Shown here: positions 1-64,000 of the stretch, piece after piece
How the letters are laid out: each line of letters starts with the position of its first letter
Numbering within the stretch: the first letter of the stretch is position 1
NCBI RefSeq assembly: GCF_900105785.1
Contig: NZ_LT629799.1
Span: 372,001 to 436,000, forward strand
Direction: 5' to 3'
DNA from: Microlunatus sagamiharensis
Lineage (GTDB): Bacteria; Actinomycetota; Actinomycetes; Propionibacteriales; Propionibacteriaceae
DNA length: 64,000 bases
Program-made: the position numbers and the translations under genes
Notes under the pieces: generated by a model
What the model was told of the DNA's origin: nothing
Seen by the model: the letters and a program-made list of their open reading frames with translations, nothing else
Databases searched by the model: none

Positions 1-153
1 ATCATCGACCGGCTGCTCGAGTCCGGGAAGGTGTGGGCGGAGGACGACCTTCGCCGGTTCCTCGAGGAGCGCGGGGTCGCGTGCATCGTCACCGTCGAGG
101 AGCACGCGAAGCTCGGTGTCCTCGGAGCTGGCGCGGAGGGCTGGGCGCGCTAG
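1..153 (+). CDS. 3' end of an unrecognised gene, cut by window edge
   Basis: The frame is open from base 1 to a TAG at 151-153 and encodes about 50 residues (ending GAEGWAR). I do not recognise a family. The frame continues in register after the TAG into the open frame that begins at GTG 172. The bridging 18 bases translate sensibly (ASAGLR), so this may be the N-terminal part of one longer protein interrupted by a stop rather than a separate gene. Its true start lies outside the window. Confidence 0.5.
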   Translation: MIDRLLESGKVWAEDDLRRFLEERGVACIVTVEEHAKLGVLGAGAEGWAR

Positions 154-171
154 GCCAGCGCCGGGCTGCGC

Positions 172-738
172 GTGCGCGACCTTGCCGGCGACGGATTCCT
201 CGATCTGGACCAGCCGAACGCCTCGGTCGCCGTGACCGAGCCGGCGCTCACGGCGGTTGAGAAGTCAGTTGTGCTCGAGCCGGGGGAGGAGCTGGCGGCA
301 GCCTCCTCGGAGGAGCCGGGCCTGTCCGTTGGTCAGGCGTTCGACAGGTTCAGCGGCACCTGTGCGCCGCTGCTCAAGCGCCTCCTGGAGACGGCTGACC
401 TCGCCGGTGGCGTCGGCCTCGTGGGAAGCACCAAGCGCATGGACGCTTCGGTCGGTGCCTACGTCCGGGTGCATGACGCCACGCTTCCCGAGCAGACTCG
501 CGCCGTCGCGTTCGTGCATTGGTCCGGGAAGGTGTCGCTGGGGCTGTCCTTCGACGAGCTGCCGGACGAGCTCACGCGTCGGTCAGAGGTTCACGCCCAG
601 TCCCACAAGACGTACGGCGTCTCGTGCAAGGTCAGCGACGAAGCCTCGCTAGCGACTGCCGAGGAGCTGGTCGCCCTGGCGTTCGAGAAGGTGCGGGCAG
701 ACTTCGGCCCGGTCGACGAGGACGTGGACGAATCGTGA
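172..738 (+). CDS. hypothetical protein, possibly the C-terminal part of an interrupted gene
   Basis: This encodes 188 residues from GTG 172 with no clear Shine-Dalgarno. The family is not recognised. The N-terminal 60 residues are acidic and linker-like; residues about 55-180 look globular (FDRFSGTCAPLLKRLLETAD, then VAFVHWSGKVSLGLSFDELP). It ends in TGA at 736-738, overlapping the GTG start of the SIR2 gene (GTGA), so the two are probably translationally coupled. It shares the frame of the open region ending at TAG 151-153, so start and completeness are uncertain. A role linked to the SIR2 gene is inferred only from the coupling. Confidence 0.6.
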   Translation: MRDLAGDGFLDLDQPNASVAVTEPALTAVEKSVVLEPGEELAAASSEEPGLSVGQAFDRFSGTCAPLLKRLLETADLAGGVGLVGSTKRMDASVGAYVRVHDATLPEQTRAVAFVHWSGKVSLGLSFDELPDELTRRSEVHAQSHKTYGVSCKVSDEASLATAEELVALAFEKVRADFGPVDEDVDES

Positions 739-2216
739 GCACGACGTTGGGACACGTCTTCGTCATCCAGAGCACGATCGGCAAGGTCGTCGCCGACGCG
801 GCCATCGTTTCCACGGACAGCGTGTTCAAGGTCGAGAACCACTGGCGAGCCGCCCTCAGTGCTGGCGATTCGGATCGTCTCAAAGACCACCAGCCCGACG
901 CCTGGGCGGATCGGGGCTGGGGACGAAGCAGCAAGGCGTCGTCCAACGTGTGGTTCGTCGACGTCACCGCAGCCAGAACCGGTGGCGGGGACGCCTTCGG
1001 GCGTCTGCGGCGAGCGCTGGACGACATCGCCTCGACGGGCTTGACGAGCACGATCCCCGGTCGCCCGCTACCCCTTGTCGTCCTCCCCGTCATTGGGACC
1101 AAGGGCGGTGGGTTCGACCGTCAGCGAGGTGGCCAGGTCAAGCGGCTGCTCGACACCTGTCGGACCTTCGTGGCCGATCACGCGATCGACATCGCTATCG
1201 TGACGCAGAACGACGCCACCTTGGCCGCCCTGCAGTACCGGCGGCTCGAGCAGCAACAGGACTTCTTCGGCGAGGTCGACCTGAAGCGCCCGGCGTCGAT
1301 CGGGAAGCAGGCTCGCGAAGGGTCGCTGGCGCTGTTCATCGGCGCCGGGACCAGCATGCCGGCGGGAGCGCCGTCGTGGGACGGTCTTCTACAGGCACTG
1401 CTGCAGAAGACCAGCTTCGGTGCGGATGTACGGGCGGGGTTCGCTGACCTTTCAGCTCTCGATCAAGCTCAGCTGTTGCACACGAATCTCGGCGACGACA
1501 TGGGTGCAGAGATCAAGGAGCGGGTCGAGAAGCTGGTCCCGGCCCTTGCTCATGCGCTGCTCGCGAACCTGCGGTGCGAGCAGGCCGTGACGACGAACTA
1601 CGACCACCTCTACGAGCAGGCGATCGCTGCGACCGGCGCGCAGGCAGCGACGATCCTTCCGACCCAGGTCCCTCCGTCAGAGGGGCGCTGGTTGCTCAAG
1701 CTCCACGGCGACATTACAGACCCGAAGAGCATCGTGCTGACGCGGGCGCAGTTCGTCGACTTCGCCTCGGCGTCCGGTCCGGCCGGTGCAGTCGTGCAAG
1801 CGATCCTTCTGACCAAGCATCTGCTTATCGTCGGCGCGTCGATGAACGACGACAACGTGCTCCGCCTCATCTACGAGGTCGCCGCCTATCGGGAGCGGGT
1901 GTTCAACCGGCCCGACAAGCCGGAGGCTGCCGGCGGAGCCGCGCAGACCGGCTCCCACAGGTTCGGCACGATCCTTTCTCTGACTGACGACGCCGCCCGG
2001 GCGGCGCTTCACGCCCCGTACTTCGACTGGGCGGTCATGCCCGGCGACGGGATCGAGGGGCGCGCTCGTCAGCTGGAGGTATTCCTCGACGCCGTGGCGA
2101 TGTTCGCCTCCACCGACCGCTCCTGGCTGCTGGACGACCGCTTCAGTGACCTGCTCGAGCCCGAGGATCACGAGCTCGTTCACGACGCGCGAGCTCGCGG
2201 CGAAGATCCGTCGTGA
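735..2216 (+). CDS. SIR2-domain protein with macro-like N-terminal domain
   Basis: A 493-residue protein starting at GTG 735, inside the stop of the preceding gene. The C-terminal half is a SIR2-like (PF13289-type) NAD-binding fold: LALFIGAGTSMPAGAPSW near 197, TTNYDHLYEQA near 285, LLKLHGDI near 320 and LLIVGASMNDDN near 365. The N-terminal 200 residues resemble a macro/ADP-ribose-binding fold (GHVFVIQSTIGKVVADAAIV at the start, then LPVIGTKGGGF). No transmembrane segment is evident. SIR2 proteins joined to ADP-ribose-type sensor domains are known NAD-depleting anti-phage effectors (Thoeris ThsA has SIR2 plus SLOG or macro domains). A defence role here is inference. The domain order is the reverse of ThsA and no TIR partner is visible. 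Confidence 0.82.
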   Translation: MSTTLGHVFVIQSTIGKVVADAAIVSTDSVFKVENHWRAALSAGDSDRLKDHQPDAWADRGWGRSSKASSNVWFVDVTAARTGGGDAFGRLRRALDDIASTGLTSTIPGRPLPLVVLPVIGTKGGGFDRQRGGQVKRLLDTCRTFVADHAIDIAIVTQNDATLAALQYRRLEQQQDFFGEVDLKRPASIGKQAREGSLALFIGAGTSMPAGAPSWDGLLQALLQKTSFGADVRAGFADLSALDQAQLLHTNLGDDMGAEIKERVEKLVPALAHALLANLRCEQAVTTNYDHLYEQAIAATGAQAATILPTQVPPSEGRWLLKLHGDITDPKSIVLTRAQFVDFASASGPAGAVVQAILLTKHLLIVGASMNDDNVLRLIYEVAAYRERVFNRPDKPEAAGGAAQTGSHRFGTILSLTDDAARAALHAPYFDWAVMPGDGIEGRARQLEVFLDAVAMFASTDRSWLLDDRFSDLLEPEDHELVHDARARGEDPS

Positions 2217-2373
2217 GTCGGGCAGTCGCGACGCCTGGCTTGCGCTCCTCGCTGCGCTGGAAGCCTTCGGCGAAAGGGTGGATTCCGAGCGTCCGCAGCG
2301 CCGGACCGACGGCGCGCCCGCAAGCGCTTCAGCAGACATACCGAGCGGTGACGGGGAGATCCTCCGACGTTGA
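2146..2373 (+). CDS. possible small overlapping gene or frameshifted C-terminal extension
   Basis: An open frame (75 codons from GTG 2146) overlaps the last 71 bases of the SIR2 gene and continues 157 bases beyond its stop. The downstream part has a believable helical sequence (GSRDAWLALLAALEAFGERV), unlike the other frames there. It could be a small protein, or the original SIR2 C-terminus displaced by a frameshift near 2190-2216. No ribosome binding site is obvious, and the first 20 residues are low-complexity and probably not translated. Low confidence. Confidence 0.28.
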   Translation: MTCSSPRITSSFTTRELAAKIRRESGSRDAWLALLAALEAFGERVDSERPQRRTDGAPASASADIPSGDGEILRR

Positions 2374-2453
2374 GCAGGAGGGCGGAACGCGCTGCGCGCG
2401 ACGACATCCGCGGTTCTGGCACCAGGCAGGGCGGTACCGGGCATGATCACGCT

Positions 2454-3128
2454 GTGGCCGACGCCAACCTGACCGAGCTCGTTCTTCGCCGGGTCCGAGA
2501 CAAGCTGGGCGACCCGGACAACTGGAGGAGCCCGACGGGTTACCCCGACTCGCTCGCGCTCTGCATCATCGACTCGATCCAGTCCCTCGGCGTCCGCTAC
2601 TCGACGGTGGAGCTCGTGGTCCGGCGCTACCGCGCTGCGCGCCCCGGGGCGGCGGACACCGATGGACCTAAGGAGCTGTTGAGCACCTTTGACGACGCCG
2701 GCGACGTCGACGACTGGGCACGAGACATCGGCACCAGGAACCGCACCTCGACCAAGCCTGGCGCGCCGCTCAAGGCGGCGGCCATCAAGACGGCGGCGTC
2801 GTTCCTCGATGAGGCAGGAGTCTCGAGTCCGGCTCAGCTACGAGCGCTCGATCCGGAGCAGCTTGCCGAGATCAAGACCGGTTGGCTCCGACTGCCAGCA
2901 CAGCGGTCGGGGATCTCGTGGCGCTACTTCCTGATGCTGGCTGGGGTTCCCGGGGTCAAGGCGGACCGGATGATCTGCCGGTTCGTTCAGGACGCGACGG
3001 GCAAGCCCAAGCCACTGATCGCGCCCGCCGCGGCTGCTCGGGCCATCGAGGGCGCTGCTCTGCGCCTTGGTGTGTCGGCGACCACGCTCGACCATGCGAT
3101 TTGGCGCTGGCAGTCAGGTCGTGCCTGA
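2454..3128 (+). CDS. helix-hairpin-helix protein, HhH-GPD-like, function unknown
   Basis: A 224-residue protein from GTG 2454; longer in-frame starts exist upstream but add only Arg/Gly-rich sequence. Its helical C-terminal half contains a helix-hairpin-helix-like segment (RYFLMLAGVPGVKADRMI near 155-172) of the type used for DNA backbone contact in HhH-GPD glycosylases and related proteins. I cannot place a catalytic Asp or an Fe-S cluster, so enzymatic activity is doubtful. It follows the SIR2 gene on the same strand by about 240 bases and could be its DNA-binding partner. That link is inference from position. Confidence 0.6.
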   Translation: MADANLTELVLRRVRDKLGDPDNWRSPTGYPDSLALCIIDSIQSLGVRYSTVELVVRRYRAARPGAADTDGPKELLSTFDDAGDVDDWARDIGTRNRTSTKPGAPLKAAAIKTAASFLDEAGVSSPAQLRALDPEQLAEIKTGWLRLPAQRSGISWRYFLMLAGVPGVKADRMICRFVQDATGKPKPLIAPAAAARAIEGAALRLGVSATTLDHAIWRWQSGRA

Positions 3129-3353
3129 GTCCGTATGCCCGGAGGCTAAGTTGTACTCTCTGGCGCTGCACTAGTTCGATGGAGTCAACGCGATGAGGCG
3201 TGACTTCACCTTCAAGCCATCCTTTCCCTTGGGAAGGAATCCGTCAGGTCGACACACATCCGTGCTCGAGTGGCGCTCAGAAAGGTCGCGGCTGTCCTGG
3301 CGTCCGAACGCCGTTGCACTACGCCTGCAGAAGCGGGTGCGGCATACCTCTGC
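3129..3353. other. intergenic stretch between the SIR2/HhH genes and the toxin locus
   Basis: These 225 bases separate two convergent gene groups. The base composition is visibly more AT-rich than the flanks. A 58-codon frame from ATG 3193 exists, but its product is Arg/Ser-rich without a recognisable fold, so I do not call it. No strong terminator hairpin was found. Confidence 0.5.
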
Positions 3354-3833
3354 CTATGCCGACGGATAGTTGTTGGCTCGAGTATCGGCAGCAAGGTCAA
3401 CGGTATATTCGATTCCAGCTGCGTCCGTGATGACGATCGCGTCTTCGACGTGCCTCACGCTCTCGAAGGTGTCTTGTAGATCGATTCTTTCAACAACTCG
3501 GCCTTCTCGCAGTTTGCGGACAGATGTTTCGCAGATGACGAGGAGTTCCGAAGACGCGAGCGGTAGCGCCCACTCGACGTCCTCGTCCAGTCCAATACTT
3601 GCTGATAATCCTGTGGGGCCGAATTCGTGAACATTTCGTGCTGACCAGAGCAACATGGCCGTTTCCGTAACCGCGATGGACAGCGGCCGCCATCCCGGCT
3701 CGACGAAAGCCCACTCATGTCTGTCGTCGAGGGTCACGACGACAGTTAACTCACGTGGGACCTTAGCCAGCAACTGCCGAAGGACCCAGAAGTGACCCAC
3801 CGCCACAAGCGGCACCGAGACGTCCAGGCTCAT
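3354..3833 (-). CDS. probable immunity protein for the RHS toxin
   Basis: This 159-residue protein starts at ATG 3833, overlapping the TGA of the RHS toxin as ATGA, so it is translated directly after the toxin. No family is recognised. The sequence is beta-rich and acidic in its second half (GLDEDVEWALPL, DTFESVRHVEDAIVITDAAG), with no signal peptide or membrane helix, as expected of a cytoplasmic inhibitor. The gene is clearly less GC-rich than the flanking core genes, like the toxin tip. In polymorphic toxin systems the gene immediately after the toxin C-terminus is normally its cognate immunity gene; the assignment rests on this position and coupling. Confidence 0.75.
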   Translation of the reverse strand: MSLDVSVPLVAVGHFWVLRQLLAKVPRELTVVVTLDDRHEWAFVEPGWRPLSIAVTETAMLLWSARNVHEFGPTGLSASIGLDEDVEWALPLASSELLVICETSVRKLREGRVVERIDLQDTFESVRHVEDAIVITDAAGIEYTVDLAADTRANNYPSA

Positions 3834-6800
3834 TTGGCAGGGGATGCGGTGATGAGGCGGACGGTACCGTCGGGATCGGCGCCCCACGCCGTATTCATGT
3901 TCCAGGACTCGCCTGTCGGTCCGGTCATCGGACCGGTCACAACAAACTTCTCGCCTGTCTGGTCGAATCCTGGGAGTGGTTCACCGCCCATCCGTACGCC
4001 TGGTGTCGCATTTCCGAAGTTGGACGTCAGATGCTCTCTCAGTGCTGGCTCGAGCGTATTGTCCGTGTGACCCATTGATTCATCGAAGATGCCTGCCTTG
4101 CTCTGATTCTTCAAGAGATACCCGAGCTTCCCTTCTGGAATCGTCACCCTTGTCGTGTCTAGCACGTCTCCAGAACTGTTGACAATGAATCGAGGCTTTG
4201 GTGCGGGAGTAGGAACATCGACGATCGGACCGGTAGGCTCAGCCGGGATGTCACCAAGTGCGCGGCCGGGGTTGGGGCCAAGGCCGTGACCAGCCGATCT
4301 AGCGAGTGAGCCGATCCCGTGCGCGGCAGCTCCGCCGGCGCCGCCAGTTAGTTCCCCGATCGCCGCACCGGTAGCAGTCGACCTGACCAGCCCGCTCGCG
4401 GTGTGTGGCCCTGGCCCGACGAGATAAGTGCCACCTCCGTTGACGGCACCGTCGGCCGCACCGCTCGCCGCCCCGACGGCTACGGTCGCCCAGATTCCCT
4501 CTCCAGCTACCTTGGCCACAGCGCCACCAACACCGAAGCCGACCGCACCGGCTGCGCCGGAGACCGCCACCTCGCTCCAGTTCACCTCGCCGGTTGTGGC
4601 CTTCTGGATGATGGTGTTGGCGCCTGCGGATACAAGCATCACGCCAAGGGGGCCGCCAACCCCGGTGGCCATCAGGGCTGCGCCACCGAGAACCATCGCA
4701 CCCCCGGCGATGTACTCCCAGTTGGACTTTGTCCAACTGTTGACGGCGTTCCAAGCGCCGCCGATCCCGTTGCTGCTTCGATATTTAGCGAGCTCAGAAT
4801 CCGTCACTGGCGACAAGCCAGCCGGATCCGTTGCATGCAGCGGATTGTTGCCCGCGTAGGAATAGGGATTTCCAGCCCACCCAGTTCCAACGACCGAGTC
4901 GAACGGGTCTACTGAGAGAAAGCCGCGAACAGCGGGGTCGTAGACGCGGGCACCCATCCACTCGAGGCCGTCGATGGCAAGACCGCCGGACGGGCCGATG
5001 GCGACGGACGGTCCTAGCGCTGCCGCGCCGCTCGTGGCCCAGGGGTCGGTCTCGGTGGAGCGGGCGGTGCGCCAGCCGGGCGCGGTCCAGCCGGTACCGA
5101 CCCCGGTGACCGGGCCGGCCGAGAGGATCGGGGTGTCGCCGGCGAGGACGGGGGCGCCGGCGTACGCGGCGGTGTCCCAGAAGAACTCGGTGCCGTCGAC
5201 GGACGCGAGCTCGCCGAGGGCGTCGGCGTGCACGGTCGTCTTCCGGACCCGGTCGCGGTCGTGGTGGACGACGCCGGCGAGGTAGCCGGAGGGGTTCCAC
5301 ACGAACTCGCGGGCTTGGCCTCGGTTGTCGCGCTCGCCCGTTCGGCGGCCGGCGCCGTCGTAGGTGTAGCGGACCTCGCGGCCCCCCGCGTCGTTCGACG
5401 TCAGGAGCTGGCCCGCAGCGTCGTAGACGTGCAGGAGCGCGGCCTGGTCGGTCGACTCGGCGACCATGCGGCCAGCCGCGTCGTAGCGCCAACGGTTGGT
5501 CGACGAGATCGTCGAGGTGCCGCTGGTCGTGCGGATCCGGGCCTCGACGAGCTGGTGGGCGCCGTCGTAGGCGTAGTCGGTCGCGGTGGTGACGGAGCCG
5601 TCGCCCTTCACTACCCGGGTGATGCGGCCGTCGTCGTCGCGGTCGATCGTGGTGCGGGTCGAGCCCTCGCTGTCGGTGATCGTGTGGCCGACGACGAAGC
5701 CGTCACGGTGCTCCCACGACTGGATCATCCCGCCGGCGAGGGCGGAGATGAGGCGGCCGGCGGCGTCGTGGTCGAAGGCGGCGCGGCCGAGGACGCTCGA
5801 GTCGATCGACGTGAGGTGGCCGGCGCGGTCGTAGCCGTAGGACGTGGTGGTGCCGTCAGGGGTGACCATCGAGGTGCGGCGGCCGTCGGCGTCGTAGGTC
5901 CACTCGACGGAGCGGCCGTCGCGGGTGCGGCGGACGAGCTGGCCGCGGCGGTTCCACTCGAGCTCGTGCTCGACGACGACGCCGTCCTCGCGGGTGGAGT
6001 CGACAGTGCGGACGGTCCGGCGGCGCAGGTCGCGGGTGAGGGCGGTGACCGTGCGGCCGTCGACGGCCATGGTCGCAGGGCGGCCGGAGGCGTCGAAGGT
6101 CCAGGTCGTGCGGCGGCCGTCCGGCGACTCCTGCCAGACCTGGCGTCCGGCGGCGTCGTAGCCGGCTCGCGTGGTGCGGCCGATGGGGTCGGTCTCGGCG
6201 ACGCAGCGGTTCATCGCGTCGAACTCGCGCACCGTCACCCCGCCCAGCGGGTCGGTGATCCGCGTGGTGCGGCCGTTGGCGTCGTAGTCGTAGGTCGTAA
6301 CGCCGCCGTTGCCGTCGATCGCGGCGACGAGCTGGCCGGCGGCGTCGTAGCGGAACCGGCGGGTGCCGCCCAGCGAGTCCTGCCACTCGACGACCTGACC
6401 GGCGAGGTCGTAGGTCCAGCGCGAGGTGCCGACGCCGGGAGCGTGGTGCTCGACGATGCGGCCGCAGACGTCGTACGTCGACCGCGCGACCTCGCCTGTG
6501 GGCAGGGTCTGGGTGACGGGGCGGCTGTCGACGTCGTAGCCGATGGTGGTGACGGCGCCGTTGGGGTCGGTGACGCTGACGAGCCGGCCGCAGTGGTCGT
6601 AGGCGTAGCGGGTGGTCGCGCCCAGCGGGGAGACGACCTCGAGCGGACGGCCTGCGGCGTCGCGGCGGATGAGTGTGAGGCCGCCGTCGGCGTCAAGGGC
6701 CTCGACCGGGCGGCCGCAGCGGTCGTAGGTGTAGACGGCGGAGGAGCCGTCGGCCTGGCCAATCGAGGTGAGGCGGCCGAGCGGGTCGAAGCCGGTGTGG

Positions 6801-9385
6801 GTCGAGACGTCGCCGTCGCGGACCTCGACCTCGTTGCGCGCGGCGTCGAGGTCGACGCCCACGCGGACGCCGGTGGCGTCGACCGAGGCGACCGGGTTCC
6901 CGGCGCGGTCGAACTCCTGGCGCCACACACCGCCGGTCGGGTCGGTGGTGGCGACGAGCCGGGAGAGGGCGTCGTGCGCGAACTCCCAGCGGGCGCCATC
7001 CGGCAGCTCGACGGCGGCGAGGTTGCCGAGGTCGTCGAGCCGGCGGGTGACGGCACGACCGAGCGGGTCGATCGTCGCCGCCTCCTCGCCGTGCGGGCCG
7101 TACTCGAGCGAGGTGCGGGAGCCGAGCGGGTCGACGGTGGACGCCAGGCGGCCGCCGGCCGTGTACTCGTAGCGCCAGGTGCCGCCGTCAGGGTTGACCC
7201 GCTCGGCGAGCAGGCCGGAGGAGGGGTCGTAGATGTAGGTCGTGAGCTGGCCGGAGGGCGTGATCGCGGCGGTGACGCGGCCGAGGTCGTCGCGCTCGAG
7301 GCGGGCGGTGTGGCCGTCAGCGTTGGTGGTGCCGACGAGGTCGCCGTGCAGGTCGTAGGTGAGACGGACGACGACGTCGGTGGGGTCGACGATCTCGGTG
7401 AGGAGGCCGTCGGTCCAGGTGAGGCAGGTGAGCCTGCCCTCGGGGTCCACGATCGTCGAGGGGTTCCGGAGGTCGCCGTCGTAGGTGTACGCGGTGACCG
7501 CGCCCTGCTCGGTGACCACGGTGGTGACGCGGTCGAGGTCGTCGTAGCCGAAGGTCAGGTCAGCGCCGGACGGGGTGACGCTGCGGACACGGCGGCCGCG
7601 GGCGTCGCACTCGTGGACGGTGGTGGAGCCGTCGCGCTCGGTGAGGACGACCGGGTTGCTCCAGCGGTCGTAGGAGGTGGACTGGCGCTGCTCGTCGGCG
7701 TCGACGACACCGATCAGACGGCCCTTCTCGTCGTGGAGCCACGTGTTGGAGCGGGTGCCGTCCTCGTCGGAGACGACGGTGGTACGCCCGGGCAGGTAGA
7801 CGTAGCGCGTGGTGCGGCCGAAGGGAGAGCGCTGCGTGGTGACGCGGCCCCGGTCGTCGTAGAGGTTGTCGACCTCGACGACACCGTCAGCGTCGACCAC
7901 GGCGGCGATGCGACCGTCGGCGCCCCAGCGGTAGGTGCGGGTGCCGGTCGGACCAGCGGCCGACAGCAGGTGAACGTCGGCGTCGTAGGCGTATGTGACC
8001 GTTCGGCCGTCGGCGGAGCGGGCCGAGACGACCCGCTCGTCAGTCCAGTCGAGGTCGATCCACTGCCCGCGGGCGTGCGAGAGCCGGAGCAGCCGACCGG
8101 CCTCGTCGCGGACGAGGGTGACGAAGGCGCGGGCCTCGGCCGGGCCGGTGCCGAAGGAGCGCAGGGTGCCGCCGGAGGACAGGCGCCACCAGGAGCCGTC
8201 GTTGCCGGTGACGACCAGCTCGCCGGAGTTGGCGTCGCGGGAGAGCCAGAGGCTCTCGCCGGCCGCGCGGTCCCAACCGTCGCCGAGACGGGGGAAGTGG
8301 ATCTGCCGACCGTCGGGCAGCGTGAAGCGCGCGAGGTCGTCGGCGAGCGTCAGGCCGGCCTCGCAGATCGACGACCAGCCGACGCCGAAGGCGTGGATCT
8401 CGGCGTCGAAGGAGTTGTACGTGCGCCCGAGCGTGAGCATCGAGGCGGCGCCGGGGAAGGTCAGGTCGGCCTCGACCTCGAGGAAGTTGCCGGTGGCGGT
8501 GTTGACCGGGTCGTCGGCGTAGCCCGACGTCGGAGGAGCGCCGTAGGCCTGAGGCGGCTGGATCGTGAGGTCGTTCCGCGTGATGTTGACGTGGTGCGCT
8601 TGCAGGGCAGCGGCCACGGCGCTGTTCGACAACGTCGACACCTCGCCGTTGGCGCCGGCGGCCTTGAAGGCGTTGGCGACGACGGTCGCCCACTCGACGT
8701 CCATCGCGTTGGCGGCCAGCCACTGACGGAAGCCGTTGATCGGTCCGTTCGCGTCGAGGCTGCCCCACTTGCACCTCATGCAGAAGGTGTCGTAGGCGTT
8801 GCTCACCCGGCCGGGCACCGGCTCCAGCTGACCGTTCAGGTCGCTCGAGCCGGAGGCGAAGGCGTGCAGGTTCTTCGGCATCGCCGAGGAGGTTCCGCCG
8901 CCGCTGCCCCCTTGACCGGAACCACCGGCAGGGGCCATGGGGTCGCGGGGACGGTTCGGCGGCGCAGGGACTGACAGCGGACCTGGCTCGACGGGGTCGC
9001 CGAACGGCGGGTCGTCCCCTGAGTTGAAGAGGTCGTCCCAGACCTTCTGCGCGCCGCTGCGGTTGTCGTGCTCCTCCTGCCACGCCTTGGCCTTGTCGCG
9101 GCGCTCCTGCTCCGCGCGCGCCTGGTCGGCGAGCTGCTGAGCCTTGTCCGCCATGTCCCGGAGGGACATCGACAACTCGGTCGCATCCGCAGCGGCGGTC
9201 AGGGCATTGCCGGCGAACAGCTGCGAGAAGAGGCCCTTGAACTCCTTGGACCCCGTGCTGACCAGCGACCAGCGCTGGCCGACCTGAGCGTCGATGGACG
9301 AAGCCGCGGTGCGGCAGGCCGTGATCAGCGACTCGGCAGCGCCGAAGTCGAAGGGGACGGGAGCGGCATTGGCGCCCAGGGCCAT
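3830..9385 (-). CDS. RHS/YD-repeat polymorphic toxin with WXG-like N-terminus
   Basis: An 1851-residue protein. Residues 1-110 are a helical WXG100/LXG-like region (SMSLRDMADKAQQLADQARA), followed by a Pro/Gly linker with a CMRC cysteine pair. A DUF6531-type segment (DDPVNTATGNFLEVEADLTF) lies near 290. Tens of YD repeats (for example RYAYDHCGRLVSVTDPNG) fill about 380-1450. The RHS core (YDPAVRGFLSVDPF, then NPLHATDPAGL) lies near 1477-1522. A Gly/Ala-rich hydrophobic region spans 1555-1690. The variable C-terminus from about 1720 begins FIVNSSGDVLDT and ends GPTGESWNMNTAWGADPDG and RLITASP, resembling DUF6883-type polymorphic toxin tips. The toxic activity is not identified. RHS shells encapsulate and self-cleave such tips. 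The small WXG100 gene upstream and the WXG-like head suggest type VII (ESX) export, an inference. Confidence 0.92.
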   Translation of the reverse strand: MALGANAAPVPFDFGAAESLITACRTAASSIDAQVGQRWSLVSTGSKEFKGLFSQLFAGNALTAAADATELSMSLRDMADKAQQLADQARAEQERRDKAKAWQEEHDNRSGAQKVWDDLFNSGDDPPFGDPVEPGPLSVPAPPNRPRDPMAPAGGSGQGGSGGGTSSAMPKNLHAFASGSSDLNGQLEPVPGRVSNAYDTFCMRCKWGSLDANGPINGFRQWLAANAMDVEWATVVANAFKAAGANGEVSTLSNSAVAAALQAHHVNITRNDLTIQPPQAYGAPPTSGYADDPVNTATGNFLEVEADLTFPGAASMLTLGRTYNSFDAEIHAFGVGWSSICEAGLTLADDLARFTLPDGRQIHFPRLGDGWDRAAGESLWLSRDANSGELVVTGNDGSWWRLSSGGTLRSFGTGPAEARAFVTLVRDEAGRLLRLSHARGQWIDLDWTDERVVSARSADGRTVTYAYDADVHLLSAAGPTGTRTYRWGADGRIAAVVDADGVVEVDNLYDDRGRVTTQRSPFGRTTRYVYLPGRTTVVSDEDGTRSNTWLHDEKGRLIGVVDADEQRQSTSYDRWSNPVVLTERDGSTTVHECDARGRRVRSVTPSGADLTFGYDDLDRVTTVVTEQGAVTAYTYDGDLRNPSTIVDPEGRLTCLTWTDGLLTEIVDPTDVVVRLTYDLHGDLVGTTNADGHTARLERDDLGRVTAAITPSGQLTTYIYDPSSGLLAERVNPDGGTWRYEYTAGGRLASTVDPLGSRTSLEYGPHGEEAATIDPLGRAVTRRLDDLGNLAAVELPDGARWEFAHDALSRLVATTDPTGGVWRQEFDRAGNPVASVDATGVRVGVDLDAARNEVEVRDGDVSTHTGFDPLGRLTSIGQADGSSAVYTYDRCGRPVEALDADGGLTLIRRDAAGRPLEVVSPLGATTRYAYDHCGRLVSVTDPNGAVTTIGYDVDSRPVTQTLPTGEVARSTYDVCGRIVEHHAPGVGTSRWTYDLAGQVVEWQDSLGGTRRFRYDAAGQLVAAIDGNGGVTTYDYDANGRTTRITDPLGGVTVREFDAMNRCVAETDPIGRTTRAGYDAAGRQVWQESPDGRRTTWTFDASGRPATMAVDGRTVTALTRDLRRRTVRTVDSTREDGVVVEHELEWNRRGQLVRRTRDGRSVEWTYDADGRRTSMVTPDGTTTSYGYDRAGHLTSIDSSVLGRAAFDHDAAGRLISALAGGMIQSWEHRDGFVVGHTITDSEGSTRTTIDRDDDGRITRVVKGDGSVTTATDYAYDGAHQLVEARIRTTSGTSTISSTNRWRYDAAGRMVAESTDQAALLHVYDAAGQLLTSNDAGGREVRYTYDGAGRRTGERDNRGQAREFVWNPSGYLAGVVHHDRDRVRKTTVHADALGELASVDGTEFFWDTAAYAGAPVLAGDTPILSAGPVTGVGTGWTAPGWRTARSTETDPWATSGAAALGPSVAIGPSGGLAIDGLEWMGARVYDPAVRGFLSVDPFDSVVGTGWAGNPYSYAGNNPLHATDPAGLSPVTDSELAKYRSSNGIGGAWNAVNSWTKSNWEYIAGGAMVLGGAALMATGVGGPLGVMLVSAGANTIIQKATTGEVNWSEVAVSGAAGAVGFGVGGAVAKVAGEGIWATVAVGAASGAADGAVNGGGTYLVGPGPHTASGLVRSTATGAAIGELTGGAGGAAAHGIGSLARSAGHGLGPNPGRALGDIPAEPTGPIVDVPTPAPKPRFIVNSSGDVLDTTRVTIPEGKLGYLLKNQSKAGIFDESMGHTDNTLEPALREHLTSNFGNATPGVRMGGEPLPGFDQTGEKFVVTGPMTGPTGESWNMNTAWGADPDGTVRLITASPAK

Positions 9386-9413
9386 CAGGTTCTCCAGTGG
9401 TCACGGCTGCGCT

Positions 9414-9444
9414 GTCCCGCGGGCAGATTTACTACCCGCGGGAC
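9414..9444 (-). promoter_or_regulatory. perfect 10-bp inverted repeat between WXG100 and RHS genes
   Basis: Arms GTCCCGCGGG (9414-9423) and CCCGCGGGAC (9435-9444) flank an 11-base AT-rich loop that reads TAGTAAAT on the minus strand, which resembles a -10 element. The element lies about 30 bases upstream of the RHS start codon. It could be an operator over an internal promoter, or a hairpin limiting read-through from the WXG100 gene. Confidence 0.5.
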
Positions 9445-9525
9445 CAGCGTGGTCAGGTTCGTGCAGGTGGTGCGGTGGTGCTCGACCCTCAAGGCTCGAA
9501 GAGCGTCCGTCGGGGTCCGGGCGGC

Positions 9526-9810
9526 CTAGCTGCCGCCGCCGGCGGTCATGATGTTGCTGGAGATCTGCTGGAGCTGGCCGCGGAGCTCCTCGAGCTCGGT
9601 CTTGGCCTTGTCGAGCGCCGACTTGGTCTCCGGCCAGGTGGAGCTGCGGAAGCGCTCGGCGAGGGGACCGTCCCAGTTGTTGGGGTCGGACAGGGCCTGG
9701 CCCTGGGTGTTGAGGTTGTTGATCTCGTTGGTGAGGCCGCCGTTGATGATCGACTGCATCTGCGTGATGGCCGACTTGGCCTGCTCGCTGGAGAGAACGC
9801 GTCCCGACAT
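9526..9810 (-). CDS. WXG100-family small protein, probable ESX partner
   Basis: A 94-residue protein from ATG 9810 (MSGRVLSSEQAKSAITQMQS). It is almost entirely helical, with a central turn NWDGPLAERF at the position of the WXG hairpin, followed by a second helix (ETKSALDKAKTELEELRGQL). It has no signal peptide. The size and helix-turn-helix hairpin match WXG100/EsxA-like proteins, which fold as dimers and accompany type VII secretion substrates. It is 140 bases upstream of the RHS toxin on the same strand, so it probably helps target or chaperone that toxin. No secretion ATPase genes are in the window. Confidence 0.82.
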   Translation of the reverse strand: MSGRVLSSEQAKSAITQMQSIINGGLTNEINNLNTQGQALSDPNNWDGPLAERFRSSTWPETKSALDKAKTELEELRGQLQQISSNIMTAGGGS

Positions 9811-10020
9811 GGCGGACTCACTTCCTGGTCGGCTGACCGACCGCGTTGGCGTTGGGAACGGGCCCCGGACAGGTGCTCGTATAGCCCGTCGAATGTGATC
9901 CTGGCATGACGAGGGGGGCACTTGGCCACCCTCAGCGGAACCTCGACAACACTTCAGGCGGACGGACAACACCTGTCCTCCGTGCGGGGGACATGGGGCG
10001 AGGCTTGAGGCGGTCCGTTG

Positions 10021-11859
10021 TCAGCGGTCGTCTGGCTTGCGTGCGATCTCGGGCAGGTGCACAGCCCAGACAGGCCATTCACGCTGGTCCCAGATCTCCG
10101 CCTGCTCGTCGTCGGTGTACACCCGAGCGAACGCCTTGCTGAGGATCCGGCGCGCGTGCGACAACCGCCGCGTGGCGCCACCGGTCGAGAAGTACTCGTG
10201 GACCCACTCGTGCCCGGGGTCCTCGCCTGCGGCCTCCCGGCTGCCGATGCGGTCGAGTGAACCGACGACGTCGTCGAGGATGACGAGCAGCTGGTCGGCC
10301 TCGTTGGCGGTGAGCGTGATCTCGCGGTCCTGAACGAGGCTCCTCGAGCCCGCCACAGCACCGAAAGCTCGACCAGCACGCGCGGGCTCCGCGCTCCTGC
10401 CCTCGATCACCTCCAGGAACGCCTGATTCGGGTGCGCCCCCGGCAGCACCTCCTGAACCTTCACCAGGCACTCCGCCGCCGGTTGCCCGCTGACCCGGGC
10501 GCCGTACAAGGCGGCGACCGTCGGCGTACGGCTCTGGGCCTGGACGCAGTGGAGGAGGACCGTACGGCCCTCGGCGCGTAGGGCGGCGACCGCGTCGACG
10601 GCGTCGGCGAGGACGAGGTCGAGGTTCGGGTTCTGCGCCGGGTCGGCGCTGTCGACGAGCCAGACCTCGACGTGGTCCTCGGGTGCGACGCGGGCGACCG
10701 GCACCTGCGCCGCGCCGAGACGGCAGAGCGAGACGACGGCGTCGACCTCGGGCGGCGGGTCGTCGAAGGCGCCGACGCCGGCGAGCCAGACGTGCTCGTC
10801 CTGCGGGTGGCGGGCGAGGGCGCTGCTCTCGTAGATCGAGTAGTCGACGACGGCGGCGCTGGGCCAGCCGGCGCCGTCGGGCCGTCCGCCGCGGGCGGTC
10901 AGGACGGCGAGGCGGACGAGGTCGCGGCCGCGGAGCCCGGGCCAGCCGTGCAGGACCCGCCGCCACGCCGAGGGCACGGCCGAGGCGCCCCAGCGGGCGC
11001 CGAGCAGCGAACCCGCGATCGCCGCCACGGTGTCGGTGTCGTGCCCGCCCCGGACCGCGGCCTCGAGGGCGAGCCGGAGGTGGTCGCCGGGCTGCCCACC
11101 GGTGGGGACGACGGTGCGGGCGATCGCGGACCACGCGCCCTGCAGGGCTTCCACGACCCAGCCGTTGCGCGTGAAGGCCGAGGGCGGCAGCTCCTCGGCG
11201 AGGTCGAGGCGGTAGGTCCAGACGGCCCGGCGGTCGGCGGGCAGGGCGTCGACCGCGAGCCGCAGCCCGTCGAACGTCCCCTCGAGCACCGCGTGCCGGA
11301 TTGCCAGGCACCACAGCGCACAGGCCTCGCCGGCCTCCGGGTCCGCGTGCGTGATCGCGCTCAGCGCGTGCGCCGCCTCGACGAGGGCGTCGGGGTCGTC
11401 CAGGCGGGCGAGGGCGACGGGGGCGGTTCGCATCAGCGAACCGTTCCCCGCCGTCCGTCCAGTCCGCCGGTGGAGGTCGGCCGTCGCCTTGCGCACGCGT
11501 TCAGCCAGGCCCGGAGTGCCGCCGGTGACGGCGCCGAGCACCTGCCCCGTCTGGATGCCGACGTCCTTGGCGTTCCGCGACCAGCCGAGCCAGCGCGCGG
11601 CGATGCGGTCCTGGGCCTCGGCGCTGCGGAGATCCAGGCCTTCCGCGGAGACCTCGGCGATGGCCACGGCCATCGAGGTGTCGTCGGTCCACTCGCCGGG
11701 CGCCCAGCCGAACGAGCCGCCGCCCTGCATCCGGACCTCGACGTCGTCGTCGAGCGGCGGGCCGAACTCGTAGCCCGCACCCAGGGCGTCGCCCGCGGCG
11801 AGGGCGAGCAGGACGCCGGCGGCGCGGTCGTACTGGGCGGTGGTCAGCTTCAGGGTCAT
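10021..11859 (-). CDS. ADP-ribosylglycohydrolase fused to a cysteine-phosphatase-like domain
   Basis: A 612-residue protein from ATG 11859, preceded by GAGGAGAA. Residues about 10-340 form a DraG/ARH fold, with the metal-binding motif EWTDDTSM at 56-63, GNGSLMRTAPVAL at 138-150 and GGHDTDTVAAIAG at 271-283. These enzymes remove ADP-ribose from proteins or nucleic acids using two Mg ions. Residues about 365-490 carry HCVQAQSR (437-444), the HCx5R signature of dual-specificity protein phosphatases. The last 110 residues are an unrecognised helical domain ending in an aromatic stretch (WDQREWPVWAVHLPEIAR). The stop at 10021 ends an operon of three genes whose middle member is a Nudix protein. 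Substrates are unknown. Confidence 0.88.
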   Translation of the reverse strand: MTLKLTTAQYDRAAGVLLALAAGDALGAGYEFGPPLDDDVEVRMQGGGSFGWAPGEWTDDTSMAVAIAEVSAEGLDLRSAEAQDRIAARWLGWSRNAKDVGIQTGQVLGAVTGGTPGLAERVRKATADLHRRTGRTAGNGSLMRTAPVALARLDDPDALVEAAHALSAITHADPEAGEACALWCLAIRHAVLEGTFDGLRLAVDALPADRRAVWTYRLDLAEELPPSAFTRNGWVVEALQGAWSAIARTVVPTGGQPGDHLRLALEAAVRGGHDTDTVAAIAGSLLGARWGASAVPSAWRRVLHGWPGLRGRDLVRLAVLTARGGRPDGAGWPSAAVVDYSIYESSALARHPQDEHVWLAGVGAFDDPPPEVDAVVSLCRLGAAQVPVARVAPEDHVEVWLVDSADPAQNPNLDLVLADAVDAVAALRAEGRTVLLHCVQAQSRTPTVAALYGARVSGQPAAECLVKVQEVLPGAHPNQAFLEVIEGRSAEPARAGRAFGAVAGSRSLVQDREITLTANEADQLLVILDDVVGSLDRIGSREAAGEDPGHEWVHEYFSTGGATRRLSHARRILSKAFARVYTDDEQAEIWDQREWPVWAVHLPEIARKPDDR

Positions 11860-11912
11860 GGTCGTTCTCCTCGGGTCGTGCCGGCAGGTCGAGTTGGGGT
11901 GCGGGCCGGGGC

Positions 11913-12611
11913 TCAGGGAGCCGCCCGGCGCAGGATCGGGGGGTGGAGCAGGGTCGCGCCACCGTGCTCGTACGTCGCGGCCGGTCTGCCGCGTCCGCTC
12001 GAGCGCTGCTCGGCGGTGCGGCGGACGAAGCCCTCCGAGCCGAGCACCTTGCGGTGGAAGTTCCCCGGGTCGAGGGACCGGCCCCACACGACCTCGTAGA
12101 CGTGCCGGAGCTCGGCGACGGTGAAGGTCGGCCCCACGAAGGTCGTGGCCAGGGCGGTGTACTCGAGCTTGCTCCGGGCCCGGTCGACGCCCGCCTCGAG
12201 GATCGCGTGGTGGTCGAAGGCGAGAGGCTCGTCGAGCGCCGCCGAGACGGGTTCCCAGCGTGCGGCCGCCGCGTCGGTCCCCGCGACCGGGACGGGCAGC
12301 GCGGGCAGGGCGGCCAGGTAGGCGACGGACACGACGCGGCCCCGGGAGTCGCGATAGGGCGCACCGAAGGTGGCGACCTGCTCGAGGTGGGCGGGCTCGA
12401 CGTCGACGCCGGTCTCTTCGCGCAGCTCGCGGCGGGCGGCGTCGGGCAGGTCCTCCTCCTGGCGCACGAACCCGCCGGGCAGCGCGAGTGAGCCCCGTTG
12501 CTCCCTGGCACCGCGCTCGACGAGCAGGACCTGCAGCGCGTCGTCGCGAACGGTCAGCAGCACCACGTCGACGGTGACGTAGACGGGTGGGTACTCCGAC
12601 TCGTACGTCAT
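11913..12611 (-). CDS. Nudix hydrolase with C-terminal winged helix (NrtR-like)
   Basis: A 232-residue protein from ATG 12611. The Nudix box is LPGGFVRQEEDLPDAARREL followed by REETGV, within residues about 45-70, and it retains the RExxEE-type core. Residues about 155-225 form a winged-helix-like region (FTVAELRHVYEVVWGRSLDPGNFHRKVLG) as in NrtR, where a Nudix-like domain senses ADP-ribose and the C-terminus binds DNA. Because the catalytic motif is intact, the protein may hydrolyse ADP-ribose, regulate, or both. It sits 5 bases after the YbjN-like gene and 53 bases before the ADP-ribosylglycohydrolase. A TTGTC-N5-GACAA palindrome upstream of the operon is a candidate operator. Confidence 0.85.
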   Translation of the reverse strand: MTYESEYPPVYVTVDVVLLTVRDDALQVLLVERGAREQRGSLALPGGFVRQEEDLPDAARRELREETGVDVEPAHLEQVATFGAPYRDSRGRVVSVAYLAALPALPVPVAGTDAAAARWEPVSAALDEPLAFDHHAILEAGVDRARSKLEYTALATTFVGPTFTVAELRHVYEVVWGRSLDPGNFHRKVLGSEGFVRRTAEQRSSGRGRPAATYEHGGATLLHPPILRRAAP

Positions 12612-12616
12612 CGCCG

Positions 12617-13057
12617 TCAGCCCTCGGGGGCGATGGGTGGGAGGGGGACGCTGCCGCCGTGCAGTGCCGTGAGCACCGGGCCGAGCCGGTCGGCGACCTT
12701 GAGCACCCGCTTGACCGCCCGACGGAGCGTGTCGGTGCCGACGGTGTCGGCGAGGACGAGCTGGTCCACCACCACGGCGCCGGTGTCGGTGAGGAAGACC
12801 CGCACCGCGCGGTCGGCCAGCATCGCCGCGTTGAGCTCCTTGTAGACCGCCACCTTCGCCGGGACGCCGGTCGCGGCGTAGGCGAAGATCCGCGCGCCCC
12901 AGGGCTGGTGCGTCTGGACCCGTACCCATCCGGGGCTCGTGACGCCCCGGACGGGGAGGTCGCCGTCGCTGTCGGGCTCATGGACGCCGAGGACCGACAT
13001 CGTGGAGCTGACGTAGTTGCTGAACCATTCCGCCTGGGTGCTGAGCGTCGCCGTCAT
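12617..13057 (-). CDS. YbjN/CesT-type chaperone-like domain protein
   Basis: A 146-residue protein from ATG 13057, preceded by a GGAGG on the minus strand (CAGGAGGCCGAC). The alternating pattern (VRVQTHQPWGARIFAYAATG; KVAVYKELNAAM; VRVFLTDTGAVVVDQLVLAD) resembles the YbjN / type III chaperone-like (TY-Chap) alpha/beta fold common in Actinobacteria, whose members are thought to bind peptides. No catalytic residues or membrane segments are seen. It is first in the operon with the Nudix and ADP-ribosylglycohydrolase genes. The functional connection is not known. Confidence 0.65.
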   Translation of the reverse strand: MTATLSTQAEWFSNYVSSTMSVLGVHEPDSDGDLPVRGVTSPGWVRVQTHQPWGARIFAYAATGVPAKVAVYKELNAAMLADRAVRVFLTDTGAVVVDQLVLADTVGTDTLRRAVKRVLKVADRLGPVLTALHGGSVPLPPIAPEG

Positions 13058-13100
13058 GTCGGCCTCCTGAGGTCCTCGTCCGTGATGACTTCAGGCTAAC

Positions 13101-13115
13101 TTGTCGTTCTGACAA
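13101..13115 (-). promoter_or_regulatory. candidate operator TTGTC-N5-GACAA
   Basis: A perfect 5-bp inverted repeat with a 5-base spacer lies 44 bases upstream of the first gene of the YbjN/Nudix/ADP-ribosylglycohydrolase operon. It is the only obvious dyad in that leader. Binding by the Nudix-winged helix protein of the same operon is the simplest guess but is untested. Confidence 0.45.
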
Positions 13116-13173
13116 AAAGTGGGTTTGCGGAGGGAGGGGTTGGTTCGGCAAGTTCCGGGGGCGTGTGTCGGCG

Positions 13174-13402
13174 GCTCTTCGACAAGCTCAGGGATCGTGG
13201 CCTGGTTCGTCGACAGGTTTAGGGGGCGTGCGTGGATGGCCCTTCGACAAGCTCAGGGGTCGTGTCTTGGTTCGCCGCGGACAGTGGAAGCAGCCCTTCG
13301 ACAGGCTCAGGACTCGTGGCTGGACTCACGATCGCGGGTGGCCCTTCGACAGGGCTCAGGGATCGTGGCTGGGTGGCCCTTCGACAAGCTCAGGGATCGT
13401 GG
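13174..13402 (+). repeat. cluster of CCCTTCGACARGCTCAGGGATCGTGG repeats
   Basis: At least five clear copies of a roughly 26-base element occur, at about 13174, 13240, 13294, 13342 and 13377, plus one degenerate copy near 13210. All are in the same orientation in the non-coding space between the YbjN-like and dehydrogenase genes. The core has short CCCT/AGGG complementary ends. Elements with this core are widespread in intergenic regions of several bacterial genera. Together with the palindrome at 13101 these account for the gap of about 390 bases without a gene. Confidence 0.85.
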
Positions 13403-13451
13403 CCTGGTCGCTGCGACTGGCGGCAGTAACTGCCTGGGCCAATGCCGTCGG

Positions 13452-14387
13452 TCAGAAGCCCTGCTCGGGATCGATGACCCCGAGGAGCTCCTCGCCGGCG
13501 GCGAAGCGGCGCACGTTCTCGCGTAAGCGCTCGGCCAGAGCGGCGTCGTGGGCCTCCTGCGGGTTGGCCACGTGCGGGGTGATGAGCGCGTTCGGGAGGG
13601 TCCAGAGCGGGTGGCCGTCGGGGAGCGGCTCAGGGTCGGTGACGTCGAGCGCGGCGCCGCCGATGCGCTCCTCGCGCAGCGCCTCCACGAGGGCGTCGGT
13701 GTCGACGAGGCCGCCGCGGCCGACGTTGACCAGCCAGGCGTCGTCGCGCATGGGGTCGAGCTCGGCGGCGCCGATCATGCCGCGGGTCTGCGGCGTGAGG
13801 GCGGCAAGGAGCACGACGAAGTCGGCCTCGGGCAGGACCTCCCGGTAGGCGTCGCGACCCACGGTCCGCTCGACGCCCTCGACCGGGCCCGAGTCGGTGA
13901 CGGCCAGCACCCGGCAGCCGAGGGGCTCGAGCATCGGCAGCAGGCAGCGCCCGATGCCGCCGAACCCCACCAGCGCGACGGTGCTGCCCGCGACGACCCG
14001 GCCGGGCTGCCGGTCCCACGTCTGCGCCCGGGCCGCGGCCTGGAGCCGGCGGGCGCCGGCGAGGAGGAGGGCGAGGGCGTGCTCGGCGACCTGCGGGCCG
14101 TACGCGCCGGCTGCGCTGGTCCAGACGGGTTCGTCCGTGATGAGTCCTGCCGCGGTCCAGCGCTCGATGCCGGCGTGCGGGAGCTGCACCCACCGGGTCC
14201 GGTCGGTGACCAGGGCGGCGCTCTCGTCCGGGTCGTCCGCGTCGGAGTGGAAGACGATCGCGTCGGCCTCGTCGGCGCCGACGACCCGTCCACCCCCGGC
14301 GCGGACCGCGTCCTCCAGCCGCTGGTCGGGGTCGGGTCCGACGTGGACGCCGGGGTTCGGCCGGGCGGGGGCGGTGGGCGCGCTCAT
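13452..14387 (-). CDS. D-isomer-specific 2-hydroxyacid dehydrogenase
   Basis: A 311-residue protein from ATG 14387. The NAD-binding Rossmann motif GFGGIGR is near 142-148. The catalytic Arg is in VNVGRGGLVD, the Glu in DVTDPEPLPDGHPL and the His in ITPHVAN, so the Arg-Glu-His triad is intact. The family reduces 2-ketoacids (glyoxylate, hydroxypyruvate and others) or oxidises 2-hydroxyacids with NAD(P). It is divergent from the IclR regulator, with two palindromes in the shared spacer, so it is probably controlled with the adjacent transporter. Substrate not determined. Confidence 0.9.
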   Translation of the reverse strand: MSAPTAPARPNPGVHVGPDPDQRLEDAVRAGGGRVVGADEADAIVFHSDADDPDESAALVTDRTRWVQLPHAGIERWTAAGLITDEPVWTSAAGAYGPQVAEHALALLLAGARRLQAAARAQTWDRQPGRVVAGSTVALVGFGGIGRCLLPMLEPLGCRVLAVTDSGPVEGVERTVGRDAYREVLPEADFVVLLAALTPQTRGMIGAAELDPMRDDAWLVNVGRGGLVDTDALVEALREERIGGAALDVTDPEPLPDGHPLWTLPNALITPHVANPQEAHDAALAERLRENVRRFAAGEELLGVIDPEQGF

Positions 14388-14428
14388 CCCGCCACGCTAG
14401 GCGGAGGTGACCCGGCGCGTGTGGGGCG

Positions 14429-14444
14429 GTTCAGCCCGCTGTCT
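14429..14444. promoter_or_regulatory. imperfect copy of the IclR-locus palindrome
   Basis: Thirteen of 16 bases match the perfect palindrome at 14481-14496. The two sites are centred 52 bp apart, close to five helical turns, in the divergent promoter region between the dehydrogenase and IclR genes. A pair so spaced fits binding by an IclR dimer or tetramer. Confidence 0.5.
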
Positions 14445-14480
14445 CCAGGCGTACGGGCGATGCTCGTCATGAGAACCAGC

Positions 14481-14496
14481 GTTCAGCCCGCTGAAC
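14481..14496. promoter_or_regulatory. perfect palindrome GTTCAGCCCGCTGAAC, candidate IclR operator
   Basis: The 7-bp arms GTTCAGC/GCTGAAC are separated by two C residues, 34 bases upstream of the IclR gene. The position in a divergent intergenic region next to the regulator's own gene supports an autoregulatory operator. Confidence 0.6.
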
Positions 14497-14529
14497 GCGC
14501 AGTTCACGGGGACGACGAGAGGTGGTCAG

Positions 14530-15375
14530 GTGTCAGGCGACGAGGAGGTCGACGTGTCAGCACAGGTCCAGCCCGAGGAGGCCGGCCGCACCGACGGCCG
14601 TCGGGGAGGTGCGGCCTACGGCTCGGGGGAGCAGGCGCCCTCCCCGGCGGCGTACCGCGCGGGCCTCGTCCTCGAGCTGCTCGCCCGCCGCTCCGAGCCG
14701 GTGCCGCTCACCACGCTGGCCGCCGAGCTCGGGGCGGCCAAGTCCTCGACCCTCAACGTGCTCGTCAGCCTGGAGGGCGCGGGGATGGTCCGGCGTACGG
14801 CGGCGGGCTGGGTGCTCGGCTACAAGGTCGTCGAGCTCGGCCGTGCGGCTCTCGCCTCGACCGGTGTCGTGGACGAGTTCCACCGGGCAGTCGCGGCGTC
14901 GCGCGAGCTGCAGGGCGAGACCGTCGTGCTGGCCGTGCTCGACGCCACCGACGTGGTCTACGTGGCCCGGCACGACGGGCACCAGCCGGCGCGGTTCGTC
15001 AACGAGATCGGCACCCGCAACCCGGCGACGGTCACCGCCCTCGGTCGCGCGATGCTGGCCGAGCTGGACGACGACGAGCTGGAGCGGCGGCTGGCGGCGC
15101 TCGACCGCCTCCCGGTGCGCACCCCGCGGTCCCTGCGCACCGTCGCCCAGCTGCGCGCCGACCTCGCGGCGGTCCAGGAGCGCGGCTACTCCGTCGACGA
15201 CGAGCAGGGCGTGCCCGGCATCCGGTGCTTCGGCGTCGGCGTGGGGGCGCCGGGACCGCCGACCGCGGTCAGCGCGAGCTTCGTCGCCGACCGGCTCACC
15301 CCCGAGCTCGAGACCTCGCTCGTCGCCGGGCTCACCCGGCTCGCCGCCCGGCTCAGGCGTGCCGAGCCCCGCTGA
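14530..15375 (+). CDS. IclR-family transcriptional regulator
   Basis: A 281-residue protein from GTG 14530. After a 40-residue acidic/Gly-rich leader, a winged helix (YRAGLVLELLARRSEPVPLT, then KSSTLNVLVSLEGAGMV) occupies about 42-100. The IclR effector-binding domain follows (ETVVLAVLDATDVVYVARHD; RFVNEIGTRNPATVTALGRA; YSVDDEQGVPGIRCFGVGV). IclR proteins typically control catabolism of aromatic or short-chain acids. It is transcribed together with the MFS transporter 52 bases downstream and away from the 2-hydroxyacid dehydrogenase. Confidence 0.92.
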   Translation: MSGDEEVDVSAQVQPEEAGRTDGRRGGAAYGSGEQAPSPAAYRAGLVLELLARRSEPVPLTTLAAELGAAKSSTLNVLVSLEGAGMVRRTAAGWVLGYKVVELGRAALASTGVVDEFHRAVAASRELQGETVVLAVLDATDVVYVARHDGHQPARFVNEIGTRNPATVTALGRAMLAELDDDELERRLAALDRLPVRTPRSLRTVAQLRADLAAVQERGYSVDDEQGVPGIRCFGVGVGAPGPPTAVSASFVADRLTPELETSLVAGLTRLAARLRRAEPR

Positions 15376-15427
15376 GCCTGCACCGCGCTCCGCCTCACCC
15401 ATCGACCACTCCGCCTCGAGGAGACGC

Positions 15428-16807
15428 ATGTCCACCACGAAAGCCGATCGCGGCACGACCGGGACCGTCGAGCTCTCCGCAATCGAGAGCGACACCGTCA
15501 GCCGCGTCTCCCGCCGGCTGATGCCGCTGATCATCGTGCTGTTCCTGGTCGCCTACCTCGACCGGTCCAACATCTCGGTCGCGTCGTTGACCATGAACGC
15601 CGACATCGGCCTCACCGCGACCGCGTACGGGCTCGGGGCCGGGCTGTTCTACGTCACCTACATCCTCGTCGAGGTCCCGAGCAACGTCGCGCTGGAGCGC
15701 TTCGGCGCCCGCGTCTGGATCGCCCGGATCATGATCACCTGGGGGATCGTCGCGGGGTGCATGGCCCTCGTCGTCGGCTTCAAGTCCTTCGCCCTCGTCC
15801 GGCTGCTGCTCGGCGCGGCTGAGGCGGGCTTCACGCCGGGGATCATCTTCTACCTCTCGCTGTGGTTCCCCGCCCGGCACCGCGCGCGGGCGACCGCGCA
15901 GTTCTACGTCGGGTCCGCGCTGGCCACGACGATCGGCGCCCCGATCAGCGGGGCCTTCCTCAAGCTCGACGGGGTGGGCGGGATCGCCGGCTGGAAGTGG
16001 CTCTTCGTCCTCGAGGCGGTCCCGGCCGTGGTGCTCGCGTTCGTCGTGCTCAAGCGCTTCACCGACTCCCCGAAGGACGCCGCCTGGCTCCCCGAGGAGA
16101 ACCGCACCTGGCTGGTCAAGGCGCTGGCGACCGAGCGCCGGGCGCTGGAGTCGCAGCGGACCTTCACCGTGCGGCAGGCGCTGACCAACCCCGGCATCCT
16201 GCTGCTGGCGCTCTTCCTCTTCCTCTACTCGTTCAACAGCATCGGGCTGACGCTGTGGATGCCCCAGGTGATCAAGGGGACCTTCGGCAGCCCGGGCAAC
16301 TTCACGACGGCGCTGCTCACCGCGGTCCCGTACGCGCTCGCGGTCGTCTTCATGCTCCTCGTCGGCCGGAGCGTCGCCAAGCGCGGCCGCACCCACCTGC
16401 ACATGGCGGTCCCGATGGCGGCCTCGGGCATCCTGCTCGCGCTGAGCGTGGCGGCGGGGCCGACGTTCGCCGGCTTCGCGCTGCTGGCGCTGTCGACCGG
16501 CGTGGCCTGGTCGGCGATCCCCGCGCTGTGGCAGAGCGCGACGTCGTTCACCACGGGCGTCGCCGCGGCCGCCGGGGTCGCCTTGATCAACGCGCTGGCC
16601 AACGTGGCGGGGCTGACCGTGACTCCGCTGATCGGTCGGGTCAAGGACGCCACCGGCGGCTTCTCCGCCTCGCTGCTGATCATCGCCGCTGCGATGCTCG
16701 CGGCCGCGGTCGTGGCGCTGCTGTCGCGCCGGGCGACCTCGCCCGGTTCGCTGGCCGAGCAGGTGCAGCGCGAGGCGCGCACGGACCTGCCGCAGCAGTC
16801 CCGGTGA
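15428..16807 (+). CDS. MFS transporter, anion:cation symporter (ACS) type
   Basis: A 459-residue, 12-helix membrane protein from ATG 15428 with upstream GAGGAG. The first helix carries LVAYLDRSNISVASLTMNAD, and loop 2-3 carries EVPSNVALERFGARVWI, both typical of the ACS family that imports organic anions such as phthalate, tartrate, glucarate or 4-hydroxyphenylacetate with protons. Its position between an IclR regulator and a 2-hydroxyacid dehydrogenase suggests import of a hydroxy- or keto-acid. Substrate is inference. Confidence 0.9.
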   Translation: MSTTKADRGTTGTVELSAIESDTVSRVSRRLMPLIIVLFLVAYLDRSNISVASLTMNADIGLTATAYGLGAGLFYVTYILVEVPSNVALERFGARVWIARIMITWGIVAGCMALVVGFKSFALVRLLLGAAEAGFTPGIIFYLSLWFPARHRARATAQFYVGSALATTIGAPISGAFLKLDGVGGIAGWKWLFVLEAVPAVVLAFVVLKRFTDSPKDAAWLPEENRTWLVKALATERRALESQRTFTVRQALTNPGILLLALFLFLYSFNSIGLTLWMPQVIKGTFGSPGNFTTALLTAVPYALAVVFMLLVGRSVAKRGRTHLHMAVPMAASGILLALSVAAGPTFAGFALLALSTGVAWSAIPALWQSATSFTTGVAAAAGVALINALANVAGLTVTPLIGRVKDATGGFSASLLIIAAAMLAAAVVALLSRRATSPGSLAEQVQREARTDLPQQSR

Positions 16808-16843
16808 CCGTGCTCGTCCAGGGGCGGTTCTAGGGTCGGCCTG

Positions 16844-18190
16844 GTGAGCGAACCTCTCCAGGAGTCCACCCGCCGCGACCTGCGGCGCCTCGTCGTCGAG
16901 CGCCAGCGGGACGGGCGCGTGCCCGGTGTGTTCGCGGGCGTCGTCCGCGGTGGCGGGCTGACCTGGTCGACCGGCGTGGGCGCCCGGCACCTCGACGAGC
17001 CGGACGTCGCGCCCGGGCCGGACGACCAGTTCCTCATCGCGTCGAACACGAAGACCTTCACCGCGGTGCTGATCATGCGGCTGCGGGACGAGGGCCACCT
17101 GTCGCTCGACGACCCGCTGGGCCGCTTCTTCCCGGAGTCGGTGCACGGCGCCATCACGATCCGGCAGGCCCTGGCCCACGCCTCCGGGATGCAGCGCGAA
17201 CCCGTCGGCGACGTCTGGGAGACCCTGCAGAACCCGGACGTCGAGACGCTCGTGCGCGAGTTCGAGGAGGCCGAGCGGGTGCACCCGCCGCACCGGCTCT
17301 GGCACTACTCCAACCTCGTCTACTCGATGCTCGGCGAGGTGGTGGCCCGCGTCGACGGCCGGCCGTGGGCGGAGTCGCTGCGCGCCCGGATCCTCGACCC
17401 GCTGGGGATGCGGCGTACGACGGTGGGTTTCGACGGCGCGCACGCGCAGGGCTACTACGTCTCCCCCTACACCGACGTGCCGGTCCCCGAGCCCGTCCTC
17501 GACCTGCGGGGGATGGTGCCGTGCGGCGGCCTGGCCAGCACGGGCGAGGACCTAGCGCGCTGGTCGGCGTTCGTCGCCGACCCGACCGAGGAGGTGCTGG
17601 CGCCGGACACGCTCGAGGAGATGTGCGTCCCGCAGATCATGATCGACGCCGACGGCTGGACGTCGGCGATGGGCCTCGGCTTCTTCCTGCAGCGCGTCAA
17701 CGGGCGGACGTACGTCGGGCACACCGGCGGGATGCCCGGCCACGTGACGGCGCTGTTCACCGACCGGGAGGCGAGGACCGGCGGGGTGGTGCTGACCAGC
17801 AGCAGCACGCCGCCCGACATCGCTGGCTGGGCGATCGCGCTCGCCGACCACGTCACCGAGCACGACCCGGTCGAGCTCGAGCCGTGGCGCCCGGGCACGT
17901 CCGTGCCGCCGGAGCTCGTGCCGCTGCTCGGCCGCTGGTACACCGAGGGCTCGCCGTTCGACTTCTCGGTCCGTGAGGGCCGGCTCGAGGCGCGCTCGCC
18001 GCAGGCGCCGAAGGACAAGCCGCCGTCGGTGTTCGAGCCGGTCGGCGAGGACCTCTACCGCACGGTCTCCGGCCGCGAGGCCGGCGAGCTGCTGCGGGTC
18101 GGCCGCGACGCGACGGGCGCGGTGCGCAAGCTCAACTGGGCGACCTACCTCGCCACCCGCCAACCGCTCGCCTTCGGTCAGCAGGCCTGA
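16844..18190 (+). CDS. serine hydrolase of the beta-lactamase/penicillin-binding class C family
   Basis: A 448-residue protein from GTG 16844. The SxxK nucleophile motif is SNTK (about 68-71, in FLIASNTKTFTAV). The YxN motif is YSN in HYSNLVYSMLGEVV, and HTGGMPGH serves as the third motif. No signal peptide is apparent. The C-terminal 110 residues form a beta-rich domain as in related esterases and peptidases. Family members hydrolyse esters, D-peptides or lactams. It begins 36 bases after the MFS gene and may belong to the same transcript. Confidence 0.85.
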   Translation: MSEPLQESTRRDLRRLVVERQRDGRVPGVFAGVVRGGGLTWSTGVGARHLDEPDVAPGPDDQFLIASNTKTFTAVLIMRLRDEGHLSLDDPLGRFFPESVHGAITIRQALAHASGMQREPVGDVWETLQNPDVETLVREFEEAERVHPPHRLWHYSNLVYSMLGEVVARVDGRPWAESLRARILDPLGMRRTTVGFDGAHAQGYYVSPYTDVPVPEPVLDLRGMVPCGGLASTGEDLARWSAFVADPTEEVLAPDTLEEMCVPQIMIDADGWTSAMGLGFFLQRVNGRTYVGHTGGMPGHVTALFTDREARTGGVVLTSSSTPPDIAGWAIALADHVTEHDPVELEPWRPGTSVPPELVPLLGRWYTEGSPFDFSVREGRLEARSPQAPKDKPPSVFEPVGEDLYRTVSGREAGELLRVGRDATGAVRKLNWATYLATRQPLAFGQQA

Positions 18191-18202
18191 GGCCGGAACC
18201 CG

Positions 18203-18622
18203 GTGCCGGCCCCGGACCGCGGCCGCGTACGCCGTGCGGCAGTCCTCGGCGTCGCCGTGCTGCTCACCGTCGTCGCGTACGGACTGGCGCTGGCGGTCAC
18301 CGGCTTCCTGGCCTGCGGCGTCTCGGGGTGCGGCGGGGGAGGGTTCGGTCCGGCCTTCTCGCCGGGGGAGGCGCAGGTCGGGCTCCTCGTGAGCGGGCTG
18401 GTGCTCGTGCCGGTCGTCGTGTGGCTGCTCCGGCGGCACGGCCGGCTGGTCCGGCTGGGCGCGGGCGTCGGGACCGTGGTCCTCGGCGCCCTCCTCGCGA
18501 TGGCGCTCCTCGACCTGGGCCCGGACGGCTGCCCCTCCCGGCAGGAGCGGGCGACCGCCGGGCCGGAGGCGTTCGAGCCCGGCTCGGCGACGTGCAGCGG
18601 GGACCGCAACGCGGTCCGCTGA
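18203..18622 (+). CDS. small membrane protein, function unknown
   Basis: A 139-residue protein from GTG 18203 with three predicted membrane segments (AAVLGVAVLLTVVAYGLALA; LLVSGLVLVPVVVWLL; LGAGVGTVVLGALLAMALLD). A Cys/Gly-rich loop (CGVSGCGGGGFG) follows the first helix, and the polar C-terminus has two further cysteines that could form a disulphide outside the membrane. No family is recognised. It starts 12 bases after the serine hydrolase stop, so co-transcription is likely. Confidence 0.6.
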   Translation: MPAPDRGRVRRAAVLGVAVLLTVVAYGLALAVTGFLACGVSGCGGGGFGPAFSPGEAQVGLLVSGLVLVPVVVWLLRRHGRLVRLGAGVGTVVLGALLAMALLDLGPDGCPSRQERATAGPEAFEPGSATCSGDRNAVR

Positions 18623-18625
18623 GAC

Positions 18626-19672
18626 CTACCGCTGCCGGAACGCCTTCGCCTGCGCGGTCGCGTACCGCCGGTCCGCCCGGTCGATGCTCGTCCGGCTGTC
18701 GAGGTCGACTCCCGCTCGCCGCGCGGCCCGCTCGACCGTGGGGCTCGTGAGGTCCGGGCGCCGGAACGTCTCGGGCCGGATCGCGCGGTCCCCGGCGGCA
18801 TACCGGCGCTGCTGGCTCGCGAGCCGCTCGGCCGAGATGGTCGCGCTCGTCACGCGGAGCGCCGAGGCCGACGAGGTCCCGCCGAGGCGGGCGCCGACCA
18901 GGGGTGCGTAGCCGGACGCGTGACCGGTGCGGTTCGGGTGGTAGGACTCCGAGGTCGGGCTGGACAGGCCGTTGAGCCACTCGGCGTCGTCGCAGACGGC
19001 GTGCCCGGCGAAGGCCGGCGCCGGGTTGGCGAACGTGAAGCCCGCCCGGCTCGCCGCCGTGGACAGCACCGCGTCGAGCTGGTCGGCGGTGGCGTTGAGC
19101 CGGGTCTCCTCGGTGGGCGAGAACCAGGTGAAGGCGTTGCAGTCCTCGCCGTTGAAGAGGCGCGGGTAGCCCGCGACGACGACGCGGGCGTGCGGCGCCT
19201 TGGCCCTGATCTGGCCGAAGAGGGTGCTCAGCCGGCCGGGCACCTGGTTGGCGACGATGCCCTGCGCGCGGACGACGGCGCCGTTGCAGCTGCTGGCCCA
19301 GGCGGGCAGCGCGCAGGTCGTGAGCACGTCGGTGAAGCCGGCGTCGTTGCCGCCGACGGTGACGCTGACGTACGCGGTCGAGGTGCTCAGCGCGCTCAGC
19401 TGGAGGCTGGAGACGTCGGCGATCGTCGCGCCGGAGCAGGCCCGGAGGTTGAGCGCGTAGCCCCGGCTGCCGGCGACGAGTGCGGGGTAGCCGTAGACCG
19501 AGCGCTGGCAACTGGTGCCGTCGCTGACGTAGCTGCGGGTCCCGACGCCTGAGGCGTACGAGTCGCCGAGCGCGACGTAGCCGGGACTTGCCGCGTGGGC
19601 GGGGGTGGCGGCGAGGCTGAGGAGGACTGCGGCGGACGCGGCGCCCGCGACCGCTCGAAGGGGAGTGCGCAC
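18626..19672 (-). CDS. secreted SGNH/GDSL hydrolase (lipase/esterase)
   Basis: A 348-residue protein from GTG 19672 with a Sec signal peptide (LRAVAGAASAAVLLSLAATP, then AHA|A cleavage near 28). Block I GDSYASG gives the serine nucleophile, block III GGNDAGF the oxyanion residues, and block V SYHPNRTGH the catalytic His. Several Cys pairs fit an extracellular enzyme like Streptomyces SGNH lipases. The last 90 residues are an Arg-rich helical extension (RRYAAGDRAIRPETF) not found in the minimal family. It is monocistronic and converges on the small membrane protein. Confidence 0.9.
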   Translation of the reverse strand: MRTPLRAVAGAASAAVLLSLAATPAHAASPGYVALGDSYASGVGTRSYVSDGTSCQRSVYGYPALVAGSRGYALNLRACSGATIADVSSLQLSALSTSTAYVSVTVGGNDAGFTDVLTTCALPAWASSCNGAVVRAQGIVANQVPGRLSTLFGQIRAKAPHARVVVAGYPRLFNGEDCNAFTWFSPTEETRLNATADQLDAVLSTAASRAGFTFANPAPAFAGHAVCDDAEWLNGLSSPTSESYHPNRTGHASGYAPLVGARLGGTSSASALRVTSATISAERLASQQRRYAAGDRAIRPETFRRPDLTSPTVERAARRAGVDLDSRTSIDRADRRYATAQAKAFRQR

Positions 19673-19759
19673 GGGGGATGCCTCCTCGGGCCGGCCCTCG
19701 TCGGCCGACCGGCGGAACGTACCCCGTCCGCCGCGGGCTCGGCTAGAGCCGCGCCACCG

Positions 19760-20746
19760 TCACGGGACCAGCGCGAGCTTGCCGCCGGGGTGACCAGTCC
19801 GCAGCAGGGCGAGGGCCTCGCGGGCCTGGTCGAGCGGGAACGTCCGCGCGACCGGGACGACGAGCTCGCCGCGTCCGGCCATGGCGACCAGGTCGCCCCG
19901 GACCCGGTCGCGGTACTCCGCGCTCGCGGGCATGGCCCCGCCGATCGCCCGGATCCCGGCCTGCTGCACCCGCGCGAACGCGGCGATGGTGACGATCCGG
20001 GACCGGTCGTCGACGAGCTGCAGCGAGACGTCGACGGCCTCGTCGGTGCCCACGCAGTCGAGGGCGGCGGCGACCCCGTCCGGCGCCGCCTCCCGGACGC
20101 GGTCGGCGAGCCCCGAGCCGTAGACGACCGGGATCCCGCCGAACTGCGCGACCACGTCCTGGTTGGCCCGGCTCGCAGTGCCGACCACCCGCACCCCGAG
20201 TGCGCGGGCCTGCTGCAGGACGCTCACGCCGACCGCGCCCGAGGCGCCGTGGACGAGGACCGTGTCGCCCTCGCGCACCCCGGTCACGTGCAGCATCTCG
20301 GCGGCGGTGCAGCCGGCGAGGAGGAGGTTCGCGGCCTCGCGGAAGCTGAGCGCGTCGGGCTTGGCGAAGACGTCCTTCGCGGGCACGGTCACCGCGGTCG
20401 CGTAGCCGCCGCCGATCCGGAAGGCGAGGACGGCGTCGCCGACCGAGGCCGGGCCGGAGCCGATCTCGGTGTCCTCGCCGACCGCGGTCAGGACGCCGGC
20501 GACCTCGAACCCGATCGGGTGGGGCAGCGCGTCCGGGTTCGTGCCCTGCAGGATGCGCTTGTAGTCGGCCGGGTTCACGCCGGCGGCGCGGACCTCGATC
20601 GTCACCTCGCCCGGTCCGGGTGCGGGAGGCTCGTGCTCCTGCAGCTCGAGCCCGTTCAGGTCGCCGTATCGGGTCGCCACCCATCGCTCCGCCATGAGGT
20701 TCATTGAACGCCCGGTCGCGGGCTCCGCGTCCAACGCCTCAGTCAT
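19760..20746 (-). CDS. zinc-independent medium-chain dehydrogenase, quinone oxidoreductase-like
   Basis: A 328-residue protein from ATG 20746. N-terminal GroES-like fold (AAGVNPADYKRILQG; GFEVAGVLTAVG) and nucleotide-binding segment (GDTVLVHGASGAVGVSVLQQ) are intact. The zinc-ligand cysteines are absent, as in NADPH:quinone reductases. The start overlaps the end of the upstream HTH gene by 8 bases, so the pair is translationally coupled. Internal ATGs at codons 15 and 18 are possible alternative starts. Likely an NADPH-dependent reductase of quinones or enones. Confidence 0.88.
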   Translation of the reverse strand: MTEALDAEPATGRSMNLMAERWVATRYGDLNGLELQEHEPPAPGPGEVTIEVRAAGVNPADYKRILQGTNPDALPHPIGFEVAGVLTAVGEDTEIGSGPASVGDAVLAFRIGGGYATAVTVPAKDVFAKPDALSFREAANLLLAGCTAAEMLHVTGVREGDTVLVHGASGAVGVSVLQQARALGVRVVGTASRANQDVVAQFGGIPVVYGSGLADRVREAAPDGVAAALDCVGTDEAVDVSLQLVDDRSRIVTIAAFARVQQAGIRAIGGAMPASAEYRDRVRGDLVAMAGRGELVVPVARTFPLDQAREALALLRTGHPGGKLALVP

Positions 20747-20990
20747 CCTCGAGCTCCAGCGCGTCGTGCAGGGCGTCGAGGTGCCCGAGGGTCTTGACCA
20801 CGGTCAGGAAAGTGCCCAGCCCGACCCCCGGGTCGCCGCCCTCGACGCGGCGCACCGTCGCGCGGCTGAGGTTGGAGCGCTCGGCGAGCTGGTCGACGCT
20901 CAGGTCCTGCTGCTCGCGCAGCGCGGCGAGCTGCGCGCCGAGCTGGGCGGCAGCACGACCCGTACGGACGGGTCGGGGTCGGGACGCCAC
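20739..20990 (-). CDS. small Xre-type helix-turn-helix regulator
   Basis: An 83-residue protein. A helix-turn-helix occupies about 20-70 (LAALREQQDLSVDQLAERSN, then LSRATVRRVEGGDP) with the short C-terminal helix typical of Cro/C1 proteins. There is no effector domain. It overlaps the quinone-reductase-like gene and probably regulates this two-gene unit, possibly its own promoter; no clear dyad is seen just upstream. Confidence 0.8.
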   Translation of the reverse strand: MASRPRPVRTGRAAAQLGAQLAALREQQDLSVDQLAERSNLSRATVRRVEGGDPGVGLGTFLTVVKTLGHLDALHDALELEDD

Positions 20991-21010
20991 GGCACGACCC
21001 TACGGGCCCG

Positions 21011-21706
21011 TCACCAGGGGACGGTCTGCCCGAAGCGGTCGAGGAAGTGCAGCCCGCCGCGCCCGGCCACGCTCACCAGCGTGCCCACGACGTCGGGCAC
21101 GGCCTCCTCGATGGTCAGAGGAGCGCCCGGGCCGCCGAGGTCGGTCTGGATGTGGCCCGGGTTGAGCAGCAGGAACGTGCGCGGGTCGTCGGCGTGCCGG
21201 GCGACGTGGGAGCGCATCAGCTGGTTGAGCGCGGACTTGCTCGCCCGGTAGACGTCGTGGCCGCCGTTGCTGTTGAGCGCGATGCTGCCCTGGCTCGACG
21301 ACATCACCGCGACGGTCCCGGACTCCGCGACGAGGTCGCCGAGCACCCCGACGGCGACCATCGGTCCCCAGGCGTTGGTGAGCATGACCTCGGTGAAGGA
21401 CTCCGGCGTCACGTCGGACCCGGGGACGTCGCCCTGGGTGATCGCGCCGTTGACGAGCACGAGGTCGAGCGGGCGGCCGTCCAGCCGGCGCCGGAGCGCG
21501 ACCAGGCTGCCGCGGTCGGTCAGGTCCGCCGTCTCGACCTCGACGCGACCGGCGCTGCGGTCGGCGAGGTCGTGCAGGGCCGTCCGTCCCGGGCGGCGGA
21601 CGGTTCCCACCACGTCCCAGCCCCGGTGCACGAGCTCCTCGACGACGGCGAGGCCGATGGTGCGGCTGGCCCCGAGGACGAGCGCGGTGGGGCGGTGGTC
21701 GGTCAT
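21011..21706 (-). CDS. short-chain dehydrogenase/reductase
   Basis: A 231-residue protein starting at ATG 21706, which overlaps the stop of the upstream NmrA-like gene (ATGA). Nucleotide-binding motif LVLGASRTIGLAV is near the N-terminus, VNGAI replaces the usual NNAG, and YRASKSALN is the catalytic YxxxK. The motifs fit a classical NADP-dependent SDR. With the NmrA-like gene it forms an operon divergent from a TetR regulator, with a palindrome in the shared promoter. Substrate unknown. Confidence 0.87.
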   Translation of the reverse strand: MTDHRPTALVLGASRTIGLAVVEELVHRGWDVVGTVRRPGRTALHDLADRSAGRVEVETADLTDRGSLVALRRRLDGRPLDLVLVNGAITQGDVPGSDVTPESFTEVMLTNAWGPMVAVGVLGDLVAESGTVAVMSSSQGSIALNSNGGHDVYRASKSALNQLMRSHVARHADDPRTFLLLNPGHIQTDLGGPGAPLTIEEAVPDVVGTLVSVAGRGGLHFLDRFGQTVPW

Positions 21707-22596
21707 GCCATCTCCTCGATCATCGGGCGGAGCACCTCGGTGGCCCACTGTCGCAGCGTCGTGGGTGTCGTGTTCTTCGGCGTGCGGGTGACGGCGGTGT
21801 CCAGGCCGCGCTCCTTGGCCAGGTCCATGTCGACCAGGGCCTGCGCGACCGCGGGGGACATGCCGTAGCGCTGGTAGGTCTGCACGTCGGCGGCGCGGTC
21901 GCCGCGCTCGTAACGGACCGGCCGGGCGAGGACCTCGCTCAGGACGGCGGCGACGTCGTCGGCCGACAGGTCCTCCGGGCCGAGGAGGTCGACGGTGTCC
22001 TGGCCGTTCCAGGTGTCGTCGAGCAGCAGGCGGGCCGCGGCGTCGCCGATGTCGCGTGTGGCGACCATCGGCGCCTCGAGGTCGGCCGGCTGGGTGCCGG
22101 TGAGGACGCCGGCGGCGAGCGAGCGCGCCTGGCGCTCGAGGTTGTCGATGAACGTCGGGTTCGCCAGCACGCGGACGTGCGCGCCGGTGCTGCGGAAGAG
22201 GTCGTCCATGGCGAGCGACGCCGAGACGTGCCCGGCGTAGAGGCCGGTGCCCCGTCCGAGCGCGGACACCGTGACCACCCGCGGCACCCCGTGCCGCACG
22301 ACCGCCTCGGCGCCGGGGATGCTCGCGGTCACGTAGGTGTCGTAGATGCTGGGTGCCGTCGGGTCGGCCGGCATCAGCCAGAACAGGGCGTCGGCGCCGG
22401 CCAGCGCCTGGTCGACGACAGCGGCGTCGCGGTGGGAGCCCTCGACGACCTCGACGCGCTCACGCACCTCGGCGGGAAGCTTGGCGGGGTCGCGGACGAC
22501 GACGCGGACCTGTGGGCCGACACCGGCGTCGTGGTCGAGGAGCTGGGCGAGGACACGGCCACCGATGTGGCCGGTGGCGGAGGAGAGGACGATCAT
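21703..22596 (-). CDS. NmrA/SDR-a5-like NAD(P)-binding protein
   Basis: A 297-residue protein from ATG 22596. The N-terminus IVLSSATGHIGGRVLAQLLD is the atypical SDR nucleotide-binding motif. VVTVSALGRGTG and VRVLANPTFIDNL match NmrA/HSCARG and triphenylmethane-reductase-like proteins that act as redox sensors or quinone reductases; the usual YxxxK is missing. It is the first gene of a two-gene operon with the SDR and diverges from the TetR regulator, whose probable operator covers its promoter. Confidence 0.86.
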   Translation of the reverse strand: MIVLSSATGHIGGRVLAQLLDHDAGVGPQVRVVVRDPAKLPAEVRERVEVVEGSHRDAAVVDQALAGADALFWLMPADPTAPSIYDTYVTASIPGAEAVVRHGVPRVVTVSALGRGTGLYAGHVSASLAMDDLFRSTGAHVRVLANPTFIDNLERQARSLAAGVLTGTQPADLEAPMVATRDIGDAAARLLLDDTWNGQDTVDLLGPEDLSADDVAAVLSEVLARPVRYERGDRAADVQTYQRYGMSPAVAQALVDMDLAKERGLDTAVTRTPKNTTPTTLRQWATEVLRPMIEEMA

Positions 22597-22620
22597 GGGT
22601 CACTCCTGGTCGAGGTACTA

Positions 22621-22645
22621 AGTAAACTCGACTGTACCGTTTACT
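22621..22645. promoter_or_regulatory. palindromic operator, AGTAAAC-N11-GTTTACT
   Basis: Perfect 7-bp arms (22621-22627 and 22639-22645) sit in the 62-base gap between the divergent NmrA-like and TetR genes. Length and symmetry suit a TetR dimer, and the position would allow repression of both promoters. Confidence 0.65.
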
Positions 22646-22658
22646 GCAGGGAGTGTCG

Positions 22659-23267
22659 ATGGCTCGCCGTGGCGACGTGCTCCACGAGCACATCCTCGAC
22701 GTGGCCAAGCAGGTCTTCCTCGAGCTCGGCTACGAGCGCGCGTCGATGGACGTCGTCGCGACCCGCGCCGCGACGTCGAAGCGCTCGCTCTACGCGCACT
22801 TCCCGACCAAGGAGGCGCTGTTCGGCGCCTGCATCGAGCGGCTGCACACGCTCTTCGAGGGGCGGCTCTCCGTCCCGTCGCACTACGCCGACGAACCGTT
22901 CGAGGCCGTCGTGCGCTACTGCGCGCGCTTCCGCCAGCTGCTCGCGTACGCGCCGATCGTCCGGATCTGCCGGATGGGCGTCACCGAGGCCGAGCGCCTG
23001 CCCGACGCCTCGGCCGCGCTCTACGCGTCGTACGTGGGCGTCGCCGTGAGCGCGCTGGCCGCGCACCTCGTCCAGCGCTGCGAGGTCCCGGAGGAGGAGG
23101 TGACGACCCGGGCCGAACGGCTGGTGGGTGCGACGGTCTTCGGCTTCTGGAGCCGCGCGCTCTTCGGTCTGGAGGTGCTGCGCGACGACATGCCCGACGC
23201 CGCCGCGCTCGCCGCGGACGTCGACCTCGACGTCGTGCGCACGGTGGTGCGCGCCGAGCTCGGCTGA
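22659..23267 (+). CDS. TetR-family transcriptional regulator
   Basis: A 202-residue protein from ATG 22659, preferred over GTG 22653 because AGGGAG is then 5 bases upstream. The helix-turn-helix lies at about 10-55 (HILDVAKQVFLELGYERASM; TSKRSLYAHFPTKEALFGAC). The remaining helical domain with a tetracyclin-repressor-like C-terminus (RAERLVGATVFGFWSRALFG) would bind the effector. It is divergent from the NmrA-like/SDR operon across a 25-base palindrome, so it probably represses that operon in response to a reactive or aromatic compound. Effector unknown. Confidence 0.9.
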   Translation: MARRGDVLHEHILDVAKQVFLELGYERASMDVVATRAATSKRSLYAHFPTKEALFGACIERLHTLFEGRLSVPSHYADEPFEAVVRYCARFRQLLAYAPIVRICRMGVTEAERLPDASAALYASYVGVAVSALAAHLVQRCEVPEEEVTTRAERLVGATVFGFWSRALFGLEVLRDDMPDAAALAADVDLDVVRTVVRAELG

Positions 23268-23283
23268 ACCGCGACCCGCGGCG

Positions 23284-24216
23284 TCAGCGGGGGAGGTCGT
23301 ACGTGACGCCGGTGAGCTCCTCGCTCACGTCCCACAGGCGGCGGCCGACGACGGCGTCGCGCGCCCGGGCGTTCATGCCGACGCGGACCGGGTTGCCGCG
23401 GCTCTCGGTCGGGCTGTCGGGGCCGAAGTAGTCGCCCGGCACCACGTCGGGCATCGTCGCGGCGTAGAGGCTGGGCCACGCGCCGGCGGCGGCCGGCTGG
23501 CCGATCAGCGAGCTCGCGCGCTTGGCGAACGTCGCGAGCGGTCCGCTGCGTCCGGCGAAGCCGGTGAAGAGCTCGGTGTCCGAGCCCCCGGGGTGCGCCG
23601 CGGCGGCCGCCACCGTCGAACCCGCCCGGTTGAGCCGGCGGACCAGCTCGCGGATGAAGAGCAGGTTGGCCAGCTTGCTCTGCCCGTACGCGAGCCAGCG
23701 CTGGTAGCGCCCCTCGGACTGCAGGTCGTCGAAGTCGATGCGCCCCATCCGGTGGCCGAGGCTCGACACCGAGACGACGCGGGCCGCGTCCGCACTGCGC
23801 AGGGCGGGCAGCAGGAGGCCGGTGAGCGCGAAGTGGCCGAGGTGGTTGGTCCCGAGCTGGCTCTCGAAGCCGTCGGCGGTCCGGGAGTAGGGCGTGGCCA
23901 TGATCCCGGCGTTGTTGACCAGGATGTCCAGCGGGCCCTGCCAGCTCTCGGCGAAGCGGCGCACCGAGGACAGGTCGGAGAGGTCGAGGATCGCCAGGTC
24001 CGCGGTGCCGGCACCGTCGCCGAGCTGGGCCCGGACCTTCTCGACGGCGGCGCGACCGCGCTCCTCGTTGCGGCAGGCCAGCGTCGTGTACGCGCCGTGG
24101 CGGGCGAGCTCGAGGGCCGTGTGGAGGCCGAGCCCGCTGTTGGCGCCGGTGACCACGGCGCGCAGCCCGATCAGGTCGGGGATGTCGTCCGCGGTCCAGC
24201 CGTTCGAGGTGCTCAC
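23284..24216 (-). CDS. SDR oxidoreductase, retinol dehydrogenase-like
   Basis: A 310-residue protein from GTG 24216. The SDR motifs are complete: TGANSGLG for the dinucleotide, NNAGIMA, VSVSSLGH and YGQSK as the catalytic Tyr/Lys. The length and the C-terminal extension resemble the WW-oxidoreductase/retinol dehydrogenase subgroup common in Actinobacteria. It converges on the TetR gene and is followed upstream by a DoxX-like gene on the same strand, 24 bases away, so the two may share a transcript. Confidence 0.88.
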   Translation of the reverse strand: MSTSNGWTADDIPDLIGLRAVVTGANSGLGLHTALELARHGAYTTLACRNEERGRAAVEKVRAQLGDGAGTADLAILDLSDLSSVRRFAESWQGPLDILVNNAGIMATPYSRTADGFESQLGTNHLGHFALTGLLLPALRSADAARVVSVSSLGHRMGRIDFDDLQSEGRYQRWLAYGQSKLANLLFIRELVRRLNRAGSTVAAAAAHPGGSDTELFTGFAGRSGPLATFAKRASSLIGQPAAAGAWPSLYAATMPDVVPGDYFGPDSPTESRGNPVRVGMNARARDAVVGRRLWDVSEELTGVTYDLPR

Positions 24217-24240
24217 ACGTCGAGCGTAGTGAGCCCCGCC

Positions 24241-24639
24241 TCAGGAGCCGGTGGGCGTGAGCGAACCGTGGAGGAGCGGCTTGCGGCCCGCCCAGGCGAC
24301 GAGGCCGGCGAGGACCAGCAGCAGGAGCGGGAGCCAGGGCGACGCACCGAGGACGGTGAGGTTCGTCGCGGTCGCGCCGACCATGAGCAGCGCGAGGCCG
24401 ACGGCGGCGAGCGGGCTCGTCCGCGGCACCAGGACCCCGACCGCGCCCAGGACCTCGAGCGCGCCGACGGCGTACCGGAGCCACTGCCCGGCGCCGATGT
24501 CGGCGAACATCGTCACCATGGCGGGTTCGCCGACGAGCTTGCTCACTCCGGCGCCCAGGAAGACCAGCGCCAGCAGCGCGCGGCCCAGCCAGGTGAGCAC
24601 GGTGACGACGCGGCGGCGGGGTCGCGGTTCGCTGGGCAT
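24241..24639 (-). CDS. DoxX-family membrane protein
   Basis: A 132-residue protein from ATG 24639, chosen because AAGGAGG lies just upstream. It has four hydrophobic segments (VLTWLGRALLALVFLGAGVS; WLRYAVGALEVLGAVGVLV; AAVGLALLMVGATATNL; PLLLLVLAGLVAW). The DoxX pattern includes FLGAGVSKL in the first helix and ALEVLGAVG in the second. DoxX-like proteins are associated with redox or thiosulfate-linked membrane complexes in some bacteria; a specific role here is unknown. Confidence 0.82.
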   Translation of the reverse strand: MPSEPRPRRRVVTVLTWLGRALLALVFLGAGVSKLVGEPAMVTMFADIGAGQWLRYAVGALEVLGAVGVLVPRTSPLAAVGLALLMVGATATNLTVLGASPWLPLLLLVLAGLVAWAGRKPLLHGSLTPTGS

Positions 24640-24694
24640 GGCGCCTCCTTGTTCGGCTGAGGAGGGAGACCGCTGCGGGGGCCTGAACTCATTG

Positions 24695-24721
24695 CCCTTC
24701 GACAGGCTCAGGGATCGTGGT
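24695..24721 (+). repeat. dispersed CCCTTCGACAGGCTCAGGG-type repeat
   Basis: A single copy of the element clustered at 13174-13402, in the same orientation, sits between the DoxX-like and deaminase genes. Confidence 0.8.
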
Positions 24722-24733
24722 CGGGGGCCGAGG

Positions 24734-25357
24734 TCAGGAGGCGTCGGGCGCGCCGGCCCGGGCGTTGTAGACCGTCGCACCGGTGCTGGCGACGTGGTCG
24801 GCGTACGCCTGCCAGGTGGCGACGGCCTCGCGGCGCAGAACGTCGGTCGTCACGTCGATGCCGCGGGCGCGGAACTGGTCGCGCCAGTCGAGGACCATGG
24901 GGCCCTCGTCGAAGCCGGTGAGCTGCTCGAGCTCGGTCCCGTCCCCGGCGACGACGAGGGAGCGGACGCCCGACCACAGCGTGGCGCCGTAGCACTGGAC
25001 GCAGGGGCGCCAGTTGACGACGAGCTCGTGCGCGGGCAGGCCCTCGGCCCCGAGGTCCCACGACCCGAGGCGCGCCTGGGCCAGGCCCAGCGCGGTGACC
25101 TCGGCGTGGCCCGACGAGATGCCGCAGCCGAGGACGACGTTGACGCCGACGGAGACGACCCGGCCGGAGTCGCGCTCGACGACGACCGCGGCGAAGGGTC
25201 CGCCGCCGCCCTCGAGGAAGTTCCGTCCGGCGAGGCGGTGCACCAGCCGCATCCGGTCCTCGAGGTTCGGGAGCACCTCGGGGACGTCGGCGACCTCGTC
25301 GGCCACCCAGGCCGGCAGCTCGATGCGGTACCCGGTCGTCAGCGTCTGCGCGTCCAC
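24734..25357 (-). CDS. cytidine/deoxycytidylate-type nucleoside deaminase
   Basis: A 207-residue protein; GTG 25357 is my preferred start (GTG 25366 and TTG 25384 are alternatives with no better ribosome site). The zinc motif is complete: HAE in SSGHAEVTAL and PCVQC in NWRPCVQCYGATLWSG, as in guanine/tRNA-adenosine deaminase-like enzymes. The N-terminal 60 residues are an extra segment relative to minimal deaminases. Likely a salvage nucleobase or nucleoside deaminase. It stands alone between repeat and DUF1444-like gene; the substrate cannot be told from sequence. Confidence 0.85.
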   Translation of the reverse strand: MDAQTLTTGYRIELPAWVADEVADVPEVLPNLEDRMRLVHRLAGRNFLEGGGGPFAAVVVERDSGRVVSVGVNVVLGCGISSGHAEVTALGLAQARLGSWDLGAEGLPAHELVVNWRPCVQCYGATLWSGVRSLVVAGDGTELEQLTGFDEGPMVLDWRDQFRARGIDVTTDVLRREAVATWQAYADHVASTGATVYNARAGAPDAS

Positions 25358-25411
25358 GGGCGTCACGCTACGGATGCCGTGCAACGCTCGCGTTTCGCCG
25401 GAGGGCGTGGG

Positions 25412-26344
25412 TCAGCCGCGGTCGTCCAGGTCGAAGGCGCGCACGGACTCGCGCCCGAGCATGATCGAGATCGTGCCCTCCTCGATCCGGGTGAGCTGGT
25501 GCCAGCCCTCGTCGTCGACGAGGTAGACGTGCGGGCTGAGCGGGCCGGCGGAGGAGGAGTGCGCGGCCTGGGTGACCTTGGCGATCTCGGCGATCGCCGG
25601 CAGCGTCTCGGCCCCCTCGACGACGCGGAGGACCAGGCGCTTGCGGTCTGGGACGGCGACGAGCACGCCGCGGCCCTGGTCGGACTCGCCGTTCAGGGCG
25701 AGCACCTCGGGGAGCACGGCCGCGAGGCTGGCGGTGTAGACCGAGTCGCCCTCGAGAACGTCGAAGCGGGGCATCGGGCTGTCCTCGCCCATGGCGTACC
25801 GGTCGATGTGCTCGGTCTCGAGCTGGCGGCGCAGGTTGCCGAGCCCGATGACCCACCAGCGGGCGAGTCCGCCGCGGCTCTCGTAGAAGGACTGCGCCAC
25901 CGTCGCGACCCGCTCCGGGTAGTCGATGCACAGCACCAGGACCAGCCCGGGCGCGACCTCGCGGACGTCGGGGAAGATCTCGCGGAGCTCGGGGGCGTCC
26001 TGCGCGAGCCGGACGATGACCGAGCGGCGCAGGTGCTCGTCGCTCATCTCGTCCTCGCCGGCGGGCTCGAGCATGAGGTCGAGGTGGTGCCCGACCAACC
26101 GGGACCAGGCCCCGGCGTCCTCCGGCGCCACGGTCTTGGCCAGGTTGTGCAGGCCGAGCTGGTGGTCGGCGGTCACGACGTGGTCGGCGAACACCTCGCC
26201 CTCGAGCCCGCGTCGGCCGAGGTCGTCGCGGACGAGCTGGCGCAGGCGCGCGGCCTGCTCGACGTCCAGCGGCACCAGCGCGTCGTCGGCTGGGACCGGC
26301 TCGCGGGGCTCCCGCTTCTTCCTCCAGCGACCGAAGAGAGGCAC
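25412..26344 (-). CDS. hypothetical cytoplasmic protein, possibly DUF1444-like
   Basis: A 310-residue soluble protein from ATG 26344 with a basic N-terminus (PLFGRWRKKREPREP). There is no signal peptide or membrane helix. The layout (HLDLMLEP region; LVLVLCIDYPERVATVAQ; WWVIGLGNLRRQL; VYTASLAAVLPEVLAL; VLVAVPDRKRLVLRVVEG) loosely resembles the UPF0354/DUF1444 family of unknown function. That link is tentative and no catalytic residue is recognised. It is monocistronic. Confidence 0.6.
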   Translation of the reverse strand: MPLFGRWRKKREPREPVPADDALVPLDVEQAARLRQLVRDDLGRRGLEGEVFADHVVTADHQLGLHNLAKTVAPEDAGAWSRLVGHHLDLMLEPAGEDEMSDEHLRRSVIVRLAQDAPELREIFPDVREVAPGLVLVLCIDYPERVATVAQSFYESRGGLARWWVIGLGNLRRQLETEHIDRYAMGEDSPMPRFDVLEGDSVYTASLAAVLPEVLALNGESDQGRGVLVAVPDRKRLVLRVVEGAETLPAIAEIAKVTQAAHSSSAGPLSPHVYLVDDEGWHQLTRIEEGTISIMLGRESVRAFDLDDRG

Positions 26345-26404
26345 CGCTCCACACTACGAGCCGTGCGGAAGGGGTGCCTCTCGTCGTGGTCGGTCGGTGC
26401 CGGG

Positions 26405-27343
26405 TCAGCGGCCCCCGGTGAGCAGGACGTCCTTGGCGATCCGGGCGAGGGTGACGGCGCCGACGGCACGGAAGGGGTGCAGCGGGTCCGGGTCGGAGGA
26501 GCCGGTGGGCCCGCCGAGCTCGGTGTGGCCGAGGGCGCTGAGCACGACGTACGCGTCCTCGCGGCTCCAGCCATGGTCTTGCGTCATGACCTCGTACAGC
26601 GACTCGTACGCCATGACGATCGAGTCCTGCACGGGGTCGCCGAGGCCGACGCAGACCCACTCGTCGCCGGTGTCGACCTGCGGCCCGCGGATCGTGCGGC
26701 CCTTGACCAGGTCGACCGACAGGGTCGCGGTGCCGGCGATCTCGATGGCCACGAACGTCGACTCCGCCCGCGCCATCACCGCGTGGAGGTCGCCGACGCT
26801 GAGCAGCGCGCCCGGGACCTGCACCGGCAGGTAGACCGTGCTGCCGACCTTCGCGTCGGTCAGGTCCATGTTGCCGCCGGTCGGGTAGGTCGGCATGACC
26901 GTCGACCCGTCGACGTCGGCGGGCGCGACGCCCAGGCAGCCGATCATCGGCGCCGCGGCGCAGTCGAGCGTGTCGGTCAGCTGCACCCGGCCGTCACGCA
27001 CGGGGACGCGGCGGACGAAGAACTCCGGGCCCATGACCTCGGACAGAGCGCCGGCGCCCGGGATGGAGACCGACCAGCCCTGCTCGGCGACGTCGATCGC
27101 GTGGATGGTCACGGCGAGCACGTCGCCCGGCTCGGCGCCCTCGATGAACACCGGCCCGGTGACCGGGTTGATGGTGGCGGTGACCTTGGCGAGGTCGCCG
27201 AACTGCTCCATCTGGGCGTACGCGGCGTCGTCGGTCTCGAAGGTGATGCGGTCGCCCTGGCCGGGGGCGACCCGCAGCACCGGCTCGCGGGTGGGGCTGA
27301 AGGCGGCGACGCCGTGCTCGCGCCCGAGGAAGTGCTCGCTCAT
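26405..27343 (-). CDS. acetamidase/formamidase-family amidohydrolase
   Basis: A 312-residue protein from ATG 27343, overlapping the end of the amino-acid permease gene (ATGA). Family hallmarks are TGPVFIEGAEPGDVLAVTIH, APMIGCLGVAP, PTGGNMDLTDAKVGSTVYLP and LHAVMARAES; these beta-rich enzymes hydrolyse formamide, acetamide or similar short amides to ammonia and the acid. The gene is last in a permease-amidase unit, downstream of an iminopeptidase gene and a GntR regulator, pointing to nitrogen scavenging from imported amides. Confidence 0.88.
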   Translation of the reverse strand: MSEHFLGREHGVAAFSPTREPVLRVAPGQGDRITFETDDAAYAQMEQFGDLAKVTATINPVTGPVFIEGAEPGDVLAVTIHAIDVAEQGWSVSIPGAGALSEVMGPEFFVRRVPVRDGRVQLTDTLDCAAAPMIGCLGVAPADVDGSTVMPTYPTGGNMDLTDAKVGSTVYLPVQVPGALLSVGDLHAVMARAESTFVAIEIAGTATLSVDLVKGRTIRGPQVDTGDEWVCVGLGDPVQDSIVMAYESLYEVMTQDHGWSREDAYVVLSALGHTELGGPTGSSDPDPLHPFRAVGAVTLARIAKDVLLTGGR

Positions 27344-28767
27344 GCGCGGTCGGCCTCCAGGCTCGACCCGGACTCGGCGGTCGTGAAGGGGTCGGCGGCG
27401 TGCTCCTCGAGCACACCAGTGCCCTTGCGCGTGTAGTAGAGGAGCACGAGCGCCCCGACGCCGAGCCAGATGACGCCGCCGATCTTGGCGGAGGCGTCGG
27501 CGTTGTAGAGCACGAAGCCGATGATCAGGAAGCCGAGGATCGGCGAGACCCAGTGCAGGAAGACGTTCTTGCTGCGCCGCTTGACGGCGTAGTAGCCGAT
27601 CACCGACACGTGCAGCAGCAGGAAGCTGGTCAGGGCTCCGAAGTTGACCAGCGTCGAGATCACGTCGATCTGGCCGACGAAGACGAGGCCGAGCACCAGG
27701 GTGAGGCCGGCGACCAGCAGGATCGCGCGCTGCGGCGCCTTGCTCTTGGGGTCGATGTGGGCCAGGAAGCGCGGCAGGCGGCCGTCGCGGCTCATCGAGA
27801 AGAGCAGGCGGGACGTGGCGCTCTGGGCGGCGACCGCGTTGGCGATGCCGACGGCGAGCGCGTTCATGGCCAGGAAGGCGACCATCCAGCCGCTGCCGCT
27901 GATCTGGCCGACGAGGCCGAAGAAGGCGTTGTTGGCCTCGTCCTCGCCGAACTCGGTGCGGCCCGGGACGAGCATCGCGGCGAGCCAGGTCTGGGTGACG
28001 AAGAAGATCGCGACCAGGACCAGGCCGCTGATCATGGCGATGCCGGCGGAGCGGCGACCGCCCTTGGCCTCCTCGCTCAGCGTGGCGATGCCGTCGAAGC
28101 CGAGGAAGCTCAGCACCGCGATCGACAGCGCCGCGGCGGCGAGCTGCGGGGTGAAGAGGTCGGCGTTGAAGAGCGGTGCGGTCGTGAACGCGGCGCCGTC
28201 GGTGCCACGGCTGATCGCCACGACCGCCATGATCACGAAGATCACCACGAAGACCAGCTCGGCGGCGAGGAAGAGCCGGTTGACGATCGCGGTGAAGGAG
28301 ATGCCGACGTAGTTGACCGCGGTGTTGATCACGAGGAAGACGATGATCCACAGCGGCTTGGGCACGCCTGGGAAGATGCCCGACATCGACTCGGCGGCGA
28401 AGACGTAGAGCAGCGTCGGCACCAGCAGGTAGTCGAGCAGGATCGTCCAGCCGGCGAAGAAGCCGAGCACCGGGTGCAGCGCGCGCCCGACGTAGGAGTA
28501 GACCGAGCCGGCGATGGGGAAGGCCTTGCTCATCTGGGCGTACGACAGCGCGGTGAAGATCATCGCGACCAGCCCGATGATGTAGACCAGCGGGACCATG
28601 CCCTTGGCCTCGTTGAAGACGACGCCGAAGATCGCCCAGGGGGCGATCGGCACCATGAACACCAGGCCGTAGACGATCAGGTCGGTGGTGGAGAGCGTCC
28701 GGTTCAGCTCCTGCTTGTAGCCGAACTCGGCGAGCTCGGACGCGGGCGCGTCGGGCTGCTTGGGCAT
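27340..28767 (-). CDS. APC-superfamily amino acid permease
   Basis: A 475-residue, 12-segment membrane protein from ATG 28767. The first segment region (STTDLIVYGLVFMVPIAPWA) and the consensus KAFPIAGSVYSYVGRALHP match APC amino acid/polyamine transporters. The long loop FDGIATLSEEAKGGRRSAG is characteristic of the family. It overlaps the acetamidase gene by four bases, so uptake and hydrolysis of the same nitrogen compound is a reasonable inference. Confidence 0.92.
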   Translation of the reverse strand: MPKQPDAPASELAEFGYKQELNRTLSTTDLIVYGLVFMVPIAPWAIFGVVFNEAKGMVPLVYIIGLVAMIFTALSYAQMSKAFPIAGSVYSYVGRALHPVLGFFAGWTILLDYLLVPTLLYVFAAESMSGIFPGVPKPLWIIVFLVINTAVNYVGISFTAIVNRLFLAAELVFVVIFVIMAVVAISRGTDGAAFTTAPLFNADLFTPQLAAAALSIAVLSFLGFDGIATLSEEAKGGRRSAGIAMISGLVLVAIFFVTQTWLAAMLVPGRTEFGEDEANNAFFGLVGQISGSGWMVAFLAMNALAVGIANAVAAQSATSRLLFSMSRDGRLPRFLAHIDPKSKAPQRAILLVAGLTLVLGLVFVGQIDVISTLVNFGALTSFLLLHVSVIGYYAVKRRSKNVFLHWVSPILGFLIIGFVLYNADASAKIGGVIWLGVGALVLLYYTRKGTGVLEEHAADPFTTAESGSSLEADRA

Positions 28768-28794
28768 AGGGGTCCTTCGAGGCGTGGGGTGGGG

Positions 28795-28821
28795 CCCTTC
28801 GACAGGCTCAGGGCGCGTGGG
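28795..28821 (+). repeat. dispersed CCCTTCGACAGGCTCAGGG-type repeat
   Basis: A single copy, diverging after the core (GCGCGTGG), lies between the permease and iminopeptidase genes. Orientation matches the cluster at 13174-13402. Confidence 0.75.
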
Positions 28822-28856
28822 TGGGGCTCAGGGGTGCTGCGGGGGAGCTGTCGTGT

Positions 28857-29792
28857 TCAGTCGTGCTCGCGGAGGAAGGCCCCGACGACCTCGGTGAAGG
28901 CCTCGGGCTCCTCGACGTGGGGCATGTGGCTGGAGGAGGGGAAGACGTGGCTGCGCACGTCGGGGATGCGCTCGACGAAGGGCTGCCACACGATCGGCTT
29001 GGCCTCGTCGTACGCGCCGGCGACGACCAGCGTCGGGACCCGGATGTCCTGCACGCGGTCGACGACCGACCACTCCTTGAGGGAGCCGATCACGTGGAAC
29101 TCGCTCGGCCCGTTCATCGCGTGGTAGACGGTCGGGTCGTCGTCGATCTGGGCGAAGCTCGCGGTGACCTCGGGCGGGTTGGGCACCACGCGGCAGACGT
29201 GGCGGTCGTAGAAGACCTCCTCGGCGGCCTTGTACTCGGCCGAGTCGGTCGTGCCGGCCTCCTCGTGGGCGAGGAGGGTCGCCTGCACGTCGGCGGGGAG
29301 CTCGTCGCGCAGCTCGTTGGCGGCCTGCAGCCACAGCGGCATCGACGCCGGGCTGTCGCAGATCGACAGCGAGAGGATGCCGCTGTCGTCGGCGAGCACG
29401 ACCTCCGGCCCGAGCATGCCGCCCCAGGACTGGCCGAGCAGGTGGAAGCGGTCGGCGATGCCGAGGTGCTCGACGACCGCGCGCAGCTCGGCGACGAAGA
29501 GCTCGACGGTCCAGAAGGAGGGGTCGGCGTCGGGCAGGTGGGTGCTGCGCCCGCAGCCGAGCTGGTCGTAGTGGACGACCGCGCGACCGTCGTCGGCGAG
29601 GGCGGTCATCGCCAGCGTGTAGTTGTGCGCGGCGCCGGGTCCGCCGTGCAGCACGACCAGCGGCGCGCGCTCCGACTGCGGGTCGATCGTGCCGGTCACG
29701 CGGTACCAGGTCTCGTGGCCGCGGAAGGGCACGGTCCCGGTCGTCACGCCGTCCTCCGGCGCCTCCACAGGCGTCGCTCCTACACTGCTCAC
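28857..29792 (-). CDS. proline iminopeptidase-like alpha/beta hydrolase
   Basis: A 311-residue protein from GTG 29792 with AGGGGAG upstream. Motifs are VVLHGGPGAAHNY (oxyanion), YDQLGCGRS, GQSWGG with the nucleophile Ser, an Asp in VVAGAYDEAKP and the catalytic His in SSSHMPHVE. These match proline iminopeptidase and L-amino-acid amidase (peptidase S33). No signal peptide, so cytoplasmic. It is the first gene of the minus-strand group with the amino acid permease and amidase and diverges from the GntR regulator. Confidence 0.9.
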   Translation of the reverse strand: MSSVGATPVEAPEDGVTTGTVPFRGHETWYRVTGTIDPQSERAPLVVLHGGPGAAHNYTLAMTALADDGRAVVHYDQLGCGRSTHLPDADPSFWTVELFVAELRAVVEHLGIADRFHLLGQSWGGMLGPEVVLADDSGILSLSICDSPASMPLWLQAANELRDELPADVQATLLAHEEAGTTDSAEYKAAEEVFYDRHVCRVVPNPPEVTASFAQIDDDPTVYHAMNGPSEFHVIGSLKEWSVVDRVQDIRVPTLVVAGAYDEAKPIVWQPFVERIPDVRSHVFPSSSHMPHVEEPEAFTEVVGAFLREHD

Positions 29793-29842
29793 GTCCGGCT
29801 CCCCTGAGAGTTCGATGATCGGCGACGGCAGTCAAACACGGT

Positions 29843-29865
29843 AAAGGTGTGGTCTCAATACCTTT
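29843..29865. promoter_or_regulatory. inverted repeat AAAGGT-N11-ACCTTT
   Basis: Perfect 6-bp arms lie between the divergent iminopeptidase and GntR genes, overlapping the most upstream possible start of the GntR gene. It is a plausible GntR operator, and it suggests that translation of the regulator begins at TTG 29864, at GTG 29891, or on a leaderless transcript. Confidence 0.5.
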
Positions 29866-30613
29866 GGACGACGCGTCTCGTGACGGTCTTGTGACGGCTG
29901 CCGGCGCCCTGAGGCCCGCGAGCGTGACGGAGGACGTCGCCTGCCGCCTGGTGACCGCGATCGCGGTCGGGACCTTCTCGCCCGGCGAGCGGCTGCCGTC
30001 GGAGCGCGAGCTGGCCACCCGGCTCGAGGTCAGCCGGGTCACCGTGCGGCAGGCGCTGCAGCGTGTGGGCGAGCTGGGCCTCGTCGTCGCCAAGCGCGGG
30101 CGCCACGGCGGGACCTTCGTCACCACGCAGGCGTGGGAGGACGTCGCGCCGGAGGAGGCCCGCCGCACGCTCGAGACCGAGCTGCCCCGGCTGCGCGACC
30201 TCTTCGACTACCGCTGCCTGGTCGAGGGCCTGATCGCGCGCACCGCGGCGGAGCGTCGTACGCCGCAGCAGCGGACCGAGCTGACCGAGGCGCTGGCCGC
30301 CTTCGCCACCACCGGCACGACCATGGAGCTGGCCCGGGCCTGGGACCGCCGCCTGCACGGGCTGATCTGCGCGGCCGCGGGCAACCCGCACCTGACCGCG
30401 CTGAGCGCGCACCTCACCGCCGCGGCGACCCTGGGCTTCGGCGCGGAGCCGTACGAGCCCGAGTTCTTCGCCCAGGCCCTGCACGAGCACGGCGAGCTGG
30501 TCGCCGCCGTCGTCGAGGGCGACGCCGAGCGGGCGCAGCGGATCGCGCAGGGCCACTTCGCGCTCACCTACCGCACGATGGAACGTTCGCTGGAGCGCGC
30601 AGCGCGGCGCTGA
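29849..30613 (+). CDS. GntR-family (FadR/FCD) transcriptional regulator
   Basis: Up to 254 residues; possible starts are GTG 29849, TTG 29864 and GTG 29891, none with a good ribosome site. The N-terminal GntR winged helix is clear (GTFSPGERLPSERELATRLE, VSRVTVRQALQRVGELGLVV). The C-terminus is an all-helical FCD ligand-binding domain with metal-type residues (DRRLHGLICAAAGN, HEHGELVAAVVEGD). FCD regulators usually sense organic acids or amino acids. It probably controls the divergent iminopeptidase/permease/amidase genes. Confidence 0.88.
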   Translation: MVSIPLDDASRDGLVTAAGALRPASVTEDVACRLVTAIAVGTFSPGERLPSERELATRLEVSRVTVRQALQRVGELGLVVAKRGRHGGTFVTTQAWEDVAPEEARRTLETELPRLRDLFDYRCLVEGLIARTAAERRTPQQRTELTEALAAFATTGTTMELARAWDRRLHGLICAAAGNPHLTALSAHLTAAATLGFGAEPYEPEFFAQALHEHGELVAAVVEGDAERAQRIAQGHFALTYRTMERSLERAARR

Positions 30614-30638
30614 TCCTCCTCGACACAGGGCTCTTGTG

Positions 30639-30680
30639 TTCGTCAGGTACCTGACGAATAATCGTGAGGTACCTGACGAA
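30639..30680. promoter_or_regulatory. tandem palindromes TTCGTCAGGTACCTGACGAA, two sites
   Basis: The first site (30639-30658) is a perfect 20-bp palindrome. The second (30661-30680) matches with two mismatches. Their centres are 22 bp apart, about two helical turns, so two dimers could sit side by side. They end 18 bases before the SDR start codon, well placed to block transcription. The likely binder is a local regulator such as the MarR-family protein encoded at 31510-31983. Confidence 0.65.
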
Positions 30681-30698
30681 CGAGCAGAGGAGGGCACC

Positions 30699-31454
30699 AT
30701 GCCCGCAGAACGCGTCGCCCTGGTCACCGGGGCCAACCAGGGAGTCGGCTTCCAGGTCGCCAAGGAGCTCGCCGCGGCCGGGGTGAGGGTCTACGTCGGC
30801 TCCCGCGACCTGGGCCGGGGCGAGGCCGCGGCGGCCGAGATCGGGGAGGGCGCGACCGCCCTCCAGATCGACGTGACCGACCTCGCGTCCATCGCCGCGG
30901 CGGCGGGGCGCATCCGTGACGAGCACGGCCGGCTCGACCTGCTCGTGAGCAACGCCGGGATCTCCAACACGCGTGGTGGCACCGAGACCCCGGAGGAGAT
31001 CGCGGCCACGTCGAGGGCGAGCGTCGCCTCGCTCGACGAGGTCCGCGCCATCTGGGACGTCAACGTCTTCGGCGTGCTCGCCGTCTACCAGGCGATGCTG
31101 CCGCTGCTGCGCGAGTCCTCCGACGCCCGGATCGTCAACGTCTCGAGCGGTGTCGGTTCGCTGGGGTCGACGGCGGACCCGTCGTTCCCCTACCGCGCGA
31201 TGTACGGGCCGGGCTACGCGGCGTCGAAGACCGCGGAGAACGCGATGACCATGGCCATGATGGTCGAGCTCGAGGGCACCGGGATCAAGATCAACCTGGT
31301 CTCGCCGGGCTTCACGAGCACCGCGCTGAACAACTACGCCGGCACGGACTCGCTCGAGGACGGGTCGCGCGAGGTCGTCCGGGTGGCCCTGCTCGGGCCG
31401 GACGGACCCACGGGCACCTTTACGCGCTGGAAGGGCGAGACCATCCCGTGGTAG
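30699..31454 (+). CDS. short-chain dehydrogenase/reductase, carbonyl reductase-like
   Basis: A 251-residue protein from ATG 30699 with AGAGGAGG upstream. Motifs are TGANQGVGFQVA, SNAGISN in place of NNAG, NVSSGVGS and YGPGYAASKTAEN, in which the catalytic YxxxK is conserved. The TGANQGVG pattern is typical of plant-type and bacterial carbonyl reductases. Two tandem palindromes lie in the promoter, so it is probably induced by a small molecule. A MarR-family gene follows 55 bases downstream on the same strand. Confidence 0.9.
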   Translation: MPAERVALVTGANQGVGFQVAKELAAAGVRVYVGSRDLGRGEAAAAEIGEGATALQIDVTDLASIAAAAGRIRDEHGRLDLLVSNAGISNTRGGTETPEEIAATSRASVASLDEVRAIWDVNVFGVLAVYQAMLPLLRESSDARIVNVSSGVGSLGSTADPSFPYRAMYGPGYAASKTAENAMTMAMMVELEGTGIKINLVSPGFTSTALNNYAGTDSLEDGSREVVRVALLGPDGPTGTFTRWKGETIPW

Positions 31455-31509
31455 CCATGGCGGGTGGCTGACGCACCGTGGCCGACCGACGGCACGCCTG
31501 GCGAGACGC

Positions 31510-31983
31510 ATGGCTGACGAGCACGACCAGCACGACTCGGTCGGGGCCTGGGCGAAGAGGTATCACCTCACGTCCCGGGCCCTGGTCGAGGCGGTGCTGC
31601 GCGAGCACGACCTGGGCCCGACCCAGTGGTACGTGCTGCACCGCCTCGTGAACGTCGGACCCACCCTGCAGCGCGACCTGAGCCGGCTGCTCCGCGTGGA
31701 GCGGGCGACGCTGAGCGGCGTGGTGGCCACGCTGGTGCGCAAGGGCCTGGTCGACCAGCACGCCGACGCCGCCGACCAGCGGCAGCGGCGGCTGAGCGTC
31801 ACCGACGCCGGCCGAGACCTGTGGTCACAGCTGCCCGACCCGGTGGCGCTGGCCCTGGACGTCTCGTTCGCCGGCGCCGACGAGGCCGACCTCGCGGTGG
31901 CCCGCCGGGTGCTCCAGGAGGGCACCGGTCGGCTCGAGGCGTACCTGGCCGCACGGGGCGCGGACGCGGGCGCCGTGGACTAG
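31510..31983 (+). CDS. MarR-family transcriptional regulator
   Basis: A 157-residue protein from ATG 31510. A winged helix occupies about 35-105 (LGPTQWYVLHRLVNVGPTLQ; RVERATLSGVVATLVRKGLV; QRQRRLSVTDAGRDLW), including the DQRQRRLSVT wing with conserved Arg residues. MarR dimers bind palindromes and respond to phenolic or oxidant ligands. It lies directly downstream of the SDR and probably shares its transcript, making it a candidate for the tandem operators at 30639-30680. Confidence 0.9.
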   Translation: MADEHDQHDSVGAWAKRYHLTSRALVEAVLREHDLGPTQWYVLHRLVNVGPTLQRDLSRLLRVERATLSGVVATLVRKGLVDQHADAADQRQRRLSVTDAGRDLWSQLPDPVALALDVSFAGADEADLAVARRVLQEGTGRLEAYLAARGADAGAVD

Positions 31984-31988
31984 CAGGG

Positions 31989-32014
31989 CGCCGGCCGGCG
32001 GGCCCGGGCCGGCG
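31989..32014. terminator. GC-rich hairpin between convergent MarR and GT2 genes
   Basis: Arms CGCCGGCC (31989-31996) and GGCCGGCG (32007-32014) with a 10-base loop lie in the 36-base gap between two convergent stop codons. There is no T-run, as is common for actinobacterial terminators. Confidence 0.5.
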
Positions 32015-32019
32015 ACGGG

Positions 32020-32790
32020 TCAGGACGCCTCGGCGACGCCGCCGTCGGCGGACAGGCGCCGCAGGAGGTCGCCGAGTCCGTGGGCGGCGCGGCCCGGCAT
32101 CCTCGCCGAGGTCACGACGACCGGCGACAGGGAGCCGACGACCAGACCGCCCGCGGCGCTCACGCGCCCGGCCAGGTGGCGCTCCTCCCCGTGGCCCACC
32201 GAGGGGAAGCCTCCCGCCACCTCGAAGGCGGCGGCCGAGACGGCGAGGTTCGCGGCCCACACGTGCTCGTGCCCCTCGGCGGTGAGCCCGGCCCGCAGGA
32301 TCTCGTCGTACGCCGCCGCCGCGCCCGGGTCGGGGCGCCAGTCGTCGAGCGCGACGAAGCCGGCGACGAGGTCGGCACCGGTGCGCCCCGCCACGTCGAG
32401 CAGACCGGTCACCCAGTCGGTCCCGACGACCGTGTCGGCGTCGGTCGAGAGCAACCACGTGCGCTCGGACCCGAACGGGGGAGCGGTGCGCAGGGCGGCC
32501 CGGACCAGCGCGGTGCGGACCTCACCGACGGTCGCCGAGGTCTCGTCGTCGAGGACCAGGTGCTCCAGGCCGCTCGCCTCGAGCAGGTGGCGGGCGCGCT
32601 CGGCCGTCGCGTCCCGGCACCGGTGCGCCGCGACGGCGACGCGGACCCGCGCGACGCGGCCGGCGTCGACGGCGACCCGCAGCGCGGCCACCACCGAGGT
32701 CAGGCAGCGCTCGATCGCCTCCTCCTCGTCGCGGGCCGGGACGGCCACGAGGACGTCGGGCGTCTCGGGCACGAGGGCCGGGTCGGTCAC
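32020..32790 (-). CDS. glycosyltransferase family 2
   Basis: A 256-residue protein starting at GTG 32790, overlapping the PIG-L stop. The GT-A fold signature is VLVAVPARDEEEAIERCLTS at the N-terminus, the DxD equivalent is STDADTVV, and VWAANLAVSAAAFEVAGGFP is typical of GT2 enzymes. No membrane segment. It would transfer a sugar from a nucleotide donor to an unknown acceptor. It is the last gene of a minus-strand trio (ACAD-like, PIG-L, GT2) with four-base overlaps, implying stoichiometric production for one pathway. Confidence 0.88.
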   Translation of the reverse strand: MTDPALVPETPDVLVAVPARDEEEAIERCLTSVVAALRVAVDAGRVARVRVAVAAHRCRDATAERARHLLEASGLEHLVLDDETSATVGEVRTALVRAALRTAPPFGSERTWLLSTDADTVVGTDWVTGLLDVAGRTGADLVAGFVALDDWRPDPGAAAAYDEILRAGLTAEGHEHVWAANLAVSAAAFEVAGGFPSVGHGEERHLAGRVSAAGGLVVGSLSPVVVTSARMPGRAAHGLGDLLRRLSADGGVAEAS

Positions 32791-33626
32791 GCGGCTGGGC
32801 CCTCGGCGGGCAGCACCAGCAGCTGCTGGTCGTGGTGCGCGAGCATCTCGGGCGGGACGACGGCGCCCCAGCCCTCGGCGAGCGGGGCGGTCTGGCTCTC
32901 GAAGCAGTCGACGGCGTCGCGCCAGGCCCGGTCGTCGGCCTCCTCGGCACGGACGCGCACCAGCCGGCCGCCGAGGTCGGTAGCGGGGTCGCCCCAGTAG
33001 GTGAGCCATACCCCGAAGTGCCAGACGGGCACCCCGGCGCGAGCCCCGGCCGCGGCGACCGCACGACCCACGGCCTGGTGGTCGGGGTGCGGGTCCAGGG
33101 GGTGGGGCGCCAGCAGGACGAGCCGGCCGGCCGGGCCGCCCTGCGCCAGGGTCGCGGCCAGCGTCGTGGCCACGGCGGTGTCCAGCGAGTGCTGCACGTC
33201 CTCCAGCCCGCTGTCGGGGAGCCCGTACGTCTCGCCGGGCTCGACGTCGAGGACGGCCAGCGCGGCCGCCCACTCGGCCAGCCGGCGCGCGACCAGCCCG
33301 GGCGGCCGGGCTCCGACGTGGTCCACGCAGGCCTCGCCCGCCGTGGCGAGGACGGCTGCCGCGCGCGCTCCGGAGCGGCGCCACGCCGCGAGCAGGCGCC
33401 CGGCCCCGATCGTCTCGTCGTCCGGGTGCGCCGAGAAGATCAGCAGCTCCGCTCCCTCCCCGACGAGGTCGCGCAAGGCGGCGACGTCCACCTGCGGGCT
33501 CGCGGCGGCGCGGCGTCGCCAGACGTCGACGTGGTGCCCCGACCCGGTCACCACCGTCGCATCGGGACCGGACGGCGCGGCCGGATCGCGCGGAGGGGCG
33601 AGGCGCTCGTCCCGGCGCCGCCTCAT
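32787..33626 (-). CDS. PIG-L/LmbE-family N-acetyl-sugar deacetylase
   Basis: A 279-residue protein from ATG 33626, overlapping the preceding stop (ATGA). The zinc motifs are SAHPDDETIGAG (AHPDDE) near 68-79 and HPLDPHPDHQAVG further on, as in MshB and GlcNAc-PI deacetylases. The N-terminal 40 residues are polar and variable. These enzymes remove acetyl from N-acetylglucosaminyl compounds. Sandwiched between an acyl-CoA dehydrogenase-like protein and a GT2 enzyme, it likely acts on a glycosylated intermediate of a small-molecule or glycolipid pathway. Confidence 0.9.
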   Translation of the reverse strand: MRRRRDERLAPPRDPAAPSGPDATVVTGSGHHVDVWRRRAAASPQVDVAALRDLVGEGAELLIFSAHPDDETIGAGRLLAAWRRSGARAAAVLATAGEACVDHVGARPPGLVARRLAEWAAALAVLDVEPGETYGLPDSGLEDVQHSLDTAVATTLAATLAQGGPAGRLVLLAPHPLDPHPDHQAVGRAVAAAGARAGVPVWHFGVWLTYWGDPATDLGGRLVRVRAEEADDRAWRDAVDCFESQTAPLAEGWGAVVPPEMLAHHDQQLLVLPAEGPAA

Positions 33627-34621
33627 GCCTCGACCGTGCCGAGGTCGGCCAGCGCGCCGTCGAGGTTGTGCTGGAGCGTGTAGAGCTCGAGGTCGGGGAC
33701 CGCGTGGGCGACGTCGTCGTCGAGGGCGAGGCCGGTCGGTCCGGTGAGCAGGCGGGCCGACGCCAGGACGCGGTGCACGGCCTGGACCACGACGGTCCGG
33801 ACCTCCAGGGCCACGGCCGTGGTGTCGGTCGTGGGGTCGTCGAGGAGCCGGGCGCCGGCCCGGACCGCGCCCGCGGCGACGGCCAGGTCGGCTCGCAGAC
33901 CCCCGAACCGCACCTGCTGGGCCGGGTTCGGGCGCGGGTGGAAGGCCCGCAGGACGTCGACGACCCGGGCGGCCCCGCCGGCCCAGCAGGCGGCCACCCC
34001 CGCGCCGCCGGCCCAGAAGCCGGGCCGGGACAGGTAGAAGTCGACCGGTCCACGCTGGGCGGACGCGGGCACGACGAGGCGCTCGACGCGGACCTCGGAG
34101 GTGTGGGTGGGCGCCATGGCCGCCGTACGCCAAAAGCTCGTGTCGTGGTCGAGCCCGGTCACGTCGAGGTCGAGCAGCACGTGGTGGTCCTCGTCGAGCC
34201 AGACGGGGACCAGGGCCCGGTCGAGCACGCCGCCGCCGGAGGTGAACCGGAGCGTGCCCGAGACCTCGAGCCCGCCGTCGGCGGCCTCGGTCGCCGCGAG
34301 CCCGGTCCAGGCCGAGCGGGAGGCCCACACGCCGTACAGGGCGCCGGGCTCGGGCCGCGAACCCGCCTGGTCGAGGATGCGGACCGCGTCGACGTGAGAC
34401 TCAGCCAGCTTGGCCAGCGCCACGTCGGTGCGGCCGAGCGCGAGCAGCTCCTCGACCAGCGCCGCCCAGGTCAGCCGCGCCCAGGGCCTCCGCCCGACGA
34501 GCCCGGCGAGCACGGCCCGCTGGTCGGCGCCCGGGTGGTGGCGGTCGTACGCCTCGGGCAGCGGGAGGGCCGGCGGGAGCGGTTCCAGAGTCGTCAGCGG
34601 CCCGGTCACGCACGCCATCAT
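33623..34621 (-). CDS. acyl-CoA dehydrogenase-like protein
   Basis: A 332-residue protein starting at the tandem ATG codons at 34621/34618, where the first is chosen. Helical N-terminus, a central beta region (GLAATEAADGGLEVSGTLRF; SEVRVERLVVPAS) and a C-terminal four-helix bundle (GGLRADLAVAAGAVRAGARL; VQAVHRVLASARLLTGPTGL) match a short acyl-CoA dehydrogenase/oxidase. A clear catalytic Glu is not identified, and the family's usual 380 residues are trimmed, so the substrate may not be a CoA ester. It heads the ACAD/PIG-L/GT2 trio. Confidence 0.75.
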   Translation of the reverse strand: MMACVTGPLTTLEPLPPALPLPEAYDRHHPGADQRAVLAGLVGRRPWARLTWAALVEELLALGRTDVALAKLAESHVDAVRILDQAGSRPEPGALYGVWASRSAWTGLAATEAADGGLEVSGTLRFTSGGGVLDRALVPVWLDEDHHVLLDLDVTGLDHDTSFWRTAAMAPTHTSEVRVERLVVPASAQRGPVDFYLSRPGFWAGGAGVAACWAGGAARVVDVLRAFHPRPNPAQQVRFGGLRADLAVAAGAVRAGARLLDDPTTDTTAVALEVRTVVVQAVHRVLASARLLTGPTGLALDDDVAHAVPDLELYTLQHNLDGALADLGTVEA

Positions 34622-34668
34622 GGCGTGCGTGCCGGGCCGTCGGCGGGGGGTCGCTCCGGGCGGTTCGC

Positions 34669-35622
34669 TCAGGCGGTGGTGGTGTCCGTCTTCTCGATCG
34701 ACTGGATCTCGACCTCGGCGGTGGCCTGGATCAGCGCCAGCAGCTCCGGGTCGAGACCCGGGGAGAACTCCTCGCGCCGCTCCGGCGCGATGGTGATCGG
34801 CATCCCGCCCTCGGGGATCGTCTGCGTGCTCAGCTCGGTCCCGTCGTTGCTCGGCGACGCGCCGCGGTAGAGCTTGGCGGCCTGGTTCGCGTCGTCGATG
34901 TCGAAGGTGTACTGGACGCTCTGCAGGCCCTGGTCGACGAGCTTCTTGACCTCGGGGAACTGCTCGGCGTTCGTCTTCGGGATCGGCAGGGTCTTGCCCC
35001 AGTCGACGCCCAGCGACTCGAGCGCCTTGGCGTAGGCGTTCTCGTGGGCCTGGTCGCGCACGATCAGGTACGCGATCGTCGAGCGGGCCGTCTTGTTGTC
35101 GGTCATCTGGTAGATGCGGCACTTCTGCAGCCGGCCGGTGCTCTCGAGCATGAGGTTGTAGAGCAGGTCGAGGATCAGGTTGCCGGAGTTGTAGACGTAC
35201 GAGCCGCTCCACGGGTTGCCCGCCGAGTCCTTGGGCAGCGCACCCTGCGCGCCGACCAGGAAGTGGTGGATGTTGCCCGTGTCCTTAGCGATGCTCAGCG
35301 GCGTCGCCCCCTTCTTGCCGGGCTCGTCGACCGGGTCGGTGGGCTTGCCGTGGTAGCCGGGCGCCCCGTCGAGGAGGCGGGCGATGGTCGTGCCGATCAG
35401 CTCGACGTGGCTGATCTCCTCGGTCCCGACGGCCTGGATGAGGTCCTTGTACGGCTTCGACGCCGGGTCGCCCCGGAAGTTCATCGACTGGAAGAGGTAC
35501 TGCATCATCGTGCGCATCTCGCCGAACTGACCGCCCAGGCCCTCCTGCAGGGCGTTGGCGGCGGCGGGGTCCGGCTCGTCGACGGCGATCTCGTTGATCA
35601 GCTGCTGGCGGTGCAGGTACAT
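34669..35622 (-). CDS. manganese catalase family protein
   Basis: A 317-residue protein from ATG 35622 with AAGGAGC upstream. It is a ferritin-like four-helix bundle with dimanganese ligands suggested by GGQFGEMRTMMQYLFQSMNF, GTEEISHVELIGT, the Glu in NLMLESTG and RDQAHENAYAKAL. The family decomposes hydrogen peroxide without haem. The C-terminal 90 residues are an acidic tail. A perfect palindrome lies in its leader. It separates the ACAD/PIG-L/GT2 trio from the GAF-ANTAR gene on the same strand and may be independently transcribed under stress. Confidence 0.92.
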   Translation of the reverse strand: MYLHRQQLINEIAVDEPDPAAANALQEGLGGQFGEMRTMMQYLFQSMNFRGDPASKPYKDLIQAVGTEEISHVELIGTTIARLLDGAPGYHGKPTDPVDEPGKKGATPLSIAKDTGNIHHFLVGAQGALPKDSAGNPWSGSYVYNSGNLILDLLYNLMLESTGRLQKCRIYQMTDNKTARSTIAYLIVRDQAHENAYAKALESLGVDWGKTLPIPKTNAEQFPEVKKLVDQGLQSVQYTFDIDDANQAAKLYRGASPSNDGTELSTQTIPEGGMPITIAPERREEFSPGLDPELLALIQATAEVEIQSIEKTDTTTA

Positions 35623-35639
35623 GGCTGCTCCTTCGTGCT

Positions 35640-35655
35640 GAGCACAGGTGTGCTC
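35640..35655. promoter_or_regulatory. palindrome GAGCACA-GG-TGTGCTC upstream of Mn catalase
   Basis: Perfect 7-bp arms with a 2-base spacer, 18 bases before the start codon of the manganese catalase. It could be a repressor operator or a short leader hairpin. Confidence 0.4.
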
Positions 35656-35750
35656 GAGGAGCGGCTGGGTCGCTGCTGAACCGCTGCTGCGACCGTAACC
35701 CCGCGCGTGCCCGCGTGTCGGGGCGCCGGTGGGCGGTCTCCTCGGCCGGG

Positions 35751-36554
35751 TCAGCGGCCGCCAGCCGGCCCCTGCCCGCGGCGGCTGAAGGGCGCCTGCA
35801 CGGTGGAGCCGACCTGGCTGTCCGTCGCGCCGTCGGAGGACGCGCCGTCGCCGGAGGGTTCGAGGAGCCGGGCGGCCAGGTCGCGCAGCTTGACGTTGGT
35901 GTTCTGCGACTCCCGCCGCAGCGCGTCGAAGGCGACCTCCGCGCCGAGCCCCGTCCGCCCCATCAGCACGCCCGTCGCGAGGTCGATGGTGCGGCGGCGG
36001 TCCATCGCCTCGATGCGGTCCTCGAGCTCGTGGGAGGTGCTCACGAGCGCGCTGGCCAGCCCGAGCCCGCCCGACATGGCCAGGGCGACGTCGCGGGCGA
36101 TCTCGCGCTGCTCGACGGTCAGCCCGTCCACCTTAGCGGCGTAGACCTTGAGCACGCCGAGCACCCGGTCGTCGGTGTCCAGGACGGGGACCGAGACGCA
36201 CGAGTGGGCGCCGAGGCCGGCCGCGGCCGGGCCGTAGTCGCCCCAGCGGTCGTCGTGGGCCAGGTCCGGGACGTACTGCCCGCCCTCGCCCCGCAGCGCC
36301 TGCAGGCAGGGGCCGACGCCGATCGAGTACTGGACGACGTCGATCTCGGCCGCCTTCGCCGTGCTCGCCCCGGTGGTGACCGGTTCCCCGCCCTCGACCG
36401 AGGTCGTGAGGGCGACGCCCACCACGTCACCGAGCCGCTCGTGCGCCCGCTCGGCCACGTCGGTCAGGTAGTCCTCCACGAGGACCAGCACCTCGGAGGA
36501 GGGGACTCCCCACTGCTCACCTGCGCCTGTCTTCCCTGCCACGCGCACAGTCAT
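35751..36554 (-). CDS. GAF and ANTAR domain regulator
   Basis: A 267-residue protein from ATG 36554. An N-terminal GAF-type sensor spans about 25-165 (SIGVGPCLQALRGEGGQYVP; SCVSVPVLDTDDRVLGVLKV). The C-terminal ANTAR helices at about 180-235 (LEDRIEAMDRRRTIDLATGV; LMGRTGLGAEVAFDALRRES) resemble those that bind RNA stem-loops to cause transcription antitermination. The last 30 residues are disordered. Common in Actinobacteria for stress responses. It lies upstream of the manganese catalase on the same strand; regulation of it is only a guess. Confidence 0.88.
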   Translation of the reverse strand: MTVRVAGKTGAGEQWGVPSSEVLVLVEDYLTDVAERAHERLGDVVGVALTTSVEGGEPVTTGASTAKAAEIDVVQYSIGVGPCLQALRGEGGQYVPDLAHDDRWGDYGPAAAGLGAHSCVSVPVLDTDDRVLGVLKVYAAKVDGLTVEQREIARDVALAMSGGLGLASALVSTSHELEDRIEAMDRRRTIDLATGVLMGRTGLGAEVAFDALRRESQNTNVKLRDLAARLLEPSGDGASSDGATDSQVGSTVQAPFSRRGQGPAGGR

Positions 36555-36611
36555 ACCTCACACGTGCCCGAGAACGGGAACGGTCCCGGATGAGATCCCG
36601 GACGCACCGCG

Positions 36612-37193
36612 TCAGGCGCCGCCGCGGGTGAGCGTGTCGAGCAGGAAGCCGTCGTCGTCGTGGTGGATCCGGTGCACCCAGCCGCGCTCGGCGAGGCGCG
36701 AGACGACCTCGAGCTGGCCGGCGGGCCCGCTCAGCCAGGCGTCGTCGGGAGAGCCGTCCCAGTGCACGGCGACGAGCTCGCAGGTCCGCGCCGCAAGGGC
36801 GTCGACGAGCTCGAGGGTGGCGGCGCGGGTGGCGTCGTCGAGGTAGTAGAAGACCTCGCTGAGCACGACCAGGTCGGGCCGGAGGTCGTCGGCGGGCGGT
36901 TCCGGGAGCGCTCGGTGCTCCACGGTCACCGCCAGGCCGGCGCACCGCTCCGCGGCGATCCGGGCGGCCTCGGCGGAGCCGTCGCTGGCCACGACCCGCC
37001 CGCAGCGGGCCGCGAGGTCGGCGGTCAGGTGGCCGGTCCCGCAGGCCGGGTCCCAGGCGGTCGTGTAGCGGTCGCGGCGCAGGCACGCGAGCACGACGGC
37101 CCGCTTGCGCCGCTCGTACGCGCTGGTGCCGACCTCCCACGGGTCGGGGTTCGCCCGGTAGACCGCGTCGAAGTCCGGTGGTCCCGCTCGCAT
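36612..37193 (-). CDS. NodS-like SAM-dependent methyltransferase
   Basis: A 193-residue protein from ATG 37193. Class I methyltransferase motif I is AWDPACGTGHLTADLAARCG, followed by the acidic VVASDGSAEAA and LVVLSEVFYYLDD. The N-terminus FDAVYRANPDPWEVGTSAYERRK is typical of NodS/Thiopurine-like N-methyltransferases. It could methylate a free amine on a deacetylated amino sugar, which would fit the PIG-L and GT2 genes 3 kb away, a combination seen elsewhere in Actinobacteria to my knowledge. Linkage is inference. Confidence 0.85.
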   Translation of the reverse strand: MRAGPPDFDAVYRANPDPWEVGTSAYERRKRAVVLACLRRDRYTTAWDPACGTGHLTADLAARCGRVVASDGSAEAARIAAERCAGLAVTVEHRALPEPPADDLRPDLVVLSEVFYYLDDATRAATLELVDALAARTCELVAVHWDGSPDDAWLSGPAGQLEVVSRLAERGWVHRIHHDDDGFLLDTLTRGGA

Positions 37194-37209
37194 CGTCCGT
37201 CCGCTCCCG

Positions 37210-37737
37210 TCAGCGCGCCGCGGCGCGGTGGCCCTTGGCGAGCCGTTCGTACGCCTCGGCGTTGGCCACGACGTGGGCCTGCTCGGCGTCGGTGAGGCTC
37301 CGGCGTACGCGGCCCGGCACCCCCGCGACCAGGGAGCGCGGCGGCACGACGGTCCCCTCGAGCACGACCGCGCCGGCCGCGACGAGCGACCCGCGGCCGA
37401 TGATCGCGCCGTTGAGCACGGTGGCGTTCATGCCGATCAGGCAGTCGTCCTCGACCGTGCAGCCGTGCACCACCGCGGCGTGGCCGACGCTCACCCCGCG
37501 CCCGATCAGCGCCGGGAAGCCCTCGTCGGTGTGCACGACGACGTTGTCCTGGAGGTTGGTGCCGCGGCCCACGACGATCTCGGCCATGTCCCCGCGCACC
37601 ACCGCGCCGTAGAAGACGCTCGACCGGGCGTGGAGCCGCACCTGCCCCACGACGGTGGCGTTGGGGGCGAGCCAGGTGGTGGCGTCGAGCACCGGCTCGT
37701 GGTCGGCGTACGGGAGCACGAGCGGCACGGTGTTCAC
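37210..37737 (-). CDS. gamma-carbonic anhydrase family protein
   Basis: A 175-residue left-handed beta-helix protein from ATG 37737 with repeated hexapeptides (LAPNATVVGQV; SVFYGAVVRGDM; CLIGMNATVLNGAIIGRGSL). Potential metal-binding histidines are VVHTDEG and VGHAAVVHGC, the arrangement in gamma carbonic anhydrases. The C-terminal helix (TDAEQAHVVANAEAYERLA) is typical. Activity may be carbonic anhydrase or an uncharacterised acyl transfer; family members are often annotated only by fold. It is 16 bases upstream of the methyltransferase on the same strand. Confidence 0.88.
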   Translation of the reverse strand: MNTVPLVLPYADHEPVLDATTWLAPNATVVGQVRLHARSSVFYGAVVRGDMAEIVVGRGTNLQDNVVVHTDEGFPALIGRGVSVGHAAVVHGCTVEDDCLIGMNATVLNGAIIGRGSLVAAGAVVLEGTVVPPRSLVAGVPGRVRRSLTDAEQAHVVANAEAYERLAKGHRAAAR

Positions 37738-37777
37738 CCTAGTGGCACCGGTGTGTCGACCCCCTGTTGGTTCGACG

Positions 37778-39565
37778 TCAGCGGCCCTTCACCCGTCGGT
37801 GGCCGGCGTCCTGGCGCACGGTCCAACCGCGGCGGTCGAGGTGCTCGAGCAGCGGGATCGCGACGCGGCGGGTGGTGGCGAGGGCGAGGCGGGCCTCGCT
37901 GGTGGTGAAGGGCTGGGGCAGCGCGGCGAGCACCCGCATCGCCCGGGCCGGCCCGTCGGGGAGCAGCACCATGTCCGGGGCCAGCCGGACCACGCGCCCG
38001 ACGCGCTCCGCCGCGGCCAGCTCGGCGACGCCGAGGCCCCAGGCCTCGAGCTCGGGCCGCTCGGGCGCCGCGAAGGGCGCGGCGGCCAGGTGCGCCTCGA
38101 GCCGGGCCATCCCGGCCTCGGCCGGGCCGAGGTCGCGGTCGGCGCCCGGACGTCCGACCCGGCCCTCGGCGTACGCGAGCCCGGCCGCCTCGGCGAGCGG
38201 GGCCAGCAGGGACCGGTCGGGCAGGCCGAGGTGGCGCCGGGCCGCGTCGGCGGTGAGGCGCGGGTCGAGCGGGGTGCGGGCGGCCTGCGCGTCGACGGCC
38301 GTGGCGAGGTCGGCGGCCCAGCGCTCCCAGGTCGGCGGGTCGACGAGCCAGTCGCCGACGGTGCGGACCCGGCTCGGGTCGGTCGTCGGCACGCCCTCGG
38401 TCGCGAGGTCGGCGGCGCGGACGGCACCGGCCCGGCGGACCCGGTCGGCCAGCACGGCGGCGTGGTCGTCGGCGTGCGCGAGGTCGCGGGCCCGGGCGGC
38501 GGCCGCGCCCCGGCGCGAGAGCGCCGGCGGGGCGGTGTCGAGGACGACGGCTCCGGCGGCGACGGCGTGCCGTCCGGGGTCGCGCAGCACGAGCCGGTCG
38601 CCGGGCTCGACGGCCAGCGGGTGGTGGAGGGTCAGGCGGACCATCTCGCCGTCCAGCGGGCGGAGCCGGACGGGGACCGCGGCGGTGCCGAGGTGGGCGA
38701 CGAGCTCGGCGGGCAGGTCGGTGGCGCCGGCGTCGGGGTCGTGCGGGCGGACGCGGACGTCGAGCAGGTCCGTGGTCGACCAGGCGCCCGGGCTCAGCAG
38801 CGCGTCGCCGCGGCCGACCTGGTCGACGTCGACACCGCGCAGGTTCACGGCGACGCGGGCCACGGCGGGCACCGCGGTGGCATCCGAGCCGAGGCTCTGC
38901 AGGCCACGCACGCTGACCGTCCGGCCACCCAGCGCAAGGGTGTCGCCGACGCGCAGGGTGCCGCCGCCGAGGGTGCCGGTGACGACGGTGCCCGCCCCGC
39001 GGATGGTGAAGGCACGGTCGACCCAGAGCCGTACGCGGCCGTCGGTGCGGGGCGTGGGCAGGGTGGCGACGAGGTCGAGCAGGGCCTGGCGCAGGCGGGG
39101 GAGGCCGGCGCCGGTCGCGCCCGAGACGGCGACCGCGGGCACGTCGCCGAGGCTGGAGCGGGCGATCCGCGCCCGGGCCTCGGCGGTCGCGGCCGCGGGA
39201 TCGGCGAGGTCGCTGCGGGTGACGACGAGCAGGCCGGTCGTGAGGCCGAGCGCGTCGACCGCCGCCAGGTGCTCCTCGGACTGGCGCCGCCAGCCCTCGT
39301 CGGCCGCCACGACGAACATCACCGCGGGCGCAGGGCCGAGCCCGGCGAGCATCGAGGCGATGAACCGTTCGTGCCCGGGCACGTCGACGAAGGCCAGATC
39401 GGTTGACGCCGCGCCCTCGCTGACGCGCGTCCAGGCGTAGCCGAGGTCGATGGTCATGCCGCGCCGCTTCTCCTCGGCGAAGCGGTCGGGCTCCATGCCC
39501 GTCAGGGCGCGGACCAGGGTCGACTTGCCGTGGTCGACGTGGCCGGCGGTGGCGACGACGTGCAC
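37778..39565 (-). CDS. selB: selenocysteine-specific translation elongation factor SelB
   Basis: A 595-residue protein from GTG 39565, four bases after the selA stop. The G1 motif ATAGHVDHGKSTL is at the N-terminus, followed by DVPGHERFIASML (G3) and VVTRSDLADP (the NKxD equivalent, here TRSD). Elongation-factor domains II and III follow. Residues about 400-595 form the winged-helix repeats that bind the SECIS hairpin (TSEARLALATTRRVAIPLLE near the end). SelB delivers Sec-tRNA to in-frame UGA. Together with selA, selD and tRNA-Sec in the same region it makes the pathway complete. Confidence 0.96.
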   Translation of the reverse strand: MHVVATAGHVDHGKSTLVRALTGMEPDRFAEEKRRGMTIDLGYAWTRVSEGAASTDLAFVDVPGHERFIASMLAGLGPAPAVMFVVAADEGWRRQSEEHLAAVDALGLTTGLLVVTRSDLADPAAATAEARARIARSSLGDVPAVAVSGATGAGLPRLRQALLDLVATLPTPRTDGRVRLWVDRAFTIRGAGTVVTGTLGGGTLRVGDTLALGGRTVSVRGLQSLGSDATAVPAVARVAVNLRGVDVDQVGRGDALLSPGAWSTTDLLDVRVRPHDPDAGATDLPAELVAHLGTAAVPVRLRPLDGEMVRLTLHHPLAVEPGDRLVLRDPGRHAVAAGAVVLDTAPPALSRRGAAAARARDLAHADDHAAVLADRVRRAGAVRAADLATEGVPTTDPSRVRTVGDWLVDPPTWERWAADLATAVDAQAARTPLDPRLTADAARRHLGLPDRSLLAPLAEAAGLAYAEGRVGRPGADRDLGPAEAGMARLEAHLAAAPFAAPERPELEAWGLGVAELAAAERVGRVVRLAPDMVLLPDGPARAMRVLAALPQPFTTSEARLALATTRRVAIPLLEHLDRRGWTVRQDAGHRRVKGR

Positions 39566-39569
39566 GAGC

Positions 39570-40883
39570 TCAGCCCCGCGCGGGGTCGAGGTGGACGGCC
39601 CGGACGGCGTCGGCGACGTAGGCGTCGTCGGCCGGGTCCACGCAGCGCAGGTCGACCAGGCAGCGGCCGCGCTCGACGCGGGCGACGACGGCGGGCTCGC
39701 CGGTGCGGAGGGCGGCGGCGTACGCGGTGGGCAGCGCGACGGCCCAGCCGGGGAGCTCGAGCCCGGGCGCTCCGCCGCCGCCGACGGCACCGGCGCTGGG
39801 CACGACCTCGGCGTCGACCGCGCCGGCGAGGTCGGCGGCGAGCGCGTCGCAGCGGTCGCGGAGCGCGCCGGGGTCGGCGTGCAGGCCCGACCAGGTCGGC
39901 GTCCGCGGTCCGCGCAGCGTGGCCTCGAGGGCGGCGAGGGTGAGCTTGTCGACGCGCAGCGCGCGGGCGAGCGGGTGGCGGCGCAGGCGCTCGACGACCG
40001 CCGTACGCCCGAGGAGCAGGCCGGCCTGCGGTCCGCCGAGGAGCTTGTCGCCGCTGCCGGTCACCAGGTCGGCCCCGGCGCGCAGCGCGGTGTCGGCGTC
40101 GGGCTCGTCGGGGAGCAGCGGGTCGGGGACCAGGAGGCCGCTGCCGAGGTCGGCGACGACGGGGACGCCGAGGCCCGCCAGGGCGGCCACGTCGACCGAG
40201 GACGTGAAGCCGTCGACGCGGAAGTTGCTGGGGTGCACCTTGAGGATGCAGCCGGTCTCCGGGCCGACCGCGTCGGCGTAGTCGGCGAGGTGCGTGCGGT
40301 TCGTCGTGCCGACCTCGCGCAGCCGCGCGCCGGTGGACTCGATGAGGTCGGTCAGGCGGAAGCCGTCGCCGATCTCCACGAGCTCCCCGCGGCTGATCAC
40401 GACCTCGCGGCCGGCCGCCAGCGCGGTGGTGGCGAGGACGAGCGCCGCGGCGCCGTTGTTGACCACGTGCACCGCCTCGGCGGCCGGGACGGCGTCGGTG
40501 AGGGCGGCGAGCGTCCCGCGGCCGCGGCGGGCCCGAGTCCCGTCGGCGAGGTCGAACTCGACGTCGGTGTACCCCGCCGCGGCGACCAGCGCCTCGACGG
40601 CGGCGGGGGACAGGGGTGCGCGGCCGAGGTTGGTGTGCAGGACCACGCCGGTCGCGTTGACGACGGTTCGGGTGCTGGAGGCGGCGGCGGGGAGGGCCTC
40701 GACGGCCGCGTCGGCGACGGCCTCGGGTGCGAGCTCGCCCGCCCGGGCCCGCTGCTGCGCGGCGACGACGGCGGCCTTGACCAGGTCGGCGCCGAGCCGG
40801 TCGGCGGCGGCCCGCAGCCGGGGGTCCGCGAGCAACCGGTCGGTGCGCGGGACCAGGCGCCGGGGGTCTGCCGTGGTGCTCAC
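39570..40883 (-). CDS. selA: L-seryl-tRNA(Sec) selenium transferase SelA
   Basis: A 437-residue PLP enzyme from GTG 40883. The PLP lysine is K280 in GSGDKLLGGPQAG. VVNATGVVLHTNLGRAPLS, EVGTTNRTHLADY and KVHPSNFRVDGF are family signatures. It converts Ser-tRNA(Sec) to Sec-tRNA(Sec) with selenophosphate. The C-terminal GRCLVDLRCVDPADD is also conserved. The MscS-like gene upstream ends 11 bases before the start, so co-transcription with it, and possibly with tRNA-Sec, is likely. selB follows after four bases. Confidence 0.97.
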   Translation of the reverse strand: MSTTADPRRLVPRTDRLLADPRLRAAADRLGADLVKAAVVAAQQRARAGELAPEAVADAAVEALPAAASSTRTVVNATGVVLHTNLGRAPLSPAAVEALVAAAGYTDVEFDLADGTRARRGRGTLAALTDAVPAAEAVHVVNNGAAALVLATTALAAGREVVISRGELVEIGDGFRLTDLIESTGARLREVGTTNRTHLADYADAVGPETGCILKVHPSNFRVDGFTSSVDVAALAGLGVPVVADLGSGLLVPDPLLPDEPDADTALRAGADLVTGSGDKLLGGPQAGLLLGRTAVVERLRRHPLARALRVDKLTLAALEATLRGPRTPTWSGLHADPGALRDRCDALAADLAGAVDAEVVPSAGAVGGGGAPGLELPGWAVALPTAYAAALRTGEPAVVARVERGRCLVDLRCVDPADDAYVADAVRAVHLDPARG

Positions 40884-40893
40884 GGCCCCGATC

Positions 40894-41982
40894 CTAGGAA
40901 GGCGTGACCAACGAGGCCGGTGGCTCGACCTCGGCCCGGGGCGCCGGGGCCACGAGCTCGACGCGCTGACGGGGCAGCCCGCCGGCCTCGGCGTGGTCGC
41001 GCGCCCAGGCGACCAGGCCCTCGCGGACCCGGCAGCGCAGGTCGAAGAGCGTCGAGGCGTCGGTGGCGCTGACCAGCACGCGCACGCGGACGAAGCCGCC
41101 GGTCGCGTCGGTGACGGCCAGCGAGCTGCTGCGGCCGTCCCACAGCGCGGTGGTCGCCAGGATCTCGTCGAGCCGCGTCCGCAGGCCGTCCACGTCGACG
41201 CGCCAGTCGAGGTCGAGCTCGACCGCCCCGACGAGCTCGGAGGTGCGCCGGGTCCAGTTCTCGTACGGCTCCTTGGTGAAGTAGCCCGAGGGCAGCACCA
41301 GGCGCCGGTCGTCCCACAGGTGCACGACGACGTAGCTGAGGGTCAGCTCCTCGATCCGGCCCCACTGCTGGTCGACGACCACGACGTCGTCGATGCGGAT
41401 GGCGTCGGAGAAGGCGAGCTGGATCCCGGCGAAGACGTTGGCCAGCGTCGACTGCGCCGCGACGGCGCCGACGACGCTCAGGAGGCCGGCCGACGCCAGC
41501 AGGCTGGCGCCCACCGCACGGACGCCGGGAAAGCTCAGCAGCGCCGCCCCCAGGGCGATGAGGACGACGAGCGCGACGGTGAGCCGCCGGATGACGAGGA
41601 CCTGCGTCCGCAGCCGTCGCGCGTTGCGGTTGTCCGAGACGTCGGTGCGGTAGCGCTGCAGCCCGAGGTCCTCGAAGTAGAGCAGCAGCGCCCCGACGAA
41701 CCACGCCACGGCGCCGATCGAGGCGAGGCGCAGGACGAGCTCGACGCCCTCCCAGATGTTCGGCGGGACCTGCTGCGGGCGCGAGGTGCGGACCACGACC
41801 GCGATCACGAGGACGACGGCCAGGAGCCGGAAGGCGGTCGCGGTCGAGCGCGACAGGAAGCCGACGAGCGGCCAGCGGCGGGCGAGGAGGGTCGCGACGA
41901 CGTGGACGACCACGACGCCCACGAGGGTGACGAGCAGGGCGAGGAGCAGGGTCAGGGCGAAGTCGGTGAACGTGACGGCCAT
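40894..41982 (-). CDS. MscS-type mechanosensitive ion channel
   Basis: A 362-residue inner-membrane protein from ATG 41982. Four hydrophobic segments precede a pore-lining helix (SLLASAGLLSVVGAVAAQST), followed by the MscS beta domain (GIQLAFSDAIRIDDVVVVDQ; GRIEELTLSYVVVHLWDDRR; PSGYFTKEPYENWTRR). It opens under membrane tension to release solutes. It lies between tRNA-Sec and selA on the same strand, an unusual companion for the selenium genes; no functional link is known. Confidence 0.92.
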   Translation of the reverse strand: MAVTFTDFALTLLLALLVTLVGVVVVHVVATLLARRWPLVGFLSRSTATAFRLLAVVLVIAVVVRTSRPQQVPPNIWEGVELVLRLASIGAVAWFVGALLLYFEDLGLQRYRTDVSDNRNARRLRTQVLVIRRLTVALVVLIALGAALLSFPGVRAVGASLLASAGLLSVVGAVAAQSTLANVFAGIQLAFSDAIRIDDVVVVDQQWGRIEELTLSYVVVHLWDDRRLVLPSGYFTKEPYENWTRRTSELVGAVELDLDWRVDVDGLRTRLDEILATTALWDGRSSSLAVTDATGGFVRVRVLVSATDASTLFDLRCRVREGLVAWARDHAEAGGLPRQRVELVAPAPRAEVEPPASLVTPS

Positions 41983-42063
41983 GGCCCACAGGGTCCTCGC
42001 CCCGGCGCGGCCACGGAAGGGCGAGCCCGGGTGCGGGTCGAACCACAGTCGAGGCAGGGCTGG

Positions 42064-42159
42064 TGGCGGAGGCGGACGGGAATCGAACCCGCCAAGCCGA
42101 GCTGCTCGGCTTCACCGGTTTTGAAGACCGGGAGGGCCACCAGGCACCTGTACGCCTCC
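42064..42159 (-). tRNA. selC: tRNA-Sec (anticodon TCA), CCA encoded
   Basis: On the minus strand the gene begins GGAGGCGTACAGG and ends CGCCTCC-G-CCA, so the acceptor stem pairs GGAGGCG with CGCCTCC and the CCA is genomic. The anticodon stem-loop CCGGTCTTCAAAACCGG places TCA in the loop, decoding UGA. A long variable arm (AGCCGAG/CTCGGCT, 7 bp) and T arm GGCGGGTTCGATTCCCGTC complete a selenocysteine tRNA. It lies 82 bases upstream of the MscS-selA-selB group on the same strand and 83 bases from the divergent small membrane protein and selD. Confidence 0.96.
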
Positions 42160-42242
42160 ACGGCCGAGCGTAGCCGTCGCCGGACCTTGCCCGGCGCGAG
42201 CGGGCGGGGCGACACTGACCCCACCGACCACGAGGAGGCGGC

Positions 42243-42491
42243 ATGGGCGTGGTCGTCCGGCGTCGGGCGCTGCTGGTCGTGGGGGTCCTGCTCGTCCTGG
42301 GCTGCCTCGTGCCCCTCCTGCGGGCGAACGCCGCGGCCCGGGAGCGGGCCTGGTCGGAGCGGTGCACGCAGCGGGGCGGCGCGGTCTGGAGCGAACCCGC
42401 CGACACCACGAACCCGCTCGTGGTCCACACCGGTCACCCCCTCCTCAGCTGCGTGAGCGCCGACGGGGTGGTGGTGTCGGTCCGCGACTGA
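42243..42491 (+). CDS. small exported or membrane-anchored protein, function unknown
   Basis: An 82-residue protein from ATG 42243, with GAGGAGG upstream (CGAGGAGGCGGC). Residues 8-25 (ALLVVGVLLVLGCLVPLL) form a signal anchor. The rest is a soluble domain with two cysteines that may pair (RCTQRGGAVW, LLSCVSADG). It is not recognised. It ends 60 bases before selD on the same strand, so it may share the promoter for selD. Confidence 0.6.
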   Translation: MGVVVRRRALLVVGVLLVLGCLVPLLRANAAARERAWSERCTQRGGAVWSEPADTTNPLVVHTGHPLLSCVSADGVVVSVRD

Positions 42492-42551
42492 CTACGCCCG
42501 AGCCGCCGAGCGACGCCGGGACCGCGTACGCCGCCTGGCTACGTTGGGTGG

Positions 42552-43559
42552 GTGAGCACGACCGCGCAGACGACGACCGAGCCCGTACGGCTGACCCAGT
42601 ACGCCCACGGCGGCGGCTGCGCCTGCAAGATCCCGCCGGGCGAGCTGGAGGCAGTGGTCGCCGGCCTCACCCCGTGGTCGGACGCCAACCTGCTCGTCGG
42701 CCTCGAGACCGGCGACGACGCCGCCGTCGTGCGGATCGAGGGCGACCGCGCGATCGTCGCCACGACCGACTTCTTCACCCCGGTGGTCGACGACGCGTAC
42801 GACTTCGGCCGCATCGCCGCCGCGAACGCGCTGTCCGACGTCTACGCGATGGGGGCCACGCCGCTCGTCGCGCTGAACCTGGTCGGCTGGCCGCGCGACG
42901 TGCTGCCGCTCGAGCTGCTCGCCGAGGTCCTGCGCGGCGGGCTCGACGTCGCCCGCGAGGCCCAGGTGCACGTCGCGGGCGGGCAGAGCATCGACGACCC
43001 CGAGCCCAAGTACGGCATGGCCGTCACCGGGACCGCCGACCCGGCGAAGCTGCTGCGCAACGACGCCGCCGAGCCGGGCCTGCCGGTGAGCCTGACCAAG
43101 CCGCTGGGCGTCGGGGTGCTGAACAACCGGCACAAGGCGACCGGCGAGGTGTTCCGGCAGGCGATCGACTCGATGGTCCGGCTCAACGCCGACGCCTCGC
43201 GGGCGGCCCTGGCCGCCGGGGTGCGGGCGGCGACCGACGTGACCGGCTTCGGGCTGCTGGGCCACGGCTTCAAGATGGCCCGCGCCTCCGGCGTGACGAT
43301 GGTCGTCGACCACACGAAGGTCCCCTACCTCGACGGAGCGCGCGAGGCGCTGCGCGACGGCTACGTCAGCGGCGGGACGCGACGCAACCTCGACTGGGTG
43401 CGGCCGCACCTGTCGGCCGACGGGGTCGACGAGGACGAGCTGCTGCTCCTCGCCGACGCGCAGACCAGCGGCGGCCTGCTCGTCGTCGGCGAGGTCCCCG
43501 GGGCTCCGGTGGTCGGGGAGACCGTGGCCGCGGGCGAGCATGGGATCGTGGTCCGGTGA
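42552..43559 (+). CDS. selD: selenophosphate synthetase SelD
   Basis: A 335-residue protein from GTG 42552. The Gly-rich loop GGGCACKIP near 21-29 contains the catalytic Cys (not Sec) and Lys; GDDAAVV, DVTGFGLLGH and ADAQTSGGLLV are ATP and metal motifs of the PurM-like fold. It makes selenophosphate from selenide and ATP for SelA. The TGA overlaps the GTG of the Dabb gene, so those two are coupled. It is divergent from tRNA-Sec, giving a compact selenium locus. Confidence 0.96.
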   Translation: MSTTAQTTTEPVRLTQYAHGGGCACKIPPGELEAVVAGLTPWSDANLLVGLETGDDAAVVRIEGDRAIVATTDFFTPVVDDAYDFGRIAAANALSDVYAMGATPLVALNLVGWPRDVLPLELLAEVLRGGLDVAREAQVHVAGGQSIDDPEPKYGMAVTGTADPAKLLRNDAAEPGLPVSLTKPLGVGVLNNRHKATGEVFRQAIDSMVRLNADASRAALAAGVRAATDVTGFGLLGHGFKMARASGVTMVVDHTKVPYLDGAREALRDGYVSGGTRRNLDWVRPHLSADGVDEDELLLLADAQTSGGLLVVGEVPGAPVVGETVAAGEHGIVVR

Positions 43560-43915
43560 TCAGGAACGTCGTCCTCGGCCGCATCGACCCGAACGCCACC
43601 GAGGAGGTCCGCTTCGGTCTCGACGCCGGGCTCCTCGGCCTCGCCGGCATGCGGCCCGCGGGCCTCGTCGGCCCGATGCGCATCGGCTTCGACGCCGGCC
43701 TGCGCGAGGGCGGCTGGAGCTTCGCCATCACCAACGACTGGGTGGACGCGGCCGCGTACCAGGCCTACGACACCGACCGCGAGCACGGTGAGTTCCGGGC
43801 GCTGATCGGCGCCGCGTGCTCGGAGCTCGCGCGGGTGCAGTTCGAGACGCCCGACGTCCCGCCGGACGACCACGACCCCGCCCTGCCCACCGACCCCGAG
43901 CCGCTCGGTCTCTGA
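43556..43915 (+). CDS. Dabb-family protein
   Basis: A 119-residue protein from GTG 43556, overlapping the selD stop (GTGA). A short dimeric alpha/beta barrel: VIRNVVLGRIDPNATEEVRF begins the fold and GGWSFAITNDWVDAAAYQAY with EHGEFR continues it, matching the stress-responsive Dabb domain (PF07876). Family members range from cyclases to stress proteins and usually lack a clear active site. The C-terminal 20 residues are acidic and proline-rich. Coupling to selD is notable but unexplained. Confidence 0.8.
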   Translation: MIRNVVLGRIDPNATEEVRFGLDAGLLGLAGMRPAGLVGPMRIGFDAGLREGGWSFAITNDWVDAAAYQAYDTDREHGEFRALIGAACSELARVQFETPDVPPDDHDPALPTDPEPLGL

Positions 43916-43931
43916 GCCCCTCGACCCGTCC

Positions 43932-44567
43932 GTGCAGACCTTCCTCCCGTACCCCTCCTTCGAGGAGTCGGCCCGCGTCCTCGACCTCAAGCGCCTCGGC
44001 AAGCAGCGCGTCGAGGTCATCCAGATCGTCCGGGCGCTCACGGTCCCCGGCTACGCCTGGAAGAGCCACCCCGCGGTCCTCATGTGGCAGGGCTACGAGG
44101 AGGCGCTCGGGCGCTACGGGCTGGTGATGTGCGACGCGTGGACCGAGCGCGGCTTCGACGACACCTGCGCCGGCACGATCGTCGACGACCTGGCGGCGTA
44201 CGGGGTCACCGAGATCCGGACCGAGGAGGCGCTGCGCGAGGCGGGTTCGTTGCCGCCGTGGACCGACGACGACGCGGTCCTGGAGAGCCACCGCTCGGCG
44301 CTGGTCCGCAAGGACCCGGAGCGCTACGGACCGCTGTTCCCTGACGCGCCCGCCGACCTGCCGTACGTCTGGCCGGTCCGCTCGCCCGCGGTCGTCGAGG
44401 CCGAGCAGCGCAAGGCCGAGAACGCGGTCAGGCGCGAGCAGCGCCGCCGCGAGAAGCTCGCGCTCGAGATCGTGAAGAAGCAGCGCGCCCGCAGCGCCGC
44501 CGCCAAGCGCGGCGCGAAGACCAAGGCCGCGAACCGCAAGGCCGCGGAGCAGCAGGGCGGGTTCTGA
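43932..44567 (+). CDS. MSMEG_6728-type pyrimidine dimer DNA glycosylase-like protein
   Basis: A 211-residue protein from GTG 43932. The N-terminal domain MQTFLPYPSFEESARVLDLK, RLGKQRVEVIQIVRAL and HPAVLMWQGYEEAL matches the endonuclease V/pyrimidine-dimer excision family (PF03013), annotated MSMEG_6728 in Actinobacteria. The C-terminal 60 residues are a highly basic Lys/Arg/Ala helix (EKLALEIVKKQRARSAAAKR) likely to bind nucleic acid. Whether it is an active glycosylase is unproven. It follows the Dabb gene by 16 bases. Confidence 0.8.
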   Translation: MQTFLPYPSFEESARVLDLKRLGKQRVEVIQIVRALTVPGYAWKSHPAVLMWQGYEEALGRYGLVMCDAWTERGFDDTCAGTIVDDLAAYGVTEIRTEEALREAGSLPPWTDDDAVLESHRSALVRKDPERYGPLFPDAPADLPYVWPVRSPAVVEAEQRKAENAVRREQRRREKLALEIVKKQRARSAAAKRGAKTKAANRKAAEQQGGF

Positions 44568-44570
44568 GCC

Positions 44571-45956
44571 TCAGGTCGGCAGGCTCAACCGGAACCTCGC
44601 CCCGCGCTCGGACGGGAGGAGGCTCAGCGAACCGCCGTGCGTCTCGGCGATGCCGCGGGCGATGGACAGGCCCAGACCCGAACCCCCACCCGTGCGCGAG
44701 GCGTCGAGGCGTACGAGGCGCTCGAACACCCGCTCCGCGTCGGCGGCGGAGATGCCCGGACCGTCGTCGGCGACGTCGACCGAGGCGCCCTCCGGCGTCC
44801 GCGCGAGGGTAAGGGTGACGTGCCCCTGGTGCCGGGTGGCGTTCAGGGCGTTGTCGACGAGGTTCGTCAGGACCTGGGTGAGCCGGTCGGGGTCGGCGGT
44901 GACGGTGCCCGCGTCGCCGACGACCTCGAGCCGGGCGTCGGGGTTCGCGAGCCGGGCGACCTCGACCACCCCGGACGCCACCCGACGCAGCTCGACGGGC
45001 GCGCGGTGCAGCTCGAGGCCCGAGTCGATCCGGGCCATGGTCAGCAGGTCGTCGGCCAGGCGGCTGGCCCGCCGCGCCTCCCGGATGACCGTGACGCTCA
45101 GCTCCTCGCGCTGCTGCCGGTCCTCACCACCGCGCAGGAGCCGTTCGGCGGCGGCCTGGACGCCGGCGAGCGGCGTCCGCAGCTCGTGGGCGGCGTCGGA
45201 GAGGAAGGCCCGCAGCCGCTGCTCGGCCCGCCGCGACTGCCGCTCGGCGCCCTCGACCTCGTCGAGCATCGCGTCGAAGGCCGACGCGGCCTGCCCGAGC
45301 TCGGTCTCGGGCCGGTCGGGCCGCAGGCGCGCGCCGCGGTCGCCGGCGGTGATCGCCCGGGCGGTCGCCGTGACCTGGTCGAGCGGGCGGAGGGCGCGGT
45401 TGACCACGGGACGCAGGGCCAGGGCGGCGAGGACCAGGAGCACCAGCCCGCCGACCGCGAGCGTGGTCCGGACCTGCTCCAGCGTGCGGGCGACGTCGCC
45501 GGAGTCGGCGAGCAGGACGAGCGTGCTGCCGTCAGCCAGCTGCTCGGTGACCGACAGGATCTGGCCCTGCTCGGTGACGGGGCCCTTCGGCCCGTTCGCG
45601 GGCGCCGGAGGTGGGGGACCGGGCGCCGCCGTCGCGCTGCCGCTCGGCGCGAGGGGCCCCTTGCCCAGTTGCTGCCCGGAGCTCGTCGTCAGCCGCACCG
45701 AGACCCCGTCGCCCTCCAGCCGGTCGACCAGGGTGGAGTCGTCGACCTGCCCGACCAGGAGGGTCGCGTAGCTCGCCCGGTCCTGCAGCCGCTGGCGCAG
45801 CTCGCCCTCCAGCCGGGCGTTGAGGGCGACGTCCGTCGTCACCGCGAGCACCACGAGCATCGCGGCGAGGAAGACCAGCACGGTGCCCGTGACGCGGTTG
45901 CGCAGTGACCGTGTACGCAGCCCCGCGCCCGGGGCCGGGGGAGCGGCGGGGCTCAC
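44571..45956 (-). CDS. sensor histidine kinase
   Basis: A 461-residue protein from GTG 45956, overlapping the response regulator stop (GTGA). N-terminal TM (VTGTVLVFLAAMLVVLAVTT), an extracellular domain with a proline-rich insert (PGPPPPAPANGP), TM2 (LAVGGLVLLVLAALALRPVV) and a HAMP linker precede DAAHELRTPLAGVQAAAERL with the phospho-His. ATPase boxes are NLVDNALNATRH, DDGPGI and GSGLGLSIARG. The partner is the OmpR-type regulator of the same operon. The signal is unknown. The divergent Pro/Ala-rich exported protein is a likely target. Confidence 0.93.
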   Translation of the reverse strand: MSPAAPPAPGAGLRTRSLRNRVTGTVLVFLAAMLVVLAVTTDVALNARLEGELRQRLQDRASYATLLVGQVDDSTLVDRLEGDGVSVRLTTSSGQQLGKGPLAPSGSATAAPGPPPPAPANGPKGPVTEQGQILSVTEQLADGSTLVLLADSGDVARTLEQVRTTLAVGGLVLLVLAALALRPVVNRALRPLDQVTATARAITAGDRGARLRPDRPETELGQAASAFDAMLDEVEGAERQSRRAEQRLRAFLSDAAHELRTPLAGVQAAAERLLRGGEDRQQREELSVTVIREARRASRLADDLLTMARIDSGLELHRAPVELRRVASGVVEVARLANPDARLEVVGDAGTVTADPDRLTQVLTNLVDNALNATRHQGHVTLTLARTPEGASVDVADDGPGISAADAERVFERLVRLDASRTGGGSGLGLSIARGIAETHGGSLSLLPSERGARFRLSLPT

Positions 45957-46633
45957 CGGGGTGCCCGCAGGACGTAGCCGAGGCCGCGCGCGGTGTGGAT
46001 GAGCCGCGGCCCGTGCGCCTCGATCTTGCGGCGCAGGGCGCTGATGTGGACCTGCACGAGGTTGTCGGCGTAGTCGTCGTAGCCCCACACCTGCGTGAGG
46101 ATCTGCAGGGTCGACATGACGCGGTCGCGGTTCTCGGCCAGGAACACCAGCAGCCGCAGCTCGGTCGCGGTCAGGTCGATCTCGACCCCGCCGCGGGTCA
46201 CCCGCGCGGCTCCGGGGTCGACGAGCAGGTCGTCGACCTGGATGGTCTCCACGGTGACGCCGGCGCGGCGCAGCACGGCGCGCGTCCGGGCCAGGAGCTC
46301 GGAGGTGGCGAACGGCTTGACGACGTAGTCGTCGGCGCCGGCGTCGAAGCCCTTGAGCCGGTCCTCCACCTCGTCGCGCGCGGTCACCATGATCACCGAG
46401 GCGGCCGTGCGGGAGCGGATGACGCGGCTCAGCGCGGGACCGTCGCGGCCGGGCAGCATCCAGTCCAGGACGACCAGGTCGGGCCGGAAGCGGTCCAGCT
46501 CGCCCTCGAGCTCGCGGCCGTCGGGCAGCCCGCGCACCTCGTAGCCGGCGTCGGCGAGCGAACCGACGAGCGAGTGGAGGATGGTCTCGTCGTCCTCGAC
46601 GACGAGCACGCGGGCCCCGGCTTTCGATGTCAC
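45953..46633 (-). CDS. OmpR-family response regulator
   Basis: A 226-residue protein from ATG 46633. Receiver domain with acidic pair VVEDDE and phosphoacceptor in LVVLDWMLPG, then KPFATSELLARTRA. C-terminal OmpR winged helix (DLTATELRLLVFLAENRDRV; DNLVQVHISALRRKIEAHGP). It forms a two-gene operon with the downstream kinase and diverges from the Pro/Ala-rich exported protein 147 bases away. It likely autoregulates and controls that gene, an inference from position. Confidence 0.94.
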   Translation of the reverse strand: MTSKAGARVLVVEDDETILHSLVGSLADAGYEVRGLPDGRELEGELDRFRPDLVVLDWMLPGRDGPALSRVIRSRTAASVIMVTARDEVEDRLKGFDAGADDYVVKPFATSELLARTRAVLRRAGVTVETIQVDDLLVDPGAARVTRGGVEIDLTATELRLLVFLAENRDRVMSTLQILTQVWGYDDYADNLVQVHISALRRKIEAHGPRLIHTARGLGYVLRAPR

Positions 46634-46780
46634 GCAGGACAGTCTGGCGTCCTGGTGCTGAAGAACGCCTCAAGAACCCCGGCCCCGGGTCCTGGCTTGA
46701 GCCGCGCTTCAGGTTGCGCTCGCACTGTCGTCCACAGGTCACCGCCGAGGGGCGGGACAGCCCAGGACAAGGAGTGCACC

Positions 46781-47515
46781 ATGAACCACGACGACCGTCA
46801 CGACGCGAACGGCTTCGAGCCGCTCGACTCGCACGGCACGCAGGACAGCCCGTTCGTCCGCAAGAACCGCGGACGGAAGTGGGCGATCGGGGCGGCGCTG
46901 GCCGCCGTCCTCGCGACCGGCATCGCGGTCCCGGCCCTCGCGGCCGGCGGCTCGCCGAGCGCCGGCGGTCCCGGCACCTCGCAGGTGCAGCCCGCCGACG
47001 TGACCCCGAGCGACGCCCCGAGCGGTGCGCCGACGCCGGGTGACGCGCCCAGCGGTGCCCCGATCCCAGGCGACGCGCCCAGCGGGGCTCCCGCCGCCCC
47101 GCCCGCCCCCGGCCAGGCGCCCGCCGCCCCGGCTCCCGGTGCCGGCCCCGCCGGTGGTCCGGCCGCCGGTCCCGCGGGCGGCCCGGCCGGCGGTCCCGGT
47201 GCCTGCGCGCCGGCTCCCGGTGGTGCACCGAGCGGTGCGCCGACGCCGGGCGACGCCCCGAGCGGGGCGCCCACGCCGGGCGACCAGGCCAGCGGTGCCC
47301 CGGCCACGCCGCCGGCGCCGCCCGCCCCGCCCGCCGGAGGCCAGGCGCCGCAGCCCCCAGCCCCGGGTGCGGACGCACCGAAGCCCCCGACGCCGGGTCA
47401 GGCCCCCAAGGCCGGCAAGGACGGGGCCAAGGCTCCCGCCGCGGGCCAGGACGCGCCCACCCCGCCCCCGGCCCCCTCGGCCGCGCCGAGCCAGGGCCAG
47501 GTCGGCGGCAGCTGA
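46781..47515 (+). CDS. Pro/Ala/Gly-rich exported or membrane-anchored protein
   Basis: A 244-residue protein from ATG 46781 with AAGGAG upstream. A hydrophobic stretch at about 34-56 (WAIGAALAAVLATGIAVPAL) ends in an AxA-like site, so it is a signal anchor or cleaved signal. The remainder is low complexity, with several imperfect copies of GAPTPGDAPS and PAGGP/PAGP runs plus one Cys. No catalytic fold is present. It resembles cell-wall-spanning stalks. The adjacent divergent two-component system and the strong terminator after it suggest a separately regulated gene. Confidence 0.8.
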   Translation: MNHDDRHDANGFEPLDSHGTQDSPFVRKNRGRKWAIGAALAAVLATGIAVPALAAGGSPSAGGPGTSQVQPADVTPSDAPSGAPTPGDAPSGAPIPGDAPSGAPAAPPAPGQAPAAPAPGAGPAGGPAAGPAGGPAGGPGACAPAPGGAPSGAPTPGDAPSGAPTPGDQASGAPATPPAPPAPPAGGQAPQPPAPGADAPKPPTPGQAPKAGKDGAKAPAAGQDAPTPPPAPSAAPSQGQVGGS

Positions 47516-47527
47516 GCCAGCACGCAC

Positions 47528-47559
47528 GAGCGGCAGGTCCCCGTGGGGACCTGCCGCTC
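47528..47559. terminator. perfect 15-bp hairpin between convergent genes
   Basis: Arms GAGCGGCAGGTCCCC (47528-47542) and GGGGACCTGCCGCTC (47545-47559) with a 2-base GT spacer separate the stops of the Pro/Ala-rich protein and the MFS transporter. It serves both strands as a terminator; no U-tract is present on either side. Confidence 0.8.
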
Positions 47560-47593
47560 GGCGGGTGGTGCGGTGTTGGTGGGGTCGAGCGCG

Positions 47594-48907
47594 TCAGCGC
47601 CCGGTGGCACCCGCCTCGGCGCCCAGCGAACCCTCGGTCGCGGTCTTCCGGGTCCGGGGGATGCGGGTGATGAGGGGCAGGACGACACCGACGAGCGCGA
47701 TGATCCCGATCACGGTGTACGCCGTCGTGTAGGCCTTGTCCGGACCGATGAGCGAGGCGGTGATCAGCGGTCCGACGACGCCGCCGAGGCTCCACGCGAT
47801 CAGCATCAGGCCGTAGATCGCCCCGGCGAACTTCACGCCGAAGAAGTCGCCGGCCGTGGCCGGCATCGTGCCGAAGCTGCCGCCGTAGCAGAGGTAGATG
47901 AGAGCGGCGAGGACGAAGAAGAGCACCGCGTTGCCGACGTGGGGCAGCACCAGCAGGCAGACGCCCTCGATCGCGAGGATCGCGACGAACGTCGTCATCC
48001 GGCCGATGCGCTCGCTGATGGCGGCCCAGAAGATCCGGCCACCGCCGTTGAACAAGCCGAGGAACCCGACGGCGCTCGCGGCGCCGATCGCGGAGTAGCC
48101 GGCGATGTCGGTGAAGCTGGCCGCGGCCTGCGAGATGAGGGAGATGCCGGCCAGCACCGCGAGCGTGAGGATCGCCGTGAGGGCGTACCACTGCCAGGTC
48201 CTCATCGCCTCGCCCGGCGCGTAGTCCCGGCCGCTGTCGACGACGCGCCCGGTCGTCTTGGGCACGAAGCCCGGGACCGTGTAGCCCTCCGGCGGGTTCT
48301 TGAACTGCGACGCCCCGACCAGGCAGAGCACGAGGTAGGCGATGCCGAGGGGGAGGAAGGCCGCGGTGGGCTGGCCGGAGCTGCCCGCGATCAGCCGCTG
48401 CGCGACGGGGGCGGTGAGGACCGCGCCGAAGCCGAAGCCGCCGACCGCCAGGCCGGTGATGAGGCCCCGGCGGTCGGGGAACCACTTCTGCAGCATCGCG
48501 ATCGGCACGATGTAGGCCAGGCCGAGCCCGAAGCCGCCGATGACGCCGTAGCCGAGCACCAGCAGCCAGAGCTGGTCACCGCCCCGGGCGAAGGAGGCGA
48601 GGATCACGCCGATGCTGTAGAGCACGCCTCCGACCAGGGCGACGAGCCGCGGGCCGCGCCGGTCCTGGATGCGGCCGCCGATGTAGGTGCCGAAGAAGAT
48701 CACGCCGATCGTGACCTCGAAGGGGATGCTCGCCTGGACCTTGGTCAGCTTCCACGCGTCCGCGCCCTGCAGGGCCTTCGCGAAGACGCTCCACGCGTAG
48801 ACGGCACCGATGGCCAGCTGCAGCAGCAGCGCGGCGACGACGAGCCGTACGCGTCCCCGGGTCGGGTTGTCGCCGGCCGTCGCCGTCGGTGTGCTTGCCG
48901 TGCTCAT
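47594..48907 (-). CDS. oxalate/formate antiporter (OFA)-family MFS transporter
   Basis: A 437-residue, 12-helix membrane protein from ATG 48907, overlapping the NrfD-like stop (ATGA). The N-terminal motif LQLAIGAVYAWSVFAKALQG and GLGLAYIVPIAMLQKWFPDR are typical of the OFA family (oxalate:formate antiporter). A fused extra loop carries PPEGYTVPGFVPK. It is the fourth core gene of the formate dehydrogenase operon, so it likely moves formate or a formate-yielding acid. Transport specificity is inference. Confidence 0.9.
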   Translation of the reverse strand: MSTASTPTATAGDNPTRGRVRLVVAALLLQLAIGAVYAWSVFAKALQGADAWKLTKVQASIPFEVTIGVIFFGTYIGGRIQDRRGPRLVALVGGVLYSIGVILASFARGGDQLWLLVLGYGVIGGFGLGLAYIVPIAMLQKWFPDRRGLITGLAVGGFGFGAVLTAPVAQRLIAGSSGQPTAAFLPLGIAYLVLCLVGASQFKNPPEGYTVPGFVPKTTGRVVDSGRDYAPGEAMRTWQWYALTAILTLAVLAGISLISQAAASFTDIAGYSAIGAASAVGFLGLFNGGGRIFWAAISERIGRMTTFVAILAIEGVCLLVLPHVGNAVLFFVLAALIYLCYGGSFGTMPATAGDFFGVKFAGAIYGLMLIAWSLGGVVGPLITASLIGPDKAYTTAYTVIGIIALVGVVLPLITRIPRTRKTATEGSLGAEAGATGR

Positions 48908-50211
48908 GCAGTCGTCTCCTGGGAGGTCGTGGGTCCGGTGGTCGTCCGGGCGGAGTCCGCCGACGGTCCGGGACGTTGGCTGGTGGGCGGCACCGCGGGC
49001 TCGCGGCCGGCCGCCTGGGCCGCCCGCTTGGCGTCGAGACGCTCGCGCTGCGGGATGACGGTGTAGCGCGGGTCCCGGGCCGACTCCTGACCCGCCTCGA
49101 ACACCCCGAAACGGGTGCACACGGAGCCGGCGACGAGGGCGAGGCCGCTGACCACCGCGCCGGCGCGCGAGCGCCGGCCCAGCAGCAGGGCACCGGCCGC
49201 ACCGGCCGCGGTGAGGATCTTACTCGCGCGCATCAGCCGGCCGGGCGTCCCGAGGTGCAGCGCCTCCGCCGACAGCCCCATCGAGCCCTCCATGCGGTGC
49301 TCGACGACGAGCTCGACGGTGGCGCCGATGACGGCGAGCGCGCGGGCCGGGCCGGACTCCGCCAGCGGGGCCAGGGCCATGCCCAGGCCGCCCGAGGCCG
49401 CGGCGGCCGAGCCGACGAAGACGAAGGGCAGCTCGCGGTGCGCGTCGTGCCAGGCCGGGGTGGAGGTGTCGGTGAGCAGCACGGCCGTGTACGAGGCGAC
49501 CGCCGGGGCGAAGGCGGCGGCGACCAGCCCGGCCGGACGAGCCGAGACGTCGACGAGGTCGCTCACGACGCCAAAGCGCCAGGGCAGGAGCTTCAGGACC
49601 TCGGTCCCCGCCGCGAGGATGGCGAACGGCCCGTACGCGGACAGGATCCACGTGCCGACCGACATCGGCGACGTCGGCTTGAAGACCCGCAGCATGTTGT
49701 AGAACCGCTCGGGCCGGCCGAGGTCGTGCACGAGGGCCAGCAGGCTGGTGGTGATCCCGGCGGCCGCGACGATGCGCGAGTTGCGTCGCAGGTGCGGGCG
49801 CCCGCTCAGGTCGGCGCCCGCGGCGAGCAGCGTGGAGCCGCCCGCCAGGCCCCCGGCGAACAGGTAGAAGGGGATGTCGGCCTCCCACGGGGTGGCCTTG
49901 ACGACCTGGCGCCCGTAGTAGGAGGTGAAGGTCGCGTCGGGGACCATCATCTCCTCGGCGCGGCCCTTGCGGCGTCGTCCGCCGCCCTTCTTGCCGTCGC
50001 GACGGCCTCGCCCACCACCACCGGTACGCCGGGCCGTCGCGCTCGCGCTGCCCTGGCCCTCGGTGCCGGGCACGGCGCGGATCGCCGCGTCGGCCAGCCG
50101 GTCGCCGTCGCTTCGCTCCGGGTTGGCGGCCTTGCTGCCGCCCTCCTGCTGGCCGAGCTGGTAGTCGACGTCCCGGTCGTCGGACCGGGCGCCGTCGGCG
50201 TCCGGGCTCAC
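48904..50211 (-). CDS. NrfD/PsrC-type membrane subunit of formate dehydrogenase
   Basis: A 435-residue protein from GTG 50211, overlapping the Fe-S subunit stop (GTGA). The first 90 residues are a polar, basic cytoplasmic tail (RRTGGGGRGRRDGKKGGGRR). From about 95 there are several membrane helices; FYLFAGGLAGGSTLLAAGAD is the NrfD/PsrC signature, and RFYNMLRVFKPTSPMSVGTW is also typical. It should anchor the formate dehydrogenase and pass electrons to menaquinone; there is no haem motif. The C-terminal 60 residues are hydrophilic. Confidence 0.9.
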   Translation of the reverse strand: MSPDADGARSDDRDVDYQLGQQEGGSKAANPERSDGDRLADAAIRAVPGTEGQGSASATARRTGGGGRGRRDGKKGGGRRRKGRAEEMMVPDATFTSYYGRQVVKATPWEADIPFYLFAGGLAGGSTLLAAGADLSGRPHLRRNSRIVAAAGITTSLLALVHDLGRPERFYNMLRVFKPTSPMSVGTWILSAYGPFAILAAGTEVLKLLPWRFGVVSDLVDVSARPAGLVAAAFAPAVASYTAVLLTDTSTPAWHDAHRELPFVFVGSAAAASGGLGMALAPLAESGPARALAVIGATVELVVEHRMEGSMGLSAEALHLGTPGRLMRASKILTAAGAAGALLLGRRSRAGAVVSGLALVAGSVCTRFGVFEAGQESARDPRYTVIPQRERLDAKRAAQAAGREPAVPPTSQRPGPSADSARTTTGPTTSQETTA

Positions 50212-51353
50212 TTGCGGCCCGCCACGAACGCGGTGGCCGCCGCGGCCACGAGCCCGAGCGCCGCGAAGCCGGCGTTCTTCCACATCCGCGGCAGGTCGGC
50301 CGTGGTGACGATCGGGTCCGGCGGGAAGCCGTACACCTCGGGCTCGTCGAGCAGCAGGAAGAACGCGCCCGCTCCGCCGACGCCGCCCTCGGGGTCCTCG
50401 GCGTAGAGCTGGGCGCCCATGACGCCCGCCGCCTGGAGCGTCTCGACCCGCTTCTGCGCGCGCTCGCGGAGCTCGTCGACGTCGCCGAACTGGATCGACT
50501 GCGTCGGGCACGCCTGCGCGCACGCCGGAGTCAGGCCCTCGCCCAGCCGGTCGTAGCAGAGGGTGCACTTCTGGGCGACGCCGTGGTTGGAGTTGGCGAT
50601 GTCGTCCTTGGGCTTGTTCTTGTCGCCGATGCGGCGGTCGATCACGCCGAAGGGGCAGCCCGCCACGCAGTAGCCGCAGCCGTTGCAGACGTCGTCCTGC
50701 ACGACGACCGTGCCGAACTCGGTGCGGAACAGCGCGCCGGTGGGGCAGACGTCCAGGCAGCCCGCGTTGGTGCAGTGCTTGCAGACGTTCGAGGCCATCA
50801 GCCAGCGGAAGTCGGTCCGCTCGCCGGCCTCGGGCGACGCGCTCGGCAGGTCGAAGGCCGGCATGCCCAGGTCGACGAGCGGCTTGTCCGGCGCCTTGGC
50901 GGGTTTGAGCGAGCCGAACAGGTCGAGCGCGCTGTGGTCGGTGCCCGCGCTGCCGTCGAAGTCGGCGCTCAGCTCGCCGAGCACGACGTCGGCGCCGACG
51001 GAGGTCTCGGGAACGCCGATCGTGACGCCGGTCGTCTGCCCGCCGAGCGGCTTGCGCTGCTCGATGAACGCGACGTGGCGCCACGTGCTCGCGCCCAGGG
51101 CACCGGTGTTGTCGTAGGAGCTCCCGAGCAGCTCGTAGATGCCGTCCTGCGGCACCCCGTTCCACTCCTTGCACGCCACCTCGCAGGCCTTGCAGCCGAT
51201 GCAGATCGAGGTGTCGGTGAAGAAGCCCTTGCGCGACTCCGGCTGCTCCCAGCCGGCCCGGTGCGCGGGACCCTGGGGCGTCGCCGACGTGAACGCCTGG
51301 TCCGAGCCCCGGTGCGGGTCCGTGCCCCGGGTGGTGCCGATGTAGTCGTCCAC
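50208..51353 (-). CDS. formate dehydrogenase iron-sulfur (beta) subunit
   Basis: A 381-residue protein from GTG 51353, one base after the alpha-subunit stop. Four [4Fe-4S] clusters are predicted from CIGCKACEVACKE, CKHCTNAGCLDVCP, CNGCGYCVAGCPFG and CTLCYDRLGEG with CAQACP. A C-terminal hydrophobic segment (AGFAALGLVAAAATAFVAG) may anchor it to the membrane. It carries electrons from the molybdopterin subunit to the NrfD-type membrane subunit. A long linker (about 75-165) between the first and second cluster motifs is larger than in E. coli FdnH. Confidence 0.94.
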   Translation of the reverse strand: MDDYIGTTRGTDPHRGSDQAFTSATPQGPAHRAGWEQPESRKGFFTDTSICIGCKACEVACKEWNGVPQDGIYELLGSSYDNTGALGASTWRHVAFIEQRKPLGGQTTGVTIGVPETSVGADVVLGELSADFDGSAGTDHSALDLFGSLKPAKAPDKPLVDLGMPAFDLPSASPEAGERTDFRWLMASNVCKHCTNAGCLDVCPTGALFRTEFGTVVVQDDVCNGCGYCVAGCPFGVIDRRIGDKNKPKDDIANSNHGVAQKCTLCYDRLGEGLTPACAQACPTQSIQFGDVDELRERAQKRVETLQAAGVMGAQLYAEDPEGGVGGAGAFFLLLDEPEVYGFPPDPIVTTADLPRMWKNAGFAALGLVAAAATAFVAGRK

Positions 51354-51354
51354 G

Positions 51355-54300
51355 TCAGTCCCGTTCCTGCTTGTTCATCGCGTGCTTCTGGCCCCCGCCG
51401 TCGGCCCCGTCCCCGTCGGTGGCCCCGTCGGAGTCCTGACCGAGGTCGGCGTCCGTCAGGCGACGGTGCTGCCCGTTCGCGTCCTCCGGCGGGGTGCGGT
51501 GCTCGTTGCCCGTGGCCGTGGTGACCCCGGCCCGGGCCCGGTGCGCCGCGACGTACTCCAGCAGGGCCGGGCCGCGCGGGCGCCGTCCGGGCTGGATGTC
51601 GCAGGAGGCGACCTTGGTCTCCTGGATGTGCACGTTCGCGTCGAGCGTCACCCCGAAGAGGTCGTTCGCGGAGTCACCGGCCACGAGCGCCTCGGACCCG
51701 ACGCCCCAGTGGTAGGGCAGTCCGATCTGGTGCACCGTCCGGCCGGCGATCCGCAGCGGGGCGACCCGCTCCGTCACCAGCACACGCGCCTCGATCGCGG
51801 TGCGGGCGCTGATGATCGTCGCCCACCCCAGGTTCTCCAGGCCCCGCTCGCGGGCCAGCTCCGGGCTGATCTCGCAGAAGAACTCCGGCTGGAGCTCCGA
51901 CAGGTACGGCTGGAAGCGGCTCATCCCGCCGGCGGTGTGGTGCTCGGTGAGCCGGTACGTCGTGAAGACGTACGGGTAGAGCTCCACGCCCGGCTCGTCG
52001 CCCGACGGGTTCTGCAGGTTGTCCTCGCGCGGGAAGACCTCGCGCGTGGGGTTGGCCTGCTGGCGGTACATCGGGTTGCTGACCGGGGACTCCTGCGGCT
52101 CGTAGTGCGTCGGCATCGGGCCGTCGAGCAGCCCGGCCGGCGCGTAGAGCCAGCCCTTCCCGTCCGCCTGCATGATGAACGGGTCGTCACCGGCGAGGCC
52201 GTCGGGACCGGCGGCGCCCTCCGGCGGGCGGTAGGACGGGGCCTTGCCGACCTCGAAGTCCGGGACGTCGTGCCCGGTCCACTTCTGGGCCTCCTCGTCC
52301 CACCACACGTACGCCTTGCGCTCGCTCCACGGCTTGCCGTCGGGGTCGGCGGCGGCGCGGTTGTAGAGCGTGCGGCGATTCATCGGCCAGGCCCAGCCCC
52401 ACTCGGGGGCGACCCACGACTGCTCGCGGCCCGGCTTGCGCCGCATCGCCTGGTTGACCCCGTCGGCGTACACGCCGGTGTAGATCCAGCAGCCGCCCGA
52501 GGTGGAGCCGTCCGGCTTCATCTCGTTGAAGGTGTTGAGCGGCTGCCCGGCCTTCTCCCCGGTGAGGTGGAAGCCGTTGATCTCGGCCAGCACCGCGGCC
52601 GCGGAGATCTCCCCGTCCTCGTCGAGCGGGTAGTCCCAGGTCAGGTCCAGCAGCGGACGGTCGCGCGGGTCGGTCGAGCCCGCCAGTCGCTGGCGGATCT
52701 TCTGCCCGAGCAGGTAGAAGAACTCGAGCTCGCTCTGCGCGTCGCCGGGCGGGTCGACCGCCTTGTGGTGCCACTGCAGCATCCGCTGCGTCTGGGTGAA
52801 GGTCCCGCCCTTCTCCACGTGCGAGGCCGCCGGGAAGAAGAACACCTCGGTGTCGATCTCGTCGGTCTTCAGCTCGCCGGTCTCGATCTCGGGACCGTCG
52901 GACCAGAAGGTCGCCGACTCGATGAGGTTGAGGTCGCGGACCACCAGCCACTTGAGGTGGGACAGGCCCATCCGCTGCATCTTGCCGTGGGCCGAGCCGA
53001 CGGCCGGGTTCTGCCCGAGCAGGAAGTAGCCGTCGATCTCGTCGCGCAGCATCGACATCACGGTCGCGTACGTGCCGTGGTCGCCCGTGAGGCGCGGCAG
53101 GTACTGGAAGGCGAAGTCGTTCTCCTCGGTCGCCGCGTCGCCCCACCAGGCCTTGAGCAGGCTGGTGGTGTAGCTCTTCGCGTTGACCCAGAAGCCCTTC
53201 TGGTGCGGGCTGGCGATCTCGGCCACGTACTCGTCGAGCGAGTCGTGCGGCCCGACCTTGGGCATCGGCAGGTAGCCCGGCAGCAGGTTGAACAGGGTCG
53301 GGATGTCGGTCGAGCCCTGGATGCTGGCGTGCCCGCGCAGCGCGAGGATGCCGCCACCGGGACGCCCCATGTTGCCCAGCAGCAGCTGGATGATCGCCGA
53401 CGTCCTGATCATCTGCACGCCCACGGTGTGGTGCGTCCAGCCGACGGAGTAGACCCAGGCGGTCGTGCGCTCGCGGCCGCTGTTCGCGGTCACGGCCTCG
53501 CACACCTCGAGCAGCTGCTCGGGGGAGATTCCGCAGGTCTCCTGCACCATCTCGGGGGTGTAGCGGGCGAAGTGGCGCTTGAGCACCTGGAACACCGTGC
53601 GCGGGTGCTGCAGGGTCTCGTCGCGGCGGACCTCGCTGTGGTCCAGCGCCGCACCGTGGCCGCCGAGCTCGTGGCCCGCCCCGCGATCGCTCTCGGACTC
53701 CTCGGACTCCTCGCCCCCGTTGGCGCCGTCCCCCTGCTTGGCGCCCTCGGGCTCCGACGCAGGACCACCGCCGGCGGAGTGCTCGCCGACGCCCTCGTAG
53801 GACCAGCTCGCCGTCTCGTACGTGCCCGTCTCCGGGTCGTAGCCGGAGAAGACGCCGTCGAGGTCGTCGACGTCGCGGAAGTCCTCGCTGACTAGGGTCG
53901 CCGCGTTGGTGTAGGCGGCGACGTAGTCGTGGAAGTACTTCCCCGTGCTGAGGATGTAGTTGATGATCGCGCCGAGGAAGACGATGTCGCTGCCGGCGCG
54001 GATCGGGACGTGCGTATCCGCCACGGCCGACGTGCGCGTGAAGCGCGGGTCGATGTGGATGACCTTGGCGCCGCGCGCCTTGGCCTCCATCACCCACTGG
54101 AACCCGACCGGATGGCACTCGGCCATGTTCGAGCCCTCGATGATGATGCAGTCAGACTGCTGCAGGTCCTGCAGAAAGCTCGTGGCGCCGCCACGGCCGA
54201 ACGAGGCTCCCAGACTGGGAACCGTGGCGCTGTGTCAAATACGCGCCTGGTTCTCGATCTGGATGGCGCCCATCGCGGTGAAGAGCTTCTTGATCAGGTA

Positions 54301-54804
54301 GTTCTCTTCGTTGTCGAGGGTGGCGCCGCCCAGCGCGGCGATGCCCATCGTCCGGCGCAGCGGACGACCCTCCTCGTCGGTGTGCTGCCAGCGCTTGCGG
54401 CGCGACTCGACCATGCGGTCGGCGATCATGTCGGTCGCCTCTTCGACGCCGATCCGCTCCCACTGGCGGCTGCGCGGACGGCGGTAGAGCATCGTCGTCG
54501 CCCGGCCGGGGGAGTTGACGAGCTGCTCGCTCGCCGAGCCCTTGGGGCACAGCCGGCCCCGGGAGACGGGGGAGTCCGGGTCGCCCTCGATCTGGGTGAC
54601 GCGGCCGTCCTTCACGAACACCCGCTGGCCGCAGCCCACGGCGCAGTACGGGCACACGCTCTGCACGACCTTGTCGGCCGTCGCGGTGCGCGGGGTGATC
54701 GCCCGCGTCTTCGGCGACTGCACCGCGTTGCCGCGGCCCAGCAGGTCGCCCCCCGTGAGCTGCCGCAGCACCGGCCACTCCAGGAACGTCTTCTTGATGT
54801 CCAT
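51355..54804 (-). CDS. fdhA: formate dehydrogenase catalytic subunit with selenocysteine (in-frame TGA 54235-54237)
   Basis: About 1149 residues from ATG 54804 if TGA at 54235-54237 is read as selenocysteine (residue 190). Before it: [4Fe-4S] CPYCAVGCGQ and RLCPKG (C51, C54, C58, C86) and the end ENQARI. After it: HSATVPSLGASFGRGGATS and MAECHPVGFQWVMEAKARGA, matching the sequence around the active-site Sec of FdnG-type enzymes (NQARVUHGP...AAEAHPVGF). A SECIS-like hairpin follows the TGA. The cofactor is a Mo/W bis-molybdopterin. There is no twin-arginine signal, so it should stay in the cytoplasm. An acidic low-complexity insert lies near 53650-53815 and the C-terminus is a hydrophilic tail. 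Confidence 0.95.
53650..53815 (-). other. acidic low-complexity insert within fdhA
   Basis: The stretch encodes Gly/Glu/Asp/Ser-rich sequence (GEESEESESDRGAGHELGGH) between conserved core segments GYDPETGTYE and the conserved RTVFQVLKRHFARYTPEMVQ. It is absent from the canonical E. coli layout as far as I can recall and is likely a surface loop. Confidence 0.6.
54190..54234 (-). promoter_or_regulatory. SECIS-like hairpin directly after the fdhA UGA
   Basis: The transcript forms an outer 7-bp stem (GCCACGG/CCGTGGC) and an inner 5-bp stem UUCCC/GGGAG, whose apical loop is AGUCU. The apical GU-containing loop is 20-odd bases after the UGA, similar to the GGUCU loop of E. coli fdhF and fdnG, which SelB recognises. 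The position and loop support recoding of UGA. Confidence 0.8.
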
Positions 54805-54824
54805 GATCGCCTCCTGCGGCGACC

Positions 54825-55127
54825 TTAACCCGGCCCGGGACCCGGCACACGGGGGCCGGGTCCGGGCCGGGTCCCGGTGAGCCGTACGGGGAGCACCGTG
54901 ATGGCCACCCCGGCCGGGTCCGTCTGCGTCGCGACGAGGACGTAGCTGCCGGGTTCAGAGGCCCGGACGTGCAGGTCGTGGGTCTGCTCGACCTCCTCGG
55001 GGAGCTCGAGCGACCAGGCGTACGCCGGCTCGCCCGACGCTCCGGCCCGAGCGGCGCCGAGCGGCAGGGCGACGGGCTCGCCGACGAGCCCACGGACCTC
55101 CACCTCGTGGCGGGGTTCCTGGGTCAT
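54825..55127 (-). CDS. small hypothetical protein heading the formate dehydrogenase operon
   Basis: A 100-residue protein from ATG 55127 with GAGGAGC upstream, 20 bases before the fdhA start on the same strand. The sequence is beta-strand rich (EVEVRGLVGEPVALPLGAAR; YAWSLELPEEVEQTHDLHVR; GSYVLVATQTDPAGVAITVL), with a Pro/Gly tail (TRPGPGPRVPGPGPG). It has no signal peptide or Cys residues. It is loosely like chagasin/I42-type or Ig-like modules, without strong support. It would be the first gene of the operon and could be an assembly factor; unknown. Confidence 0.6.
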   Translation of the reverse strand: MTQEPRHEVEVRGLVGEPVALPLGAARAGASGEPAYAWSLELPEEVEQTHDLHVRASEPGSYVLVATQTDPAGVAITVLPVRLTGTRPGPGPRVPGPGPG

Positions 55128-55277
55128 CGGGCTGGCTCCTCCTGGTCTCCCCGTGGTTGCTCCCGACCAGGGTCGCCGCCGGAGACCGGCTTGGCAACGA
55201 TCCGGCCACGAAGCCGCGCGGCCGCGGCGCGGGGCTCCGCCGGCCGCCACCATGGGGCGACCCACGAGGAGGACCCC

Positions 55278-55811
55278 GTGTCGCACGACCACCCGTCGCC
55301 CTGGTCGCCGTCCGGGCACCAGCAGGGCTGGCCGCCGGCCCCGCAGCCGGTCCCGCAGCCGACGTACGCCCCCCAGCCGCCGCCGCAGCCGCTCGTAGCG
55401 CCCGCCGCGGCGCCGCCGATCGAGGTGCGCCTGACCGGCCGGCCGGGGCAGGGCCGGGGACTCGCGATCACCGGGGTGGTCCTCGGCGGGCTCGGGCTGC
55501 TCGCCGGCGGGGTGGCGCTCGTGGCCGCGCTCGCCCTCGGTTTCCTCGGCGGTCCCGGGCCCGGCACCTACGGTCTCCGTGGGACCGTGTCGCCGAACGG
55601 CGGCGCACTGACCGGGACCGTCCTCGCCGACGAGGTCAGCCGCACGATCACCGACGACGGCGGCGAGCCCGACGACGTGACCTGCCCGGCGACCGTGAAG
55701 GTCGCCCAGGACGTGACCGCGGTCTGCCACGGGACCGACTACGGCGACGACGTGACCTTCGTCGTCTTCTTCGAGGACGACCGCGGCGCCTTCACGCTGC
55801 TGGAGGTCTGA
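55278..55811 (+). CDS. DUF4333-like membrane-anchored protein
   Basis: A 177-residue protein from GTG 55278 with GAGGAGG upstream. A 60-residue Pro/Gln-rich cytoplasmic head (PPAPQPVPQPTYAPQPPPQP), one TM segment (LAITGVVLGGLGLLAGGVAL) and an extracellular domain (about 105-177) with two conserved cysteines (VTCPATVKV; TAVCHGTDYGDDVTFVVFF). The layout fits DUF4333-type lipoprotein-like domains seen in Mycobacteria and relatives. Function unknown. It diverges from the small gene before fdhA and converges on a LuxR regulator. Confidence 0.75.
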   Translation: MSHDHPSPWSPSGHQQGWPPAPQPVPQPTYAPQPPPQPLVAPAAAPPIEVRLTGRPGQGRGLAITGVVLGGLGLLAGGVALVAALALGFLGGPGPGTYGLRGTVSPNGGALTGTVLADEVSRTITDDGGEPDDVTCPATVKVAQDVTAVCHGTDYGDDVTFVVFFEDDRGAFTLLEV

Positions 55812-55815
55812 GCTC

Positions 55816-56484
55816 TCAGGCGCCGCCGACCGTGGCGATCCCGTTCTGGTAGGCCCAGACCACGGCCTGCAGCCGGGAGCGGACGCCGAGCTTGGGCAGC
55901 ATCCGGGCCAGGTGCGACTTGACCGTCGAGACCTCGACGACGAGCGCGGCGGCGATCTCCTCGTTGGACATGCCCTGCGCCAGGAGCAGCAGGATGTCGT
56001 GCTCGCGCGGGGTCAGCAGGTCGGACGCGCGCCCGGCGGTGACCGGCTGCAGGCGGCGCCGCCCGACCAGCTCGGCGACGATCCGACGGGTCAGCGTCGA
56101 GTCGAGGGTCCCGTGGCCGGCGGCGACCTGGCGCACCGCCTCGGCGATCGCCGTCGGGTCGGCGTCCTTGAGCAGGAAGCCGGAGGCCCCCGCCTCCAGC
56201 GCCCCGAAGACGTAGTCGTCGAGGTCGAAGGTCGTCAGGACGAGCACCGGGATGACGGGGTCGGCGCCGGGACCGCAGAGCGCACGGGTGACCTCGATGC
56301 CGTCCATCCCGGGCATCCGGATGTCGAGGCAGGCGACGTCGGGTGCGAGCTCGCGGGCCAGTGTGAGGGCCTCGAGGCCGTCGGCGGCGGTCGCGACGAC
56401 CTCGAGGTCGGGCTCCGCGTCGAGCAGGGCCGACAGCCCCGCCCGGACGAGGGCCTGGTCGTCGGCCACGAGCACGCGGGTCAC
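55816..56484 (-). CDS. NarL/LuxR-type response regulator
   Basis: A 222-residue protein from ATG 56484. Receiver domain with VADDQ acidic residues, phosphoacceptor in VACLDIRMPGMDG and KDADPTAIAEAVRQVAAG. C-terminal LuxR helix-turn-helix (LLTPREHDILLLLAQGMSNE; VVEVSTVKSHLARMLPKLGV). The gene is downstream of, and overlapped by four bases with, its histidine kinase. The target genes cannot be read; the CPBP protease gene upstream of the kinase on the same strand may be one. Confidence 0.94.
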   Translation of the reverse strand: MTRVLVADDQALVRAGLSALLDAEPDLEVVATAADGLEALTLARELAPDVACLDIRMPGMDGIEVTRALCGPGADPVIPVLVLTTFDLDDYVFGALEAGASGFLLKDADPTAIAEAVRQVAAGHGTLDSTLTRRIVAELVGRRRLQPVTAGRASDLLTPREHDILLLLAQGMSNEEIAAALVVEVSTVKSHLARMLPKLGVRSRLQAVVWAYQNGIATVGGA

Positions 56485-57785
56485 CGCGCCACCTCCTCCT
56501 GCTGCGGGCGCAGTCCGGCCGCTCCCGCGTCCTTGGGGACCACGACCTGCACCCGCCAGCCGCCCTCGGGCGTCGGGCCGTACGCGAGCGTCGCGCCCAC
56601 GAGGTCCGCCCGCTCGCGCATCCCGACCAGCCCGAACCCGCGGCGGCCGCCCGTCCCGGCCTGCGACGGGCCGTTGGTGACCGTCACCGTGACCGCCTCC
56701 CGCGGGCGGTCGTCCACCTCGACGGTCACCGCGGCGCCGGGGGCGTGACGGTTGGCGTTGGCCAGCGACTCCTGCACGATCCGGTACGCGGCCAGCTGCG
56801 CGATGGGGCCGAGCCGGTCGCCGAGCCGCGCCCGGTCGGCGACCAGGACGCGCAGGTCGACCGGGGTGCCCGCGGCGCGGGTCGTGGCCACCAGCTCTCC
56901 CAGCCCGTCGAGGGAGTGCACCCCGCGGGTGGCGTCGGTGTCGGTGCGCAGCAGGCCGACCAGACGGCGCAGGTCCTCCAGGACCGCCGTGCTCTGCCCG
57001 CGCACGAGGCGTACGGACTCCTTGGCCCGGGCCGGGTCGGTGTCGATCTGCCGCTCGATCGCCGCCGCCATCACCGCGATGCCCGACAGGTGGTGCGCGG
57101 CGATGTCGTGCAGCTCGCGGGCCATCGCCGTCCGCTCGTCGGCGACCGCGGCGCGGACCAGCGCCTCCTGCTCGCCCTCCGCAGCCCGGACGGACTGCTT
57201 CCGCGCCTCACGGGCCTCGCGGCGCGAGACGACCAGCGTCCCCACGAGCAGCGGCAGGCCCACCGCTCCGACCGTCTGCAGCAGGCCGGTGGTGATGCCC
57301 GCACCCACCCCGGAGGTGCCGGCGGCGTACGCGTCGACCGCCTCGCCGACGACCACGAGCAGCGCGGTCGCCAGCAGCGGTGCGACCAGCGCGCGCAGCG
57401 GCCGGGCGAGGACGGCGAGGAACGACGCGACGGCGACGGCGCCGCTGGTCAGGCTGAAGAGCTCGCCCGTCCCGGCCGTCGCGAGCGGGAGGGCGAGGCC
57501 GGCGACGAGCACCGGCGTGGCGCGGGGGAGCCGACGGTCCCCGAGCAGCGCCACCGCCTGCGCGACCACGGTGGCTAGGCAGGCCCACCAGGCCGACGAG
57601 CCCGGTCCGGGCAGCGTCGTTGGCGCCGACTCGTCGAGCGTCTCGAGGCCGGGGAGCCCGGCGAGCACGCCGACCAGCACGAGCCCGGTGCCCAGGGCGA
57701 CCCGCCAGGGGGCGCCACCACGGGAGGCGCACGCCCGCCCGGGCACGGGCCCGGACGGACGTTCGACTGCGGTCACGGTCGGCAC
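56481..57785 (-). CDS. NarL-type sensor histidine kinase (HisKA_3)
   Basis: A 434-residue protein from GTG 57785. Several membrane helices in the first 190 residues (VALGTGLVLVGVLAGLPGL; ALVAPLLATALLVVVGEAVD; GAVGLPLLVGTLVVSRR) are followed by the HisKA_3 phosphorylation motif ARELHDIAAHHLSGIAVMAA and a HATPase with RIVQESLANANRHAP and GFGLVGMRERADLVGATL. No extracellular sensing domain is visible, so it likely senses membrane stress directly. It overlaps the response regulator (ATGA). The start at 57785 lies two bases from the CPBP gene stop. Confidence 0.93.
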   Translation of the reverse strand: MPTVTAVERPSGPVPGRACASRGGAPWRVALGTGLVLVGVLAGLPGLETLDESAPTTLPGPGSSAWWACLATVVAQAVALLGDRRLPRATPVLVAGLALPLATAGTGELFSLTSGAVAVASFLAVLARPLRALVAPLLATALLVVVGEAVDAYAAGTSGVGAGITTGLLQTVGAVGLPLLVGTLVVSRREAREARKQSVRAAEGEQEALVRAAVADERTAMARELHDIAAHHLSGIAVMAAAIERQIDTDPARAKESVRLVRGQSTAVLEDLRRLVGLLRTDTDATRGVHSLDGLGELVATTRAAGTPVDLRVLVADRARLGDRLGPIAQLAAYRIVQESLANANRHAPGAAVTVEVDDRPREAVTVTVTNGPSQAGTGGRRGFGLVGMRERADLVGATLAYGPTPEGGWRVQVVVPKDAGAAGLRPQQEEVAR

Positions 57786-57786
57786 C

Positions 57787-58722
57787 CTAGGACAGCTCGG
57801 CGGGGCGGGAGGCGCTGCTCGACCGGTAGCCCAGCCGACCCCGGGTGGCGACCAGGATCACGACCGCGGCGACCGTCGCGACCACCGCCTGGGCCTGCAG
57901 GGTGCGGGCCGGGTCGAGGGTCGGGAACATGTCGCTCCACACGACGGAGGAGAAGTTGTTCACCCCGACGTGCAGCAGCATGGTCAGCGGCAGGCTCTCG
58001 CCCGTGCGGTTGAAGAACCAGGACACGACCACGTTGAAGGCGATGCAGAAGACGGTGAAGACGAGCGGCTCGGTCCAGCGGACGCCCGGCCAGCCGCCCC
58101 AGTCGGCGGTGAGGAAGAGCGGCATGTGCCACAGCGCCCACAGCGGGCCGAGCAGCATCGTGGCGCGCAGGGGACCGAAGCGGGTCTGCAGGCGGGGCAG
58201 GGCGAAGTCGCGCCAGCCCGGCTCCTCGGCCAGCCCGGTCGTCACCATCTGCAGCAGCAGCCCGGGGACGTAGAGCGCGAGCACCGTGAGCGACGGGGCG
58301 ACGACCCGGCCGCCGGAGAAGACCGTGCCGGCGACGACGAAGGCCGCGGGCACCGCGAGCAGGGCCACGGCGTACCAGGTCCAGCGGACCCGCCAGCGCC
58401 ACAGCCGGGCCCCCCAGCGGCGCAGCCCGGCCCGGCCGTCGGCCACGGCGGTGACGATCAGGGCGGACGTGATCGGTCCGAGGTAGGCGCCCGGCAGGAC
58501 ACCGGTCAGCTGGGTGGAGCCGAGGACGCGCGGGAAGCTGAACCCCCACACGCCGAGCCCGTCGGCGGAGAGCACCAGCGGCGTCCAGGCCGCCCAGCTC
58601 AGGAGGTTCGCGAGGAGGAAGAAGCTGAGCAGCGGGTGGCGCTGGACCAGCGCCGCGAGGCCGGTGCGGAGCGGGCGGGGAGGTGGTGCGACCTCGGTGG
58701 GTCGGACGGTCGTCGTGGTCAT
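57787..58722 (-). CDS. CPBP-family intramembrane metalloprotease
   Basis: A 311-residue, multi-helix membrane protein from ATG 58722. The CPBP/Abi signature is EEPGWRDFALPRLQ (EExxxR), followed by PLWALWHMPLFLTADWGG with a metal-binding His and LLHVGVNNFSS (HxxxN), all intact. Such proteases (Rce1-like) cleave within the membrane or process bacteriocin-like peptides; several are linked to self-immunity. It sits immediately upstream of a NarL-type two-component pair on the same strand. Confidence 0.9.
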   Translation of the reverse strand: MTTTTVRPTEVAPPPRPLRTGLAALVQRHPLLSFFLLANLLSWAAWTPLVLSADGLGVWGFSFPRVLGSTQLTGVLPGAYLGPITSALIVTAVADGRAGLRRWGARLWRWRVRWTWYAVALLAVPAAFVVAGTVFSGGRVVAPSLTVLALYVPGLLLQMVTTGLAEEPGWRDFALPRLQTRFGPLRATMLLGPLWALWHMPLFLTADWGGWPGVRWTEPLVFTVFCIAFNVVVSWFFNRTGESLPLTMLLHVGVNNFSSVVWSDMFPTLDPARTLQAQAVVATVAAVVILVATRGRLGYRSSSASRPAELS

Positions 58723-58863
58723 GCCTCGAACCTAGAAATCCGGCGCCTCCCGCACAGGAGCCGAACGACGGCACCCGGCGGGTGCCATCGAAAGGTGCAA
58801 GCGACGCGGGTCCGGCGGGCAGCACGCCGCCGGTGGTGGGTGCGGCCGAGGCAGGATCGAGTG

Positions 58864-59964
58864 GTGGGCACCTCCTCAGACGTCGACGCCCGGAGCGGGG
58901 AGCGGCTGTCCCGCGCGTCGGCCTTCCTGGCCGTCGGGATCGCCGTGGCCGTCGCCGCGACCGGGCTGGCCTGGGCCAAGTGGCTCCCGTACGCCGACCG
59001 CGCCGGGACCGTGGCGGCGTCGGGCGCGTGGAAGGGCTCGTCGCTCCTGGCGCTCGGGGCGGGGGAGAACGCTTTCGCCCGGGCCTGGGACTTCACGCTC
59101 GCCTACAGCTGCGCGGTCTGGAAGGCGCTGGTCGTGGCCCTCGTGGTCGCCGCCGCGGTCGACGTCCTCGTGCCCAAGCGCTGGCTCGTCGCGCTGCTCG
59201 GTCGCAGGACCCCGCTGGGCGGTTCCCTTGCCGGTGGGGTCGCGTCGCTGCCGGGGATGATGTGCACCTGCTGCACCGCCCCGATCGCGGTGACGATGCG
59301 CCGCGCGGGGGTCCCGCTGCCCGCCGCGCTCGCCTTCTGGCTGGGCAACCCCGTGCTCAACCCGGCGGTGCTGGTCTTCCTCGCCCTGCTCGCCCCCGCC
59401 TCCTGGGTCGCGGTCCGGGTCGTCGTCGGGGTGCTGCTCGTGGTCGGCTTCTCCGCGCTCGTCGGGGTGTGGGCCGCACGGCGCCGTGGTGGTGACCGCG
59501 CGGACGTGCCCGCGGCCCGGGAGGCGGTCGAGCGCGCGCAGCGGCAGGCCGACGAACCGCTCGTGTGGCGCGAGGTGCCGCGCCGCTTCCTCTCCCGGCT
59601 CGCGCGGCTGGCCGTGGTGCTCGTGCCCGAGTACCTCGTGGTCGTGTTCCTGATCGGGCTCGTCGGCCCGCCGCTGTCCGGCGTGTTCGGGCAGGCGGGT
59701 GCCGTCGCGGTCCTGCTCGCCGCGCTGGTCGGGACGCTGGTCGTCCTGCCCACCGGTGGGGAGATCCCGATCCTGCTCGGTCTGGCCGCGGCCGGCGCGA
59801 GCGCGGGCATGCTCGGCGCCCTGCTGCTCGTCCTGCCCGCGGTCAGCCTGCCGTCCGCGGTGATGGTCGGGCGCGCGCTGGGCTGGCGCGCGACCGCGGC
59901 GACGGCGGGCGCGACCGTCGTCGCCGGGCTCCTCGCCGGCGGCCTGCTGACCGCGCTCGCCTGA
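58864..59964 (+). CDS. DUF318-type permease with CxCC motif
   Basis: A 366-residue membrane protein from GTG 58864 (GTG 58861 is also possible). The central motif PGMMCTCCTAPIAVTMRRAG in a transmembrane hairpin, and the repeat LGNPVLNPAVLVFLALLAPA, match the PF03773 permease family. Related members (ArsP, SO_0444) export trivalent organoarsenicals or metals using conserved cysteines. Hydrophobic segments number about eight. Substrate here is unknown, but a thiol-reactive metalloid or metal is the best guess. It is divergent from the CPBP gene. Confidence 0.82.
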   Translation: MGTSSDVDARSGERLSRASAFLAVGIAVAVAATGLAWAKWLPYADRAGTVAASGAWKGSSLLALGAGENAFARAWDFTLAYSCAVWKALVVALVVAAAVDVLVPKRWLVALLGRRTPLGGSLAGGVASLPGMMCTCCTAPIAVTMRRAGVPLPAALAFWLGNPVLNPAVLVFLALLAPASWVAVRVVVGVLLVVGFSALVGVWAARRRGGDRADVPAAREAVERAQRQADEPLVWREVPRRFLSRLARLAVVLVPEYLVVVFLIGLVGPPLSGVFGQAGAVAVLLAALVGTLVVLPTGGEIPILLGLAAAGASAGMLGALLLVLPAVSLPSAVMVGRALGWRATAATAGATVVAGLLAGGLLTALA

Positions 59965-60057
59965 GGTCGCGCAGTCGATCCCCTCGCGCTCGAGGTCGCT
60001 CCCGAGGAATATCGCCGATCGCCGTAACGACGCGGGGTCGGCACGCGATGGAGGGGT

Positions 60058-60107
60058 CGAGAGTCAGCGGCTACCTGAACCCCCGAGCAGGCATCCGCTG
60101 ACTCTCG
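60058..60107. terminator. long inverted repeat with inner stem between convergent genes
   Basis: Perfect 13-bp arms CGAGAGTCAGCGG (60058-60070) and CCGCTGACTCTCG (60095-60107) enclose 24 bases containing a smaller CCTG/CAGG pair. It lies between convergent stops at 59964 and 60134. It may be a bidirectional terminator or, given its nested stem, a different structured element. Confidence 0.55.
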
Positions 60108-60133
60108 TCATGTCCACGGCGGCCGCGCCGGCA

Positions 60134-61330
60134 TCAGCCGACGACGGACCTGACCGCGCCGACCAGCGACGCCCAGCGCGGGTCGCCGGACGGCCCGATG
60201 TCGCGCATCAGGCTGCAGACGTAGCCGAAGCCGACCCCGAGCTCGGGGTCGGCCAGGCCGAGCCGGGCGCCCGCGCCGGTGTGGCCGTACGAGGCCGGGG
60301 TGAAGCCGGGCATGCTCGGCGACGACAGCTGGTAGCCCAGCCCGAAGCGGATGTCCGGGCCGGCCGTGCCGCTCTCGATCAGCGTCTCCACGTCGTCGGT
60401 CCGCGGGGCCGTCACCCGTGCGCGCGTCGCGTCGTCGTACAGGCGCACCCCGTCGACCGGGGCGAGCGTCGCCGCGTACATCGTGGCCAGCGCGCGGGCG
60501 TCGGTGATCGCGCCGGCGGCCGGCCGCTCGGCGGCGTGGTCGGCGCGCACCGCCGCCGCGTCGTCCGGGTCGGGCGCCATCGGCGGGTTCTCGCGGAGGG
60601 CACGGGCCCGCAGGTCGGCGTACGTCCCGGGCTCCGGGGGCGGTCCCTGGTCGGGCTCCATGGGGCTCGTGGCCTCCCAGCGGCCCGGCACGACGCGGTC
60701 GTCGAGCTCCGCCGGCAGGCCCATCCAGACCTCGACGCCGAGCGGCTCGGCGATGCGGGCGCGCACGTGCTGGCTGATCGTGCGGCCCGTCGCCCCGGTC
60801 ACGACCGCGTCGAGCAGCGTGCCGTAGGTGACCGGGTGGTAGGCCATCGCGGTCCCAGGCGTCCACCACGGCGTCCCCGACGCGAGCAGGTCGGTGACCG
60901 CGGGACCACGGTGCAGGTCGAGCCCGTGCAGCCCGCTGCCCAGCGGCGGGTAGGGCCGGCCCGCCGTGTGGGAGGCCACCATGCCGACGGTCGTGGCCTC
61001 CTTGCCGGCGACGCCGTACTCCGGCCAGTAGGTCGACACGAGCGCGTCGGGGTCGATCGCACCCTCCTGGACGAGCATCGCCAGCACGGTCGCCGTCACA
61101 CCCTTGCTGCACGACGCGACGGCCATCAGCGCGTCCGGCGCCATCGGTCGGTCGCGCACCCTGTCGGTGCCGGCGACCAGGTCGACGACGAGGCGGCCAC
61201 CGTGGTGCACGGCGACCCCGGCGCCGTCCTCACCCGGGTCGGCGAAGTTGGCCCGGAAGGCGTCGGCCACCGTGCCCCACCCCTCGGCGACGCCGCCGTG
61301 CACGTCCAGATCCGCCCGCGTCGCGCTCAT
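60134..61330 (-). CDS. beta-lactamase-type serine hydrolase
   Basis: A 398-residue protein from ATG 61330. SxxK motif SCSKGVTATVLAMLVQEGAI near 72-75. YHP in MAYHPVTYGTLLDAVVTGAT takes the YxN position, and GHTGAGARLGLADPEL gives the third motif. No signal peptide. The EstB/LovD-like family of cytoplasmic esterases and transesterases fits the motif set and length. It converges on the permease. Substrate unknown. Confidence 0.88.
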   Translation of the reverse strand: MSATRADLDVHGGVAEGWGTVADAFRANFADPGEDGAGVAVHHGGRLVVDLVAGTDRVRDRPMAPDALMAVASCSKGVTATVLAMLVQEGAIDPDALVSTYWPEYGVAGKEATTVGMVASHTAGRPYPPLGSGLHGLDLHRGPAVTDLLASGTPWWTPGTAMAYHPVTYGTLLDAVVTGATGRTISQHVRARIAEPLGVEVWMGLPAELDDRVVPGRWEATSPMEPDQGPPPEPGTYADLRARALRENPPMAPDPDDAAAVRADHAAERPAAGAITDARALATMYAATLAPVDGVRLYDDATRARVTAPRTDDVETLIESGTAGPDIRFGLGYQLSSPSMPGFTPASYGHTGAGARLGLADPELGVGFGYVCSLMRDIGPSGDPRWASLVGAVRSVVG

Positions 61331-61400
61331 GAGCAGGACGCTAGCGCGGCGGTCCGGACAGCCCCTCGGGCGGCGCTCCGCGCGGGTAGGGTCGCGTGTC

Positions 61401-62900
61401 GTGCCGACCAGTCCAGCAGCCAGCGCCCCCGACCGTGTCGCGGTGGAGCTGCGGCAGGTCGAGGTCGACGTCTCCGACCCGCTGGCGGCCTTCGTCGCGC
61501 TGCGCGGCCTGGTGGGAGAGGAGCAGGTCTTCCTGCTCGAGTCCCTGGCCGGGCCGGTCGCCGACACCCGCGCCTCGCTCGCCGGGGTGACCGGGCTGCT
61601 CGAGGTCCAGGTCCACCGCTCGCGGGTGACGTTCCGCGGGGTGCCGGCGCTGGTCGAGACCGCGACCGCGGCGCTCCGGGCCGGCGGCGTGACCGACGGC
61701 GACGGCCTCCTCACCAGCGACGCGGGGTTGTTCGACCTGCCGCGCGTGCTCGACGCGGCGTTCGACGTGGAGCGCAGCCCGGACCGCTTCGGCTTCGGAC
61801 TGCTCGTGTTCCACGGCTACGACGCGGTGCGCTACATCGAGCGCCTGCCGCGGCTCATCGACGACCCCGCCGAACCCGCACCCGACGCCGTCTTCGCGCT
61901 GGTCCGCGCACTCGTCGAGATCGACCTGACCGAGCAGACCGGGCGCCTCACCCTGGCCACCAGCCCCGGCTGGCCCGAGCTCGACCTCGACGCCGTGGTC
62001 GCGGCCCTCGAGGTGCTGCCCGGGTCGCTGCCGGAGGCGAGCGTGCCCGCACCGACCTCCGTCTCCGACGACACCACCCGCGAGGAGTTCGTCGCCCACG
62101 CCGAGCAGGCGCTCGAGCACATCCGCCTCGGCGACATCTACCAGGTGCAGGTGGGCCACGCGATCACCGTGCGCACGGAGGCCGACGAGCTGACCGTCTA
62201 CCGCCGCATGCGCGAGCGCAACCCGAGCCCGTACATGAGCCTGCTGCCGATCGCGGGCCGCGTCGTGGTCGGGGCCAGCCCCGAGCTGTTCCTGCGGCTC
62301 GAGGGCCGCACGGCGACCATGCGCCCGATCGCCGGCACCGCGCGTCGCAGCGGTGACGCCGCCCGCGACGAGCTCGCCGTCGAGCGGCTGCTGTCGGACC
62401 CCAAGGAGCGCGCCGAGCACGTCATGCTCGTCGACCTCTGCCGCAACGACATGGGCCGCGTCTCGGTGCCCGGCTCGGTGTCGGTCGACGACTTCATGGT
62501 CATCGAGGCCTACAGCCACCTCTTCCACATCGTCTCCAGCGTCAGCTCGCAGGTGCGCGCGGAGCACGACGTCTACGACCTGATCCGGGCCAGCTTCCCG
62601 GCCGGCACGATGACGGGAGCGCCCAAGGTCCGGGCGATGGAGATCATCGAGGAGCTGGAGACGAGCCGGCGCGGCCTCTACGCCGGATCATTCGGCTTGA
62701 TCGGCTTCGGCGGCTGGACCATCCTGGGGCTGGCCATCCGGATGACCGTGCGCACGGGCTCCGGTGCCAACGGCGCGTACGTGCTGCGCGCCTCGGCCGG
62801 GGTGGTCGCCGACTCCACGCCGGACGGCGAGTGGGCGGAGACGCTGACCAAGATGGGCGCCGCCTACTGGGCGGTCGCCGGAGAGGAGCTCGTGCCGTGA
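61401..62900 (+). CDS. trpE: anthranilate synthase component I
   Basis: A 499-residue protein from GTG 61401. The N-terminal LLES element (EQVFLLESLAG) is the tryptophan-feedback site. The C-terminal chorismate-binding domain has IYQVQVGHAI, GASPELFLRLEGRTATMRPI and PIAGT. PIAGT, rather than the PIKGT of aminodeoxychorismate synthase, favours anthranilate synthesis. FPAGTMTGAPKVRAMEIIEE and NGAYVLRASAGVVADSTPDG complete the motif set. It makes anthranilate from chorismate with ammonia from the coupled TrpG. The stop overlaps the next GTG (GTGA). The pabB alternative is less likely. Confidence 0.9.
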   Translation: MPTSPAASAPDRVAVELRQVEVDVSDPLAAFVALRGLVGEEQVFLLESLAGPVADTRASLAGVTGLLEVQVHRSRVTFRGVPALVETATAALRAGGVTDGDGLLTSDAGLFDLPRVLDAAFDVERSPDRFGFGLLVFHGYDAVRYIERLPRLIDDPAEPAPDAVFALVRALVEIDLTEQTGRLTLATSPGWPELDLDAVVAALEVLPGSLPEASVPAPTSVSDDTTREEFVAHAEQALEHIRLGDIYQVQVGHAITVRTEADELTVYRRMRERNPSPYMSLLPIAGRVVVGASPELFLRLEGRTATMRPIAGTARRSGDAARDELAVERLLSDPKERAEHVMLVDLCRNDMGRVSVPGSVSVDDFMVIEAYSHLFHIVSSVSSQVRAEHDVYDLIRASFPAGTMTGAPKVRAMEIIEELETSRRGLYAGSFGLIGFGGWTILGLAIRMTVRTGSGANGAYVLRASAGVVADSTPDGEWAETLTKMGAAYWAVAGEELVP

Positions 62901-63523
62901 AGGTCGTCCTCATCGACGCGTTCGACAGCTTCGTCTACATCATCGAGCAGTACCTCGCCGAGCTCGGCGCCGAGCCGGTCGTGATCCGCTCCGACCCCGG
63001 CAACAGCGACCGCGTCCGCGACCTCGCGCCCGACGTGCTGGTCCTCGGCCCCGGCCCCGGCCACCCGCTGGACTCCGGCCACGTCGAGCTGGTGCGCGAG
63101 TTCGCCGGCGAGGTGCCGCTGCTCGGGGTCTGCCTCGGCCACCAGGCGATCGGGGCCGCGTACGGCGCCACCGTCAGCCCGGCGGCGCACATCATGCACG
63201 GCAAGACGAGCACGCTCGACCACGATGGGCGCGGCATGTTCCGCGGCGCCGACCGCGACCAGGTCGTCACGCGCTACCACTCCCTGGTGGTGGAGGACTC
63301 GACGCTGCCGAACCAGCTCGAGGTGAGCGCCCGCAGCCGCGACGACGGCTACATCATGGGGCTGCGGCACCGCGAGCTCCCGGTCGAGTCGGTGCAGTTC
63401 CACCCCGAGTCGATCACCACGCAGTCGGGCATCGGGCTGTTCCGCTCGTTCCTGGAGACGTACGTGGGCGAGCGGACCGGCGAGGAGCCGCTGCACCCGC
63501 GCGACCCCTCGCGGACGCCCTGA
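62897..63523 (+). CDS. trpG: anthranilate synthase glutamine amidotransferase component
   Basis: A 208-residue protein from GTG 62897, coupled to trpE. It is a class I glutaminase: oxyanion region LVLGPGPGHPLDSG, nucleophile Cys in LLGVCLGHQAIGA, and His-Glu in VQFHPESITTQSG. It releases ammonia to TrpE. The gene is followed without a gap by a helicase gene whose first codon overlaps this stop. Confidence 0.93.
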   Translation: MKVVLIDAFDSFVYIIEQYLAELGAEPVVIRSDPGNSDRVRDLAPDVLVLGPGPGHPLDSGHVELVREFAGEVPLLGVCLGHQAIGAAYGATVSPAAHIMHGKTSTLDHDGRGMFRGADRDQVVTRYHSLVVEDSTLPNQLEVSARSRDDGYIMGLRHRELPVESVQFHPESITTQSGIGLFRSFLETYVGERTGEEPLHPRDPSRTP

Positions 63524-64000
63524 GCACGGCGGCGGCGGGCGCCGGGGCGTCGCTCGCCGACCTGGTCCCCGCCGAGCCCGGCCCGGACGCCACCTACGAG
63601 GCGTTCACCGGCTGGCTGGAGAGCCGGGGGCTGACGCCGTACGCGCACCAGACCGACGCGCTCATCGAGCTGGTCAGCGGCGCGAACGTGATCCTCTCGA
63701 CCCCGACCGGTTCGGGGAAGTCGCTGGTCGCCACGGGCGCTGAGTTCGCGACGCTCGCCAACGGCGGGCGCACCTTCTACACCGCGCCGATCAAGGCGCT
63801 GGTGAGCGAGAAGTTCTTCGACGCCGTCGCCACCTTCGGCCACGAGCGCGTCGGGATGATGACCGGCGACGCGAGCGTCAACCCGACCGCGCCGATCATC
63901 TGCTGCACCGCCGAGATCCTCGCCAACCTGGCGCTGCGCCAGGGCGCGGCCGCCGACGTCGCGTGCGTGGTCATGGACGAGTTCCACTACTACGGCGACG
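63520..64000 (+). CDS. DEAD/DEAH-box helicase, 5' part, runs off the window
   Basis: The frame (about 160 residues here) has no ATG, GTG or TTG near its beginning; CTG 63520, overlapping the trpG stop as CTGA, is the best start and gives STAAAGAGASLADLVP. Downstream, YAHQTDALIELVSGANVILS and TPTGSGKSLVATG (Walker A) with GMMTGDASVN and ACVVMDEFHYYGD (Walker B, DEFH) match the actinobacterial DEAD/DEAH helicase family that usually carries DUF3516. The C-terminal domains are outside the window. Confidence 0.85.
   Translation, partial: MSTAAAGAGASLADLVPAEPGPDATYEAFTGWLESRGLTPYAHQTDALIELVSGANVILSTPTGSGKSLVATGAEFATLANGGRTFYTAPIKALVSEKFFDAVATFGHERVGMMTGDASVNPTAPIICCTAEILANLALRQGAAADVACVVMDEFHYYGD

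Follow-up and report, generated by a model that had tools for sequence, protein, structure and literature searches.

An in-frame UGA codon, very probably read as selenocysteine, in a formate dehydrogenase gene of Microlunatus sagamiharensis

The formate dehydrogenase locus

The window analysed here is a stretch of 64,000 nucleotides of contig NZ_LT629799.1 of Microlunatus sagamiharensis (assembly GCF_900105785.1). It carries the fdhA gene, which encodes the alpha subunit of a formate dehydrogenase, and, 3' of it, the genes for a beta subunit, an NrfD-type subunit and an MFS transporter. The features of this locus are the following:

51355..54804, minus strand: fdhA, formate dehydrogenase alpha subunit, 1149 residues including the proposed Sec190 (NF041513, TIGR01553 and Pfam matches)
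54235..54237, minus strand: UGA codon 190 of fdhA, very probably read as selenocysteine (frame, register with fdnG, homologues)
54205..54223, minus strand: predicted bacterial SECIS hairpin, nt 15-33 when the U of the UGA is nt 1 (fold, covariation, G23-U24 conservation)
50208..51353, minus strand: fdhB, iron-sulphur beta subunit (TIGR01582 FDH-beta at 171.7 bits, below the cut-off of 334.7; Fer4_11 at 76.1 bits, above its cut-off)
48904..49950, minus strand: NrfD-type membrane subunit, probable gamma subunit (PF03916 NrfD at 72.3 bits, above cut-off)
47594..48907, minus strand: MFS transporter of the monocarboxylate (lactate / oxalate-formate) type (NF049980 at 402.5 bits, cut-off 320)

The start of fdhA is the ATG at 54804 on the minus strand, with AGGAGG directly 5' of it. 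From there to 51355 the frame comprises 189 open codons 5' of the UGA and 959 codons 3' of it, and it closes with a terminal TGA at 51355. The internal TGA is codon 190 of this frame, the residue number given by an earlier note on this DNA. When read through the UGA, the product matches NF041513 (formate_DH_Act) over residues 6-1090 with 1947.1 bits (cut-off 1400). This single match spans the UGA and bears out the note's view that the open frames on either side of it form one enzyme. TIGR01553 is matched with 948.5 bits (cut-off 814.2), and PF04879, PF00384 and PF01568 (Molybdop_Fe4S4, Molybdopterin and Molydop_binding) all score above their cut-offs, so that the Fe4S4, molybdopterin and dinucleotide-binding domains are all found in the product. 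By sequence, the nearest solved chains are 1h0h_A and then 1kqf_A (E. coli FdnG), and several of the next-nearest ones are named selenocysteine-containing formate dehydrogenases. A profile search of the genome itself returned a single match above the cut-off, fdhA, with only one internal TGA. The closest named relative, among the best 80 of at least 594 candidates in a scan of genome contigs, is from Microlunatus endophyticus (76% over the best segment), and comparison with the family revealed nothing that sets the product apart from NF041513. From these matches, fdhA is expected to encode the catalytic subunit of a formate dehydrogenase that uses molybdenum (or tungsten) and is associated with the membrane.

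Among the neighbours, the fdhB product has TIGR01582 as its best NCBIfam match. The ATG start of the MFS transporter gene was chosen by eye, and its score was obtained with a longer mechanical open reading frame (47594-49120). No twin-arginine pair was found ahead of the first Cys motif of the alpha subunit (54804-54625, minus strand); a cytoplasmic active site is therefore possible. A word search found RR within 60 residues N-terminal to the Cys motif in 26 of 93 homologues (3 of 96 lacked the motif), a noisy count that also reads sequence 5' of the starts.

The UGA codon and its hairpin among homologues

The sequence context of codon 190 is QARIUHSATV, in the register of E. coli fdnG TGA196. 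The TGA at 54235-54237 thus stands, as the earlier note had proposed, at the Sec position of FdnG-type enzymes, Sec196 in E. coli, where the residue binds the metal. It is followed by the sequence GGUUCCC-AGUCU-GGGAGCC, which folds into a 7-bp stem with the apical loop AGUCU at nt 22-26 (54216-54212), the loop sequence that the note had read. The spacer between the UGA and the loop is 18 nt, and the minimum free energy of the 19-mer (nt 15-33) is -11.6 kcal/mol. The serine codon AGT, used once in the 1150 codons of fdhA, is found exactly in this loop, while AGC is used 22 times. For bacterial SECIS elements, PMC13188914 describes a model with an apical loop of 3-9 nt on an upper stem of 4-16 bp (5 nt, or 3 if the A-U pair closes, and 7 bp in fdhA), with a G in loop positions 1-2, mostly as N1-G-[G/U]-N-N2 with N1 and N2 paired (A-G-U-C-U with an A:U pair), with 16-37 nt from the UGA to the loop (18 nt) and with a minimum free energy of -7.5 kcal/mol or lower (-11.6 kcal/mol). 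The hairpin agrees with this model in loop and stem size, loop sequence, spacing and energy. Its folding z-scores are -1.1, -0.8 and -1.0, values that are ordinary for a sequence of its composition. Since energy alone is uninformative at a z-score of about -1, comparison between homologues was used as the test.

Three samples of homologous loci were assembled. The first came from an even draw of 147 genomes of the same family out of a larger group; 28 of these 147 carry the enzyme above the cut-off. To these were added 80 loci from the contig scan, a sample that leans to close relatives because it holds the best 80 of at least 594 candidates. A phylum-wide search of 198 genomes yielded 36 above the cut-off, and 29 of these loci were fetched (L119-L147). 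Five loci that do not carry the site were left out, namely L002-L004 (another gene of the same genome) and L032-L033 (pieces), and L044 and the ten loci with TAG, which the site pattern had missed, were read separately. In all 28 family genomes, the homologue above the cut-off has exactly one internal stop, a TGA. Over the 108 loci formed by these 28 and the best 80 of at least 594, the Sec site is TGA in 97, TAG in 10 and TGC in 1; phylum-wide, it is TGA in 28 of 29 loci and TGC in the remaining one.

A few side observations concern the codons of these homologues. In L044, which is metagenome-derived, the codon is UGA and Leu replaces the His that follows Sec. Homologues from six genomes (G199, G222, G337, G251, G272 and G288) and locus L141 contain TAG or TAA besides TGA, the TAG of L141 lying 59 codons 3' of the Sec site; these extra stops could reflect errors, gene decay or genuine ends. 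L143-L146 have two TGA codons each, the second about 850 codons further on and close to the gene end.

Hairpin statistics were restricted to 96 UGA rows, which represent 65 distinct 42-mers and are not independent, since L009 and L034, for example, share identical 60-mers. The null expectation came from 300 synonymous resamplings of these rows, with codon usage taken from the open frame, which possibly starts 5' of the true start. G23-U24 is kept in 96 of 96 rows, where the resamplings gave 7.8 on average and 16 at most, and is invariant despite the free third base of the codon and a GC3 of 92%. All seven stem pairs are formed in 51 of the 96 rows (at most 14 in the resamplings). Just 52 rows form the outermost pair, 15:33, while each of the other six is present in 95 or 96. 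Pair 18:30, both bases of which are third codon positions, occurs as U-A (33), C-G (51), U-G (10) and G-U (2), a compensatory change at two synonymous sites. Pair 21:27 is C-G in all 96 rows, becomes G-C through synonymous changes in L122, L123, L127 and L131, and is U-G in L145. Pair 17:31 is a U-U mismatch in one of the 96 rows and in L121. In contrast, both homologues with a Cys codon (TGC), L098 and L119, have lost U24, and of the six pairs from 16:32 to 21:27 two are broken in L098 (counted by eye) and three in L119. The genus label of the L119 genome is also that of G220 and G242, which keep the UGA and the hairpin. Conservation, covariation and these two losses indicate that the hairpin persists where recoding of a stop codon is needed and has decayed in the two Cys cases.

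Position 17 of the hairpin deserves separate mention, as U17 has a role in the E. coli SECIS. In the fdhA hairpin U17 faces G31 and the stem is continuous. More generally, U17 faces A or G in the actinobacterial fdhA hairpins, and it is paired in 132 of 135 stop-codon rows when the 19 nt are folded in isolation; of the three rows that differ, one has the fold of E. coli fdnG, which had been included as a control. In this set, L116 repeats the L017 site by coordinates, and L013, L089 and L098 were missed by the pattern. Conservation of U17 in itself proves nothing, because it falls on the middle base of a conserved Val codon. It is a speculative and rather unlikely reading of these folds that the E. 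coli rule has a lineage-specific variant, in which the SelB of the actinobacterial lineage would recognise a bulge-free hairpin. No paper on SelB and a bulged U17 of the SECIS was found in the open-licence literature.

The ten TAG loci (L047-L053, L076, L088 and L111, among the 28 family loci and the best 80 of at least 594) retain the SECIS hairpin and an intact GGUCU loop. They come from Modestobacter (6), Blastococcus (2), Geodermatophilus (1) and Goekera (1), all genera of the Geodermatophilaceae. No open-licence paper on UAG and selenocysteine that names both Geodermatophilus and Blastococcus was found. A search with ARAGORN of these ten loci and the two Cys-bearing ones, limited to the loci themselves, found no tRNA genes. 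UAG-encoded Sec in the Geodermatophilaceae is already published: PMC5330540 mentions it, with a tRNA-Sec of anticodon CUA, citing Mukai et al. 2016.

Selenium machinery and alternative readings of the UGA

The same window contains the genes for Sec synthesis and decoding:

42068..42159, minus strand: selC, tRNA-Sec with anticodon TCA (ARAGORN, 42064-42159; Rfam RF01852 at 81.6 bits, gathering score 47)
42552..43559, plus strand: selD, selenide, water dikinase (TIGR00476 at 394.9 bits, cut-off 125)
39570..40883, minus strand: selA, L-seryl-tRNA(Sec) selenium transferase (TIGR00474 at 420.5 bits, cut-off 267.9; PF03841 at 331.6 bits)
37778..39565, minus strand: selB, Sec-specific elongation factor, with a GTG start picked by eye (TIGR00475 at 263.1 bits, cut-off 242.25)

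The Sec-decoding trait is complete, as selA, selB, selC (UCA anticodon) and selD all lie within 37778-43559. SelD has a Cys in its GGGCACK motif. The match of SelB to TIGR00475 spans positions 2-361 only of the 581 in the profile, and the GTP_EFTU, Beta-barrel_SelB and SelB-wing_3 domains of Pfam, the last a winged helix at the C-terminus, all score above their cut-offs. FdhD, the usual maturation factor, is encoded elsewhere in the genome. ARAGORN also called a tRNA-Leu (CAG) at 11901-11990 on the plus strand, where no Rfam family reaches its gathering score; it is possibly a false call.

Among the 147 family genomes, tRNA-Sec accompanies the enzyme. At 66 bits or more, a line of our own placed in the score gap between 66.5 and 48.7 bits, it is found in 26 of the 28 genomes with the enzyme above the cut-off and in 4 of the 119 others (Fisher p 1.8e-22, uncorrected for relatedness). 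At the Rfam gathering score of 47, 37 of the 147 genomes pass, and the seven additional ones score 47.1-48.7 bits and have no enzyme above the cut-off. The two genomes with the enzyme and no strong tRNA-Sec are G062, which is 59% complete, and G117. Conversely, G068 and G073 have tRNA-Sec with pieces of formate dehydrogenase only, and G135 and G142, both fragmented assemblies, have a tRNA-Sec of 67 bits and no FdhA match above the cut-off; FdhA may be missing from the latter two assemblies, or they may have other selenoproteins. SelB exceeds its cut-off in 21 of the 147 genomes, all of them among the 28 with the enzyme. In the seven other enzyme genomes it is below the cut-off, by less than 7 bits in four of them (G074, G085, G107 and G138).

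These data bear on two other explanations of the UGA. One takes it as a genuine stop, or as an error of sequencing, which would make fdhA a split pseudogene. Both halves are intact, however, and are matched by one model, and the single internal UGA recurs in 28 of 28 family homologues above the cut-off and at the same site in the 97 of 108 and 28 of 29 loci described above; with a covarying hairpin and a full set of sel genes nearby, this explanation is exceedingly improbable, even though a standard six-frame reading does break fdhA at 189 codons. The earlier note was right to warn of such a split if the UGA is taken as a stop. The other explanation, that near-cognate decoding places a standard amino acid (Trp or Cys) at the UGA while the hairpin merely stimulates readthrough, is hardly more probable. 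It is at odds with the two homologues that encode Cys with TGC and have a broken hairpin, with the way tRNA-Sec tracks fdhA in the family genomes, and with the presence in the window of a tRNA-Sec of matching anticodon. Pseudogene, sequencing error and generic readthrough were accordingly rejected on the grounds of homologues, covariation and co-occurrence.

The preferred reading is that the UGA at codon 190 of fdhA is a selenocysteine codon, to which we assign a probability of about 0.97 on comparative sequence grounds. Sec insertion is supported by the homologues, by the compensatory changes, by a hairpin that has broken down in both Cys homologues, and by the full Sec-decoding gene set in the window. 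Nothing that contradicts it was found in the homologues, the hairpin, the machinery or the co-occurrence. In this mechanism, SelD and SelA from the same window would make selenophosphate and Sec-tRNA. SelB carrying Sec-tRNA(Sec) (anticodon UCA) would bind the G-U-containing loop 18 nt 3' of the UGA and deliver Sec at UGA190 ahead of the release factor, and Sec190 would be the expected ligand of the active-site metal that oxidises formate. The interaction of SelB with the hairpin, Sec insertion, metal ligation and formate oxidation are most likely by analogy with E. coli and other formate dehydrogenases. For annotation, the case matters because a UGA taken as a stop would cut a real enzyme in two, and fdhA illustrates clearly how a selenoprotein gene can lie close to complete selenium machinery.

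Comparison with known systems

A close counterpart is FdnG of E. coli (formate dehydrogenase-N, Sec196; 1kqf), whose gene shares with fdhA the AGUCU loop and its distance from the UGA; 26 of 42 nt are identical. Two differences can be noted. In the fold predicted for E. coli fdnG, U17 has no partner, whereas it lies opposite G31 in the fdhA hairpin. Furthermore, E. coli FdnG has an N-terminal twin-arginine pair, and none is found at the N-terminus of the fdhA product.

Within the Actinomycetota, the account in PMC7176365 of A. chiangmaiensis DSM 45062 offers a close parallel. Its Sec-FDH1 is described as a membrane-bound alpha/beta/gamma formate dehydrogenase with a predicted Sec and, among the Sec-FDH clusters of this organism, is placed in one together with SelA and SelB; formate removal is selenium-dependent. 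The likeness to the present locus lies in an alpha/beta/gamma formate dehydrogenase with Sec and in SelA and SelB in the cluster; it differs in belonging to another genus and in that SelD is listed without a cluster name. More broadly, the formate dehydrogenase alpha subunit (in 822 organisms) and SelD are given as the most widespread bacterial selenoproteins in PMC5029168, whose table 2 includes Microlunatus phosphovorus as a Sec-using actinobacterium. The tRNA-Sec of that species, it has been suggested, may serve formate dehydrogenase and nothing else (PMC3534718). To judge by the match to Microlunatus endophyticus, this is probably the trait of a relative. Exchange between Sec and Cys in FdhA, with SECIS remnants, has also been reported (PMC1794560). 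With Sec-containing formate dehydrogenases and the Sec trait in actinobacteria both published, a UGA-encoded Sec with its hairpin, as read here in fdhA, is a well-known arrangement and the case is already known.
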